A stretch of 64,000 bases of DNA from an uncultured SAR116 cluster alpha proteobacterium (GTDB lineage Bacteria; Pseudomonadota; Alphaproteobacteria; Puniceispirillales; Puniceispirillaceae). The stretch spans positions 1 to 64,000 of the forward strand of contig CABXZZ010000001.1 of assembly GCA_902516825.1 (NCBI GenBank), read 5' to 3'. Shown piece by piece: positions 1 to 64,000 of this stretch. The notes below the pieces were generated by a model, which was not told the origin of the DNA, searched no databases, and saw nothing but the letters and a program-made list of their open reading frames with translations. The position numbers and the translations under genes are program-made. Every line of letters begins with the position of its first letter. Position 1 is the first letter of the stretch.

Positions 1-438
1 CAGGCGTCTATAATTACGCCTGCTGAATTAGCAGCTAGTGATCAAGATACTCCAACATCATCTCTTAATTCCGTGCGAGAAATTTTTGACGCTAACTCAG
101 AGAACATCCCTACGCTAACCGCTGTCGGTTATGCTGTAGTATCTTCTCAACCGGGTCAGTCAGATGCACAACGCCGCTTAATGGCAATAAGATCCGCACG
201 AATGGCTGCAATGCGTGATTTAGCTGAGCAAATACATGGATTGCAGGTAGATAGCTCCACTACTGTTATAGATTTAATGGTTCAGAATGATACATTCCGC
301 GGCATTGTTTCTGGCACGATCAGAGGGGCACGCACTGTTCGTATCAATCCTACCGGCGCTGATACATACGAAATCGTTTTGGAGATAGATAGAGAAATGA
401 TTAATTACCTTATTGATACAGGTCGAAGAGTTGCCTAA
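1..438 (+). CDS. flgP: FlgP-like LPP20-family outer membrane flagellar protein (5' truncated by window start)
   Basis: Frame is open from base 1 (QASIITPAELAASDQ...) so the listed GTG at 73 is internal; LTAVGYAVVSSQPGQSDAQRRLMAIRSARMAAMRDLAEQIHG is LPP20/FlgP-like; followed by flgT. Confidence 0.7.
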   Translation, partial: QASIITPAELAASDQDTPTSSLNSVREIFDANSENIPTLTAVGYAVVSSQPGQSDAQRRLMAIRSARMAAMRDLAEQIHGLQVDSSTTVIDLMVQNDTFRGIVSGTIRGARTVRINPTGADTYEIVLEIDREMINYLIDTGRRVA

Positions 439-484
439 CTCGATTATCTAAGCGTCTTGGCTAGCAAAGAAAAAAGGTAAAAAA

Positions 485-1663
485 ATGTCGGATATGATAT
501 CTAAAATGCAATATCAACTTGGTTTACGTATTTACTATATTATTGGCATTTTAATTATTGGCATTATGCTAATTGCAATATCTGTTGCAAATGCAACACC
601 AACTAGCCCATTTCAATTTACAATAGCTATTGGCAGAGCAGCTATTACAACCGATGTGCCAGAAGAGCTCGCCAGAATGAGAGCTCTTGAGGATGCATTG
701 TACTTGGCCGCTTTGCAGGGTGGTGCAAATATTAACGGTTTTTCCGCTGTTTCTACCGATACATCTGTGAAAGACCATTTTGTGGTTCGCCCTTCAAGCA
801 AAATACTTGACTACACAATATTATCGGAAGAAAAATCAGATACTAAGGTAGAAGTTAAAATAAGAGCTGCTGTCGGAAATCTACCTCAGAAAAAATGTAA
901 CAACTCTCGTCCTATTAACATAACATTATATCGCCCTCATACATTTATAGATATGAGTGTTCCCGCCTGGATTGAAATTCACCACACAAAATTATTTAAC
1001 GCGATGTTATTTAATCTAGAAAGCAATCCACTTGTAAACACCAAAAATGCAATGAACGTCAGACTGTCACCAGCGAAGTTAAGAACAATCGAAGAACAGT
1101 ATGATTATGCAAGCTTACTTTCCCCTCAAATACGGGTTAAAAATGGCGATTATGCAATTATCCCTACGCTACACCTTTCCACAAGCGATAAAACTACACT
1201 TTTCGAAACATCTCGTCAGGTCAAAATCAAACTTGGCCTCAAGGTATTCAGCGGCGGCAGTTATAATTTTGTGGGAGAGTACGAGAAATCTGCATTATTT
1301 GAAAATGATAGAATAGCGCTTTTCCAAAATTTAGCCGATCTAGATAAACCAAGCCGAGAAGAATTGATTGAAGTTATGGGGGCCCTCATTAAGCCTTTAA
1401 CTTCAGAAATGATAACAATACTTGGCTGCCAAGTATTAAATGAGACACTGTACCTAGATAGTCAGCGTCTAACTGTGCAACTCGGAAGTAATCAGGGTAT
1501 TAGTCCAAATATGCTCGCCATAACTTCTGGTAAACATACACCTTGGACCGTTTTACGAGTGGTTTCTGTTTCTGCAAATACAGCAATCGTTGAGCCACTT
1601 GATAAAGCAAGAGAATTAAGAGATCTTGAGGGAAAAACAGTTGAATTCATGGAGTTGAACTAA
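485..1663 (+). CDS. flgT: FlgT-like flagellar assembly / H-ring protein
   Basis: Signal-peptide-like N-terminus, then ALEDALYLAALQGGANINGFSAVSTD... typical of the FlgT N-terminal domain; next to flgP and flgA. Confidence 0.65.
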   Translation: MSDMISKMQYQLGLRIYYIIGILIIGIMLIAISVANATPTSPFQFTIAIGRAAITTDVPEELARMRALEDALYLAALQGGANINGFSAVSTDTSVKDHFVVRPSSKILDYTILSEEKSDTKVEVKIRAAVGNLPQKKCNNSRPINITLYRPHTFIDMSVPAWIEIHHTKLFNAMLFNLESNPLVNTKNAMNVRLSPAKLRTIEEQYDYASLLSPQIRVKNGDYAIIPTLHLSTSDKTTLFETSRQVKIKLGLKVFSGGSYNFVGEYEKSALFENDRIALFQNLADLDKPSREELIEVMGALIKPLTSEMITILGCQVLNETLYLDSQRLTVQLGSNQGISPNMLAITSGKHTPWTVLRVVSVSANTAIVEPLDKARELRDLEGKTVEFMELN

Positions 1664-2127
1664 TGTCCAATATATATAGAAAAAAAATTTCGGGTGTCCT
1701 GCTTGCTATTGGCTTTGCGCTAAATTCCTCACACATCGCTAACGCACAATCTCAACCAATTGTCGTGTTGGAATATCCAAATTTTAGCACAAATCAACAA
1801 AATTATTCAGATAATTTATTTATTCAAAATTATGACTACACAACAACACATAAAGTTAAAGAAAATGAGACACTTAGTCATATTTTGGAAGACTATTATT
1901 CTGGGAGCGGATTAAATATGAAGTTCGTCGAAATGGCAATAATTTTTCATAATAAGCACGCATTTGTTAAAAGTAACCCCAATTTTTTATTTGCAGAGAA
2001 AACTTTAAAGCTCCCTTCCCTTAACCAAATACAAGCAATGCTCTTAGGGAATAATGCGCCTGAGAGTTCGACAAAGTCAAAGTCTGGAAGCATTAGAAGT
2101 CAGGAAATCTACTTTATCGGAGGCTAA
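1663..2127 (+). CDS. Secreted LysM-like / FimV-N-like protein
   Basis: Signal peptide; HKVKENETLSHILEDYY...GLNMKFVEMAIIFHNKHAFVKSNPNFLFAEKTLKLP resembles LysM-type motif; ATG overlaps flgT stop. Confidence 0.5.
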   Translation: MSNIYRKKISGVLLAIGFALNSSHIANAQSQPIVVLEYPNFSTNQQNYSDNLFIQNYDYTTTHKVKENETLSHILEDYYSGSGLNMKFVEMAIIFHNKHAFVKSNPNFLFAEKTLKLPSLNQIQAMLLGNNAPESSTKSKSGSIRSQEIYFIGG

Positions 2128-2135
2128 TTTTTATT

Positions 2136-2864
2136 ATGGCACGCTATGTAGCTTTAATTATTGCTTTTTTATGTTTTACGACTCCCTCAAAGCTAATTGC
2201 CGAAACAGGTTTGAGTGGTGAGTCGATCAAAGCTACTATTCAAAACACTCTTAACCTTAACAATATTTCTGCATCACCTGTTATAAACGGTAAAAAACTA
2301 TTTCCAAAATGTGAGAATAATTTAATCATAAATCCTTTTCAAAAAGACTGGAAAACTGTTTCTGTAAAATGTGATGGCAAAACACCCTGGAAAATTATAG
2401 TTAGGAACAAATTTTTTGCTTCACTAGAGGCCGGCGAAAAAGCCAGTGCTACTGCTTTAAACAACAATAAAAAAAGGCAAAAATTTGGAGAAGTTAAAGT
2501 TGGTGCAATCAAACGTAGCATTAGGCGCGGGGATGTGATTATGCCCACTGACGTTATTGAAATAGGTATTCCTTTTAATAAAGCTACAGATATTTTTCCA
2601 AATTACGCAGATTTAATAGGAAGACGCGCCAAAACAACTATAAAAGCTCTTACACCTATATTTTCAAGACAACTTGAAACAAATTTCATGATTGAAGAGG
2701 ATATGCAAGTTACAATAATACATCACGGTAAGCACATATCTGTGAAAATGGACGGTGTTGCATTAGAAAACGGCCAATATGGCGATTGGATAAATGTCAA
2801 AAATACCACAAGTGGTAGAATAATTTTAGCAAAGGTTGTTGCTGAAAAAAAAGTAACCATATAG
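2136..2864 (+). CDS. flgA: P-ring assembly chaperone FlgA (SAF domain)
   Basis: KRSIRRGDVIMPTDVIE...LIGRRAKTTIKALTPIFSRQLE SAF motif and C-terminal GRIILAKVV. Confidence 0.85.
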   Translation: MARYVALIIAFLCFTTPSKLIAETGLSGESIKATIQNTLNLNNISASPVINGKKLFPKCENNLIINPFQKDWKTVSVKCDGKTPWKIIVRNKFFASLEAGEKASATALNNNKKRQKFGEVKVGAIKRSIRRGDVIMPTDVIEIGIPFNKATDIFPNYADLIGRRAKTTIKALTPIFSRQLETNFMIEEDMQVTIIHHGKHISVKMDGVALENGQYGDWINVKNTTSGRIILAKVVAEKKVTI

Positions 2865-2914
2865 GCTAACATTTAGAGTAATTAGGTCGTTATTACGTGT
2901 GAGGAGTAAAAAAA

Positions 2915-3220
2915 ATGGTTGATTCTATCAAACAATCAATGAATCGAGTCGATGTACAGCGTACACGTGCTAATGATACCGAACCGAAACTCGGAACAAA
3001 ATTTAACGATGTTAATAATCGGGCTTCGTTAGATAGTGCCAATGTTGACACCAGTAAAGTAGAGATGTCGGACAAGGTGGCGCAGTTAGCTCAACAACCG
3101 CCAATTGATACCGAAGCTGTCGCACGCATTAAAAACGCGATCGCTGATGGTAGATATCCAATTGACATTGAAGCTGTCTCCGATGCATTGATGGATGCGT
3201 ATCGCGATATGAAATCTTAA
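2915..3220 (+). CDS. flgM: Anti-sigma28 factor FlgM
   Basis: C-terminal VARIKNAIADGRYPIDIEAVSDALMDAYRDM is classic FlgM; GAGGAG SD. Confidence 0.85.
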   Translation: MVDSIKQSMNRVDVQRTRANDTEPKLGTKFNDVNNRASLDSANVDTSKVEMSDKVAQLAQQPPIDTEAVARIKNAIADGRYPIDIEAVSDALMDAYRDMKS

Positions 3221-3248
3221 ATATATCTCTTTGTTAGAGGAGAGATAT

Positions 3249-3554
3249 ATGCGTGAAGAAAAAATTGATGTTTTCTTGAACACCTTCAGATTGCTTCTGG
3301 AAGGTGCCTTAGCTTGTCTAGATAACGGCAAAGCATTTAATCAAAAAATCAACGAAATTGAACAATGTTTGTTAAATGCCTCGCCCAGTTTGGTCTCTCA
3401 GTTAGCCCGACAACCCATTGAAATTGAACAGGGAGAAACAATAAGGACTATTATTGCCCTTATTGAAGAACTCGAATTAAAATCTAATGCCAAGTTGGAC
3501 TGGTTTCAAGATTTAGACAGACATTTAAAGCGAACACTTGCCAATGACATCTAA
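3249..3554 (+). CDS. flgN: FlgN-like export chaperone
   Basis: Small helical protein directly after flgM; ATG at 3249 preceded by GAGGAGAGAT is preferred to the TTG at 3231. Confidence 0.55.
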   Translation: MREEKIDVFLNTFRLLLEGALACLDNGKAFNQKINEIEQCLLNASPSLVSQLARQPIEIEQGETIRTIIALIEELELKSNAKLDWFQDLDRHLKRTLANDI

Positions 3555-3590
3555 AAAAGGTCAAATAAAAAAGACCTTGAGGGGGACGAT

Positions 3591-4028
3591 TTGCAACAAA
3601 TTCCAGATATTACGCATTATTTAATTACCCAATTTACTGGACTTGTAATTCTTGCGATTGTGATGATTGCTTTTATTTTAATTATACAAAGAGCAGTGAC
3701 TAAATTAACGGATCAAATATATATTGACACATCCAAAATTGACAAAATGAACGAACAAATTGAAGATAGCCAACAAGCACTTGTTTCAATTTTGACGCAG
3801 AGTGATAAACTTTTTAAAGAATTTTTAGATTTAAATAAAAAACTCACTTCTATGCAGCAGGAACTATCTTTACTTTCTAGTGATTATTCTGGCAATAAGC
3901 AGGTAGCACAAGCAATAGAGTTAGCTCGAAAAGGCTTAAATACAAAATCAATAGTTGAAAAGACCGGCCTTTCTACTGAAGATGCAGATGCCATCGTTAG
4001 ATTTCATGGAGAAAACAGCCCTTCGTAA
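3591..4028 (+). CDS. DUF2802-type membrane-anchored protein
   Basis: N-terminal TM helix, coiled coil, C-terminal AIELARKGLNTKSIVEKTGLSTEDADAIVRFHG HTH-like motif as in flagellar-cluster DUF2802 proteins. Confidence 0.6.
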   Translation: MQQIPDITHYLITQFTGLVILAIVMIAFILIIQRAVTKLTDQIYIDTSKIDKMNEQIEDSQQALVSILTQSDKLFKEFLDLNKKLTSMQQELSLLSSDYSGNKQVAQAIELARKGLNTKSIVEKTGLSTEDADAIVRFHGENSPS

Positions 4029-4128
4029 CAACTCTTTTATTAATTTTGAGGGTAATTCTTTTATCTTGGAATTTTGGTCTTCGATTTTTATCAAAATTAA
4101 ACCAAACGTGAAGAAGTTTCGCCTCAAA

Positions 4129-4473
4129 TTACATTTTAAACTTATCGATGACGCATCTCACACTCTCATAGGTATTACCTACAAAGATTTGAATGGAGCC
4201 CGTTTTCCTATTAGCTATGAGCCGCACGCCCTCACCTTCCATACTTATTTCATCTTGTGTGAGTGATAAAATTTCAGCTTTAATAAGCTTAGAGGCAAAT
4301 TGCACATTCGCAATAGCGCCCCGTTTCAAATTCCCAACTGATATTTCGTAAAGAGCGGTTTGTCTTGGCTCACAGGAATAGTTCTCATAACTAAATCTAG
4401 TCAAATCATCACAAGCTGTAAAGACAAATACTGTTCCCAATAAGCATGTAAGCGATCTTCCCAATAATTTCAT
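4129..4473 (-). CDS. Small predicted lipoprotein
   Basis: MKLLGRSLTCLLGTVFVFTAC lipobox-like signal; start M8 of the 4494 ORF preferred. Confidence 0.5.
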   Translation of the reverse strand: MKLLGRSLTCLLGTVFVFTACDDLTRFSYENYSCEPRQTALYEISVGNLKRGAIANVQFASKLIKAEILSLTQDEISMEGEGVRLIANRKTGSIQIFVGNTYESVRCVIDKFKM

Positions 4474-4566
4474 AACAAATCCTTTTAGAGGCATTTATTT
4501 ATACGTTTACCAACTAAATTTCCGCAAATTTGCAAAAATCAAAAGTAGGGTCTTCTCCTTGTTAAT

Positions 4567-5172
4567 TTAATTATTTTCTTCGGTTTCAGCTTCCTCGGTT
4601 TCAGCTTCCTCAGTTTCTGCTTCCTCGGTTTCTTCTTTTTCTTCAGAAATTGAAGAAACATTTTCTTTTAAACTATCGTCTAGTTCTCCCGCAGAATCCT
4701 CCACCTTTTCTGCTTTTCCTGCCGCTATCAGAACATCAGCTTCCTCACTGTGAACATCAACAATCACACCCTTTGGAAACCGTACTCCTTTGACAACACT
4801 ATTTTCCGTGATCCGCAACCTTATCCAGTTATTATCATCTTCATCGTCAGTATGGTCGACCGAATCATCCTCATAATCATCATTTGAAATATTCTGCTCA
4901 GGAGCTGTAAATTTAGATATTGGCGCTGCATCTTTTTTTTCTTGGATATCTAAAAGACGCTGCCTTAGCACATATACTCGTGCCGCAAGAATACCCAGCC
5001 TTTTTTGTTCAACTTCTTCTTTGGCAAGCAACTGCTTCAAAAATTCTATTGTTTCAGCAAATGTTTTACCATCACATGCTTCTATTAATTTTGCACGAAT
5101 AGCTACAACCTCTGGAGAGAGTAAAATAGAGCTTCCAGCGCCAGCACGGTTATCATCGAGAGAGAATTCCAT
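4567..5172 (-). CDS. Hypothetical acidic protein with C-terminal (EEAET)n repeat
   Basis: 201 aa ORF, GAGG SD, sigma54-like promoter upstream; no recognised family. Confidence 0.55.
   Translation of the reverse strand: MEFSLDDNRAGAGSSILLSPEVVAIRAKLIEACDGKTFAETIEFLKQLLAKEEVEQKRLGILAARVYVLRQRLLDIQEKKDAAPISKFTAPEQNISNDDYEDDSVDHTDDEDDNNWIRLRITENSVVKGVRFPKGVIVDVHSEEADVLIAAGKAEKVEDSAGELDDSLKENVSSISEEKEETEEAETEEAETEEAETEENN
4578..4640 (-). repeat. 15-bp tandem repeat (cggtttcagcttcct), about 3-4 copies
   Basis: 4581-4595 and 4596-4610 identical, 4611-4625 diverged; encodes the EEAET repeats. Confidence 0.85.
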
Positions 5173-5195
5173 TTTTAAACCTCAATATTTGATTT

Positions 5196-5211
5196 TGGCA
5201 TCTTACTTGCA
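5196..5211 (+). promoter_or_regulatory. Predicted sigma54 promoter of flgB operon
   Basis: TGGCATCTTACTTGCA; GG-N10-GC. Confidence 0.75.
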
Positions 5212-5223
5212 AATTCCACACCA
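5208..5223 (-). promoter_or_regulatory. Predicted divergent sigma54 promoter for the acidic hypothetical gene
   Basis: Minus strand TGGTGTGGAATTTGCA; GG-N10-GC; shares TTGCAA with the flgB promoter. Confidence 0.5.
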
Positions 5224-5288
5224 AACCAAGGGATTATCCCTAATTATTTATTACGTATTTGAGTTAAGTTTAAGAGGTTTAAGAAAAA

Positions 5289-5675
5289 ATGAAAAGCATT
5301 GGCGACCATTTAAGATTTCATGCATCTGCGCTGCAATTGCGGTCTCGCAGAAATGACATTCTTGCATCTAATATAGCAAATGCGGCAACACCTAATTTTA
5401 AGGCTCGTGACCTCAATTATAAACAACAAATTCGTCAAGTTGATGGTTCTGGACCACTTAAAGCAACCAACAATAAACATTTTAATGTTGCTGTCAAAAA
5501 CCCACATCAAACACTTTTTTACAGGCAACCTATAAATCCGTCTATGGACGGAAATACAGTGGAATTAAGTGTCGAACAGCTTGAGTTCTCAGAAAACTCA
5601 GTTCGGTATCAAACATCTCTTGAATTTTTAAACAAAAGAATAGCTGGTCTTATGTCCGCTATTAGAGGCGAGTAA
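5289..5675 (+). CDS. flgB: Flagellar proximal rod protein FlgB
   Basis: LRFHASALQLRSRRNDILASNIANAATPNFKARDLNY; adjacent flgC. Confidence 0.95.
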   Translation: MKSIGDHLRFHASALQLRSRRNDILASNIANAATPNFKARDLNYKQQIRQVDGSGPLKATNNKHFNVAVKNPHQTLFYRQPINPSMDGNTVELSVEQLEFSENSVRYQTSLEFLNKRIAGLMSAIRGE

Positions 5676-6091
5676 TGGCTGAAATTAAAAACGTATTTGA
5701 TATTTCTGGAAGAGCAATGGCCGCTCAATTAGTGCGACTTAATACAATCGCTAGTAACCTTGCAAACGCGGGCAACCTCGCAGCTTCGGAAGAAGAAGCC
5801 TACCGCTCACTTAAACCTGTTTTTGAAACACAATACGCTAACGAAGTAAAAAACAATGGTATTGCAACAACACAAGCTATTGAAATTGTTGAGTCAAATC
5901 GTCTGCCAGAAAAACTTTATTTGCCCGACCACCCGAGTGCTGACAAAGAAGGCTTTGTCTACAGTGCAGGGGTAAATATCGAAGAAGAATATGTCGAGAT
6001 GATGGAAGCAAGTCGTCAATATCAAAATAACGTTGAAGTGATAACCACTCTAAGAACACTTATGATGCGCACTATAAGTATGGGCAAATAA
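5675..6091 (+). CDS. flgC: Flagellar rod protein FlgC
   Basis: [29 protein letters not shown]...[22 protein letters not shown] overlap with flgB. Confidence 0.95.
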
Positions 6092-6098
6092 TATTAAA

Positions 6099-6806
6099 AT
6101 GGAGAAAATAATGAGTAGCATAGACTCAAATAGCCAAGCACATTTAAACACTATCCTTGATAAAATTGGTGTCAAAAATTCTGATTCACAAAAATCTGCC
6201 TCTAAAGATAACTTGGGTCAGAAAGATTTCCTAAAATTAATGACAACTCAATTACAAAACCAAGACCCTTTTGCTCCAATGGAAAATGCAGAATTTATTG
6301 GCCAGATGGCTCAATTCTCTACCGTAACCGGCATTGCTGAAATGGGAGAGGCTCTTAAAAGCATCAGCTCCCAGTTAAATGAGTTTCGCATTGCTACGGC
6401 ATCAAACATGCTTGGTAGCTCTGTTATGATACCTGGAAATTACGCAAGAATTGACTCAGATCAGACTATTCATGGCATGGTTGACCTACCAAAAGCTTCT
6501 GCTCAAACTGAAGTACGTTTTACAGACGCAGCGGGTAACATTTTGCACAGTAAGCAACTTGGAGCACAAGCTTCGGGTCTGGTTGGGTTTAGCTGGGAAA
6601 ACATTCCAGCTGATATCACAGATAAGAATGAACCAATACGTATTGAAGCCTTTGCTGACTTCGGGAATGGTATTGAAAGCCTTACTCCGTCGATATTTGC
6701 AGAGGTCCTCGCGGCCTCTACTGGTGATGAAACCAAAGGTGTTGTTTTGGATGTTCGCGATTATGGCGAGATTCTTGCATCAGACGTACAGAAGTTTAGA
6801 CGCTAA
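6099..6806 (+). CDS. flgD: Hook capping protein FlgD
   Basis: [38 protein letters not shown]. Confidence 0.95.
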
Positions 6807-6851
6807 TAAAATAAAAAGAATGTTGAATAAGAAATTTAGGAGAGAGATGAA

Positions 6852-9800
6852 ATGTCATTCTATACCGCGCTTACAGGATTGAACGGCTCGCAGGCAGATA
6901 TATCGGCCTCATCAAACAACATTGCGAACGTTGGAACGACGGGCTTTAAAAGAAGCCGTGCAGAATTTGGTGATATTTTCGCAACATCACCATTGCAGAA
7001 TGCATCCTCTTCTATTGGTTCAGGTACAATTCTAAAAGGTATTAAGCAGCAGTTCACACAAGGTAACATTGCTGCTTCTTTAAATGCTCTTGACCTCGCT
7101 ATTTCTGGACAAGGATTTTTTGCACTGAAACCGTCTCTTACTTCTACCCAAACAGTTTATACAAGAAATGGTTCCTTGAATGTGAATAATGACCGTTATG
7201 TGGTTGACTCAGCTGGTCAATATTTACTTGTTTATCCTGTGAACGAAGATGGTTCTGTTACAGCAAAGGATCTAGATAGCGCGCTCCCTATGCAATTACC
7301 TGTTACTTCTGGTGACCCAAAAGCGACTGGAAATATTGAACTTGGAGTAAACGTTCCCGCTGCTGCTGAGGTGGTGCCCGATAAAACACAGTTTGCAGAT
7401 GGATACTCCTTCAATCCCTCGAACCCAGAAACATATACAAACTCAACTTCAATAACCATATTTGACGATCTGGGTAACCCAACAATTGCGACAATTTATT
7501 TTATTAAGACGCAGAACGCTTCCGCTGAGGACCCCACCAACAAATATGATACACGTCTTGTGATAAATGACACAGTTATTGACCCAGATCTTGTTAGCTC
7601 TGTCGATGATGCAGGAAATCAAATTTTTATAGACCGGTTTGGTTCTCAAACCACAGAAGTTCCCGATGATAACTACTTTCTTGAAGGAAAAGGGTCGCCT
7701 TTATATAAGTTGGATGATTTACAATCTTTGGTTGATTCTGAACCTACTAAAGTCAGAGGTCAGGTTTCTACTTTTGATTTTGGTGATGAGGGTGACAAGT
7801 TAGTTGAAATCGTAACTGATCCAGTGTTGTTCAACGCAACCCGCGAATCTGGCGTTGCAGATAGTCAAGTATTCTGGGGTAAAAATTTCTTAAGTATCAA
7901 GGTTGATGATATTGATACACCGGTGAATATCGATATTCGCCCAGGTAAATATAACGCTGAACAACTAGCGACCGAGGTTACACGAGCAATAAATAATAAG
8001 TTTGGTGATGATAGAAAATTCCAGATAGTGCAAAATGTGGACGATACATTAAACTTTAACTTCTTCAAATTACTACCCGATGGAACCTCCTCTGGACTAT
8101 CAAATGGTGAAATAGAAGTTGATTTGCTCAGTGATTCTTTCGTAACTGATGTTAACGGCATAGATCTTGATGGGGCATCGCCAGACTTTACTAACGAACA
8201 GTTTTTAGCACATGCTCAAGCGAGGATAAACGATGCACTTAACGAATATGCTGTTTCCTCGACTGACGATACAGTTCAGTACGCGACAGCGTTGGGTGTG
8301 AATGACAAACTATTTGCGAGAACGGCTGGTTCTCAAATGTCTGACGTTTTAGAGGCTACAGAAGTAGTAAAATTTAAACATTATTCCTCGTCGACAGACA
8401 GCCCAACAAAATTTGTTATTACCGATAATACCGAAATTCAGTCAGCCGATATTGATTCTACAACAGCAGACCCTACGACAGCGGCAAGTTATAATTGGTC
8501 CGTTTCTAACGAAATTTTTGACCAGGGTGACACGTTTACAATAAATGTAGATACAGATTATACATATTCATACACCGCCAACTCCGGGGACACAAGGAAC
8601 GAGGTTATTTCTGGACTTATAAGTCTAATTGGAACTGAGTTGGATGGATCATTTACTATCACTACTTCCGAGGATTCGTCTGGGTTATCCAATTTTACGA
8701 TAACTTCAGATGCAGTTGACACAGCGTTCAATTTTTCAGCTAGTTTTTCGGATTATTTACAGGGAGCATCAACGGATACCTACTATACAGCAACATCCTC
8801 CTCCACAACATCGACTGCTTACAACTTAGAAACAGATACCGTTGCTATCTATGACATTGGAGACCAAATTACTTTTTCTGCAATGATTAATGATGGGACC
8901 AGTGAAAATCAGGAAGTGATATCTTACACCATAACATCTGATGATATTGGAACAACAGCTGCCGATACCGCATTAAATGTTGCCACAGCAATTGCAACAG
9001 ACTTAAGCCCATCTAGTTTTTCCATAGCTCAAGCAGATCCAACTTCTGCTGAACTAACTATATCAATTGATGACCCTGCGAGTACGTTAGAGGCTGGTGC
9101 AACAATCACCAAAACTACAAATTCTTCAAATGATATTTCGGTTTCAGACAAATTTTTAGTCCACTCTTATTATGGCTCTCGCCCCGAATTAAGTGTTTAT
9201 GATAAAATGACTGCTGTAACTGCGGCGGATGATAGTCAAACTATTGAATATGACGGTACGGACACACTTAAAATATACGTTGACGACGCATCAGGTTTCA
9301 CACAGTTAGAAAATATTCGAATTGCTGGTAATTTTAGTGACGACGACATTGACTCGGGGGCTAACAACCTTATCAATGGTCGTGAATTCACAATCGCGAG
9401 TATCGACACGACAAACAATTTTATTACGATTTCGACCCAAGGGTTAGGTTTTGAAACTAACGCGCAAACCTTAATGTTCACATCGACAGATGTACATGTA
9501 TTAAGTGACGAATCAACGAACGTTGAAGCGTATTTTGAGGGAGCTGAGCAGGTTTATGAAGATGCGCCAATTGCCTTTAACAGTCAAAAAATAGTGCTCA
9601 GAGAAACCGGAAATATTAACAAACATGCATATACAAACGATGATATTGCGAATGTCACTGGTGGAAACGGAATTTTTGAAATTACAGAAACTATTTTCGA
9701 CCTAACTCAAGATGTTGACGGCACATCTACTAATTCGCTAAATATTCTCGGATTAAATGGACTAGCTCAAAGTGATACAAAAACTGTTTGGGTGGATGAA

Positions 9801-11339
9801 AAGAATCCTCCATTAAGAGTAAATTATGACGCTTTATCTCAGAAACTAGAGTTTTCGGTGGATAGAACTGTTTTAGGAACAGGAACTGATAGTAATTTCA
9901 ACTCTTTCACAGTATTTGGAAGTGATGAAGCACAAGAAACAAATAACCTAGGAATTCCTGCAAGGGATGACGCTACTGATGGGCTTATAAGAGGCGGTGA
10001 GAGATTACTCACTGGTACCTTTGTTGCGTCCGGAGCTGAAATTGCAGCAGATAAAAGCTATGGTCTCTCTGTTAAATATAATTCAGACACAAAGTCATTT
10101 ACTTTTGCAAGTGGAACTACAGGAGAAGAAATAGCAGCTAATGGCGCCTTAGGAGTAACTACCGACCAAAAAGCATCTTTTATTCAAGTTGGAAGAACAT
10201 CACTAACCAACGAAGAGATACTGTCCTCTCAGGGTAACGCTGATTTTTTAGGAGACAACCTTCTAATGGGAATTGGCGCAACTGCTGATACAATATTTAC
10301 AAATGGCACAGGACTTCGCTCAGAACCTGCTATATCACAGGGTGCAACAGCCAGAGAAGACCTAACAGAAGTATTCCGTCTGGGAACGGATAATAATGAA
10401 AATATATTCAACGTCTCTGTGAATGGTATTAACGGACTTATAGAAATTCCATCACAATTCTATGTTGGCTCTACACTTGCTGAAGCTTTAGAAGAAAGAA
10501 TTAACCAAATTGTTGACCCTGATACCGGTGAGACAGTAGGTGGAGTTACTGTAAAATATAATTCAAGTACAAATAATTTTACATTTACAACAGGAACTTC
10601 CGGATCCGATTCTACGATAAAAGTGAAAGGGACAGCAAGGCTAGGATTAGATAATGTTCCACTTGGCGTGGGTTCTGTTCCACAGATTTACAATCTAGTG
10701 CAGGCAACTAATGAGCAAGGTGTGGCGCTTTTTGTCGATGCTTCAGGAAATGTCGTGGAGACCCCTCCTGAAAACATGGTCGATGGATATTTCCCATTAT
10801 ATATTGATGAAGGAGAGTTAACCTTCGACAAAACAGGTAAACTTATATCCCCAAAAAATAATGTCCACTATGAAAAGCAAGAGGAAGGCTTCTCAATCGC
10901 TCTAGATGTAGATTTCGGACAGTCAACCCAGCTATCTCAGCCCTTTTCGGTTCTATCAGTAGAACAAGATGGTTTTACTTCCGGTCGACTTGACGGATTA
11001 GAAATCGACGCTTCTGGAACAATCCGTGCGAACTATACAAACGGTCAGAATAATCCGCTCGGTAAAATCGTAGTCGCTAATTTTAATAACCAGAATGGTT
11101 TAAAACAGATTGGTAATGCCACATATGTTGAAACGGCCGTTTCTGGAACACCTCAGGTGGGTGAGGCAGGTGCAGAGGGATTTGGTAATATTTTATCTGG
11201 CTCTCTTGAACGATCAAATGTTGATATCACAGAAGAACTAGTAAACCTAATTACAGCACAAAGAAACTTCCAAGCATCTGCGAAAGCGATCGAAACTACA
11301 ACTGGCCTAACACAGACCATTATTAACATTAGGATGTAA
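6852..11339 (+). CDS. flgE: Giant flagellar hook protein FlgE (1495 aa)
   Basis: N-terminal SFYTALTGLNGSQADISASSNNIANVGTTGFKRSRAEFGDIF and C-terminal GSLERSNVDITEELVNLITAQRNFQASAKAIETT both intact; about 1 kb-scale insert domains between. Confidence 0.95.
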   Translation: MSFYTALTGLNGSQADISASSNNIANVGTTGFKRSRAEFGDIFATSPLQNASSSIGSGTILKGIKQQFTQGNIAASLNALDLAISGQGFFALKPSLTSTQTVYTRNGSLNVNNDRYVVDSAGQYLLVYPVNEDGSVTAKDLDSALPMQLPVTSGDPKATGNIELGVNVPAAAEVVPDKTQFADGYSFNPSNPETYTNSTSITIFDDLGNPTIATIYFIKTQNASAEDPTNKYDTRLVINDTVIDPDLVSSVDDAGNQIFIDRFGSQTTEVPDDNYFLEGKGSPLYKLDDLQSLVDSEPTKVRGQVSTFDFGDEGDKLVEIVTDPVLFNATRESGVADSQVFWGKNFLSIKVDDIDTPVNIDIRPGKYNAEQLATEVTRAINNKFGDDRKFQIVQNVDDTLNFNFFKLLPDGTSSGLSNGEIEVDLLSDSFVTDVNGIDLDGASPDFTNEQFLAHAQARINDALNEYAVSSTDDTVQYATALGVNDKLFARTAGSQMSDVLEATEVVKFKHYSSSTDSPTKFVITDNTEIQSADIDSTTADPTTAASYNWSVSNEIFDQGDTFTINVDTDYTYSYTANSGDTRNEVISGLISLIGTELDGSFTITTSEDSSGLSNFTITSDAVDTAFNFSASFSDYLQGASTDTYYTATSSSTTSTAYNLETDTVAIYDIGDQITFSAMINDGTSENQEVISYTITSDDIGTTAADTALNVATAIATDLSPSSFSIAQADPTSAELTISIDDPASTLEAGATITKTTNSSNDISVSDKFLVHSYYGSRPELSVYDKMTAVTAADDSQTIEYDGTDTLKIYVDDASGFTQLENIRIAGNFSDDDIDSGANNLINGREFTIASIDTTNNFITISTQGLGFETNAQTLMFTSTDVHVLSDESTNVEAYFEGAEQVYEDAPIAFNSQKIVLRETGNINKHAYTNDDIANVTGGNGIFEITETIFDLTQDVDGTSTNSLNILGLNGLAQSDTKTVWVDEKNPPLRVNYDALSQKLEFSVDRTVLGTGTDSNFNSFTVFGSDEAQETNNLGIPARDDATDGLIRGGERLLTGTFVASGAEIAADKSYGLSVKYNSDTKSFTFASGTTGEEIAANGALGVTTDQKASFIQVGRTSLTNEEILSSQGNADFLGDNLLMGIGATADTIFTNGTGLRSEPAISQGATAREDLTEVFRLGTDNNENIFNVSVNGINGLIEIPSQFYVGSTLAEALEERINQIVDPDTGETVGGVTVKYNSSTNNFTFTTGTSGSDSTIKVKGTARLGLDNVPLGVGSVPQIYNLVQATNEQGVALFVDASGNVVETPPENMVDGYFPLYIDEGELTFDKTGKLISPKNNVHYEKQEEGFSIALDVDFGQSTQLSQPFSVLSVEQDGFTSGRLDGLEIDASGTIRANYTNGQNNPLGKIVVANFNNQNGLKQIGNATYVETAVSGTPQVGEAGAEGFGNILSGSLERSNVDITEELVNLITAQRNFQASAKAIETTTGLTQTIINIRM

Positions 11340-11377
11340 CAGGTGACAAAAATAGTTAAGCAATATGAGGCTAAATT

Positions 11378-12136
11378 TTGGATAAGTTAATTTACACAGC
11401 GTTCCAATCTATCAATAATGCATTGGATAATAAAGCCATTCGAGCTCAAAATCTCTCTAGTACTAATACTCCTGGTTTTAAAGCAGATATGAGCATTGGA
11501 AGCGCTGGTTCTGGATATCTTGAGCAATTTGATACTCTTTATACAAGGGCATTCCCTGTAATAAACGAAAAAAACGGATTTATCTCTGCAAGTGGACAAA
11601 TACGTCAAACTAGCCAATATCTTGATCTGGCAGTCCGAGGAGATGGATTTTTCTTGGCCCAAAAAGATGGTACTTCACCGTTTTTAACACGGCGTGGAGA
11701 TATGCAGATTAATAATCAAAACATTTTAACTAATGCTGCAAATGAGACTATTTTAAGTAATGATTTAAACCCAATTATTGTTCCACCTCATAGAAAAATG
11801 ATCATCTCTGAAGATGGTAATATTTCTATTGAACCTCAAAATAGTCCACCTGGTACTATAGTGCAGGTTGGGACTATAGGATTAACTCTAGGTGGAGAAG
11901 AACCATTAAAAAAATCTGTTGACGGAAGAATTAGGACTGAAAATGGTGGTGTTCCTGCACCAGACCAACAACCTAGACTCGCGCAAGGGTACATTGAAGA
12001 AAGTAACGTAAATATGATCGAACAATTGGTAGGTTCGATAGAGGAACAAAGACGTTATGAAGTTAATGTAAAGATGATTAAATCAGCTGAGGCGATAGAC
12101 CAAGGCGGTTCCAGCCTTATGCGAATGCCTTCTTAA
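11378..12136 (+). CDS. flgF: Flagellar rod protein FlgF
   Basis: Rod N-terminus with NLSSTNTPGFKAD and C-terminal GYIEESNVNMIEQLVGSIEEQRRYEVNVKMIK; between flgE and flgG. Confidence 0.9.
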   Translation: MDKLIYTAFQSINNALDNKAIRAQNLSSTNTPGFKADMSIGSAGSGYLEQFDTLYTRAFPVINEKNGFISASGQIRQTSQYLDLAVRGDGFFLAQKDGTSPFLTRRGDMQINNQNILTNAANETILSNDLNPIIVPPHRKMIISEDGNISIEPQNSPPGTIVQVGTIGLTLGGEEPLKKSVDGRIRTENGGVPAPDQQPRLAQGYIEESNVNMIEQLVGSIEEQRRYEVNVKMIKSAEAIDQGGSSLMRMPS

Positions 12137-12191
12137 GACATCATCTTAATTTCTTTCAAAACTTTCAATCTCGCGCTTAAGCATAGTTAAT

Positions 12192-12207
12192 TGGCATAAC
12201 AATTGCT
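12192..12207 (+). promoter_or_regulatory. Predicted sigma54 promoter of flgG operon
   Basis: TGGCATAACAATTGCT; GG-N10-GC. Confidence 0.75.
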
Positions 12208-12246
12208 TACCTTCTACAGTATTTTATTTTGCAGGAGAAGCACGAT

Positions 12247-13035
12247 ATGTCTACCAACTCAATGCACGTTGCCAAGACTGGCCTGAATGCCCAACAAACA
12301 AGAATGCAAGTAATCGCTAACAATTTAGCAAACGTCAATACAACTGGATTTAAAAAGGACCGTGCAAACTTTGAATCGCTTCTTTATCAAGTTAGACGTA
12401 ACTCAGGTGAACAAACATCAGCGGAGACTAATCTGACCTCTGCCTTTGCTGTTGGTACTGGAACACGTGTATTAAATACCCAAAAATTATTCACTCAGGG
12501 TAGCTTAGTTACCACAGATAATGCACTCGATGTCGCCATTGAAGGCACTGGCTTCTTCCAAGTTCTTCTTCCAGATGACCGCATTGGATATACAAGGAAC
12601 GGCGCTTTTTCTAGAAATGCAGAAGGTGTTTTAACAACAGGAAGCGGTTATGTGGTACAACCGGAAATACAAATACCAGAGGGGGCCTCTCAGATAAATG
12701 TATCTAGTGACGGGGTCGTTTCTATCGTGGCAGACGGGGCAGTTGTCGCAGAAGAGATTGGGGTTCTTACCCTTGCTGACTTTGCCAACCCGAGAGGTCT
12801 TCAGCCAATTGGGGAGAGTTTTGCTGCAGAGACACAAGCTAGTGGGCCTCCAATTATTGCAAACCCACAAGAGCAAGGATTTGGGAAATTAGTGCAAGGT
12901 TCCCTTGAGTCGTCAAATGTAAATGTAGTCCAAGAACTTGTGGACATGATAGAGACGCAACGTGCTTACGAAGTTAGCTCAAAGTCAATCTCTTCCGTAG
13001 ATGAGATGCTTCGTTTCCTTTCCCAGAATCTCTAG
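12247..13035 (+). CDS. flgG: Flagellar distal rod protein FlgG
   Basis: MHVAKTGLNAQQTRMQVIANNLANVNTTGFKKDRANFESLLYQ; ATG at 12247 after GGAG. Confidence 0.95.
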   Translation: MSTNSMHVAKTGLNAQQTRMQVIANNLANVNTTGFKKDRANFESLLYQVRRNSGEQTSAETNLTSAFAVGTGTRVLNTQKLFTQGSLVTTDNALDVAIEGTGFFQVLLPDDRIGYTRNGAFSRNAEGVLTTGSGYVVQPEIQIPEGASQINVSSDGVVSIVADGAVVAEEIGVLTLADFANPRGLQPIGESFAAETQASGPPIIANPQEQGFGKLVQGSLESSNVNVVQELVDMIETQRAYEVSSKSISSVDEMLRFLSQNL

Positions 13036-13054
13036 ATTATTATTTAGGTATTTA

Positions 13055-13747
13055 ATGATGCGTTCCATTTTTTCTAAAACTATTTTTGCAACTTTTTGCT
13101 TTGTTAGTCTTTGCGGATGCAGCACTCACATGCAGAATACGGCAGCTCTTGAATTCGAGCCCATTTATCCAAACGAGCTTGACATTCCTATTCCGTCAAA
13201 TCCAACTGGCGGCATTTATTCAGAAGCAAAAGGAGGTCTTTTTGCAACAGATAAAAGAGCAAGTGTAATTGGAGATATTCTGACTGTAAACCTATCTGAA
13301 TCATTTTCTGCCACGAAGGCACAAACAGCTTCTTCGAGTAAATCTGATTCCTTTGATGTCACAATGCCTATTGGTCTTCCCAACATTGTAACAGGCGGTT
13401 TTAGCGAGGCGAATGCTTTAACAAGTGGTACCGAACAGTCTTTTTCAGGCTCAGGAGCGGCTGCACAATCAAATACTTTATCTGGATTCTTAGCTGTTAC
13501 AGTAGTTAGGGTACATAATAATGGGAATATGGAAATCGCCGGTCAAAAAAAATTAAACTTAAATAATGGGGATGAATATGTGCGTTTGACTGGCATAATA
13601 AGGCCAAATGATATCTCTGCCTCTAATTTAGTAGATTCCAGTCGCATCGCAAATGCTGAAATCACCTATGTTGGTGCTGGTCAAGTAGCGGACTCGGGGC
13701 GAAAAGGCTGGCTTAGTAACGCAATGAGAACAATTTCTCCTTTTTAA
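13055..13747 (+). CDS. flgH: Flagellar L-ring protein FlgH
   Basis: Lipoprotein signal FVSLCGCS; GDILTVNLSESFSATKAQTASSSKSDS; start moved from 13001 to ATG 13055/13058 to avoid flgG overlap. Confidence 0.95.
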   Translation: MMRSIFSKTIFATFCFVSLCGCSTHMQNTAALEFEPIYPNELDIPIPSNPTGGIYSEAKGGLFATDKRASVIGDILTVNLSESFSATKAQTASSSKSDSFDVTMPIGLPNIVTGGFSEANALTSGTEQSFSGSGAAAQSNTLSGFLAVTVVRVHNNGNMEIAGQKKLNLNNGDEYVRLTGIIRPNDISASNLVDSSRIANAEITYVGAGQVADSGRKGWLSNAMRTISPF

Positions 13748-13759
13748 GGAATAACAGCA

Positions 13760-14899
13760 ATGAGCAAAGTATATAAAAAATTGATTAAAGCTAGCTGTAC
13801 GCTATGTCTATTAGCCGGGCTTATATCCAATGCTAATGCGGACAGACTGAAAGATTTAACATCTATAAGTGGAATAAGAGATAACCCCCTTGTTGGCTAT
13901 GGAATTGTCGTTGGACTTGCAGGTTCAGGCGACGGAAATTCAGGGTTACTTCTGCAATCGATGCAAGCAATGGTCTCTCAATTTGGTTTAGTGACTAATG
14001 CGGCTGGCCTGTCTGGTAAAAATGCTGCAGCAGTCATGGTAACTGCAGAACTCCCAGCATTTTCAAAACCTGGTCAAGCGATCGATATTACTGTTTCAAC
14101 TTTAGGCGCTGCAAAATCATTGCGTGGTGGTACGCTTCTTATGACACCTTTAAAAGGTGCTGACGGCGATACATATGCGATTGCACAAGGTAACCTTGTC
14201 GTTGGAGGCCTTGGAGTTGAGGGAGGAGACGGTTCTTCAATTATTGTTAACATTCCAACAGTCGGACGAATTCCAAAAGGTGCAACTGTTGAGAAAATGG
14301 TGGAGTCCCCTTTCCTTAATAGTGATGTTTTAGTTTTGAACCTTAATCAGTCTGATTTTAGCACAGCAAGCCGCGTTTCAGAGGCTATAAATGATGTATT
14401 TGGTCCAGAGGTGTCTGTTCCTTTGGATTCCTCATCAATCAAAGTTCGCGCTCCGATAGACAAAGCGCAAAAGGTAACATTTATGAGCCTTCTTGAAAAT
14501 GTGGAAGTTCAACCAGCTAGCCCGGCTGCGAAGGTGGTTGTGAATGCGCGTACAGGTACAATTGTTATTGGTGGTGATGTACGTGTAACGCCGGCTGTTG
14601 TAACACATGGCTCTCTGACAGTGCGCGTATCAGAGGACATGGCAACAACACAGGGCCAGAATATCGTCGCCAACGGACAAAATGCAATCGTAACTGGCGG
14701 GGATGTAATACAGACTCCAGATTCAGAGCTTGGATTTAACGCAGAGACTGCGCGCGCCTTCGTTTTTGACACAGGTGTTGAGCTCTCTGACATAGTCGAT
14801 GCAGTAAATAATGTTGGTGCTTCTGCAGCAGACCTTGTCTCTATCTTAGATGCGCTTCGTCAAGCAGGCGCACTCCGCGCTGAAATCGTAGTGATATAA
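13760..14899 (+). CDS. flgI: Flagellar P-ring protein FlgI
   Basis: [32 protein letters not shown]. Confidence 0.97.
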
Positions 14900-14925
14900 T
14901 ACCGATAGAGAAACAAGAGAATACA

Positions 14926-15219
14926 ATGGAATTACCTTCTTTTTCTTCAGAACACATAACAAGGGTTGAGGTTTTAAATAAAAAGCCTGATAAAAACTCC
15001 GATTTACGCGAAGTGGCTGAACGTTTCGAAGCCATCTTTATTAATCAGATTCTAAAGCAAGCACGTGAAACAAAGCTTGCCGATGACCTATTTGGAAGTT
15101 CCGCGACTACCACATACGAGGAACTTCTCGATACACAAACATCAGAAGATATTGCATCAAACGTTAAACTTGGTATCGCAGACGCTCTGGTTCGACAGTT
15201 TTCTCGAGATGGAGAGTAA
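14926..15219 (+). CDS. flgJ: Short rod-binding protein FlgJ (no muramidase domain)
   Basis: LREVAERFEAIFINQILKQARETKLADDLFGSSATTTYEELLDTQTSEDIA; only 97 aa. Confidence 0.85.
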   Translation: MELPSFSSEHITRVEVLNKKPDKNSDLREVAERFEAIFINQILKQARETKLADDLFGSSATTTYEELLDTQTSEDIASNVKLGIADALVRQFSRDGE

Positions 15220-15222
15220 CCG

Positions 15223-18200
15223 GTGGCAAGTTTAATCGATATTGGTAAATCAGGCTTACAATCTTACCGACAAGCTCTGGCGGTGACTGGCCAAAATATA
15301 TCCAATATAAACACTGATGGTTATAAACGTCGTTCTGTAGAATTAGAGGAGGTCGCTGCAAATCAAGGTGGAATTTCTAGCACTAGTAATCAAACTGGTC
15401 TTGGGGTTCGTGTTGCAGATATTCGACGGTCTTTTGATGAATTTCTCTTAAATAAGGCAAGAAATGCGACCTCCTACTCAGAAACAAATCAGAAATATTT
15501 AACTTCAATTAATCAACTTGAGGATATTTTACTACCTGGAGAAGCTAACCTAGGAAATATGATTGCTAATTTTTTTGATGGACTTCAAGAAATCGCAGCA
15601 TCTCCAGCGGACCTTGCTCCTCGAGTGGCAGCAATGGAAAGAGGAAAAACTGTCGCAAATACTTTCAATCAACTTGCACAATTAACTAGCGAATTGAAAG
15701 ATGGTTTAGAATTTCAAATTCAGCAAGATATCAATGATATAAACATACTCTCAAAAGAATTATTTAATTTAAATAGTCAGCTATCTGGTTCAAGCACTAA
15801 AAATGCACCAAATGCACTTTTAGATAGTAGAGATGTTCTTATTGATAAGTTAAATCAACTTGCAGAAGTGACTGTTACGCTTGACCAAAAAGGCTCCGCA
15901 CTTTTAACCCTCGGAAGCAGTGGTAAAGGTCCGCCGTTACTAACAAAACAAGATAATACTGTTATTGGTTTTGATTTAATTTCGGACAAAGTGACTTTCT
16001 TATTAGAACCTGGAACATCCAACACGCCTACTTCACAGATTACGAATGGCTCCCTGCTTGGTTTATCCAACGCATACCAAACGATTCAATCTGTTGAATC
16101 CTCGATTGATAATCTAGCTCATATATTCAGTAGAGACCTTAATGAACTACATCTGAACGGTATTGATCTTGAAGGGGAAGATGGTAAAGAATTATTTCAC
16201 ACTGTTTCGATAGAAGCAGACGTAAATCCAACAAATTTAGGAAATACCACTGGGAATGTTCAGATATCCGATTTCAGAAAAGTGCAAAATGAGCCCCTCA
16301 CCTTTACCTATCAAGAAGAAAAAGATTTATGGATTGCCCGAAACCCCGCAAATGACGTCATCGCTCAGGGAAGAGAGACCGTCAGTTATTCTGGTTTTGT
16401 TGTAAGCTTTGTTGGAGAGGGCAAAGAAGGGGATCAAATTACAATCAAACCTGCCTATAATGCTGCAGCTAATATTAGTTTTGCACTTACTAGACCTGAG
16501 GAATTTGCAGCGGCATCAAGGCAACTGATAACATCTGATTATAATAATGTAGGTGTCGCTAACATGGAAGCTAAGTTAGCCTCTCCAATAATTGAAACTC
16601 AATTGCTACCAACCATAGAGGATAATTTTAGCAATCAATTGTCGATGATTGGGGCAACTGATTTTATCAGAAATGGTTCGGTTGCTGTAATCCCCGCTAA
16701 TACATCAAACATCGATTTAATAAGCCTGGTTCAACAGTCGCAACTCTCTTATTCCTTAACTGATGACGAAATATCATCTATCACATCTATGACATTAGTG
16801 GTTACTTCTGAAGAAGATACCGATAATGGGTCAACTCTCACCGCTACAAAAAAATATCTTTTCAGCGTAACGGATTCAGATGAAATTGAAACCTTAATTG
16901 AAGAAGGCGCAACAAGAGATGCCGAGGCAATAGCTAAACTTATTAACTTTGGTTTTATAAAAGCAGATGGCTACGACCTTGTAACGACCGACGGTGTTGA
17001 AAGTTGGGTCGCAGATAATTTAACTTATACGCTCCAAGATTTTGGAGGTTATGCATCTGGAAAGTCTAACCAACTCACATTTGCTTTAGCCGATGGTAAT
17101 TTTACCGAAGAATCTGAAATTTTTGCAAATAGTCTAAATATAAATGGAACGCTAACAAATAGAAATGAAGATATTACATCCATTCAAGTTTTTACAAAAG
17201 AAGGAAGGCATTTAGCTGGAAGCCGACTTGATGACTCACAATACGCCGAGCTATTTGTTGAGGAGAATGGTTTTAATGAAAACGCAGTATACAGGGATGA
17301 TTACCTCAACAGCAGTCTTGAAAATGGGTATCTCGGTATGTCAAGTGTTTATAAATCTGATACTACAAATCCATTGATAAATATATCAAACGACAACAGT
17401 GATACCGTCATATCGTTTAATGTTGATTTTTTCGACGGCGTAGATACCAATGAGGTTAGTTTTGATGGTAAAAAGGCTAGTGCGAGCACCTCATTATATA
17501 GAGTAAGCTTAGATGACGGAATAAACACTGCAATAGAAGCTACTATTTACCAGGGTCAAGTTCCTGGCAATACTGAAAATGACATCGCAGTTGCTATGGC
17601 TTCCAAAATTCGTGAAAAAGCTCCAGTAGTAAGTCTCACCGGCGCTGGCATACTGTTAGAACAGCAGAGTATCGATCCCCCGGTGGATTTCGTAACTCCC
17701 GAGGATGGCAACACCACAATTTTCTTAAGTAATAACATTCGTTATGAAGTAAGCAATGAAAATGGAATTTATAATGTAGTTGGAGGGCCCGATAATGCGT
17801 TATCGACTTTAGATTATGATAGCGCAAATAATCAGATCAAATTTATAACCTCTTCTGAACCAGATGATGGGGACAGCGTAGTAATTATTTTCGAAGAAAA
17901 AGAATATGTCATTAGTAAAATAAATGGCGAAATAGAAGTCAGTGGCGGGGAAGAAAACAGACTATCAGCTTTCATTAATTCAGGGATTTCTTTTGACGCA
18001 AATAACTTATCAAGGATGGATTTGAGTTCTGAAAGGCACCTCAGACATCAAAATATAGATTATATTATTTCAAGAGACGCAGCCGGAAATTTTTCGGTCG
18101 GTGGCGGCCACGATTATGCTATAAGCTTGAAGCTTTCCTATGACGAAGGTACAGATATTGGCACTATATCAAGTGAAATTAGACAATTAAAAATAGTGTC

Positions 18201-20442
18201 AAATGATGGTAGTCTCTCAGCGTCAGATATCAAGATACCGGGTTATGACAGCGACGTTGAGGAGATAACAGGTAATTTGGATGCAGCCAAGCGTTTTGGT
18301 ATTGTTACCAGTACAAATTCACCTTTCCTTGAATATAATTTCTATAATGTATCAGAAACTGACACGACAATATCGGATACAAAAGAAAAATTAAAAGCCT
18401 GGAGCCTAGAAGGGTTTGATGAAACTTTTTTTGCAGACCTTGCAAGTGACGGAGCTGGAGGAATTTTTGATTTAGGATTAGGCACATTTGAGGAAGACAG
18501 AACTTTTTCTGAAAATCTCTCAATTTCTCAAACTTCAGCGGACAACTCCCCTGTAATTCAGACCCTTAGTGGTTTTTCTGATACTGACATTGCATATTAT
18601 GCTGGGAAAACAATCACTTTTAGTGATGGAACAAATTCAGTAGATGTCAACTTTAGTATTTCAAATAATACTTCCTCATTATCTGATACGATAGCACTCA
18701 TTCAGGCGGCTGATGGCTATAGCGACCTTGACTTTACAGTATCTGAAGACCCAGATAATAATGATGTGATTTTAATTACTTTCAATGATGACGGCGATGG
18801 AGCTGCCAAAGCAGCAACTGCATCTGTTTCACAATCCCTAAAATCGTTCTCAACTTTTATTCCTGAAACTGTATCCTCAATAGAGGAATTAGTTGAACAT
18901 TTAAATTCAGAAATTAATTCGACGTTGGTAAATGCCAATGGTGATTATGTTGATTTATCCGGAACAGTAGTAGATGAAGAAAATTCTATAAAGAAATGGG
19001 TTCCTCAAAATCACTTAAATTTTCAGAAAGATGAAGACAGCTTACTTGTTACTTTCTTAAGTTCAAATATTAATTTTCAAACAGACAGTGAAATTTCTTT
19101 AACGGTCACAGGAGATAGCTCTAGAGCGCAAGAAGAACCGCAACAAGCTCTAGATATAAGAGTTTTTGGTGGTTTTTCTGTATCAGAGTTAGAGACCCTT
19201 GAGAACAAGGCTATTGCAATATCAAACGGCTCTTCAACTCTGTTAGTGGAATTTGAAACAGCTCCATCAGACCTTGATGACTTAGTGGAGCAAATACAAT
19301 CCCATAAACAGTATGATAATTTGGGATTTGAAGTGAGGGCCGGAACACAATCTTTAATTATTCAAGATCAAGATGAAAATTACCCCTTGATAAGAAATTC
19401 CAGTATTTCTGTAATAGAGGGATATCCGCTAGATTATGATATTTATGTTGACGGTAAAAATATTGTTACGACTTCTCCAACAAGTACAAATGCGACTGTT
19501 GCGATTAATGCTTCCTCCACCTCCTCTATTGGTGAGCGACTAACACTTACAGATTTGCCTGATGAAGACCTTATAGTCGTTTTGTCAGGAACAGGAACAA
19601 GAAAAATTTCTGCAAGTTTCGATATTAATCCTGAAACTACCCCCTATTTGGAGAGAGAATTAACAGTAAGAGTGGCAAGCCAAGTTGACGTTCATGAGGT
19701 TATCATACCTGATGTATCAGGCTTGAGTGACATATTCCAATTAGGCACATCCGTTTTTGACGCTAGTGGAATTGAAAACATAACGGAGTTTACAAATTTA
19801 ATCCATCAATTAGATGAGTATTCAGAGCTGCCATTTACAGTAAGTACAAACGACTCTGGGGATGGTATTTTAATGACTTACAAAACCCAAGGGTTTCAGG
19901 AATACATTACTGTCGTTAGTGATAACACACAGTATGATGTTGAACGGATTGTGGACTCAGACACTGCTACAATTATAGAATTTTTTGATACGGAGACTAA
20001 CACCTCAATCGCTACAAGGACACTTGACCAATTTGGGAAAACTACCGCCGCAGGTTACCAAATTGATCTAAATGGAATTGCTGCTTATGACGACCAATTC
20101 TTTATCTCTTCTAATAATAACGGCGTCGGTGATAATAGAAACATACAATCCTTGATTGCCAGACAGTCATCTGATGCAGATGGCGCGAACACAGGAGGTT
20201 TCCAAGAGATTTTTGGCACCATTGTGGCTGGTCTTGGCTCAAAAATACAGTCAAGTAAATATGCTACACAAGCAGCACAGACATTAAAAGACGCAAGTTT
20301 AGAAGCAGAGGCTTCTTATTCAGGCGTCAACTTGGATACAGAAGCATCCAGGCTTATCGAACTTCAACAGGCCTATCAAGCTTCTGCTCGTATCTTATCA
20401 ACTGCCCGCGACCTTTTTGATACATTAATTCAATCAATGTAG
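15223..20442 (+). CDS. flgK: Giant hook-filament junction protein FlgK (HAP1, 1739 aa), GTG start
   Basis: N-terminal IGKSGLQSYRQALAVTGQNISNINTDGYKRRSVELEE and C-terminal SGVNLDTEASRLIELQQAYQASARILSTARDLFDTLIQSM. Confidence 0.95.
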   Translation: MASLIDIGKSGLQSYRQALAVTGQNISNINTDGYKRRSVELEEVAANQGGISSTSNQTGLGVRVADIRRSFDEFLLNKARNATSYSETNQKYLTSINQLEDILLPGEANLGNMIANFFDGLQEIAASPADLAPRVAAMERGKTVANTFNQLAQLTSELKDGLEFQIQQDINDINILSKELFNLNSQLSGSSTKNAPNALLDSRDVLIDKLNQLAEVTVTLDQKGSALLTLGSSGKGPPLLTKQDNTVIGFDLISDKVTFLLEPGTSNTPTSQITNGSLLGLSNAYQTIQSVESSIDNLAHIFSRDLNELHLNGIDLEGEDGKELFHTVSIEADVNPTNLGNTTGNVQISDFRKVQNEPLTFTYQEEKDLWIARNPANDVIAQGRETVSYSGFVVSFVGEGKEGDQITIKPAYNAAANISFALTRPEEFAAASRQLITSDYNNVGVANMEAKLASPIIETQLLPTIEDNFSNQLSMIGATDFIRNGSVAVIPANTSNIDLISLVQQSQLSYSLTDDEISSITSMTLVVTSEEDTDNGSTLTATKKYLFSVTDSDEIETLIEEGATRDAEAIAKLINFGFIKADGYDLVTTDGVESWVADNLTYTLQDFGGYASGKSNQLTFALADGNFTEESEIFANSLNINGTLTNRNEDITSIQVFTKEGRHLAGSRLDDSQYAELFVEENGFNENAVYRDDYLNSSLENGYLGMSSVYKSDTTNPLINISNDNSDTVISFNVDFFDGVDTNEVSFDGKKASASTSLYRVSLDDGINTAIEATIYQGQVPGNTENDIAVAMASKIREKAPVVSLTGAGILLEQQSIDPPVDFVTPEDGNTTIFLSNNIRYEVSNENGIYNVVGGPDNALSTLDYDSANNQIKFITSSEPDDGDSVVIIFEEKEYVISKINGEIEVSGGEENRLSAFINSGISFDANNLSRMDLSSERHLRHQNIDYIISRDAAGNFSVGGGHDYAISLKLSYDEGTDIGTISSEIRQLKIVSNDGSLSASDIKIPGYDSDVEEITGNLDAAKRFGIVTSTNSPFLEYNFYNVSETDTTISDTKEKLKAWSLEGFDETFFADLASDGAGGIFDLGLGTFEEDRTFSENLSISQTSADNSPVIQTLSGFSDTDIAYYAGKTITFSDGTNSVDVNFSISNNTSSLSDTIALIQAADGYSDLDFTVSEDPDNNDVILITFNDDGDGAAKAATASVSQSLKSFSTFIPETVSSIEELVEHLNSEINSTLVNANGDYVDLSGTVVDEENSIKKWVPQNHLNFQKDEDSLLVTFLSSNINFQTDSEISLTVTGDSSRAQEEPQQALDIRVFGGFSVSELETLENKAIAISNGSSTLLVEFETAPSDLDDLVEQIQSHKQYDNLGFEVRAGTQSLIIQDQDENYPLIRNSSISVIEGYPLDYDIYVDGKNIVTTSPTSTNATVAINASSTSSIGERLTLTDLPDEDLIVVLSGTGTRKISASFDINPETTPYLERELTVRVASQVDVHEVIIPDVSGLSDIFQLGTSVFDASGIENITEFTNLIHQLDEYSELPFTVSTNDSGDGILMTYKTQGFQEYITVVSDNTQYDVERIVDSDTATIIEFFDTETNTSIATRTLDQFGKTTAAGYQIDLNGIAAYDDQFFISSNNNGVGDNRNIQSLIARQSSDADGANTGGFQEIFGTIVAGLGSKIQSSKYATQAAQTLKDASLEAEASYSGVNLDTEASRLIELQQAYQASARILSTARDLFDTLIQSM
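17730..18140 (+). repeat. Three degenerate protein repeats inside FlgK
   Basis: IRYEVSNENGIYNVVGGPDNALS / KEYVISKINGEIEVSGGEENRLS / IDYIISRDAAGNFSVGGGHDYAIS. Confidence 0.6.
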
Positions 20443-20452
20443 GAACTTTATT

Positions 20453-23673
<3,221 letters not shown>

Positions 23674-23677
<4 letters not shown>

Positions 23678-24732
23678 TTAGTATTGGACGACAAACCATA
23701 GGAGGTGATTCACCCTGTTATATCACGTTAGAAGCTGGGCCAACAATAAATGGTTTCGATTCTGCAAAACAATTAATTGATATCGCGGCAAATACAGGCG
23801 CTGATGCAATTAAATTCCAGTTATTGAATGCAAATGAGCTCGTTGCTGACAAAAAGCAGCAATTTAAATACGAAATATTAATTAATGCGGAAAAGCAACA
23901 AACTAAGAAAATATCAGAATCGCTTTACGATATTCTAAAAAGAAGAGAACTCACAGACGACGAATGGAAAGAATTAAAGAAATATTGTGATAAGAAAAAT
24001 ATAGAATTCTTTGGAACAATATTATCTGACCATTATCTTGAATTAATAAAAGAACTTAAAACAAATACAGTAAAAATTGCTTCTTCAGACATAAATCACA
24101 TACCACTTATAGTTAAGGCCGCAAAGACTGGAATGTGTATTCAATTAGACACTGGAAATGCTTCATATGATGAAATTTCTTATGCAATCAAAAAAATTGA
24201 GGAGCAAGGAAATAACAAAATCGTAATCCATCATTGCCCCACCGGATATCCAGCTGAAATCGAAAGTGTGCAATTAGCTGAAATAACCAAATTAAAAAGC
24301 CTTTTCCCCTATCCAATAGCTTTCTCTGATCATACACCTGGTTGGCATATGAATATAGCTGCAATATGTTTAGGAGCCAATATGGTTGAAAAAACAATTA
24401 CGGTAGATAGAACGACACCATCGGTAGAGCACATGTTCTCCTTGGAAAAAAATGAAGTTCAAAAATTTATCAAAGAGATTAGAGAAGTTGAAAAGGCCAT
24501 CAAAGATACTGAGAGGAAACTTAATCCAGATTTAAAAAAACGATATGCTACACGTAGAAGTATGTTTTCTAAAACTAACATAGAAAAAGGTACAAAAATT
24601 ACAGAAGAGCATATTGAATATAAACGTCCTGGCCTTGGCTTAGGACCCGAAAGGCTAGATGATATCTGTTTTAAAATCGCAAAAAATGACATCCCAGCAG
24701 GTACAATGATAGCCTTAGACCAACTGAACTAA
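23674..24732 (+). CDS. Divergent NeuB/PseI-family nonulosonic acid synthase with SAF domain
   Basis: TLEAGPTINGFDSAKQLIDIAANTGADAIKFQ...IAFSDHTPGWHMNIAAICLGANMVEKTITVDR...GLGLGPERLDDI. Confidence 0.8.
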
Positions 24733-24741
24733 CTTTAGAAA

Positions 24742-25413
24742 ATGTCATCTATTTCTCATCCCATAGCGATAATACCCGCAAGGGGAAATTCAAAAAGGCT
24801 AGCTAGAAAGAATATCCTTCCATGGAAAGGTATACCGTTAGTTGCCCACTGTGTAAAAAATGCATTAGCAACTAATTTATTTTCTGAGGTTGTTGTTTCT
24901 TCCGAAGATGACGAAATATTAGAGATTTCAGCAAAAGTTGGTGCAAGCCCAATAAAACGTCAAGCAAATTTGTCCAAAGACAGTTCCACTGTAGCTGAGG
25001 TTTGCATGAGTGTTCTTCAGGACTATTCAAACATAAAACAGTTTTGTTGCATTTATCCAACTGCTGTAAAACTAACCTCTGAAACTATAAGGGATTCTTT
25101 CAAGACATTTGAAAAAACTGAAGATTGTGATTTTCTAATGGGTGTATCTTTATACAACTACCCCCCTCAACAAGCCTTAATACAAAACGAAAATGGCGAA
25201 TTAATTTTACTTAATCCTAAATTTGAAAATGTTCAATCTCAATTTTATAAAGAATGTTTCGTCAGCAATGGTACAATTTATTGGGCAAAAAACGAAGCAT
25301 TTCTAAAACAAAAGAACTTTTATGGTAAAAAATTGCATCCATTTATCATAAGCGAAGAACAAGTATCCGATATAAACACTCCTGAAGATTACGATATTCT
25401 GATAAAATCGTAA
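24742..25413 (+). CDS. pseF: CMP-nonulosonate cytidylyltransferase, PseF-like
   Basis: AIIPARGNSKRLARKNILPWKGIPLVAHCVKNALATNLFSEVVVSSEDDEIL...NTPEDYDIL. Confidence 0.85.
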   Translation: MSSISHPIAIIPARGNSKRLARKNILPWKGIPLVAHCVKNALATNLFSEVVVSSEDDEILEISAKVGASPIKRQANLSKDSSTVAEVCMSVLQDYSNIKQFCCIYPTAVKLTSETIRDSFKTFEKTEDCDFLMGVSLYNYPPQQALIQNENGELILLNPKFENVQSQFYKECFVSNGTIYWAKNEAFLKQKNFYGKKLHPFIISEEQVSDINTPEDYDILIKS

Positions 25414-25465
25414 AAATTATAGAAAATAAAAATTTCTTTAAACTTTTTTTAATTCAAGACGTTTT

Positions 25466-25481
25466 TGGCATGAATCTTGTT
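25466..25481 (+). promoter_or_regulatory. Possible imperfect sigma54 promoter upstream of flagellin 1
   Basis: TGGCATGAATCTTGTT; -12 is GT instead of GC. Confidence 0.4.
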
Positions 25482-25542
25482 TTCGTGTTCAAATTCAGTA
25501 AGTTGACCTTAAAATCAAATCAATTTATATCCTTTTTTCCAA

Positions 25543-25558
25543 GGCAATTACCGTGCCA
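25543..25558 (-). promoter_or_regulatory. Orphan sigma54 consensus on minus strand in the flagellin-1 upstream region
   Basis: Minus strand TGGCACGGTAATTGCC matches TGGCACG-N4-TTGC exactly; no annotated minus-strand gene downstream. Confidence 0.45.
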
Positions 25559-25600
25559 AAACTAGAGTAAAATTAAATTTTTTTTTAATATGACGTTTAT

Positions 25601-25627
25601 CCTCCTGAGAACTATCAATTCAGGAGG
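25601..25627 (+). promoter_or_regulatory. Hairpin sequestering the flagellin-1 Shine-Dalgarno
   Basis: CCTCCTGA-gaactatcaat-TCAGGAGG; SD AGGAGG lies in the 3' arm, 5 nt before ATG 25633. Confidence 0.75.
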
Positions 25628-25632
25628 TTTAA

Positions 25633-28600
25633 ATGGTCTCAATCAACACAAATATTTCCTCCCTTTTAGCTCAAAATAATACTAGACAGGTAAATAATGA
25701 GCTTGAAAAGGCGATGGAAAGGCTTTCATCTGGAATGCGAATTAACTCTGCTGGCGACGATGCGGCAGGATTAGCTATTGCTAGTCGGATGGAATCTCAA
25801 GTTCGCGGGTTGCAGGCCGCAATTAAAAATGCGAACGACGGTATTTCGGTTACTCAAACGGCAGAAGGTGCCATGGAAGAAATCGGTAATATCCTACAAA
25901 GAATGCGTGAACTAGCAGTACAATCTGCAAACGATTCAAATTCTGATGCCGACAGAGCCTATCTTCAACAGGAAGTAGCTCAACTATCCGATGAGATTAC
26001 ACGTATTTCTGAAACAACACAATTCAATGGTGTCAATGTTTTAGACGGAACATTTGCTGGTAAAACATTCCAAATTGGAGCAAATGCTAATCAGAGTGTA
26101 ACGTTAGATATAGCGAATGTTGCAGCCTCTTCTTTGGGTATAGGCGCCTCTTCAACTTCTTCTACTAGTTCTACAACAACAACCACAAGTGGTGTGCCAG
26201 AAGAGATTGGAAATCTTACATTTGATAGAGATGATAGATACGCCTTCCAACTAACCGACCGCGATACAGGCCTTTCTTATCGTATTAATCCCGCAGGTAC
26301 CGCAGCCACGTCTCCTTCAATTATATCTTTGGATCGATTGATTATCACCGATCATGGATTTAAAACAGGTGATGCTGTCTTTAATACTACCATGGTTGGA
26401 GCTCCAGTGAATACGGTTAGTACGCCTAGGTTCATCATAAAAATTGATGAAGATACATTTCAGTTAGCATCAAGCTACGGTGATGCAATCGCTGGCACTG
26501 CTATTACTTTAACAACCGTCTCTCAGCCCACAGTTACTGGTCTTGGTATATCTCTAACGAGAGCGGATGCAGACTCAAGAGCTGATTTTGCAGCACGTAT
26601 CAATTCAGGTTTAAAAGAATCTGCAGTAAATACATCTGTAACAGGTAATGCCGCTGCTGCATCAGTGTCAGCCTCTACTATGAACGCTTCAGCTGCAAGC
26701 GATGACACCTTTAAGTTTACTTTGATGGTTGGGGATACCACTCAAGAAGTTGATTTTGGTGGTCGTATGCTATCTACCAGTCTTCCAGGTGACTCTACTC
26801 TTGCTGCTGCAGATTATGTGCACGTAGCACAAGCAATGAGAGAAGAACTTCATTCGGTATTCGATGATAGTGTCTCTGTTACACAATCTTCAGGTGTATT
26901 TACCATTGAGGATGCCCAAGGTCGTTATCTTGAGTTAAGCCAGGGTGCTGGTAATGGTTATTTCTTTGGATCTGATGAGCAGAATAGTGGTTCAATCTAC
27001 GCGACTGCTACAACTCAAAACAACATCTCTGTTGCCTGGTCTGATGATGGAAGCAATCTAGTGATAAGTCACGCTGCTGCTGGCGGTGTGGATATTACCA
27101 ATTTTGCAAGTACTAGTACTGGTATAGCTACATTTGATGTTGCGGATACAGCAACAACTGGTGTATTGGAGCCTATTGTTCTTCAGGATACTTTGGCAGA
27201 TACAACTGCTTCTGTAAGAGGTATTATTGGTGAGAGTAAGATTGCTCTTAACTTCAGCAATACCTTCGGTTACGCAGCCGATGGAGGAGGTACAGCCAAC
27301 TCTGGACTAGCGGCAAACTATGTGTTTAAAATCACAGATGGTGCGGGTAATGCCTATGCGGACTTTTCTGGAACAACTTCAGCTCTGGATATTCAGCGTT
27401 TTAACAACACAGATGCGGCAATTGAGGCATTTGTATTAGCTAACCTTACTTCACATATTTCATCAACTGGTTTCAACGATGACCGTATTGATATAGGTGA
27501 ATTTGCTGTTGATTATACAGGCGGTATCTTGACAATCACTAACAGCGAAGGTCGTGACCTTAGAATAGAAGATGTTTCATCTTCCTATGGAACAATCACG
27601 GTATCAAAGCTTGATGGATTAGAAGGAACAGAAAAACTTTCATCTCAGGGGTATCAAACTTCGGAGGTGAGATTGGAGCGTGGTTTTGGCACTACAATCA
27701 CAGCAGCCACTGCGACTATGACAATGGTTCTTGATAGTGGTTCGAGCAGCGTTATAACTGTATCTGCTGCTTTTGTGGGCGGTACTGCTGCTGATACTGG
27801 TTGGGAGCAAGCAGCATTGCTAGAGGCAAGATTGCAGGCAGGAACTGCCTCTGAGGTTAGTACCCACCTCCGAGTTGCATATGACTCAACAACTGACGAG
27901 TTTGTCATTCAGAACACTCTTGGTAAGTCCATAGATATCACAGCAACGACAGCTGCAGGATCTGAAGGCCAGTATTTTAAAACTGCTGCCGCAAGCGGGG
28001 GTGCCAATAAGGCGAATGACGTGCTAGTTAGCTCAGGTATAACCTCTGGTGTGTTAACGGAGGCAACTTCTGTGAAGCTGACGTTTAGCCAGGATGATGT
28101 AGATACATTCATTCTTGGTGTAAACTCTCAGGTATCAACTGCTCGTAGCTTTAACTTCGCATCAGATACCTTTGCTTCAAGTACTTTCAAGACAAGTTTT
28201 GATAACCTCATGGCAAAACTAAACACAGAGTACTCGGGAACGCCGTTCTCATATGAAATGGACGCAGCTAATCGTGCAATTACGATTACAAATAGTAAAG
28301 GTGGTGAGATCTTCTTCGATTCTCATACAACCAACTCGACAGACCTTGAGCTTCAGTTGGATGTTATGTCTGGTGTGTTGCAGAATGCTTCTGATACGTC
28401 TGGTAACGGCGATGCTGTGATTAAGGCAAATGAGGCTGTGACTACTGCAACAGCTACTGGAGACGGAAGTGTAGAAACAACAACTTCTACTAGCTCTTCA
28501 TCCTCTAGCTATTCCACTGGTAACACAGGTATAGACCAGCTGACTATCGCTACTCAGGCTGGTGCCAACGATGCACTTGGAAGTATTGATGCTGCTTTAG

Positions 28601-28839
28601 CAACTATCCTTTCAGAAAGAGCAAAACTTGGTGCCCTTGAAAATAGGTTGGACCATACTGTGAATAACCTATCTAACGTTGCAACTAATACATCTGCAGC
28701 TATGGGTAGAATTATGGATGCTGATTTCGCTAGAGAGACAACTAATCTTACGAAATCACAGATCTTGTCTCAGGCAGCGACATCTATGCTGGCTCAGGCT
28801 AATCAGTCTAAGCAAAATATCCTGGCTTTACTTCAGTAA
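25633..28839 (+). CDS. fliC: Giant flagellin 1 (1068 aa)
   Basis: Conserved D0/D1 N-terminus (NTNISSLLAQNNTRQVNNELEKAMERLSSGMRINSAGDDAAGLAIA) and C-terminus (LGALENRLDHTVNNLSNVATNTSAAMGRIMDADFARETTNLTKSQIL). Confidence 0.97.
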   Translation: MVSINTNISSLLAQNNTRQVNNELEKAMERLSSGMRINSAGDDAAGLAIASRMESQVRGLQAAIKNANDGISVTQTAEGAMEEIGNILQRMRELAVQSANDSNSDADRAYLQQEVAQLSDEITRISETTQFNGVNVLDGTFAGKTFQIGANANQSVTLDIANVAASSLGIGASSTSSTSSTTTTTSGVPEEIGNLTFDRDDRYAFQLTDRDTGLSYRINPAGTAATSPSIISLDRLIITDHGFKTGDAVFNTTMVGAPVNTVSTPRFIIKIDEDTFQLASSYGDAIAGTAITLTTVSQPTVTGLGISLTRADADSRADFAARINSGLKESAVNTSVTGNAAAASVSASTMNASAASDDTFKFTLMVGDTTQEVDFGGRMLSTSLPGDSTLAAADYVHVAQAMREELHSVFDDSVSVTQSSGVFTIEDAQGRYLELSQGAGNGYFFGSDEQNSGSIYATATTQNNISVAWSDDGSNLVISHAAAGGVDITNFASTSTGIATFDVADTATTGVLEPIVLQDTLADTTASVRGIIGESKIALNFSNTFGYAADGGGTANSGLAANYVFKITDGAGNAYADFSGTTSALDIQRFNNTDAAIEAFVLANLTSHISSTGFNDDRIDIGEFAVDYTGGILTITNSEGRDLRIEDVSSSYGTITVSKLDGLEGTEKLSSQGYQTSEVRLERGFGTTITAATATMTMVLDSGSSSVITVSAAFVGGTAADTGWEQAALLEARLQAGTASEVSTHLRVAYDSTTDEFVIQNTLGKSIDITATTAAGSEGQYFKTAAASGGANKANDVLVSSGITSGVLTEATSVKLTFSQDDVDTFILGVNSQVSTARSFNFASDTFASSTFKTSFDNLMAKLNTEYSGTPFSYEMDAANRAITITNSKGGEIFFDSHTTNSTDLELQLDVMSGVLQNASDTSGNGDAVIKANEAVTTATATGDGSVETTTSTSSSSSSYSTGNTGIDQLTIATQAGANDALGSIDAALATILSERAKLGALENRLDHTVNNLSNVATNTSAAMGRIMDADFARETTNLTKSQILSQAATSMLAQANQSKQNILALLQ

Positions 28840-28891
28840 GGTAAAAAAACAAGATAGTTTGTTTACATTCTGAATTTAAAAAATCAATATT

Positions 28892-28920
28892 TAGGGGGCA
28901 GAAATGCCCCCTATTTTATT
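28892..28920 (+). terminator. Rho-independent terminator of flagellin 1
   Basis: TAGGGGGCA-GAAA-TGCCCCCTA 9-bp stem with GAAA tetraloop followed by TTTTATT. Confidence 0.9.
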
Positions 28921-29071
28921 AAAAAAAAATATTTTTTTATTTTTTTTTAAAATTCAATTGAAGTTTTTTAATTTTTTTAAATTATTGTATTTATTTATTT
29001 AATTACGAGTTGCATTTTTCATACCAAAATCTTTTAAGCTTAAAATTTTAAAGATCTCCCTAACATCAAAA

Positions 29072-29098
29072 TTAACACAAAAAAAATCAAGCCGTTTA
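29072..29098 (+). promoter_or_regulatory. Possible sigma28 promoter of flagellin 2
   Basis: TTAA-N15-GCCGTTTA, similar to TAAA-N15-GCCGATAA. Confidence 0.4.
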
Positions 29099-29132
29099 CT
29101 TTTACGTTGATTGATTTTTAAACCTTTTTGAA

Positions 29133-32100
29133 ATGGAGATGAAGATGGTAGCGATTAACACTAATATTGCCTCTCTTTTAGCTCAGGAGAGTTCAAGAAA
29201 AGTAAATATTGAGCTGGAAAAGGCTATGGAGAGACTATCTTCTGGCCTTCGTATAAATTCAGCCGGGGATGATGCTGCGGGTCTTGCGATCGCAAGCCGA
29301 ATGGAAGCTCAAGTGAGGGGTCTTCAGGCAGCAATAAAAAACGCATCCGATGGTATTTCTCTTACACAAGTAGCTGAGGGCGCAATGGAGGAAATAAGCA
29401 ATATTCTCCATAGAATGAGAGAATTAGCCATCCAGTCAGCTAATGATTCTAACTCATATGATGAGCGTACATTTTTACAAGATGAAGTCCAGCAACTCGC
29501 AGATGAAATATCTAGAATTGCTCAGACCACACAGTTTAATGGTGTAAATGTTTTGGATGGAACTTATCAGAATAGATTTTTCCAAATCGGCGCTAACGCC
29601 AATCAAAATGTAGGAATTTCAATAGGTGATTTAGGTTCAGCAGCTCTTGGATTAGGCACTGGAAGTGGAATTTTCCAAACTCAGGGTAACCTACAAACTG
29701 GTGAAGCTGAGGAGCTTGGACGCGTTACTTTTTCAAGAGACGATGTTTATTCTTTTCAACTAACCGATAGAGATACTGGTCTATCCTATAGAATTGCAAA
29801 AGCAGCTCAGACAGGAACAGCAACCAGTTCCACTTTTGATACTATTACAGTTGCTAATCATGGTTTTATTACAGGCGATAAAGTAATCAGTTCTACTCTT
29901 GCTGGAGTAAGCACAACTGCATCAACCGTAAGATATATAATCAAAGTTGATGAAAACACATTTAAGCTTGCAACTAATCTTGGCAACGCTATCAACGGCA
30001 CGGCTCTAGATTTAACAACTGCTACCAACCCTAATATTACCGGGGTCGGCTTGACTCTAAGTCGGTCAGACGAAGACTCTAAAGTAGATTTCATTGAGCG
30101 TATTAATAGAGGCTTAAAAGAGTCAGCTTCTAATACTGCAATAACAGGTAATTCCTCGTCAAGAAGTGTTGATGCCACAACTTTTAATGCAGCATCAGCA
30201 GATGATTCCATGTTTAAATTCACCTTGACGGTGAATGGCGTAGCCGAAGATATAGATATAAAAAGCAGAGTTTTAGTTTCTGCGTCTGATACAACGGCTG
30301 TTACATATGCCGAAGCTGCTGCTTCGATGACTAAAGAGGTCGGGGGTCTGTTTGATGAAAGTATTAGCGTTTCCCATTCTTCTGGTGTTTTCACAGTGAC
30401 TGACGCTCAAGGAAGAGCATTAGTAGTTGAACAAGGAAATGGAACTGGCTACTTCTTTGGATCAGACGTTCAAAATAGCGGACCATTAGAGGTACAAGCC
30501 AATGAATTCAATGGTTTGACTGTTGAATGGGATGAAGACGAAATGGTAGTAAGACATGCAAATAGTGGCGGTGTTGATTTAACAAATTTCAGTAGTACTG
30601 GACTTGGCACGGCAACCTTTGATGTAGCTGACACTGCAATAAGCGCTTTAAAAGAGCCAGTTACTTTTCAGGACACCGCAGCGTCTACGGTGGGAAGTGC
30701 TAAAGGCGATATTGGAGAAAGCAAAATTGCTGTTAATTTTTCTAATACCTTTGGATATGCCGCTGATGGTGCTGGGACATCTAATACCGCCTTGGTAGCA
30801 GAATATGGTTTCAAAGTTACTGATGGTGATGGACACCATTATATAGCTTTTACGGCTGGTTCACTTCTGGATATTCAGCGAATGAATAATACGGATGCCG
30901 CTGTTAAAGCAGCCGTAGAGGCAAATCTAGCTGCACAAATTTTAGTTGGAGCAAATTCTGGAAACTTTAACGATAACAGAATATCTGCGGATGAATTTGA
31001 AATCGGTTATGCAAGTGGAATTCTTACAATAACTAACCTCGAGGGTCGTGACTTAGCAATAGAGGAGTTCACCTCAGAGCACGGGACTGCAACGGTGTCT
31101 CTACTAGATGGTCTTCAAGGATCTGAGCACCTTTCTTCGAAGTATTCTCACCATTCGGAAGTGCGTTTGGGAAGAGGATTTCAAACCACTGTTACTGCAT
31201 CTACTGCAACAATGACCTTCACAATTGATAGTGGAACAGCGAGTGTTAGAGATATCTCCTCTGCTTTTCCAGGAGGTACAAATGGTGACACTGGATGGGA
31301 GCAAGCTGCATTACTGGAAACTGCTCTTCAAGCTGGAACTGCAACTGGAGCAAATACAAACATTAGAGTTGCTTACGACTCTAGTACTGATGAGTTTGTT
31401 ATTACAGATATTGTTGGTAGGGAAATAAATATCACTGCAGTTACTGAGCCGGCTTCTTCTGGAACGGGGGCTTATTTTAGCAATAGTGCGTCGGTCGCCC
31501 AGTCAAATAAATATAATCCTGTGGCAACAAGTACTGATGTCGTTTCGGGGATATTAACTGAAGCAACAAAAGTTAATTTAACATTTTCGCAAGATGACGC
31601 AACTAGTGCCTCTTTTGCTCTAAATGGACAAACTGCAACTGCTGTTGACTTCAACTTTGACTCCGACAACTTTCATGGGAGCACATTTAAAACAGTATTA
31701 AATAATTTGATGAACACATTAAATGACGAGTATAATGGATCACCATTTTCCTATGAATTTGATCAGGATAATAGGACTCTTACAATCTTGCACTCAAAAG
31801 GCGGTGAAATATATATTGATAATTTTACAACGTCTGCTGAGAACTTATCCATTAATATGGAAGTTGAGTCAGGAATTGGTGAAGACACTATTATTTCCTA
31901 CGATGAAATTCTAACAGCAGCATCTGCTGAGGGAAGTGGTGAGAATTCGGGCAGACCTAGAATTAATGACGGGTCAAATAGCTCTGGTTTTTCTCAAGAT
32001 ACCAGTAATATCTCAGAATTAGATATATCCTCTCAAGAGGGTGCAAATTCAGCACTAGCTAGTATAGACAATGCTCTAATGTATGTACTCGCAGAAAGAG

Positions 32101-32321
32101 CAAGTCTGGGTGCGATTGAAAACAGGTTGGACCATACGGTTAATAACCTATCAAATGTGGTTACAAATACCAGTGCGGCGAAGGGGCGAATAGAGGATGC
32201 TGATTTTGCAGCAGAGTCTACAAAGCTCACCCGCGCTCAGATATTGGCGCAGGCTTCAACGTCAATGTTAGCGCAAGCTAACCAATCGAAGCAAAATGTT
32301 CTATCTCTTCTCCAGGGATAA
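29133..32321 (+). CDS. fliC: Giant flagellin 2 (1062 aa); ATG at 29145 also possible
   Basis: Same D0/D1 architecture; paralogous over its full length to flagellin 1. Confidence 0.97.
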   Translation: MEMKMVAINTNIASLLAQESSRKVNIELEKAMERLSSGLRINSAGDDAAGLAIASRMEAQVRGLQAAIKNASDGISLTQVAEGAMEEISNILHRMRELAIQSANDSNSYDERTFLQDEVQQLADEISRIAQTTQFNGVNVLDGTYQNRFFQIGANANQNVGISIGDLGSAALGLGTGSGIFQTQGNLQTGEAEELGRVTFSRDDVYSFQLTDRDTGLSYRIAKAAQTGTATSSTFDTITVANHGFITGDKVISSTLAGVSTTASTVRYIIKVDENTFKLATNLGNAINGTALDLTTATNPNITGVGLTLSRSDEDSKVDFIERINRGLKESASNTAITGNSSSRSVDATTFNAASADDSMFKFTLTVNGVAEDIDIKSRVLVSASDTTAVTYAEAAASMTKEVGGLFDESISVSHSSGVFTVTDAQGRALVVEQGNGTGYFFGSDVQNSGPLEVQANEFNGLTVEWDEDEMVVRHANSGGVDLTNFSSTGLGTATFDVADTAISALKEPVTFQDTAASTVGSAKGDIGESKIAVNFSNTFGYAADGAGTSNTALVAEYGFKVTDGDGHHYIAFTAGSLLDIQRMNNTDAAVKAAVEANLAAQILVGANSGNFNDNRISADEFEIGYASGILTITNLEGRDLAIEEFTSEHGTATVSLLDGLQGSEHLSSKYSHHSEVRLGRGFQTTVTASTATMTFTIDSGTASVRDISSAFPGGTNGDTGWEQAALLETALQAGTATGANTNIRVAYDSSTDEFVITDIVGREINITAVTEPASSGTGAYFSNSASVAQSNKYNPVATSTDVVSGILTEATKVNLTFSQDDATSASFALNGQTATAVDFNFDSDNFHGSTFKTVLNNLMNTLNDEYNGSPFSYEFDQDNRTLTILHSKGGEIYIDNFTTSAENLSINMEVESGIGEDTIISYDEILTAASAEGSGENSGRPRINDGSNSSGFSQDTSNISELDISSQEGANSALASIDNALMYVLAERASLGAIENRLDHTVNNLSNVVTNTSAAKGRIEDADFAAESTKLTRAQILAQASTSMLAQANQSKQNVLSLLQG

Positions 32322-32337
32322 GAAATCAAGCAACATG

Positions 32338-32367
32338 AATGTCAACTTACTCCGGTAAGTTGGCATT
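32338..32367 (+). terminator. Hairpin with cUCCGg tetraloop after flagellin 2 (probable terminator)
   Basis: AATGTCAACTTAC-TCCG-GTAAGTTGGCATT 13-bp stem (one G-U) followed by a pyrimidine-rich tract. Confidence 0.6.
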
Positions 32368-32376
32368 CTTCTTGCA
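32361..32376 (+). promoter_or_regulatory. Predicted sigma54 promoter of first TPR-glycosyltransferase
   Basis: TGGCATTCTTCTTGCA; GG-N10-GC. Confidence 0.75.
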
Positions 32377-32404
32377 ATCTTAAATGATTTTCAAGGCATT
32401 TATT

Positions 32405-34159
32405 GTGACACCCTCATATTATTTTAACAGTGACGAAAATCAGAATACCAAAAAATCATCTTTCAATAATTTTGGCTCACAGAGCAATCAAAAAAATAAA
32501 AGCCATCAAAGAGAAAGACAAGAGGAAGCTTATTCCAACAGTCTTAAAAAAGGCAAAATAAAATTAAGTCAAAAAGATTTTAAAAATGCCAAAAAAGATT
32601 TTCTTTCTGCTTTTTCAAGCAAGAAAACAATCGAAATAGCACATCTACTATCCACTTGTTTTTCAAATCTAAAAGAGTACGAAAAAGCAAGTGAATTTTT
32701 TGAGCAGAATTTGCACCATTATTCGGAAATTGGACCTTACTGGGGCATTCTTGCACTTCATCATTACCTAATTGAAGACGAAGAAGGGGCTGCAGGAGCC
32801 GCATTAAAAGCCATAGAAGAATTTAACATTCAAATCCCAGAAATATGGAAAATTTTTATATACTCGGCCAAAAAACTGAACCAAGTTGATTTGATCTATG
32901 ACATTTGCAAAAAACATTCGAAATTATCTCATCTTAATCCTTATATAATCGAGGGGTACATAACAGGATGCTGCTCTACGAACAACTACGAGGAGGCAAG
33001 TGATTATATCAAATCCATTGGATTAACAAAGGATAATGCTCTTAGATTTGGAGAGATATCTTCATCATTATGCACAATGGTAGCGGCTATTTTAGAGAAA
33101 ACTACTAATGATATCAAAGAAGAATTAAGTTGGAACCTTTTAGCAAATCAATTAAATCCAGACAATAGCCCAATAAGATGGAATCTATCACTTTCCCAAT
33201 TAAAAAATGGACAAATAGAAGTTGGAGCTAACAATTATGAGGCCAGATTTAATTGCAAAGAGTTTGTAAGCCCTATTGAAAAATTTAGAAAACCAAAATG
33301 GAATAAGAATATAGCGAATAATTCAAAAATACTATTATGGTATGAACAGGGAATTGGTGACGAATTGAGGTTTTTGTCGGCCCTACCCTTTTTTCTAGAA
33401 GATTTTCCAAACGTCATTATTGAACCAAGTGATAAAATCCTTGGACTTTTACAAAACTCATTTTCAAAATTAGAGGTTAGAAAATCAGTTTTTTATGAGG
33501 GATATACTGACCAAAAAGAAGATTTCGATTATCACCTTCCAATGGGGAGCATGTTTTACTACGTAATAGAAAAATATAAAGAAAAATTTATAGAAAAAGA
33601 CTTTTCTTTACTAGAATCTTTTCTTGAAGCCGACCATTTAAGAGTGAATTACTGGAAAAATAAACTAAAAAAATTAACTAGAAAACCTAAAATTGGGTTT
33701 TGCTGGAGAAGTGGCTTAATTACCCCAGATAGATCAAGAGAATATTCAACTTTAGATGACTGGAAACCGTTACTCACTCAAGAAGATTTTTCTTTTGTAA
33801 ATCTCCAGTATGATATAGATTATCAGGATTTTACTAATTTTCATCCAAATTATTCTGCCAATTTTTTAGAAACTGGTTTCCTAGATCAAAAAAATGATAT
33901 TGAGGGAGCTGCCAGTTTAATTTCAAACCTAGATTTTGTAATTTCTGCTGGCTCAAGTCCCTCAATGGTTTCTAATGGTCTTGGGATACCTACATTGGTA
34001 TTTTGCTCAAGTAACTTACATTGGCTTGGAAGAACAGATAAATTCTCAAAGTGCCCACTTTTTAAAAATTCATATATTTATCCAACTTTCAACGCCTCTG
34101 AAGATCCAAATCTAGTCTCAGACGTTTCCAAATTCATCAATAGATACTTCACCACTTAA
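32405..34159 (+). CDS. TPR protein with glycosyltransferase-like C-terminus; candidate flagellin nonulosonic acid transferase (FlmG-like)
   Basis: N-terminal TPR-like helices; C-terminal LLWYEQGIGDELRFLSALP...KIGFCWRSG...ISAGSSPSMVSNGLGIPTLVF; GTG 32405 preferred because ATG 32384 lies at the predicted sigma54 start site. Confidence 0.65.
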   Translation: MTPSYYFNSDENQNTKKSSFNNFGSQSNQKNKSHQRERQEEAYSNSLKKGKIKLSQKDFKNAKKDFLSAFSSKKTIEIAHLLSTCFSNLKEYEKASEFFEQNLHHYSEIGPYWGILALHHYLIEDEEGAAGAALKAIEEFNIQIPEIWKIFIYSAKKLNQVDLIYDICKKHSKLSHLNPYIIEGYITGCCSTNNYEEASDYIKSIGLTKDNALRFGEISSSLCTMVAAILEKTTNDIKEELSWNLLANQLNPDNSPIRWNLSLSQLKNGQIEVGANNYEARFNCKEFVSPIEKFRKPKWNKNIANNSKILLWYEQGIGDELRFLSALPFFLEDFPNVIIEPSDKILGLLQNSFSKLEVRKSVFYEGYTDQKEDFDYHLPMGSMFYYVIEKYKEKFIEKDFSLLESFLEADHLRVNYWKNKLKKLTRKPKIGFCWRSGLITPDRSREYSTLDDWKPLLTQEDFSFVNLQYDIDYQDFTNFHPNYSANFLETGFLDQKNDIEGAASLISNLDFVISAGSSPSMVSNGLGIPTLVFCSSNLHWLGRTDKFSKCPLFKNSYIYPTFNASEDPNLVSDVSKFINRYFTT

Positions 34160-34187
34160 TTGTTAAGATTCAAAAAGAGAAACAAAA

Positions 34188-35927
34188 ATGAATAACTTGG
34201 CTAATGATCCCTCGGGTAAAGAGAACAAAATATGTTCTAAGCCCATCTCAACAAAAAAATTAAATAAAAAAAAGCTTAAGGCTTTGGACAAATTTGAGGA
34301 ATTAAACGGTATATCATGGCAAACTCTCAAAGAAAGAGGAATGATTTTTCTAGACTCTGAAAATTTTCCAAAAGCTAAGCTTTGTTTACTGAAGTCTCTG
34401 AATATGCACAAAGATTTGGAAGTTGTGCATAAATTAATGCTTTGCATGTCTCATTTAAAACAAACCAAGGAAGCCACTCAGATATTAGAAGAGAACCTGC
34501 AGCATTTTCAAACTGTTGGGCCATATTGGGCATTATTCGCTTTTTATGCACTAGGAGAAAAACAATACGAAACATCGTTTGGAGCAGTTTTACAAGCAAT
34601 CACCATATATGACCAAAATTTTCCTGAAATGTGGAAAATTTTTTCTTTATCCGGTTTAATGTGTGATCAACACGAGAAAACTAAACAAATAAGCAAATCG
34701 TACATGGATAAAGGTACTTTCAACGAATTTATTTTTGAAAGTTTTATTAATTCGTGTCTTCAGTTAGGAGATTCGAAGGAAGGACTAGATTTTCTTTACT
34801 CAACTACATTTGATTGGAAACAATACCCAATATTAATAGGTATTGCTGCCAATTTACATGGGCATTTTGAAAAGGAAAATTCAAATCAGCTTAAACTAAA
34901 TAAAAAAGCAGTTGAGCTTGCACCTGAGAATGAAAAACTTCGATGGAACCTAGCACTTTCACAACTTCGAAATGGTGATATAAAAGAAGGTCTAAATAAT
35001 TATGAGATTCGGTTCGAGTGGGATGAATACCCAAGCCCTGTAAGACAATTTAAAAATGCAAAAAGGTGGCATCCAGATGTGGACCCGGATGCACGTATTA
35101 TGCTCTGGTTTGAGCAGGGTATTGGAGACCAATTACGATTCTGGTCTGCTCTTCCTGATTTTAAAAAACGTTACCCTAACATAATATTAGAACCAATGGC
35201 TAAAACTGCTGAGATCCTTCAGTCATCTTTCCCAGACCTGGAGGTACGATGGAACAACATAAATCCAGAAAATTTATTTTCATACGAGGAAGATTTTGAT
35301 TACCATCTACCAATCGGTTCAATGTTTGGATTCGAAGTTCAAAAACATGCTGAAAAACTCAAGAATAAGGATTTTTCGCTAAATTGGAATTATCTCAAGC
35401 CTGATAAGTTAAGGAAAATGTATTGGGAACAAAAACTAAACACACTGTCAAATAAACCAAAAATAGGCTTCTGTTGGCGCAGCCAAAACACTAGTGGCCA
35501 TAGAAAAAGTGAATATACAGAGCTATACCAATGGCAAAATCTTCTGCAAAATCCAGATTTTAGTTTCGTAAATTTACAATATGACCTCAGTCATGAAGAG
35601 TTTTTGGAAAAGTACGGAGATTTCGAAAAAAGCTTTTTAAATACTGGTCATTTAGACCAAAAAGACGATTTGGAAGGAGCTCTGTCATTGATATCAAATT
35701 TAGATTTTGTTATTAGTGCGAGTGCAGCACCATCAATGATATCGAGTGCATCTGGCATCCCAACTATCATATATTCTTCTCCACACATGTATACCTATGG
35801 AAGGTTAAGTGCTTTTTCAAAATGTTGTCTATTTGGAAACTCGGTATCTTATTTAACCTCGGACGTGTCTAAAGATGGAAACTTAGTAACAGATATATCC
35901 AACTATTTAATTAAACGCTCTAAATAA
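34188..35927 (+). CDS. Second TPR-glycosyltransferase, paralogue of preceding gene
   Basis: IMLWFEQGIGDQLRFWSALPDF...KIGFCWRSQNTSGHRKSEYTELYQW...ISASAAPSMISSASGIPTIIY. Confidence 0.7.
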   Translation: MNNLANDPSGKENKICSKPISTKKLNKKKLKALDKFEELNGISWQTLKERGMIFLDSENFPKAKLCLLKSLNMHKDLEVVHKLMLCMSHLKQTKEATQILEENLQHFQTVGPYWALFAFYALGEKQYETSFGAVLQAITIYDQNFPEMWKIFSLSGLMCDQHEKTKQISKSYMDKGTFNEFIFESFINSCLQLGDSKEGLDFLYSTTFDWKQYPILIGIAANLHGHFEKENSNQLKLNKKAVELAPENEKLRWNLALSQLRNGDIKEGLNNYEIRFEWDEYPSPVRQFKNAKRWHPDVDPDARIMLWFEQGIGDQLRFWSALPDFKKRYPNIILEPMAKTAEILQSSFPDLEVRWNNINPENLFSYEEDFDYHLPIGSMFGFEVQKHAEKLKNKDFSLNWNYLKPDKLRKMYWEQKLNTLSNKPKIGFCWRSQNTSGHRKSEYTELYQWQNLLQNPDFSFVNLQYDLSHEEFLEKYGDFEKSFLNTGHLDQKDDLEGALSLISNLDFVISASAAPSMISSASGIPTIIYSSPHMYTYGRLSAFSKCCLFGNSVSYLTSDVSKDGNLVTDISNYLIKRSK

Positions 35928-35959
35928 TATCAAATTTGCGGGCTAACTAATGATTTATT

Positions 35960-35975
35960 TGGCATTAATTTTGCA
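35960..35975 (+). promoter_or_regulatory. Predicted sigma54 promoter of hisH-hisF-pseA operon
   Basis: TGGCATTAATTTTGCA; GG-N10-GC. Confidence 0.75.
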
Positions 35976-36009
35976 AATTTATGGCAGCTAATGTGGATGG
36001 GGAATTTCT

Positions 36010-36624
36010 TTGATTAAAGATATTGGAATTATAGACTATGATATGGGTAACATTAGTTCTCTATCAAATGCCATTATAGAAGTTGGCGGCAAACCCTCAA
36101 TAATTAATGATCCAACTTCAGTTGCGGGATTTTCTAAAATCATTCTGCCGGGAGTTGGGGCTTTCAAAGATGCAATTTCTAATTTAAAGAGCAAGCAATT
36201 TATTAGCGTTTTGAATGACTTTGCTTCATCGGGCAAACAAATCCTAGGTATATGCTTAGGGATGCAATTAATGTGTAAAACTTCATCCGAAAATGGCTAT
36301 TTTGATGGACTTGGTTGGTTCGATGCTGAAGTTAATAAATTACCAAAAACTAGTAATATCAAACTCCCTCATATCGGTTGGAATGAAGTAAATTTTTCCA
36401 AGCAAAATGCATTATTAGAAACTATAAAAGACAAGTCAGATTTTTATTTTGTACATGGATATCATGTTGAATGCAAAAATTATGAAGACATTTTATCAAC
36501 CTCTTCTCATGGGATAAATTTCGTCTCTGCAATACAAAATAAAAATATTACTGGAGTACAGTTTCACCCGGAAAAAAGTCAATCAGCTGGACTATCACTA
36601 ATTAAAAACTTTCTGGAGAGCTGA
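36010..36624 (+). CDS. hisH: HisH-like glutamine amidotransferase (ammonia supply for sugar amidination)
   Basis: DIGIIDYDMGNISSLSNAI...ILPGVGAFKDAI...ILGICLGMQLMCKTSSENG...GVQFHPEKSQ. Confidence 0.9.
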   Translation: MIKDIGIIDYDMGNISSLSNAIIEVGGKPSIINDPTSVAGFSKIILPGVGAFKDAISNLKSKQFISVLNDFASSGKQILGICLGMQLMCKTSSENGYFDGLGWFDAEVNKLPKTSNIKLPHIGWNEVNFSKQNALLETIKDKSDFYFVHGYHVECKNYEDILSTSSHGINFVSAIQNKNITGVQFHPEKSQSAGLSLIKNFLES

Positions 36625-36626
36625 TA

Positions 36627-37385
36627 ATGCTTAAGAAACGTTTAATCGCAGTTTTGATAGTAAATGGAAAGTACGTAGTCCAGAGCGTAAAATTCAAACA
36701 TACTAACGCGATTCATTACGATGCAGCAGAGGCTATTGAATGCTTCAACAAATGGTCAATAGATGAAATTATTATTCTAAATGTTTCGAGGACTGAAGAA
36801 ACAAGAATGGAGTTTAGTAAGACTATAGAGAATATATGCAAAAAATGCTTTCTTCCAGTGGCAGTGGGGGGATGGATTACAGATATAAATTATTCCAGAG
36901 AATTATTTTATAAAGGTGCTGATAAACTTATTCTAAATACCGCCTTTCACACTAATCCTGCTCTTTGCGAGAGTTTAGCGTCTAAGTTTGGAACTCAGAG
37001 CATTACAGCCTCAATTGATGTAAAAAAAGAGAATAAAAGAACAACCGTTTGGGTAAACCGCGGCAGAATAAATACTGAATACCATCCATCAGATTGGGCG
37101 AAACGTGCTGTTGAACTGGGCGCCGGTGAAATATTCTTTAATTCAATTGACCATGATGGAGCAAGAAAAGGATATAATTTAGTTACGTTAAACGATATTT
37201 GTTCAAGCGTAAATGTACCCGTAATAGCTTTCGGAGGGGTTTTTAATTGGTCCCATTTGTCTGAGGGAATAAGAGAAGGAGCTGATGCAGTAGCTTTAGC
37301 TAATCAACTTCATTACACAGAACATAGCGCTCGTAGAGCAAAAAAATTTCTGATAAATGAAGGTCTAAACGTTAGGAGTATTTAG
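36627..37385 (+). CDS. hisF: HisF-like cyclase-family subunit
   Basis: KKRLIAVLIVNGKYVVQSVKFKHTNAIHYDAAEAIECFNKWSIDEIIILN...VAVGGWITDINYSRELFYKGADKLILNTA. Confidence 0.9.
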   Translation: MLKKRLIAVLIVNGKYVVQSVKFKHTNAIHYDAAEAIECFNKWSIDEIIILNVSRTEETRMEFSKTIENICKKCFLPVAVGGWITDINYSRELFYKGADKLILNTAFHTNPALCESLASKFGTQSITASIDVKKENKRTTVWVNRGRINTEYHPSDWAKRAVELGAGEIFFNSIDHDGARKGYNLVTLNDICSSVNVPVIAFGGVFNWSHLSEGIREGADAVALANQLHYTEHSARRAKKFLINEGLNVRSI

Positions 37386-37393
37386 GAGATATC

Positions 37394-38686
37394 ATGAAAT
37401 ATTGTAAAAAATGTCTTTATCCCATTAATGCAAAACCTACAATTATTTTTGATGATGATGGAGTATGTAGTGGTTGTAGATATCATGAAAGCCGAGTTAA
37501 ACTTGAAATAGATTGGAAACAAAGAAAAATAATATTTGAGCAAATTATTGATGAGGCAAGAAAGCTCAAAAAGATACGCGGCAACTCTCACGACTGCATA
37601 GTGCCTGTTTCTGGTGGAAAGGACTCCCATTATCAGGTATGGCTTTTAAAAAAGAAATATGGGTTAAACCCGTTACTTGTCACTTTTAATCATGCGTTTA
37701 ACACTTCATCTGGACTTAGAAACTTAGAAAATTTGATTGAAAAATCTGGCTGCGATGCAATACGGTATTCAGCTGGTTTAGACTCAGTATATCGAATTAG
37801 CAGTTATATGTTGAAGGAAGTTGGTGATATTACATGGCATTATCATGCAGGAATAAGAACCTTTCCCTTTCAGATTGCAGTTAAATATAACATTCCTCTT
37901 GTGATTTGGGGGGAACATGGCTTTGCTGAACTAACCGGCATAGTATCTCTTGAAGATTTTGTTGAACACACCAGATGGACGCGCAAAGAGCATGACATGA
38001 GGGGATATGAGCCCGAGACATTAATTGGTAAAAATAACATTACCAGAGCAGATATAGCACCCTACATATATCCTTCTGAAGATGAAATAGAAAACACCGA
38101 AGTTCGAGGCATTTACTTGAGTAATTTTTTTGATTGGAATGCAAAATCACATGCTGAATTGATGATGAGGGAATGGCAGTTTTCTCCTATCACCTTCAAA
38201 AGGGATAGGACTTTTAATCTTTATTCAAAAATTGAAGATCATGCGAATGACGTTCATGATTACCTAAAATATCTAAAATTTGGATATGGCAGAGCGACTG
38301 ATGATGCATCTATGGAAATAAGACACGGAAGGCTTACTAGAGAAAAAGGAATTCAATTAGTACAAGAATATGATTCCAATGAGCCCTCAACGTTAGAGCA
38401 CTATTGCGATTTCTTGGAAATAACTAAAACTGATTTTTACAAAGTTGTAGAGAACCAACGTGACCCAGAAATCTGGCAAAAAAATAAATCTGGAGAATGG
38501 GAGGTTAGAGATGCTGTGTGGTTCAACACAAAAGCGCAGAAGAATAATAAAAAAGAAAATGAATCAACTGAAAACAGCACTTTTAGCGAAAAAAATCGTC
38601 AATTGTATTTTAATCCCAACCTCCCTCCTTTAAAATTTGGGGATAGAGCAGTTGATGAGGCTGACTTAAAGTTCAGGGCGTTATAA
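37394..38686 (+). CDS. pseA: N-acetyl sugar amidotransferase, PseA/WbpG family
   Basis: MKYCKKCLYPINAKPTIIFDDDGVCSGCRYHE...DCIVPVSGGKDSHYQVWLLKKKYGLNPLLVTFNHAFNTSSGLRNLENLIEKSGCD. Confidence 0.9.
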   Translation: MKYCKKCLYPINAKPTIIFDDDGVCSGCRYHESRVKLEIDWKQRKIIFEQIIDEARKLKKIRGNSHDCIVPVSGGKDSHYQVWLLKKKYGLNPLLVTFNHAFNTSSGLRNLENLIEKSGCDAIRYSAGLDSVYRISSYMLKEVGDITWHYHAGIRTFPFQIAVKYNIPLVIWGEHGFAELTGIVSLEDFVEHTRWTRKEHDMRGYEPETLIGKNNITRADIAPYIYPSEDEIENTEVRGIYLSNFFDWNAKSHAELMMREWQFSPITFKRDRTFNLYSKIEDHANDVHDYLKYLKFGYGRATDDASMEIRHGRLTREKGIQLVQEYDSNEPSTLEHYCDFLEITKTDFYKVVENQRDPEIWQKNKSGEWEVRDAVWFNTKAQKNNKKENESTENSTFSEKNRQLYFNPNLPPLKFGDRAVDEADLKFRAL

Positions 38687-39645
38687 AGAATCAGTCTCTC
38701 GTTTAACTAAATTGGTTGAAAGCATTTTTAATTTTTTTTGAGCAATAAATTCTGAGTTACCGCTTCCAGTAATATCTTCGAAATTGGGGAATCGCGAAGA
38801 TAATGCCACGGAGCGGTAAATTTTCCTAACATTTTGTCTTTTTGCAAACCTTCTTAATCTCTTCGGGGTCTGAAATTTATTTTTGTCGTAATACCCAAGT
38901 ATATCACTCTTAGATACTTTAAGTCTCACAGGTGCCTGAGGTAAATTTTGAAGCATTACGCAAGAATCCACGCCAAGCATTTCCTGAAGTGTGATTCTAT
39001 CAATATCGAAAGATATGCCATAATCTTTAGAGGTCTTTTTGAACTTCTCAAATATTTCCTAAAAATTTGATGGCGAAATATTATCAATAAGAGTTTTGAA
39101 TTCTTTATTCACACTTTAATATTCCCTTGCTGCTGGAATAATATGGTCCTCTAATAGCCCACCGTTTACGTTAAAAACAGTAAATAAATGGCCACTTTTT
39201 TTTGTAACTCTTGAGAGCTCAGAAAAAGCACATTCTATTTGATAATAATTTGCAAGATTGAGCAAAACACCATGACAGCACACAAAATCAAATTCTTAAC
39301 CTTCAAAGGGAAAAGATATAACATTTACACTTTGAAATTTAATGCTACCTTCCGCCAATCCTTGTTTTTTTGCTTTTTCTCTTGCTATTGGGATGAGATC
39401 CTCCCCAAGGTCAACACCTGTCACTTTTGCGCCAAGATACTTAAATTTAATTGATAATTTTGCCCTGTCCCCGCAACCTGCATCCAATTGTTTCTTATTA
39501 GAAACAAAAAATTTTGTCTACCCCAAAATAATCAGGCTCAATCATAGACATGAACCTGTCCATAGCTATCTGATTTCCAGCGACTCTTTTATGCTGTTCA
39601 TAATAAATCTCACGAGTTTTTTCGTTTATTAGTTTTTCATTCATC
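38681..39645 (-). pseudogene. Degraded SAM-dependent methyltransferase gene
   Basis: Minus-strand pieces: MNEKLINEKTREIYYEQHKRVAGNQIAMDRFMSMIEPDYFGVDK / frameshift near 39510 / LDAGCGDRAKLSIKFKYLGAKVTGVDLGEDLIPIAREKA...FPFEG* (TAA 39296-39298) / EFDFVCCHGVLLNLANYYQIECAFSELSRVTKKSGHLFTVFNVNGGLLEDHIIPAAR / break near 39115-39122 / VNKEFKTLIDNISPSNF* (near 39060) EIFEKFKKTSKDYG... Confidence 0.8.
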
Positions 39646-39667
39646 TAACTTTTCCTATGATGTCTCA

Positions 39668-40105
39668 TCATCCAATCCTAAATGAGGTTTGAATAGCTTT
39701 AAACTGTAATTTATTTAGGTTCGATTTTAATTTTTTATTCTCAAAAGGCACGTTAATATAAAAGTAATCTGGAATAATCGTTTTTACACTTTTCTCGGGT
39801 CGATAGTTATCTTTTATAAAATTTAAACACCAACTAATTAAATCTATATCTTGGTTTTGAACGTTAATGCCTATAGAGTTGTCGTCTTTTAAATATACTG
39901 AGCCAATAGGTTCTTCGCCATCTTTTATAATAAACCATGCTTTATAAGGGTTATTAATTACAAAATTCTTATGTTCAGTATAGCTTGGAACTTTGCTGTG
40001 ACTTATAAAAAATTCGCGACTTTTTAATAAATCGTATAAAACGTCAATATGATACTTAGAGCATGAGATCATCTCAGCAGAATAATTCCAATTCTTATCA
40101 GTCAT
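39668..40105 (-). CDS. GNAT-like acetyltransferase (possible PseH-type)
   Basis: YDLLKSREFFISHSKVPSYTEHKNFVINNPYKAWFIIKDGEEPIGSVYLKDDNSIGI...; downstream of pseI. Confidence 0.55.
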   Translation of the reverse strand: MTDKNWNYSAEMISCSKYHIDVLYDLLKSREFFISHSKVPSYTEHKNFVINNPYKAWFIIKDGEEPIGSVYLKDDNSIGINVQNQDIDLISWCLNFIKDNYRPEKSVKTIIPDYFYINVPFENKKLKSNLNKLQFKAIQTSFRIG

Positions 40106-40175
40106 CTTTATTTAAATTTCCAAATTAGAAATCGGTAACAACAATGAATATTTAAATTATACATTTTGCTCTATA

Positions 40176-41225
40176 TCAGTCAAAATCATCTGCCGTAACC
40201 CTAAAACCTCTCTTAATATTGTTTTTCACTTTTTTACCCAAGACATTATAATAATATTTTGGTTCTAAGCCAAAACCGGGTCTGATTCTTCTTACATGCT
40301 CCTCCGTTATAACATCCCCTACCCTTAAATTTTCAACAAAGTATAGTGAGCGTCGAAAAATTTTATTTTCCTTTTCAAGTTTTGATCTGGAGCAGCTATT
40401 TTCTCCCAAAGCATGATATGTTTCATCTGTCTTAATGACTAACTCTCTCATTTCATCAGGTTCAAGAGAAAAACTACTGTCAACACCACCTTGATCTCTT
40501 GAGAGTGTAAAATGTTTTTCTATCAGAGATATACCTAATGCTGTTGCAGCTATTCCTGCGACTGTTCCCCTAGTATGGTCAGACAACCCAACATGTACAG
40601 AAAATTCTTTTTTTAACAAATTAATTCTAGCTAAGTTTGCTGACGATAGTGGGGTCGGATAGCTGCTTACGCAATGGAAAATAGCTAATTCTTTGCAACC
40701 ACCAGATTTAACTGTTTCAAGCGCCTCACCAATCTCTTCAAAAGTTGCCATTCCAGTTGAGATTAGCATGGGCTTTCCCTTTGACGCCACGTATGACAGC
40801 AATGGTAGGTCTGTTATTTCAAATGAAGCAATTTTATAAGCTGGAGTATTGAGCGTTTCTAATAAATCTACCGCAGTCTCGTCAAAGGGAGTAGAGAAAA
40901 TAGTAACACCAACTTTTTTTGCGTAACTAAATAATTTTTTGTGCCAAACATATGGTGTAAATGCCTCACCATATAATTCATATAGGGTTTTACCTTTCCA
41001 AATACCTTTTTGAATTTTAAAATCGTCAAGATTGCAATCTATTGTCATGGTATCAGGCGTGTATGTTTGAATTTTTACAGCATGAACTCCACAAGATTTA
41101 GCAGCCTTAATAGTCTCAAACGCTCTCTCGAGACTACCATTATGATTAGCTGATATTTCAGCAATCACAAATGGACTGTTGTCTGTCGAGATTGTATGTT
41201 TACCTATTTTTATCGGCTTAAGCAT
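40176..41225 (-). CDS. pseI: Pseudaminic acid synthase PseI
   Basis: PFVIAEISANHNGSLERAFETIKAAKSCGVHAVKIQTYTPDTMTID...GKTLYELYGEAFTPYVWHKKLF...GLSDHTRGTVAGIAATALGISLIEKHFTLSRDQGGVDSSFSLEPDE. Confidence 0.93.
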   Translation of the reverse strand: MLKPIKIGKHTISTDNSPFVIAEISANHNGSLERAFETIKAAKSCGVHAVKIQTYTPDTMTIDCNLDDFKIQKGIWKGKTLYELYGEAFTPYVWHKKLFSYAKKVGVTIFSTPFDETAVDLLETLNTPAYKIASFEITDLPLLSYVASKGKPMLISTGMATFEEIGEALETVKSGGCKELAIFHCVSSYPTPLSSANLARINLLKKEFSVHVGLSDHTRGTVAGIAATALGISLIEKHFTLSRDQGGVDSSFSLEPDEMRELVIKTDETYHALGENSCSRSKLEKENKIFRRSLYFVENLRVGDVITEEHVRRIRPGFGLEPKYYYNVLGKKVKNNIKRGFRVTADDFD

Positions 41226-41847
41226 TCCTGGAGTCCTTTGAGAGCTTTAAACGTGTTATCTCTTCGGAGATTATCGTATTCCAACCCATAAAATCTTTGG
41301 GGAGATCTGACTTTTTATGGATGGTACCGTGTTCCCTTTGCTCAAACGATTTCCATCTTAAATCAAGCATGTCATCAATATTTGCTATCAACATTTTCTC
41401 AATCTCTATTTTTAACCTCTGATGCGCTTTTAGAAAAGTAAACTTTTGTTCATCTATATCTATTTTTTTTCTAAAAATGATCGGCCCAGTATCTATTCCC
41501 GCATTCAATTCATGTATAGTGATGCCACATTTATTCTGGTCATAAAACGCCCAAAATATTGGGTGAGCACCCTTATTGTAGGGTAAAAATGACATGTGAA
41601 GATTAATAATTGGACACCCAATAGTCTTAATAATTTCACTGGACAATATATGCCTGTAACCAAAACTTATTGCTAAGTGATAATTGTCAAAACAAATATT
41701 ATTTTCACAATGCGTAACCTCATATCCCCTAACTTCAAGGTCTTTAATAAGTCTAGTAGAATTGGTATCGTAGCCAAGAAACAATATTTTGTTACTTTTA
41801 TTATAATGACTCGAAAAATTCATCTTACCAACATCTCGACGGTTCAT
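41218..41847 (-). CDS. Formyltransferase-family protein (candidate sugar N-formyltransferase)
   Basis: INLHMSFLPYNKGAHPIFWAFYDQNKCGITIHELNAGIDTGPIIFRKKIDI is the formyltransferase signature; overlaps pseI start. Confidence 0.8.
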   Translation of the reverse strand: MNRRDVGKMNFSSHYNKSNKILFLGYDTNSTRLIKDLEVRGYEVTHCENNICFDNYHLAISFGYRHILSSEIIKTIGCPIINLHMSFLPYNKGAHPIFWAFYDQNKCGITIHELNAGIDTGPIIFRKKIDIDEQKFTFLKAHQRLKIEIEKMLIANIDDMLDLRWKSFEQREHGTIHKKSDLPKDFMGWNTIISEEITRLKLSKDSRNA

Positions 41848-41925
41848 TTTTTAAGATTATTAATATCAATTTTTAATTTATAAAAATTACAAAAAAATTT
41901 AGACTAATCCTAAGTAGAACAATTC

Positions 41926-41941
41926 TGCACATTTTGTGCCA
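41926..41941 (-). promoter_or_regulatory. Predicted sigma54 promoter of formyltransferase-pseI operon
   Basis: Minus strand TGGCACAAAATGTGCA; GG-N10-GC. Confidence 0.6.
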
Positions 41942-42089
41942 ATTAATAATTGAATTTCTAAACATCTGCATATGTATAAAATAAACTTCTTTATACATAA
42001 TTTTTGAAATGTTATGTTAAATTACAAAGTGTTTTTATCTCACAGAAGAAAGCTTGTGAAAATTTGAAAATTTATATTAGGTGTGATTA

Positions 42090-42575
42090 ATGTACTGCCC
42101 TCCGTGGATTTTTGATATTTGTGTTGCTCGAACAGCATCGGAATTTCTTTATTCTGAGCTCAGCCTCACCCCATTTGCAGCGAAATACTCCAAAGGACTT
42201 TCCTCGATATATGAGCCTATAGAACCTAACCAGATGGAGACACCAGCAGAGGGTTTGATAGCTTTTTTGGGAGAAATAGAGGCAGGGGAAAGTGCGGTTG
42301 ATTTTCTTAAATATTACACATATTTCAGACTATATTTTGAGACGAATAGTGTTATGCGAAAGCTGAAACCTCTTTTTGGAAACATTGAAGATCCTGTTAA
42401 AAATATGGATTACAATGAAGACAAAGCTTTTAAAAACTTTAAAGCCTTTATATTTTCTTTACGTTCTAATATAATTGAATTACCACCATCTGAATGGGCC
42501 TTGGAAAATGACGAAAATATACCTAAACTTCAAGCTATCATAGCGACAGAGGTTAACGTTTTAGACATATTTTAG
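42090..42575 (+). CDS. Hypothetical protein (161 aa)
   Basis: Uninterrupted ORF between pseI operon and fliD; no family recognised. Confidence 0.5.
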   Translation: MYCPPWIFDICVARTASEFLYSELSLTPFAAKYSKGLSSIYEPIEPNQMETPAEGLIAFLGEIEAGESAVDFLKYYTYFRLYFETNSVMRKLKPLFGNIEDPVKNMDYNEDKAFKNFKAFIFSLRSNIIELPPSEWALENDENIPKLQAIIATEVNVLDIF

Positions 42576-42578
42576 TTA

Positions 42579-45173
42579 CTACTTTTGCATAGATCCTTTC
42601 CAACCCTCCATCATATTTGTGATAGTTGTCTCGGTTGACTTTAAAGATGCTATAGCCGCCTCCATAGCTCCAAATTGGGCATTATATCTTTCTCTTAGCG
42701 TCTCCATTTTATTGTCAAGCTCCAAAAGGCTATTGCTATTATCGGTTAAATTGTCATTCAATGAAGCTATTTTCTCTTCAATATCACCTGAGGTAGATAA
42801 AACAGATGTTGCGAATGCAGAAATACTATCCATAAGCGACCTTCCAATATAGATATTGGTGTCATCGGCACCTGTACTTGTTGTAATTGAAAGACCAGAA
42901 GTATCTCCGCTAGCTGAGGTATAAATGCTTCCAGAATTTGCAAGTGTGGTATCCCCGATAGTGCCAACACCACTGTCATCAAGCATGAAAGAATAAACTC
43001 CTGCTGTGTAATCATCACCGAGCATCTGTGCAGACACTAAACTAGAACCAGCGGTCACTCTACTATTAAATAACGCTGAGTATTGGTCTTGGTTTTGCTC
43101 ATAATATTCTTTGAATGTATCAATATCCAGTGTGTAAGAGCCATCTTGCTCAGTTTTGAGACCAAAATATGCTAAATAAATAGAATTATCGTCGAAACCA
43201 TCTATACCTGCAGAAACCATTGATCTTAGTTGATTTTTCAGATAGTTGGCAACTGTGTCTCCGGCGAGAGGACCAGCTTCTACACCAAAACTACCTCTAT
43301 CTGTTAGTGTATCAATGCTAGAAATTATGGTATTTAGTTGGTCTACAAACAAAGACATAGCCAATAGCGCCGTATCAGTGTCGAATGAAGAAGAAAAAGA
43401 GGTTTGGGACGATGTAGTATCTTGGAGAGTTAGGGTGTATCCATCTATTAAGTCTGATATCGTATTTGATGCTCTGGTAACTGTAACACCGTCAATAGTT
43501 AAATTAGCATCAGAAGCCGTGACTGTTTCCGTAGTATCAAGGAAGCCAACATCTGCCAAACTCACATTTCCTGCAGAAGAGTTATAGGTGAGTGTAAGTG
43601 CATTTGTTCCAGCTGAAACAGTAAAATCCATATCACTATAGCCTGTCGCTGAAGTAATTGCCGTTACAACGGCAGCTAGGTCAGCTGGCGTTGAACTAAA
43701 TTCTACTGATAGCGAATTAGTACCATCGTGAAAAAATAATGTCTTTCCGTTAAGAGAACTTATTTCAGAACTAGTAAAGCCCGCAACTGATTGGACCTCC
43801 GCTGTAGAACTAGCTACTCCTTTGGTTGTTTGAGTAACGGCCAAAGCACTAGAAGGCAAAATGCTTACATCTGATAGCTCAACATCTCCATCTGAAGAAT
43901 TAAATGTTAAAGTTAAAGCATCTGTTCCAGCCGCAACAGTAAAATCCATATCACTATAGCCCGTCGCCGAAGTAATTGCTGTGACAACAGCAGCTAGGTC
44001 TGCTGGGGTTGAACTAAACTCTACTGACAGCGAGTTTGTGCCATCATGAAAAAATAAAGTTTTTCCATTAAGAGAGCTAAGGTCTGATGACGCAAAACCA
44101 GAGACTGACTGAACTTCTGCAGTATTACCTGTTACACCCTGTGTTGTTTGAGTCACTGTCATATCTTTGGCAGGATTATATGAATTTGAACCCTCGGTTT
44201 CATAATTCGTAAGGTAATACAACTGACTATCATCTGGACCGCCTGTTGACAAAATACTCACATCTGCAAGTTCAACGTTACCATCAGAGGAATTATAAGT
44301 AAGGGTAAGCGCATTAGAGCCCGCTGAAACAGCAAAGTCCATATCGCTGTAGCCTGTTGCGGAAGTAATAGCTGTAACCACAGCAGCAAGGTTTGCTGGT
44401 GTTGAACTAAAGTCTACAGATAACGAGTTTGTACCGTCGTTTAAAAATAATGTCCTTCCATTAAGAGAACTTAAGTCTGATGATGTGAACCCAGCAACTG
44501 ATTGAACCTCTGCTGTTGTATTTAAAACACCTGCTGTTGTTTGGCTGACTGTTTTACTAGTACCCATAGAAATTCGCATAGCGTTGCTTTCACCCTCCTG
44601 CGATTTTAGAACTAGGGCATAATTAGAGTCGGATTTTTTCATTATTGAAGCTGTTACACCCAAACCTGCTGCATTTATTGCAGACTTAACTTCTAAAAGG
44701 GTATCGGAGCCATTGCCAATAGAAACGGTCCCTCCTGTAGTATCACTATTTACGGTAAAACTTCCGCTGGCCCATGTTCCAAATTCAAAAGTTAAGGCAC
44801 CAGTTCCGACATTTGTTGTTTCAGATGCGAATCCGTCAAAAACCATAGTTTGTCCTGCAGCGAGTTGGCTTATCGACATAGTACTGCTGAATTCACCTGC
44901 TAAAGATGAATCAGATATTTCAAGGTCAAAATCACTGCTGATATTGGAAATAGTTAACCCTGTAACACCATCAAGCTGGGTTAAATTAGTGCTTAGTTCA
45001 GAAAAATTTTGTTTTAATGTTCCAAAACTTGAGATTGAGACCTCTATCTCTTCAGTTTTCTGTGTAATTAATGTTTCAGCGGGCGCCCGTTCCGCTTCGA
45101 CCAAAGAATCTATTATTTCTTTGGTATTCAAGCCGCTTCCTGCATTCAAAATATTTATGTAATCTGTCGTCAT
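42579..45173 (-). CDS. fliD: Enlarged filament cap protein FliD (864 aa)
   Basis: INILNAGSGLNTKEIIDSLVEAERAPAETLITQKTEEIEVSISSFGTLKQNFSEL and C-terminal coiled-coil LELDNKMETLRERYNAQFGAMEAAIASLKSTETTITNMMEGW. Confidence 0.95.
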   Translation of the reverse strand: MTTDYINILNAGSGLNTKEIIDSLVEAERAPAETLITQKTEEIEVSISSFGTLKQNFSELSTNLTQLDGVTGLTISNISSDFDLEISDSSLAGEFSSTMSISQLAAGQTMVFDGFASETTNVGTGALTFEFGTWASGSFTVNSDTTGGTVSIGNGSDTLLEVKSAINAAGLGVTASIMKKSDSNYALVLKSQEGESNAMRISMGTSKTVSQTTAGVLNTTAEVQSVAGFTSSDLSSLNGRTLFLNDGTNSLSVDFSSTPANLAAVVTAITSATGYSDMDFAVSAGSNALTLTYNSSDGNVELADVSILSTGGPDDSQLYYLTNYETEGSNSYNPAKDMTVTQTTQGVTGNTAEVQSVSGFASSDLSSLNGKTLFFHDGTNSLSVEFSSTPADLAAVVTAITSATGYSDMDFTVAAGTDALTLTFNSSDGDVELSDVSILPSSALAVTQTTKGVASSTAEVQSVAGFTSSEISSLNGKTLFFHDGTNSLSVEFSSTPADLAAVVTAITSATGYSDMDFTVSAGTNALTLTYNSSAGNVSLADVGFLDTTETVTASDANLTIDGVTVTRASNTISDLIDGYTLTLQDTTSSQTSFSSSFDTDTALLAMSLFVDQLNTIISSIDTLTDRGSFGVEAGPLAGDTVANYLKNQLRSMVSAGIDGFDDNSIYLAYFGLKTEQDGSYTLDIDTFKEYYEQNQDQYSALFNSRVTAGSSLVSAQMLGDDYTAGVYSFMLDDSGVGTIGDTTLANSGSIYTSASGDTSGLSITTSTGADDTNIYIGRSLMDSISAFATSVLSTSGDIEEKIASLNDNLTDNSNSLLELDNKMETLRERYNAQFGAMEAAIASLKSTETTITNMMEGWKGSMQK
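43540..44525 (-). repeat. Three copies of an approximately 85-90 aa module inside FliD
   Basis: TAEVQSVxGFxSSxxSSLNGxTLFxxDGTNSLSVxFSSTPAxLAAVVTAITSATGYSDMDFxVxAGxxALTLTxNSSxGxVxLxDV three times. Confidence 0.95.
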
Positions 45174-45237
45174 TTCGAATTCTCATTCAAAGAATGTCTA
45201 AATTTAACATCTCATGTTTAAGATAACGACAATCTAG

Positions 45238-45253
45238 TGCAAATTTTATGCCT
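45238..45253 (-). promoter_or_regulatory. Predicted sigma54 promoter of fliD
   Basis: Minus strand AGGCATAAAATTTGCA; GG-N10-GC. Confidence 0.65.
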
Positions 45254-45398
45254 AAATGAATCCAAGATATTTTATAAAATAGAATTAACTTCTATGAAAA
45301 TAATTTAATTACAAAAAGTTTTGAGCACAGCGTGTTTATGGGTATGGTTAAAAAGATTTTTTTACGAATTTTTAGCAAAAAAGCGGGTGTTAGTGAAA

Positions 45399-47129
45399 AT
45401 GTCAAAAACTAAACCTGACTATGATATTGTTTCCTCTTTGCGATTAATACCTATTGTCATGATAACTGGCATCGGTTTTGGCATAATGATGTCTTTAGTT
45501 TCAAATGCTTTCGTTGGTGGTGTGGACTTCGTATTTAACACTAGAAATCAATTTAGTTTTCTAGAATTCCACTTTTTAAGTAAAAAATTTTCCGCAGCAC
45601 CTATCATTTATCTTTTAATAGCTGTTTGTGCATTGCTATTAGTTCGACGCCTTTTTTCCATAGACCGTTGGCATGGACCGGCAGACTCCATTTACGCAGC
45701 GCATCGGACTGACAATGAATTAGACATTAAGTCAGGTTTTGGCTCAACAATTGCTGCATTTATTTCAGCAGGAAGTGGAGCCTCAGTAGGGCAATACGGG
45801 CCATTAGTTCATTTCGGCGCCACGGTTGGAAGTTATATAAGAAGACTTACTAAAGGAACTATAAGCGCGGATGTATTCATCGGTTGTGGGGTCGCGGGGG
45901 CTATAGCTGCGGGCTTCAATGCACCAATTGCAGGGACTATCTTTGCATGTGAGACTATTTTAAGGCACTTTTCTTTGCGCGCGGTAGCTCCCGTTGCAAT
46001 TACTAGCATAACAGCCGCTGGGATTAGCAAGATTTTCTTCGGTAATTTAAATACTTTTTCATTATCTGGAGTTTCACCAGACTTAATGTATTTATTACCA
46101 CTAGCTCTTGTATCTGGCCCAATATTTGGTTTTTTGTCAATTATTTACATGTTGATGCTTCGGAAATCAGCTGCCATCGCGAAGGCTACTAACTGGTTGC
46201 CTTGGAGACTACTATTAATAGCGGCTATCTTAACTGGCGCTGTTGGGATGTTTTTGCCAGAAATTCTTGGTTTAGGAATTGAACATATTGAGAACATATT
46301 GAACGATGGTTTCCCAGTTTATTATTTATGTTTACTATTATTGGGAAAACTAGTCATAACCAGCGTTTGTATTGGTTTTGGTATGTTTGGAGGAATATTC
46401 TCTCCTGCCTTATTTATTGGGGCAACAGCCGGAGCATTGTTTACCAAATTGGCTACGGTACTTGGCGGTGCGACCGTTGGTTTAGCTATTGGCCCGGGAC
46501 TCATAATATGTGGAATGGCCGCAATATCTAGCACCGTTGTTGGCACCCCAATAGCTGGCGTGCTAATTATGCTGGAATTAACAATGAGCTACGAACTAGC
46601 ACTCGCCGCTATGTTGAGCGTTGTAACAAGTGCTTTGATTTCACATTTATTATTTGGCCACTCATTTTTTGATAGACAATTACTCGACCGGGGAATTGAT
46701 ATATCTCAAGGAAGGAGTCAAATAGAGTTAATGGAGCAACCTATTATGCATCTAGCAACCGATGATTTTGTTCAACTTTCTAGAGAAACATCAATAAAAA
46801 GCGCAATTCGTCAAATGGCTGAAGCGAAAGTAAGCGAAGCATATGTCACCACCAACGGAAATAAATTTTTGGGCAAAGTAAGTCTTCATGGTTTGTTAAA
46901 CAGTGAAGATGCACTTTTTGTAACCTCTTCTTTAATAGAGAACCCTACAAATATAAAACATGATGCCTCACTTCAACAAGGAATTGAAATTGCGAGTGAA
47001 TTTGTCGGCGAATCTATACCCGTCATTAATTTTGAAACAGGCGAATTACTTGGTGTATTGAGTGAAGCAGATCTATTCCAAGCATATTTATCTACACAGA
47101 ATAAAATTATCGACTTAGAAAAAAAATAA
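45399..47129 (+). CDS. ClC-family chloride transporter/channel with C-terminal CBS domains
   Basis: GSGASVGQYGPLVHFGATVGSYIRR...GCGVAGAIAAGFNAPIAGTIFACE...GMFGGIFSPALFIGA; ATG 45399. Confidence 0.9.
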   Translation: MSKTKPDYDIVSSLRLIPIVMITGIGFGIMMSLVSNAFVGGVDFVFNTRNQFSFLEFHFLSKKFSAAPIIYLLIAVCALLLVRRLFSIDRWHGPADSIYAAHRTDNELDIKSGFGSTIAAFISAGSGASVGQYGPLVHFGATVGSYIRRLTKGTISADVFIGCGVAGAIAAGFNAPIAGTIFACETILRHFSLRAVAPVAITSITAAGISKIFFGNLNTFSLSGVSPDLMYLLPLALVSGPIFGFLSIIYMLMLRKSAAIAKATNWLPWRLLLIAAILTGAVGMFLPEILGLGIEHIENILNDGFPVYYLCLLLLGKLVITSVCIGFGMFGGIFSPALFIGATAGALFTKLATVLGGATVGLAIGPGLIICGMAAISSTVVGTPIAGVLIMLELTMSYELALAAMLSVVTSALISHLLFGHSFFDRQLLDRGIDISQGRSQIELMEQPIMHLATDDFVQLSRETSIKSAIRQMAEAKVSEAYVTTNGNKFLGKVSLHGLLNSEDALFVTSSLIENPTNIKHDASLQQGIEIASEFVGESIPVINFETGELLGVLSEADLFQAYLSTQNKIIDLEKK

Positions 47130-47153
47130 CCTTTTCGATTTCTTAATTTCAAA

Positions 47154-47516
47154 TCACGCTAAGATGTCAATTTGGTCTCTAAATCTTGGCATCTCCTCAT
47201 GTATATTTGATGTACGTGCATCTCGAGTTGCTGCCATATTCTGAACATATCCAGGAGACATTCCTGAACGTGCAATTAGAAACTGCTCTGAGCTAATTGA
47301 AGAAGGAGTTAAACGCGGGTGTGATATTGTTGTCTGAGGACGGTTTTCTTCATATTTATTTGAACGTGTGCTCTCTTCTAGCGGAGCCAATCCATAGATT
47401 GTTTGTTGCAATGTTGGCATAGTGTTTGCACGTAGGGATGTAAGCGGCTGAGCTCCTGTTTCATTTTTTTGCTGAGGCAAGGCGGGACTCAATTGTGAAG
47501 ACACTGGGTAAAACAT
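47154..47516 (-). CDS. Hypothetical protein divergent from fliS
   Basis: Open frame; start M10 (MFYPVSSQ) preferred; no recognised family. Confidence 0.4.
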   Translation of the reverse strand: MFYPVSSQLSPALPQQKNETGAQPLTSLRANTMPTLQQTIYGLAPLEESTRSNKYEENRPQTTISHPRLTPSSISSEQFLIARSGMSPGYVQNMAATRDARTSNIHEEMPRFRDQIDILA

Positions 47517-47571
47517 ACAGTAAATTAACAGATTTCTTTGCAAAACACAAATACTAGAGACGGAAATTACA

Positions 47572-47964
47572 ATGAACTATGGCAAAATGTTAGACGCATA
47601 TTCGAATTCTGAAAAGAAAGCAGTGATCGAAGCAGAAGATTCCCACGCAATGGTGCTTCTTTTATTTGACGAACTAATTAAAACAGCTCGTATCTTCAGT
47701 AAAAACATAAGTGCTGACACTGGAGACTTAAAGCTTAGGTCAGAGACAATGAGTAAAGCTCTAACTATTATTTATGCGCTCCAATCTAGCCTTGATTTTG
47801 AGAGAGGTGGCGAAATAGCTGAGAATTTATATAGACTTTATGAATATACACGTGAACAAATTTTGATCGATAATAAAAGTGGTAAGGCTGCAGGTATACT
47901 AGTGGCGATTTCTTCACTAGAGGATATTAGAGAGGCTTGGGTTGAGATCAGATCAATATTATGA
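47572..47964 (+). CDS. fliS: Flagellin export chaperone FliS
   Basis: MLDAYSNSEKKAVIEAEDSHAMVLLLFDELIKTARIF...LQSSLDFERGGEIAENLYRLYEYTREQI. Confidence 0.93.
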   Translation: MNYGKMLDAYSNSEKKAVIEAEDSHAMVLLLFDELIKTARIFSKNISADTGDLKLRSETMSKALTIIYALQSSLDFERGGEIAENLYRLYEYTREQILIDNKSGKAAGILVAISSLEDIREAWVEIRSIL

Positions 47965-48254
47965 ATAAACTTCAAAATGCACTCAAACTTTTCAATGATC
48001 TCTCTGTAGATTTATATCAGGCCATCAGTAAAAATGATTACGAAACAGTATGTGACATAACCACAGAACAAAGAAAATTGATACAGGGACTTGCTATCTC
48101 TGATATTATTGTGAATGCAGAACTAAGAACAAATTGGGAGCAAGCCCTCGAGCAGTTTAAGTCTCAAAGACGGAAGCTACAAATTGACCTCAAAAAGCTT
48201 AATAATAATACGCAAAAAAACTTGAAACGTTTAAAAGGATATTCCCAAAAATAA
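47961..48254 (+). CDS. fliT: FliT-like chaperone
   Basis: Small helical protein overlapping the fliS stop; position typical of fliT. Confidence 0.55.
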   Translation: MNKLQNALKLFNDLSVDLYQAISKNDYETVCDITTEQRKLIQGLAISDIIVNAELRTNWEQALEQFKSQRRKLQIDLKKLNNNTQKNLKRLKGYSQK

Positions 48255-48306
48255 CTGACGAATTTACTTTAGCTGTAGCTATAAAAATATTTGGTTAGTG
48301 CAGCAT

Positions 48307-49410
48307 TTAAGTTTCTTCCACATCTAGCAACTTTTCATGACTTTTTATCGGTTTTTCAATCATAAGCTTTTTCATTTTTTCTATCAAAGTTGTCCTACGC
48401 AGCTTTAAAGAAGAAGCCGCTTGACTGACCATTCCCTCAGTTTTCGCCAGAGCAGCCTCAATCAGAACTACTTCAACATCTCGTAAATGTCTTCTCAGAT
48501 CAATTGTATCAAAATAGGAAAACCAATCCTTGTAGTGAGAGGGATGCGGGATTGGATTTTCTACATCCGGCAACTTTTGAATCTCCTCTTCAGATAGCAA
48601 ATCGGCGGTAGCATCCCACAATAATGACTGTTCTTCGTCACGATCCGGAACTTTTAATCTCAGCAAATTTTGACGAACGTTATTATTATTTATTTGGCTA
48701 TCTGGGAATAAAACACTTGCGCGTTCTATAACATTGCGCAATTCACGGACATTACCTGGCCAGGGATACCTAGACAATTCTGCCAAGCCAGTTTCGTCAA
48801 AATGAGGTATAGTTAAATTAGGTATCTGGTTTGATATAGCTTTCACTAAGACAGGAATATCTACTGCACGTTCTGCTAGCGAGGGAACCTGAATAGGGAA
48901 TACGTTTATCCGATAAAATAAGTCCGACCTGAATAGTCCCTCATCAATTTTCGTTTGCATATTTTGATGCGTAGCGCAAACAAGGCGAAAATCAATTTCT
49001 ATTTCTTCGTTGCCACCTACACGCTGGATGACTCTCTGTTCAAGTGCTCTTAAAAGTTTGGACTGAAGAGGAATAGGCATATCACCAATTTCATCAAGGA
49101 ATAACGTACCTCCATTGCTTTGTTCAAATCGTCCCAACCTGGTTTTTTCAGCGCCAGTAAATGAGCCTTTCTCGTGACCAAATAGCTCTGACTCGAGCAA
49201 TTCAGAAGGGATAGCAGCGCAATTTACGGATATTAATTTGCCCTTTCTTCCTGACAATTCGTGGATGGCTCGTGATATCACCTCTTTTCCCGTGCCAGTC
49301 TCACCTTGCACCAAAACTGTAGTGGTTGTTTTTGCAACAGCTTGAACAAGATTTTTTACTTCTTTGATTGCAACTGACTTGCCAATAATAATGTCATCAA
49401 TTCGTGTCAT
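48307..49410 (-). CDS. fleQ: Sigma54-dependent activator without N-terminal regulatory domain, with Fis-type HTH (FleQ-like)
   Basis: IIGKSVAIKEVKNLVQAVAKTTTTVLVQGETGTGKEVISRAIH, GSFTGA loop, WPGNVRELRNVIERA, C-terminal LIEAALAKTEGMVSQAASSLKLRRTTLIEKMKKL HTH. Confidence 0.88.
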   Translation of the reverse strand: MTRIDDIIIGKSVAIKEVKNLVQAVAKTTTTVLVQGETGTGKEVISRAIHELSGRKGKLISVNCAAIPSELLESELFGHEKGSFTGAEKTRLGRFEQSNGGTLFLDEIGDMPIPLQSKLLRALEQRVIQRVGGNEEIEIDFRLVCATHQNMQTKIDEGLFRSDLFYRINVFPIQVPSLAERAVDIPVLVKAISNQIPNLTIPHFDETGLAELSRYPWPGNVRELRNVIERASVLFPDSQINNNNVRQNLLRLKVPDRDEEQSLLWDATADLLSEEEIQKLPDVENPIPHPSHYKDWFSYFDTIDLRRHLRDVEVVLIEAALAKTEGMVSQAASSLKLRRTTLIEKMKKLMIEKPIKSHEKLLDVEET

Positions 49411-49573
49411 GTACTATACCTTACCCACTATTAGCGTCATTATTTTGTTCACATTTAACTAATAAAAGCAATACTCGTGTCAGATTTTTGAATATATGTA
49501 AAGTTGGAAACAATTGTTATTTTTATGTTTTTTTTCAGTTAGTTAATAACTTTATTTGTAGTTTTTTATTTTT

Positions 49574-49589
49574 TGGCAAGGTTTTTGCC
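49574..49589 (+). promoter_or_regulatory. Predicted sigma54 promoter of fleT-like gene
   Basis: TGGCAAGGTTTTTGCC; GG-N10-GC. Confidence 0.75.
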
Positions 49590-49629
49590 TTATTCAAACA
49601 GGCTAATTATTTTGAGTAAGGAAAAGAAA

Positions 49630-50808
49630 ATGAGCGACGTTCACTTAATTACAGCTATGTTTGCTTCGGTGGACCGCCTAACTAATATTTTGCAGGTTCG
49701 TCACATACCTTTTAACTGCACTGATAATTTCGATCAAGAAAATGCATCTTCTACCAAATGCAAAACTCTTATTATCAGTCATGACTATATGTGTAAGGTG
49801 GGAAAAGATGCTGTCATTGACTTCGCTAAATCTGCGAAAGCTAGCCAAGTTTGTGCTGTAAGCAACAATCAACCAGAGTTCAGAATTAGCTCCGAACTTG
49901 GCGGTAAGTTACTCATATTCAGCCTTCCAAATGCGACAAACGATGTTATTGCCGAAGACTATGGGTTGCAAATGCTAACAACGCTTATATCTGACCAAAG
50001 TGCAATAGCAGCGTCTGATGAGAAAAGCCTAAAATTATTTGAGTTGGCAAAACGTGTTGCCCGAACGGACGTTACTGTATTTATTAATGGTCCAACTGGA
50101 ACTGGCAAAGAAGTTTTGTCCAAATTAATTCACACTCACTCGAAACGTGCTGAAGCAGGTTTTGTTGCCGTAAATTGTGCGGCAATTCCAGAAAATATGT
50201 TAGAGGCTCTATTATTTGGCCATGAGAAAGGCTCATTTACCGGCGCATCTACAACAAATAAGGGAATCTTTAGAGCAGCAGATGGGGGAACATTATTACT
50301 AGATGAAATCTCTGAGATGCCGATTTCTTTACAAGCGAAATTATTGCGAGCTTTGCAAGAAAAATCTATAACACCTATTGGTTCTCAGGAATCTATCCCA
50401 GTTGATATCAGGGTAGTTGCAACAACCAACAGAAATATGGTTGAAGAGATCAGGAACGGTAATTTTAGAGAGGACTTATACTACAGATTAAATGTTTTTC
50501 CTCTTTCAACATTAAGCTTGGTAGATAGACCATCAGACATCATTCCTATTTCGACAGTTCTAATTAGCAGACACTGTCAAGATAAACAGGCCATTCCCTT
50601 TTTATCAAGACCAGCGTGCAATTTACTAGTTAATTATGATTGGCCTGGCAATGTGCGCGAGCTAGAAAATGTAATTCAACGCGCCCTGGTATTGTCAGAT
50701 GGCAAAACTATCAGTGCAGAAGATATCATAATTGATAATGCTCTTCATGATGGTGGATGTCAGGCGCATATTCAAAATATGTTAGAAAAACAAGCAATTG
50801 CAGGATAA
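49630..50808 (+). CDS. fleT: Sigma54-dependent activator with N-terminal domain but no C-terminal HTH (FleT-like)
   Basis: AAA+ with GPTGTGKEVLSKLIH, GSFTGA, WPGNVRELENVIQRA; protein ends about 40 aa later without HTH; start ATG 49630 because 49573 overlaps the sigma54 promoter. Confidence 0.8.
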   Translation: MSDVHLITAMFASVDRLTNILQVRHIPFNCTDNFDQENASSTKCKTLIISHDYMCKVGKDAVIDFAKSAKASQVCAVSNNQPEFRISSELGGKLLIFSLPNATNDVIAEDYGLQMLTTLISDQSAIAASDEKSLKLFELAKRVARTDVTVFINGPTGTGKEVLSKLIHTHSKRAEAGFVAVNCAAIPENMLEALLFGHEKGSFTGASTTNKGIFRAADGGTLLLDEISEMPISLQAKLLRALQEKSITPIGSQESIPVDIRVVATTNRNMVEEIRNGNFREDLYYRLNVFPLSTLSLVDRPSDIIPISTVLISRHCQDKQAIPFLSRPACNLLVNYDWPGNVRELENVIQRALVLSDGKTISAEDIIIDNALHDGGCQAHIQNMLEKQAIAG

Positions 50809-50818
50809 GGGGTATAAT

Positions 50819-51133
50819 ATGACTAGTATAAACTCATCAATCGCAAAAATTGATGGCCTACATGATAGGGTTTTGGAAAAGGCCTCTGAAACTCTCAATC
50901 AATCTGGCCAAAATGTAAATTTTTCAGACCGAATGCAGAATGCACTAACCGAAGTTGCTGATGCCCAAAAGCAAGCCGCTGATAGCATGAAAGCATTTGA
51001 CCTAGGCGTGGAAACTGACCTTAGTAAGGTAATGGTTGACCAGCAAGTATCCTCTCTTGGATTTCAGCTTACTTTGAATGTGCGAAATAAGATGTTGAGT
51101 GCATATAAAGATATTTTGAATATGCCAGTTTAA
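50819..51133 (+). CDS. fliE: FliE hook-basal body adaptor
   Basis: NFSDRMQNALTEVADAQKQAADSMKAFDLGVETDLSKVMVDQQVSSLGFQLTLNVRNKMLSAYKDILNMPV; ATG 50819. Confidence 0.95.
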   Translation: MTSINSSIAKIDGLHDRVLEKASETLNQSGQNVNFSDRMQNALTEVADAQKQAADSMKAFDLGVETDLSKVMVDQQVSSLGFQLTLNVRNKMLSAYKDILNMPV

Positions 51134-51188
51134 TCTTCCAAGCGATCTTTATGATGACTGCGAAACCAATTTAATTAGGAAATAAAAA

Positions 51189-52901
51189 ATGGCAGAAACT
51201 ACAACAATGGATAATATGAATTCAACCGCAGTAGTTGAACAAGGTGGCGGTGTTTTGTCTAATGTGCGGAGATTCACTTCTGATCCTAGCTTCAAGAAAT
51301 CCCTACCAACTATTATCGCTGTAGTTGTTGCAGTATTGGGCCTTATTTTGTATGTAGCGTTGCAACAACCTAGCCTAACACCGTTATATGCATCGCTACC
51401 AGAAGCTGAAAAAGCACGTGTTGTAGATGCTCTAAAAAATGCTGGTTATGATGTGTCGATAGACCCCTCAACTGGGGATGTTTTGGTACCAACAAATGAT
51501 TATCATCAATCAAGAATGACCCTTGCAGCGCAAGGACTACCGGCTTCAATTCCTGATGGCTATTCTGCCGTTGCTGATATCCCAATTGGCTCTAGCAGAT
51601 CTGTTGAAAATATTAGATTAAAACAAAGTCAAGAGATTGAGCTAGCGCGGTCGATCGGAGAAATTCAAAGCGTAATTGCAGCTCGCGTTCATCTTGCCAT
51701 TCCTGAGAAGTCCGTTTTTGCGAGGACATCAATGGCGCCAACTGCGTCAGTTTTTGTCCAATTAAATGAAGGAAGAACATTAAGCAGACAGCAAGTTAAT
51801 GCTATAATTCATCTAGTTTCGTCATCAGTTCCTAGCCTTGCTAAGTCTGATGTGACGGTAGTCGATCAATATGGGGGATTGCTCTCCAATCCTAATGATG
51901 ACCCAGCTAGTGCGCTTTCCGATGCACAGCTGGAACACCGTATAAAAGTTGAAGCAATCTACAGAAGCCGAATTATATCCTTAGTTTCTCCTCTTGTCGG
52001 GGCAGGAAACGTAACCGCGCAGGTGAATCTTGATATTGATTTTACAAAAAGTGAAATTACAGAAGAAAGCGTTGACCCAGAAGGAAATGCCCTACGCAGT
52101 GAGCAAAAAAGCCTTGATTTAACTGCGCAAGAAACCGCAAAAGGCGTACCTGGTGCAACTACTAACAGGGCTCCAACACAAGCGCAAATTTCCACCCAAC
52201 AAAGTCCAGGTAATGACCCAGACGAATTTAAAACTCGCTCTTCAAACGAAGTGCGTAATTATGAAGTTAGTCGTAAGGTAGAGACAACCCTTAGACCATC
52301 AAATAAGATAAACCGAATTCAAGCGTCAGTATTAGTCAGGGAAAAAGAAAGCGTAAATCCTGAGACTGGTCTTTTAGAGGCCGTAGCTTTAACACCAGAG
52401 CAAATTGCCAATATTGAGCAACTCGTAACGAATGCTATTGGCATTAATCTAGAGCGCGGTGACCAATTAACTGTGGATAGTGCCGCTTTCGTGTCAGATA
52501 TTGAGGGTATCTCCAAACCCTGGTACGAAATCGATTTTTTCATCAATCTAGTTCAACAGGTTATGACTTTCCTTATAATGGGCGTTGTTGTTCTTGGAGT
52601 TATCCGCCCACTAATCAACAGGATTATGATACCAACAGCATCTGGGAAGCCTGGAGAAGCAATGGTTGGGTTGGATGATGATGTCGATTTAGAAGAAGTT
52701 GAAATTCAAGAAGGGGAGAGCCTTGAAGATATTAAAGCAAAATTGAAACCTAAAAAAGCATCAATTTCACCTGAAATGTTAGATACGGCAAACTCCTATG
52801 ATGATAAGGTAGCTATTATAAGAATGATCGTTGGTGAAGAATCTGGTCGTGTCGCCAATGTATTTAAGTCCATGATGAGTGCCGACAAAGAGCCTTCATA
52901 A
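51189..52901 (+). CDS. fliF: MS-ring protein FliF
   Basis: LTPLYASLPEAEKARVVDALKNAGYDVSIDPSTGDVLVP...HLAIPEKSVFAR. Confidence 0.97.
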   Translation: MAETTTMDNMNSTAVVEQGGGVLSNVRRFTSDPSFKKSLPTIIAVVVAVLGLILYVALQQPSLTPLYASLPEAEKARVVDALKNAGYDVSIDPSTGDVLVPTNDYHQSRMTLAAQGLPASIPDGYSAVADIPIGSSRSVENIRLKQSQEIELARSIGEIQSVIAARVHLAIPEKSVFARTSMAPTASVFVQLNEGRTLSRQQVNAIIHLVSSSVPSLAKSDVTVVDQYGGLLSNPNDDPASALSDAQLEHRIKVEAIYRSRIISLVSPLVGAGNVTAQVNLDIDFTKSEITEESVDPEGNALRSEQKSLDLTAQETAKGVPGATTNRAPTQAQISTQQSPGNDPDEFKTRSSNEVRNYEVSRKVETTLRPSNKINRIQASVLVREKESVNPETGLLEAVALTPEQIANIEQLVTNAIGINLERGDQLTVDSAAFVSDIEGISKPWYEIDFFINLVQQVMTFLIMGVVVLGVIRPLINRIMIPTASGKPGEAMVGLDDDVDLEEVEIQEGESLEDIKAKLKPKKASISPEMLDTANSYDDKVAIIRMIVGEESGRVANVFKSMMSADKEPS

Positions 52902-52954
52902 TAGTGTATTGCGAAACTAATAAATGTTTTACCATAGATTTAATCTAAATTAAT

Positions 52955-54010
52955 GTGAGAGAAAAAATGGCCGAGTCACAAAACAAATCAGATGATGCTG
53001 ACAAATCAGTATATGAGTCATTAAATGGTATCCAAAAATCAGCTATATTGATGATGCTACTTGGCGAGGAAGAAGCGGCTGAAATAATCAAGAATCTTGG
53101 ACCAAAAGAAGTTCAAGCACTGGGAGCTGCAATGTATTCCGTTCAAGGTTTAGGGCAGGACACTGTAAACGAAGTACTAGACGAGTTTTTGCATATAATT
53201 AAACAACAAACTAGTCTGGGGCTTGGTGCTGGTAACTATATAAAAAACGTGCTGAATAAAGCAATCGGAGAAGAGCGTGCCCAATCTGTTCTAAGCAGGA
53301 TTTCACCATCAAACTCACAGCGACCTATAGAGATTTTAGATTGGATGGATGGCCCATCAATTGCTGATCTTATTTTAGATGAGCATCCGCAAATTATTGC
53401 GTTAATAATTTCTTATCTAGATTCGGGATTAGGCGCGGATGTTCTAAATCTACTACCTGAAGAAATGCAAGCTGATGTCATCGCTCGAATAGCAAACCTT
53501 GACACTGTTGGGCCAGATGCACTGCTTGAACTTGAAGATGTAATGCAGAAGAAATTCAAAGCCAATACGTCTCTTCGCGCTACTCAGGTGGGCGGCATTA
53601 AAGCAGCTGCTGCAATTATGAACTTCACTAATCAAGAGCAAGAAAGCAAAATTATGAAATCTCTTGGCAAGGATGACAAACATCTCGTTATTGCCATACA
53701 AGAGAGTATGTTTGTATTTGAAAATCTGCTTAAATCAGATGATAAGTCCCTTCAAATGCTTCTTAGAAATGTCGAAACTGATGACCTTATTCTGGCCTTA
53801 AAAGGCGCAGATGATATTCTTAGGGAAAAATTATTTTCATGTATGTCATCTCGTGCAGCAGCAAATATTGTTGATGAAATGGAAGCGCTTGGACCCGTTC
53901 GGTTAAGCGAGGTTCAAGAGGCTCAGAAACGCATTATTAATGTTGCAAGACGCATGTCAGATGAAGGCTCTATCGTGCTAGCCGGGCGTGGCGGAGACGA
54001 CTATGTCTAA
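52955..54010 (+). CDS. fliG: Motor switch protein FliG
   Basis: LNGIQKSAILMMLLGEEEAAEIIKNLGPKEVQALGAAM...EHPQIIALIISYL. Confidence 0.97.
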   Translation: MREKMAESQNKSDDADKSVYESLNGIQKSAILMMLLGEEEAAEIIKNLGPKEVQALGAAMYSVQGLGQDTVNEVLDEFLHIIKQQTSLGLGAGNYIKNVLNKAIGEERAQSVLSRISPSNSQRPIEILDWMDGPSIADLILDEHPQIIALIISYLDSGLGADVLNLLPEEMQADVIARIANLDTVGPDALLELEDVMQKKFKANTSLRATQVGGIKAAAAIMNFTNQEQESKIMKSLGKDDKHLVIAIQESMFVFENLLKSDDKSLQMLLRNVETDDLILALKGADDILREKLFSCMSSRAAANIVDEMEALGPVRLSEVQEAQKRIINVARRMSDEGSIVLAGRGGDDYV

Positions 54011-54051
54011 TTTAAAAGACTTGTCTTGATTGTATTGATTGGAAACTCTTA

Positions 54052-55374
54052 ATGGCAACTGAACCAATGACCTATGCTGACGAACAGGCTGAGATGCCAA
54101 ATGCGCTTGAAGATACTGAAATCGCAAGACTTATGAAACTTGTGAGTGAGTCAGGCTATAAAAAGTCAGAAGACGCCCCAACTTTAAAAAAGCAGGCGTT
54201 TATGCCAAGATCACTTGTTGAAATAGCAATGGAATCACAGAAGAATCGAGAACAAAAAGAAAGTACAACAAACACCGAAACAAATCAAAAAGGAAGTATA
54301 AATCAAAGCGCAGATATAGATGTCCAAGGTGAAGGGACTATCAGCGATAACCCTACTGGTGAAAGTTCAATTTCAAATGAATTGACCTCTCAAACAAAGG
54401 ATACGGAGCTAGCCGATTTGGCACCTCCTTCCCTGTCAGATAAAGATATTATTAGGACTGAAGTTTCTCAACAGCCTAACACACAAGATGAAAACCTAGA
54501 CGCAGATAAGAACTCTGAAGAAGCTGATGTTTTGCAAGCTTCAACACTGCCAAAAAATAATAAAGATGATGAAAATGCCAAATTGGAAATTACTCAAAAT
54601 GAGACAAGTGACTTTAATAAGGAAATCTTGACGGAAGCTGAGCTTTCCAAGGCAGTTGAGAATGCATCCGCGCGCTATGATGAGGGGTTTAGTGCTGGAC
54701 TGGAAGCTGGAAGAAATGAAATCAAGAAAGCACTAGAGCAGAAATTTTCTGAAAAACAAAATACATTTGAATTGCTAATAGCTAAACTAACTAGTATGAG
54801 CTCTGCGGAAACAAAAGAATTGGAAGCAGATATTCAGGCAGCTATTTTGTCGCTCGCGAGTGAGAGGGCTGGAATTGCAATTTTAGAAATGCCAGAAAAC
54901 TTTATGACTCGAATTGAACAATTAATGAGCCGCCTTGGTAGTAGTTTAGATAGTCCTATAATCAAATTGAATATGGCCGACCTAAGACATATCGAAGCAG
55001 CAAAAGAAAACTCCGAAACACTCTCAAATATAAGAATCATTGGGGATGAAACGCTCAACCACGGAGATATTTCGATTAGTCTTGCTGGTATCGAAATAGA
55101 AGACATTATTGAAAATAGAACCTTTGTTTACCCAATAGATGTTGATTTAGAAACAGATATGGAACAGCCTTCCTCAGAACTTCATTCTGATAAATTAGTC
55201 CGCCCTGAAACCGTTGATAAGAACACTTTGAAGGATGATATTTCAGACGACATTAATGAGAATAAAACAGACCAAGAAGAAGCTCAAGCGATCCCAAACC
55301 AAGAAATCGGGGATGAAAAACAAAATATTGAGGATGAAAATTCTGATATTAATCCGTCAGATGGGGTAGCATGA
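54052..55374 (+). CDS. fliH: FliH-like stator of export ATPase with long acidic extensions
   Basis: Position between fliG and fliI; ASARYDEGFSAGLEAGRNEIKKALEQKFSEKQ FliH-like helix. Confidence 0.75.
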   Translation: MATEPMTYADEQAEMPNALEDTEIARLMKLVSESGYKKSEDAPTLKKQAFMPRSLVEIAMESQKNREQKESTTNTETNQKGSINQSADIDVQGEGTISDNPTGESSISNELTSQTKDTELADLAPPSLSDKDIIRTEVSQQPNTQDENLDADKNSEEADVLQASTLPKNNKDDENAKLEITQNETSDFNKEILTEAELSKAVENASARYDEGFSAGLEAGRNEIKKALEQKFSEKQNTFELLIAKLTSMSSAETKELEADIQAAILSLASERAGIAILEMPENFMTRIEQLMSRLGSSLDSPIIKLNMADLRHIEAAKENSETLSNIRIIGDETLNHGDISISLAGIEIEDIIENRTFVYPIDVDLETDMEQPSSELHSDKLVRPETVDKNTLKDDISDDINENKTDQEEAQAIPNQEIGDEKQNIEDENSDINPSDGVA

Positions 55375-56693
55375 TATCAGTAAAAGATCGACTTACACAA
55401 AGTATTAGCTCTGTCTCTTTGGAAAAAACGGTATCTATTTCAGGTAGAGTAAATAGATATGATGGGCAAATGGCAGAATGTGACGGATTCCCAGCAACAA
55501 TCGGTTCGTTATGTCAGATTGATACCGAAACAGGTATTCCAGCAACAGCCGAAATAATTGGGTTTAATAAAGGGAATAATTTATTAAGCCTACATGATTT
55601 TGGAGCACGGATCAGCGTCGGCGCCAAAGTTTGTGTCATTGATGATGGTTATTTGATACCAGTTGGGGTCGGATTACTTGGGCGGGTTACTGATGCTCTT
55701 GGAAAACCTCTAGATGAGATGCCCCTTCCCAAACTCAATAGCAAATGGCCTCTTCTCGGCAAAGAATTGAACCCACTTGCAAAAAATCCCGTAGACACAC
55801 CACTAGATGTCGGCGTTCGGGCAATTAATAGCCTTCTTACCGTCGGAAAAGGTCAGCGCATTGGTATTATTGCGGGCTCTGGAGTGGGAAAATCAGTTTT
55901 GCTTGCAATGATGAGCAGATATACAGAAGCAGATATTGTTGTTGTCGGTATGATTGGCGAGCGTGGAAGAGAGGTCGGGAGTTTTGTTAAAACCATTCTT
56001 TCGGGTGAGGCAAAAAAACGCACCGCTGTTGTTGCTGTACCAGCAGACCGCTCTCCACTGTTGCGGATAAGAGGTGCAGAGAGAGCGACTGCTATCGCTG
56101 AATTTTTTCGAGATCAAGGTAAAAATGTTCTTCTTATAATGGATTCTCTTACTAGAGTTGCGCATGCGCGTCGTGAAATTGGCCTTGCACTTGGCGAGCA
56201 GCCTACGTCAAAAGGTTATCCACCATCTGTTGTGTCCATGATTCCACGTTTGATTGAGAGAACAGGGAGTGGTATCAAAAATCAGGGGACCATTACAGCT
56301 ATTTACACAGTACTAGCAGATGGGGATGACGCAAATGACCCGGTCGTCGACACAGCACGAGCCATTTTGGATGGTCATATATTGTTATCTAGAAAACAAA
56401 CACAAATGGGCATTTACCCAGCTATAGATGTCCCCATGTCCATTAGTCGAGTTATGAGCGAAATTACGGATGAAACTTTACAGAAAAGCGCGCAAAAATT
56501 TCGCCGGCTTGTCTCGTTATATATGGAAAATCGTGATTTAATTTTAATGGGTGGCTACACCTCTGGACAAGACCCAGAATTAGATGAAGCTGTTGCACTT
56601 TGGCCAAGATTAATGGCGCACATACAACAGGTTGAAACACAAAAAGCTGATTTTATCGAAAGTAAAGATGCATTAAATAGCCTGATGAAATGA
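55371..56693 (+). CDS. fliI: Flagellar export ATPase FliI
   Basis: GIIAGSGVGKSVLLAMMSRYTEADIVVVGMIGERGREV. Confidence 0.97.
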   Translation: MISVKDRLTQSISSVSLEKTVSISGRVNRYDGQMAECDGFPATIGSLCQIDTETGIPATAEIIGFNKGNNLLSLHDFGARISVGAKVCVIDDGYLIPVGVGLLGRVTDALGKPLDEMPLPKLNSKWPLLGKELNPLAKNPVDTPLDVGVRAINSLLTVGKGQRIGIIAGSGVGKSVLLAMMSRYTEADIVVVGMIGERGREVGSFVKTILSGEAKKRTAVVAVPADRSPLLRIRGAERATAIAEFFRDQGKNVLLIMDSLTRVAHARREIGLALGEQPTSKGYPPSVVSMIPRLIERTGSGIKNQGTITAIYTVLADGDDANDPVVDTARAILDGHILLSRKQTQMGIYPAIDVPMSISRVMSEITDETLQKSAQKFRRLVSLYMENRDLILMGGYTSGQDPELDEAVALWPRLMAHIQQVETQKADFIESKDALNSLMK

Positions 56694-56724
56694 AACCTAT
56701 TTTAGAAAATTCTCGTAAATAATC

Positions 56725-57150
56725 ATGAAACAGAAATCAATATATGAGAGATATACTCTAAAGCAGCAAATTGATATTTCAAAAAGAGCTGAGACAATGC
56801 GCACGCTTAACTCGGAGCTTAAAAAATCTCAGGAATTAGCACAGCAACTTACAGAAATTGCGAAACAAACTAAAATTAAGACAGGTGAAACTAATGCAAT
56901 GTCTTTACGATCTTCTTCCTGGTATAGTAACGTTGTCCAAGAGCAGTTGGAAACGACAGAAAACAGAAATCAATTCTTACAACGAGAAGTAGATGACAAC
57001 CGCAGAACTCTTGCCAAAGCGGTTCATCGGAAAAATAAATCTCAAGAATCATGGCATCGTTATGAGGCTATTGAACAAGCAAACAAAGAAGAGAAACTTG
57101 AACAAGAACTCTTCAGCAGAAAACGAAATGCTAACAAATTTGGAAACTAA
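56725..57150 (+). CDS. fliJ: FliJ-like protein
   Basis: Coiled-coil 141 aa protein directly after fliI. Confidence 0.65.
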   Translation: MKQKSIYERYTLKQQIDISKRAETMRTLNSELKKSQELAQQLTEIAKQTKIKTGETNAMSLRSSSWYSNVVQEQLETTENRNQFLQREVDDNRRTLAKAVHRKNKSQESWHRYEAIEQANKEEKLEQELFSRKRNANKFGN

Positions 57151-57200
57151 AAAAAACTATTTTTGGACTATTAAGGGTCACTTTACCACCATAAAAAGTT

Positions 57201-57216
57201 TGGCATTTTATTTGCA
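57201..57216 (+). promoter_or_regulatory. Predicted sigma54 promoter of fliK operon
   Basis: TGGCATTTTATTTGCA; GG-N10-GC. Confidence 0.75.
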
Positions 57217-57257
57217 TCGGGAACCGCAACAATTAATTCCAGAGCTAAATTGATAGT

Positions 57258-58781
57258 ATGACACACGTTACCAGCAGTACGAATTCAAGTATTTCATCCT
57301 CGCATAATGAAAAACAATCTGAAATATCTGATAATCAGACAGATACATTATTTAACGATTTATTTTCAATTGTAAGCGAACTTGATGCAGAATCGGTCGA
57401 GTTAATAGCCAGAAAATTATCTAAAAATGGCTCAATTGAGCCTGCGCTCAGCTCGGATGCGGAAAAAATCAACTTGTTTCCTGAAAATATTACCAAAAAC
57501 AACAAACTGGTTTTTAAAAAAGATGTTAGTAGTGAAGATCAAATACACGTGCTTACGCCTTTTATAGAACGATTAAACTCATTTCTTGAGAATAGAAATT
57601 CTGATGATGATAAAGCCAACGAGACATTAGAAATGGATTTCGTTGACAAAACTATAAATGAGGCAACTAATCTGAGTGCTATCTTAACAAATGCTGATAA
57701 GAACAGGGAACTTCCCATTCAAAAGGAACTTCGTGTATCACACCCTAACCTACCTTATGTAAACGTTAATTCAAATCCAATACGATACGGCAACTCCACC
57801 AGTTTTAAAAATGACGCGGATAAGAACGAAAAACTTTCGTTCGTTGTTAAACTAATAGAGGATGCTATTTTCTCAAGAAAAGCTAAGGAGCCCGTTTCTG
57901 AAAAAGAAGCCGATAAAAAAAATGCATCTTCTGCTAAGCTTACGGAATTCAGTGCATTGGATGAAGCCATTGAAGCCGTTAGTGAGCTTAAAAACAAAAA
58001 GAGGAGAAACATTGGGTTAGACGCAGCTACTAGCCCCAAAAAAATAGAGTTATCCGACTTATTGAGAGATAATCCCAAAAATAAAGATTACCTGAATACA
58101 GTGGAATCAAAGAATACTTCGATAAGTTATGCATCTGCAAGCGCGCCTAACAGTAAGAACAGAATGGCAGAAATCAACGCTCAAGCCCCAACAAGACAGG
58201 TAGAGTTAAGTCAACAATTAAACTCAAACTCTGTAAATCAAACATATACTCAGATTATTGGTGCAGACATGCATTCAGGTGGAGATAACGGGCAGGATGG
58301 TAGCGATAATCGGCAATCGTCCCAGCCGCTTCGAACAAGCTCTCCCCTTTCAGCTATTCAGAAGCTAGATATGGCGGACAAAGCCTGGAAAGAGGCGCTA
58401 TTACGACGTGTTGAAATGCAAATAAAAGATGGTGGTAAAACACTTGATTTATCGCTTAATCCTAAACAATTGGGCAGAATGACCGTTTCAATCAACATGG
58501 TTGGTGATGATACTTCAATTCAAATTTCAACAGAAACTTCCGCTGCCGCAACCTTGTTATTAGAATCAGAGAGTAAACTAGCACAGATGATGCACGACAT
58601 CGGATTGAGATTAAATCTGCTTCAAGCTGGATTATCAGGCAAAAACGACAAAAATTCGACACAGGATGAGAGCAGCAAAAAATCGGAAAACTCAGCCAAG
58701 AGCAAAACTGGTAATGAAACTAAAATAAATGAAATAAATTTAAATAAATTAGATAAATCAATTTTAAATATAGTTGCATGA
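57258..58781 (+). CDS. fliK: Hook-length control protein FliK
   Basis: C-terminal EALLRRVEMQIKDGGKTLDLSLNPKQLGRMTVSINMVGDDTSIQISTETSAAATLLLESESKLAQMM. Confidence 0.92.
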   Translation: MTHVTSSTNSSISSSHNEKQSEISDNQTDTLFNDLFSIVSELDAESVELIARKLSKNGSIEPALSSDAEKINLFPENITKNNKLVFKKDVSSEDQIHVLTPFIERLNSFLENRNSDDDKANETLEMDFVDKTINEATNLSAILTNADKNRELPIQKELRVSHPNLPYVNVNSNPIRYGNSTSFKNDADKNEKLSFVVKLIEDAIFSRKAKEPVSEKEADKKNASSAKLTEFSALDEAIEAVSELKNKKRRNIGLDAATSPKKIELSDLLRDNPKNKDYLNTVESKNTSISYASASAPNSKNRMAEINAQAPTRQVELSQQLNSNSVNQTYTQIIGADMHSGGDNGQDGSDNRQSSQPLRTSSPLSAIQKLDMADKAWKEALLRRVEMQIKDGGKTLDLSLNPKQLGRMTVSINMVGDDTSIQISTETSAAATLLLESESKLAQMMHDIGLRLNLLQAGLSGKNDKNSTQDESSKKSENSAKSKTGNETKINEINLNKLDKSILNIVA

Positions 58782-58808
58782 TCTTATAATAATCTAAAGG
58801 AATGCGAG

Positions 58809-59384
58809 ATGGCTGAAGAAGAACAAGAAGAAAAAAAATCTAGAGGTGGTTTGATAAAAATCATTTTGTTTGCAGTCAGTGGCATTATGCTTGTTGTGAT
58901 AGGTCTTGGTGCTGGTTATTTCGTATTTGGAAGTAGCCAACCTGATCCATCTGAAGAAATTGAAGCCATCATAGAACGAAAAATGGAAGAAGCTGAGGCT
59001 GAAAAAACAGCTGTGGATAATAACTCTCGCGAGAAGGTCTCAAAAGAAACTCCTGAACAAGAGAATTTTGTTACAATTTATTATGAATTTCCAGGAACCT
59101 TTACTACGAATTTACGTGGTTCTCGTAAAATGCTTCAAGTTGGAATTGGTGTTTCTACACAATATGACGATACTGTTATGATTAATGTGGAGTCACACGA
59201 ATTGGCACTTCGTTCAACAATATTGGGTGTTTTAAGCGAATTTGGTGAAGATGACATTCAGGGTTCAAATGGCAAAGCTGCACTTGCTTCTGCGCTAAAA
59301 GAAGGCATAAACAATAAATTAATATTGTTAGAAAATTTTGGTGGTGTGGGAGAAGTTCTATTTACCTCATTTGTCCTTAATTAA
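58809..59384 (+). CDS. fliL: FliL basal-body associated protein
   Basis: Single TM, IIERKMEEAEAEK..., YYEFPGTFTTNLRGSRKMLQVGIGVSTQYDDTVMINVESHELALRSTIL. Confidence 0.93.
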   Translation: MAEEEQEEKKSRGGLIKIILFAVSGIMLVVIGLGAGYFVFGSSQPDPSEEIEAIIERKMEEAEAEKTAVDNNSREKVSKETPEQENFVTIYYEFPGTFTTNLRGSRKMLQVGIGVSTQYDDTVMINVESHELALRSTILGVLSEFGEDDIQGSNGKAALASALKEGINNKLILLENFGGVGEVLFTSFVLN

Positions 59385-59411
59385 GAATGAACTTTATTAG
59401 GAGTAATAAAA

Positions 59412-60389
59412 TTGGCCTCTACCCGTAAGTTAAGCACTGAAGAAGTCAATGCGCTAATTGAAGGGCTAGATGGCAGTGATGAAGAAACAAATTCCTTTGA
59501 AAGTGTTGATAATGGAAATGTAAGGCCGTTTGTATTTGGTTCGGATGACTTATCTCTAATGGGAGATTACTACGCTCTTCGGATGATTAATGAGCGATTT
59601 GCTCGGTTTGCAAGAAGCATTTTTTTGCCAATGCTTAGGCTTCAACCTCGTATTTCGTCATTTCCACCAGAGGTAAAGTCATTTGATGAATACGCTGCAA
59701 ATATCGATGGGTTTATGAGTATGAATATAAGCCGCATGGAAGAGTTACGCGGCAACATGATGATGGTGATTGATCCCACATTTATATCGATCCTTACAAA
59801 TGCATATTATGGTGGCAAAATCGAGTCTTTAAAAAACAGACGCTCTGAATTCACAACTACAGAAGACCGGCTCATAGAATTAATCACAAAAGGCCTTAAT
59901 AACGTTCTTCAAGATGCTTGGAACGACTTAACACCAACTACAATTTCATATCTAAGTAGAGAAATTAATCCGCAATTCGCATCATTTGTCGACGGCTCAG
60001 ATTTAGTAATCATATGCTCGTTCGTCGTTCAACTGCCAAATATCGATGCAGCCAGTTTTGATATAATATACCCGCTTCAAATTCTAAAACCGATAGCATC
60101 GCAACTCCGCTCTCGTGTTCAATCAGATATGTCAGACAATGATGAGACATGGCGAGAGCGAATGGAAAAGGCAGTTCTCGAGATTCCACTTAAAATTAAG
60201 GCAAAATTAAGCGAGCCCAAACTACCTATGAAAACATTAATAAACTTGAAACAGGGAGATGTCTTCCCAATCCAAATTGGTGAGGGCGTCGAAATACTAA
60301 TGGATGAAGAGTTATTGTTCAAAGGTGAAATAGGCGAAGTAAGCGGTCAAGCTGCTGTTAATTTAACTTCGAGAATCACTAAAATTTAA
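59412..60389 (+). CDS. fliM: Motor switch protein FliM (TTG start)
   Basis: LSTEEVNALIEG...FGSDDLSLMGDYYALRMINERFARFARSIFLPMLR. Confidence 0.95.
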   Translation: MASTRKLSTEEVNALIEGLDGSDEETNSFESVDNGNVRPFVFGSDDLSLMGDYYALRMINERFARFARSIFLPMLRLQPRISSFPPEVKSFDEYAANIDGFMSMNISRMEELRGNMMMVIDPTFISILTNAYYGGKIESLKNRRSEFTTTEDRLIELITKGLNNVLQDAWNDLTPTTISYLSREINPQFASFVDGSDLVIICSFVVQLPNIDAASFDIIYPLQILKPIASQLRSRVQSDMSDNDETWRERMEKAVLEIPLKIKAKLSEPKLPMKTLINLKQGDVFPIQIGEGVEILMDEELLFKGEIGEVSGQAAVNLTSRITKI

Positions 60390-60446
60390 TACAAATTTTT
60401 ACTAGTGTTTTCAACTAGTTTAAAAGAGGAGCAGAAAGGACAACAG

Positions 60447-60746
60447 ATGTCTGATGAAAACGAAACAAAGAATGAAGAAAATGTAGGTTATGATAACTTA
60501 CGTATTCTCGAGAATATTGAAGTAAATCTCACGGTTGAAGTTGGAAGCGCTGAGCTTAAAATTCGCGACCTTCTGCGACTAAGTGAAGGCTCTATTATAG
60601 AACTTGACAGGTTAGCAGGTGACCCACTAGATATTTTGGCCAATGGTACCATGATAGCTAAAGGAGAAGTTGTTATGGTTGGAGAGAGATTTGGCATTCG
60701 CTTCTCTGAAATCGTATCACCAGAAAAAAGAGTAGAAAACCTATAA
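60447..60746 (+). CDS. fliN: Motor switch protein FliN
   Basis: ILENIEVNLTVEVGSAELKIRDLLRLSEGSIIELDRLAGDPLDILANGTMIAKGEVVMVGERFGIRFSEIVSP; ATG 60447. Confidence 0.96.
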   Translation: MSDENETKNEENVGYDNLRILENIEVNLTVEVGSAELKIRDLLRLSEGSIIELDRLAGDPLDILANGTMIAKGEVVMVGERFGIRFSEIVSPEKRVENL

Positions 60747-60886
60747 ATAAGTAGCTTAAAGTGATAGGGAATAGAATAGTCAATATTATGACATTCAGCT
60801 TTTTGAATGTTAAATCACATAAAACACTAAAATAATATCAATTAAATACAAAGTGTTAAACGAATTAACAAAATATTTGGTCAGTA

Positions 60887-60902
60887 TGGCACGCGTTTTG
60901 CC
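60887..60902 (+). promoter_or_regulatory. Predicted sigma54 promoter of fliOPQR-flhB
   Basis: TGGCACGCGTTTTGCC; full TGGCACG-N4-TTGC match. Confidence 0.8.
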
Positions 60903-60942
60903 TTTTTAAAACATCTTATTCAGTTAAGGGTTTTTCAAAGCA

Positions 60943-61428
60943 ATGGTTGCCATCAATCCATTTAGTTACGAACAGGTTGCAATTATATTTCTATTCCTAT
61001 CCGTCATGGTAGGAGTACTTCTATTTGTGCGCCTCAACAGAGGCAAGCTAAAATTGAAACTTCAACCTGAAAAAATAATTAATATCTTAGAGGATACAGC
61101 TATTTCTCAAACAGAGCGTCTTCGCTTAATAAAAGTTGGAGATGAAGCATTTTTGATGTCCTCTGTAAAGGGGCAATCGCCACAACTCATTAAACTGGAG
61201 TCAGAAAACCGCGCAATTAAGCTGGCTGAAAAACAGATAGAATTAAGCCAGAAAAAATCAAAATCGATTCACATAAGGTCACCATTTGACCTCCGAACAC
61301 CCAAAAAACCTAAAATTGACACAAACACAGCAGCTAACTCACAAGCTAATGCTGCCCAAACAGAATCAATATTTAATGCGATTAAGCAAGCCCGCGATAA
61401 AAACCCCTTACTAGGACTAGATAAATGA
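60943..61428 (+). CDS. fliO: FliO
   Basis: N-terminal TM, KIINILEDTAISQTERLRLIKVGDEAFLMSSVKGQSPQLIKLE; precedes fliP. Confidence 0.75.
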   Translation: MVAINPFSYEQVAIIFLFLSVMVGVLLFVRLNRGKLKLKLQPEKIINILEDTAISQTERLRLIKVGDEAFLMSSVKGQSPQLIKLESENRAIKLAEKQIELSQKKSKSIHIRSPFDLRTPKKPKIDTNTAANSQANAAQTESIFNAIKQARDKNPLLGLDK

Positions 61429-62267
61429 ATTTTTTGTCGTTGATAAAATCAAATGTTAAATTTTGGAATGGTAAAAAGCCTCACAAAATAAAATTAGCAT
61501 TAATATTCGCCAGTATTTTTTGTTTTTCGATATTAAGCAGTAATGTAGCAATTTCTCAAACAATGTTAGAAACAAGCCTTTCTGGTTTACCAGCATTAAA
61601 TGTAATAAATGGTGATGGTGTAGCAGGCACCACCTATTCTTTGTCATTACAAATTCTGGCTCTTATGACCGTGTTGACAATTCTTCCTTCACTTGTATTA
61701 GGAATGACCTCTTTTACTAGAGTAATAATTGTTTTATCGATTCTCAGACAAGCAATGGGTACACAGCAGACTCCACCTAATCAGGTTCTTATAGCAATAG
61801 CATTATTTTTAACTTTTTTTATTATGGCTCCTACATTTGAGACTTTATACAATGACGCCATTTCCCCCTACCTTGAGGGTCAGATGGCGGCAGATATCGC
61901 AATTTCAGATGGAACAAATGTTATGAAACAGTTCCTCGTTCAGAATACCAGAGTAACAGACTTAAATATGTTCTCAGATATGGTTGGCATTTCAAATTAT
62001 GAGTCGTCAAAGGAGGTGCCTCTATCAGTGTTGTTGCCAGCATTTATTACATCAGAGCTAAAGACTGCCTTTCAAATAGGCTTTCTTCTGTTCCTACCTT
62101 TTCTTGTCATTGACATGGTTATTGCCTCCATTCTGATGTCTCTTGGCATGATGATGCTAAGCCCTATGCTAGTAGCTATGCCATTCAAATTATTATTATT
62201 TGTCTTGGTAGACGGATGGGCAATGACAGTTGGCTCTCTTGTTGCCACCTATTCTATCGGAGGATAA
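61425..62267 (+). CDS. fliP: Export apparatus protein FliP
   Basis: ALMTVLTILPSLVLGMTSFTRVIIVLSILRQAMGTQQTPPNQVLIAIALFLTFF. Confidence 0.97.
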   Translation: MNFLSLIKSNVKFWNGKKPHKIKLALIFASIFCFSILSSNVAISQTMLETSLSGLPALNVINGDGVAGTTYSLSLQILALMTVLTILPSLVLGMTSFTRVIIVLSILRQAMGTQQTPPNQVLIAIALFLTFFIMAPTFETLYNDAISPYLEGQMAADIAISDGTNVMKQFLVQNTRVTDLNMFSDMVGISNYESSKEVPLSVLLPAFITSELKTAFQIGFLLFLPFLVIDMVIASILMSLGMMMLSPMLVAMPFKLLLFVLVDGWAMTVGSLVATYSIGG

Positions 62268-62269
62268 AA

Positions 62270-62548
62270 ATGAACGCCGCGTATTTATTTGATCAGAATG
62301 TCGAATTTTTGAGAATTGCGTTTTGGCAGATTATTATGGCAGCTGGCCCGTTGCTGGCAATAGCCCTTGCAGTTGGACTTATTATAGGGATAATTCAAGC
62401 GGCTACTTCCATCAACGAAATGACGCTAAGTTTTGTCCCAAAACTTGTTATTGTAATGATATCATTTGGACTTCTTTCTAGCTTTATTTTAACCCAGTTA
62501 TCTGATTATTTTGGGTTTATTTTTGATCAAATCGTTAATATCAGCTAA
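62270..62548 (+). CDS. fliQ: Export apparatus protein FliQ
   Basis: ATG 62270; QIIMAAGPLLAIALAVGLIIGIIQAATSINEMTLSFVPKLVIV. Confidence 0.95.
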   Translation: MNAAYLFDQNVEFLRIAFWQIIMAAGPLLAIALAVGLIIGIIQAATSINEMTLSFVPKLVIVMISFGLLSSFILTQLSDYFGFIFDQIVNIS

Positions 62549-62554
62549 TCCGAT

Positions 62555-63376
62555 ATGCTTCCACTTACAGCCCAATCAATGACCGGACTACCAGGACTTG
62601 AGCTCCAAGGACTTATTACGGTTATTTTACAGTTTTTTGTGGCTATGTTGAGAATTGGTGCGTTTATGATTTCATCTCCACTACTTGGTGCAAGATGGGT
62701 CCCCTTACAAGTAAGATTAACCATGAGTGTCATGCTAACACTTATTATTTGGCAATATACGGCCCCCGTCAGTGTGGAAGTACTTACCTCAAATCAGGTA
62801 ATATTTATCGTATTCTCCGAAATTATTATAGGACTTTCTGCTGGTCTCATTTTAACGATCTGGTTTTCGGCTGTAATGCTAGCAGGTGAGAAAGTAGCAG
62901 GCTCGTCCGGATTGAGTTTCGCAGCGCAAATAGACCCGTCTACTGGCGGTCAAACACCTGTAGTTAGTCAAATTTTTTACCTTTTTCTGCTGGTATTATT
63001 TACAAGCACTGATGGCCATTTAGTAGCTATAAACACACTTCTTGATTCCTATCGAATTTTGCCAATTGGCATTACACCGTCATTTGAAATTTTTATATCT
63101 GCGGGAATTAGTGCCGCGGGGACAATGTTTTATGCGGCTTCAATAATCATGTTGCCATTTTCTGTAATTTTACTGTTGATTAACGTTAGTATTGGCATAA
63201 TTACTCGCTCTGCTCCATCTTTAAATCTTTTTTCAATTGGTTTTCCTATCACACTTATAGGTATATTTTTTGTTTTATATTTTTCAACTAACTCCCTGGC
63301 TAATTCATTGAGCAATTTAACAGATTCAAGCTTGATAAACTTAAAAGAAATAATGGAGGGTATGTTCGATGGCTGA
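62555..63376 (+). CDS. fliR: Export apparatus protein FliR
   Basis: GLITVILQFFVAMLRIGAFMISSPLLGARWVPLQVRLTMSVMLT...GEKVAGSSGLSFAAQIDPSTGGQTPVVSQIFYLF. Confidence 0.95.
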   Translation: MLPLTAQSMTGLPGLELQGLITVILQFFVAMLRIGAFMISSPLLGARWVPLQVRLTMSVMLTLIIWQYTAPVSVEVLTSNQVIFIVFSEIIIGLSAGLILTIWFSAVMLAGEKVAGSSGLSFAAQIDPSTGGQTPVVSQIFYLFLLVLFTSTDGHLVAINTLLDSYRILPIGITPSFEIFISAGISAAGTMFYAASIIMLPFSVILLLINVSIGIITRSAPSLNLFSIGFPITLIGIFFVLYFSTNSLANSLSNLTDSSLINLKEIMEGMFDG

Positions 63377-64000
63377 AGAATCCCAAGATGGTCAGGAGAA
63401 AACCGAAGAACCCTCCCAACGAAAAATCGATAAGTCCAGGGAAGATGGTCAGGTACTACAATCCAAGGAAATGTTTGTGTTTTCCTCTATTGCAATGGGC
63501 CTTCTTATTTTTCTATTTATACCCGAGTTTGCAATACCAAGTATGAATCAATGGGGGAGACTATTTCAAATAGAAAGTAAAGAACAACTCTCCAGCCTTC
63601 CTTTTATACGTCTATATCAAGTTTTTGAGATCATCGTCATTATTGCGTTATTTTTAGGTGTTCCGTTGATGATAGTAAGCCTTTTAACACAACTAGCAGT
63701 CGGTGGAATAAATTTTGCCCCTAAAGCAGCCGCGTTTAAAGGCAATAAGATTAATCCTATAAAGGGGTTAAAACGAATGTTCTCGATGAAAGGGTTAGTA
63801 GAACTTGGGAAGTCTGTGCTTAAAGTTGTCCTATTAATTGGTCTTGCAGCTATTGTGATTTACATAATGCTACCTCAATTGCTCCAGATCTCGCATGGTT
63901 CTCTTAAAAGTGCGTTAGAAGTTATGTATTATGCCTTCCCATTTCTAATAGGAACGCTGCTAACCGCTTTAGCCGTAATCGCTGCTATTGATTATTTCTG
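63369..64000 (+). CDS. flhB: Export apparatus protein FlhB (3' truncated by window end; absent from ORF track)
   Basis: MAEESQDGQEKTEEPSQRKIDKSREDGQVLQSKEMFVFSSI...INPIKGLKRMFSMKGLVELGKSVLKVVLL. Confidence 0.95.
   Translation, partial: MAEESQDGQEKTEEPSQRKIDKSREDGQVLQSKEMFVFSSIAMGLLIFLFIPEFAIPSMNQWGRLFQIESKEQLSSLPFIRLYQVFEIIVIIALFLGVPLMIVSLLTQLAVGGINFAPKAAAFKGNKINPIKGLKRMFSMKGLVELGKSVLKVVLLIGLAAIVIYIMLPQLLQISHGSLKSALEVMYYAFPFLIGTLLTALAVIAAIDYF

Follow-up and report, generated by a model that had tools for sequence, protein, structure and literature searches.

FlbT and CsrA/FliW are known to regulate flagellin at the level of translation. Caulobacter fljK, which is under FlbT control, is an alphaproteobacterial flagellin gene with a structured 5' leader near its Shine-Dalgarno sequence (SD). 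A masked SD has been described for phage T4 gene e (lysozyme), whose long early transcripts mask the SD in a helix, while a late promoter lying over the 5' strand of that helix gives rise to late transcripts that lack the strand and are translated; the T4 genes soc, 49 and I-TevI are similarly arranged (PMC3014915).

The locus described here belongs to an alphaproteobacterial genome that is 62% complete and whose nearest named relatives belong to the SAR116 cluster, and was analysed within a window of 64,000 nucleotides, by which the whole stretch of DNA is meant. The surroundings of its first flagellin gene comprise the following features:

21366..21381, plus strand: sigma54 site TGGTACGTATTTTGCA before the pse-type genes, matching 11/12 positions, a possible source of read-through
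21388..25413, plus strand: four co-directional pse/neu-type sugar genes (Pfam matches), directly upstream of flagellin 1
25466..25481, plus strand: weak sigma54-like site TGGCATGAATCTTGTT, matching 10/12 positions, with GT instead of GC at -12; a candidate source of a long leader
25543..25558, minus strand: sigma54 consensus TGGCACGGTAATTGCC, matching 11/12 positions and pointing away from flagellin 1
25633..28839, plus strand: flagellin 1 gene (fla1), 1068 aa
28892..28913, plus strand: strong intrinsic terminator after flagellin 1, a 9-pair stem followed by a T-rich tail
29091..29098, plus strand: sigma28 -10 octamer of flagellin 2, GCCGTTTA, with a predicted start at 29106 and without an anti-SD discriminator
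29145..32321, plus strand: flagellin 2 gene with corrected start, at which MVAIN aligns with MVSIN of flagellin 1 and the SD GGAG lies just upstream

The automatic start of flagellin 2 (29133) is 12 nt too early, the SD and homology both favouring 29145. Another large flagellin-like gene, with the N-terminus MSDLSIN or MSELSIN, is found in congeners (L159, L160, L161), and its sigma28 octamer ends 16-17 nt before the ATG, which gives a leader of about 10 nt.

The SD of flagellin 1 is part of an inverted repeat, which in a long RNA is predicted to fold into a hairpin within a further helix:

25601..25609, plus strand: 5' arm of the hairpin, CCTCCTGAG (sequence check and long-RNA fold)
25619..25627, plus strand: 3' arm of the hairpin, TTCAGGAGG (sequence check and long-RNA fold)
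25622..25627, plus strand: SD, AGGAGG (sequence)
25630..25638, plus strand: 3' strand of the outer helix, start codon included (fold)

The first-pass annotation had reported full complementarity between CCTCCTGA (25601-25608) and TCAGGAGG (25620-25627), with the SD placed 5 nt (25628-25632) before the ATG at 25633, and both observations are correct to the nucleotide. Folding of the long RNA predicts an inner stem of nine pairs (25601-25609 with 25619-25627), the last of them G-U, with a 9-nt loop (-12.4 kcal/mol), and an outer helix of eight pairs (25592-25599 with 25630-25638) around the AUG, for a total of -17.4 kcal/mol. The 161-nt fold that contains this hairpin has a z of -2.5, and in the predicted long RNA the SD is never free (unpaired 0.00). 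Complementarity of the sigma28 octamer itself to the start codon region seemed striking in some genes but shows no excess over other genes (mean rank 0.48). Flagellin 2 is indeed without an equivalent stem, as had been stated (pairing -0.9 kcal/mol, permutation P 0.99). No Rfam family matched in the hairpin region, the single sub-threshold match lying elsewhere (28656-28706), and a curated or conserved RNA family was therefore dropped as the identity of the hairpin.

Directly upstream of the hairpin lies a sigma28 promoter, in which TTAAAT is followed at the correct spacing by GACGTTTA. Its elements overlap those of the predicted fold:

25574..25577, plus strand: -35 core TAAA of the arrangement TAAA-N14-GACGTTTA, in which N14 is recurrent in the order
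25592..25599, plus strand: -10 octamer GACGTTTA, which is also the 5' strand of the outer helix in the long RNA (motif and fold)
25600..25606, plus strand: TCCTCCT, the discriminator that separates the -10 octamer from +1 and bears most of the anti-SD arm
25607, plus strand: predicted sigma28 transcription start (G), at the pyrimidine-purine step of related promoters

Sigma28 sites occur only twice in the window, each time before a flagellin gene (0.2 expected). The architecture CTAAAC, N14, GTCGTAA or variants of it is common to some 60 regions upstream of flagellin genes in the order that carry a sigma28-type motif, and the 14-nt spacing between -35 and -10 is found in nearly all of the sigma28-type flagellin promoters. 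According to their promoters, the flagellin genes of the order (L030-L139) can be grouped into two classes, one with sigma54 sites (TTGGCAT..TTGCA) and short leaders, the other with sigma28 and N14. FlgM is encoded in the window (Pfam matches), and FliA, which was not found over the cut-off in the source genome, itself only 62% complete, exceeds it in 9/9 other genomes of the genus; together with the conserved spacing of the -35/-10 motif before the gene, this assigns flagellin 1 to the sigma28 class of late promoters.

With regard to the start of transcription, a pyrimidine-purine step at positions +7/+8 from the octamer is present in 38 of 43 non-redundant sigma28 promoters of the order (88%), against 2-42% at other positions, and in 26 of 34 sigma28 flagellin promoters collected independently from Pseudomonadota outside the order, against 2-10 of 34 elsewhere. 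Because this step marks the start in both sets, transcription of flagellin 1 from the sigma28 promoter very probably begins at G25607, with a likely range of 25606-25608; this agrees with E. coli aer, whose mapped start lies 6 bp past its octamer (PMC2859248). Such a comparative signature allows sigma28 starts to be placed directly in bacteria that have not been cultured. Sequence comparison shows the repeat and the promoter as well as the predicted position of the start. Since the predicted +1 falls inside the 5' arm, 25601-25606, or six of the eight arm bases, would be untranscribed promoter discriminator, and, with the arm mostly upstream of +1, the stem would form only in RNA begun further upstream. 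The first-pass annotation had proposed that the stem masks the SD and blocks initiation, and thus that flagellin 1 is under translational control. Blocking is possible for any RNA that has both arms, but most of the 5' arm lies outside the predicted leader of the main flagellin mRNA; translational control is not supported for the main sigma28 mRNA and survives, in a narrower form, only for upstream-initiated transcripts.

The predicted folds vary with the position at which the RNA begins. In RNAs from 25493, 25580, 25593 or 25600 the SD is unpaired at 0.00 (energy -12 to -17), and the value is 0.3-0.4 from 25603, 0.46-0.74 from 25605 and 0.17-0.75 from 25607, starts at 25605-25608 having energies of -3 to -6 when a short stretch of coding sequence is included. 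With 10 nt of coding sequence, the value is 0.00 when the RNA begins at the octamer end, 0.93 when it begins 4 nt further on and 0.99 at 6 nt; in the G104 orthologue it rises from 0.00 to 0.70. Positions 25655-25663, inside the flagellin 1 coding sequence, read TTTCCTCCC, whose CCTCC (25658-25662) may pair weakly with the SD in short mRNA, and the spread seen from 25607 is attributed to this pairing. Depending on start and length, the SD of the short mRNA is unpaired at 0.12-0.75, so that 'open' is a relative term. A 'switch' score calculated from folds that took in 36 coding nt failed to set the window gene apart (long 0.17, short 0.19), the contrast being blurred by the same weak pairing and by the six scored bases (GGAGGT) lying one off from the SD; start-by-start folds were used in its place.

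Among the long-leader sigma28 flagellin genes of the order, L062, L064, L075 and L081 have common 5' stems of the type GAACAT/ATGTTC near the predicted +1, which are perhaps mRNA stabilisers. A single hairpin conserved in all sigma28 flagellins of the order was considered and dropped, as many leaders have other stems or none. That the flagellin 1 element is likewise a 5'-terminal stem that stabilises its mRNA is most unlikely: the leaders of L062, L064 and L075 do fold into stems from near the predicted +1, whereas the flagellin 1 stem needs bases before +1, and from 25607 onwards only weak structure is predicted.

FlbT, CsrA and FliW were found in 0/136 genomes of the order, the controls being positive for FlbT in Caulobacter, for CsrA in E. 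coli, B. subtilis and Thermotoga, and for FliW in B. subtilis and Thermotoga. Many of the 136 genomes are incomplete, but none of the 43 with a completeness of at least 90% and little contamination has a match to any of the three. The earlier remark that no such gene lies nearby thus holds for the whole order, and explanations by FlbT, CsrA or FliW were dropped; regulation of the main mRNA by a protein like FlbT or CsrA/FliW, with which an analogy in logic had been drawn, is further weakened. A hairpin within the main flagellin mRNA, opened or stabilised by a regulator, would agree with the strong stem that covers SD and AUG when the leader is long and with the kind of flagellin control known for these proteins. 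It is nevertheless improbable, given a 5' arm that lies mostly before the predicted start, the lack of the three families in the 136 genomes and the lack of an Rfam match in the region.

For RNA that reaches flagellin 1 from upstream, several sources can be named. Such RNA is plausible because no intrinsic terminator was found between the pse genes and flagellin 1 (25413-25633), because a sigma54 site is present at 21366, and because the weak forward sigma54-like site (25466), absent in G101, recurs in G104 equally far from the gene (-167/-168). The reverse sigma54 site (25543-25558) matches 11/12 positions in the window and in G104 and 10/12 in G101. The equivalent reverse site in other genera of the order is the promoter of a divergent gene of some 450 aa; at the window nothing divergent is left, and the site would transcribe antisense to the last pse gene.

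In their pairing with the SD zone, the 9 nt that follow the -10 octamer surpass 4000/4000 random 9-mers of the window and 99.9% of same-letter permutations (P = 0.001). A looser count of any perfect 8-pair stem overlapping the SD zone, made over about 53 start sites of the window, gives P = 0.036, and such a stem is present at one other site, where all pairs are A-T. These values bear on the main rival explanation, according to which the discriminator is C-rich because of its role in the promoter (melting, stringent control) and its complementarity to a purine-rich SD is fortuitous. Such a coincidence is possible, albeit unlikely. The loose count is in line with it, as are same-letter permutations of the 7-nt discriminator alone (P 0.06 in the window, 0.26 in G104) and a population signal that weakens under composition control. 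It is opposed by the 9-nt permutation result, by pairing that reaches past the SD core (TGA/TCA), by discriminators that are not C-rich elsewhere in the order, and by the A/T-rich arm of G101, which still matches its own leader.

Three fla1 orthologues are present in the collections, the window's own included, and searches of the genus for further ones returned only paralogues and fragments. The window discriminator matches its own SD zone at P 0.001, and the G104 orthologue retains the arm with a one-base insertion (CCTTCCTGA). The G101 orthologue, which has a weak SD, carries a quite different arm, CCATTTT, matching AAAATGG of its own leader (P 0.005 against random 7-mers, 0.006 against permutations). 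In a G104 paralogue (G104_C9, contig 9) the match is TTTCC/GGAA (P 0.02 and 0.04); for the genus combined, with the discovery gene left out, P is 0.004. These comparisons also concern a reading in which the repeat acts on DNA at the start of the promoter, be it as operator or as cruciform. The repeat covers the discriminator and +1, a classic repressor position, but the orthologues retain complementarity and not sequence (CCTCCTGA against CCATTTT), unlike a sequence-specific operator, which leaves this reading very little probability.

Beyond the genus, recurrence of the anti-SD discriminator is no more than suggestive. In the order, 4/43 discriminators match at P 0.01 or better (0.43 expected), a figure that becomes 2/40 at P<=0.01 without the fla1 family (binomial P 0.06), and complementarity is clear in only 4-8 of the 43. 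The match is also seen in L053 and L129, both of them preceded by co-directional flagellar genes. When matches are ranked against the SD zones of other genes, the own-SD match of 36 promoters that belong to the order but not to the genus is highest right at the discriminator (z 3.0), and there is none in the octamer, in the spacer or downstream of +1; the same segment of 30 promoters outside the order gives z 2.2-2.4, or about 2 with composition control. If the letters are permuted within each discriminator, a z of about 1.4-2 is left for the recurrence, and some control segments reach 1.9. It is doubtful that sigma28 flagellin promoters of the Pseudomonadota repeatedly bear untranscribed anti-SD discriminators, so that the flagellar hierarchy would be enforced twice; if they did, sigma28 would be needed both to make flagellin mRNA and to make it maskless.

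Taken as a whole, we favour, with evenly divided confidence, the reading of the element as a promoter-embedded mask of the ribosome site, acting in upstream-initiated RNA. The sigma28 promoter would begin flagellin 1 RNA at or near G25607, within the 5' arm, and the resulting mRNA, whose leader of some 26 nt (GAGAACUAUCAAUUCAGGAGGUUUAA-AUG) lacks the greater part of the anti-SD strand, would be translatable. RNA begun upstream, by read-through from the pse-type genes or from the 25466 site, would have both arms and fold to about -17 kcal/mol, hiding the SD and part of the AUG, and the mask would in this way keep early or read-through RNA from making flagellin until export of FlgM frees sigma28. 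We infer the existence of the upstream RNA, the working of the mask and selection for it. Against the mask count the poor -12 element of the forward sigma54-like site, the weak SD of G101 and the absence of a co-directional gene adjoining its flagellin, the small share of promoters with clear complementarity, the loss of recurrence signal under permutation, and the weak pairing that the SD may have in the short mRNA.

Compared with known systems, the flagellin 1 promoter resembles a classical sigma28 (FliA) flagellin promoter in its TAAA and G-N-CG octamer and in a start predicted 8 nt past the octamer, a distance shared with other Pseudomonadota, and differs from it by N14 in place of N15, by the octamer GACGTTTA and by the anti-SD discriminator. 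With the CsrA/FliW systems acting on hag of Bacillus and flaA of Campylobacter it would share translational control of a major flagellin, although the order has neither CsrA nor FliW; unlike fljK under FlbT, it belongs to an order without an FlbT gene and has its arm outside the predicted mRNA. The closest likeness is to T4 gene e: the SD and AUG of flagellin 1 lie in a stable predicted helix of the longer RNA, and a later promoter, as placed by comparison only, starts inside the 5' strand. Unlike in T4, this late promoter belongs to sigma28 of a bacterial flagellar cascade, and masking and long transcripts are predictions. If they are borne out, a late sigma factor would govern whether flagellin is transcribed and also whether it can be translated, without the help of a regulatory protein or small RNA, in a marine order that has none of the three known flagellin translational regulators tested, and the timing device of phage T4 would also work in a bacterial organelle cascade.
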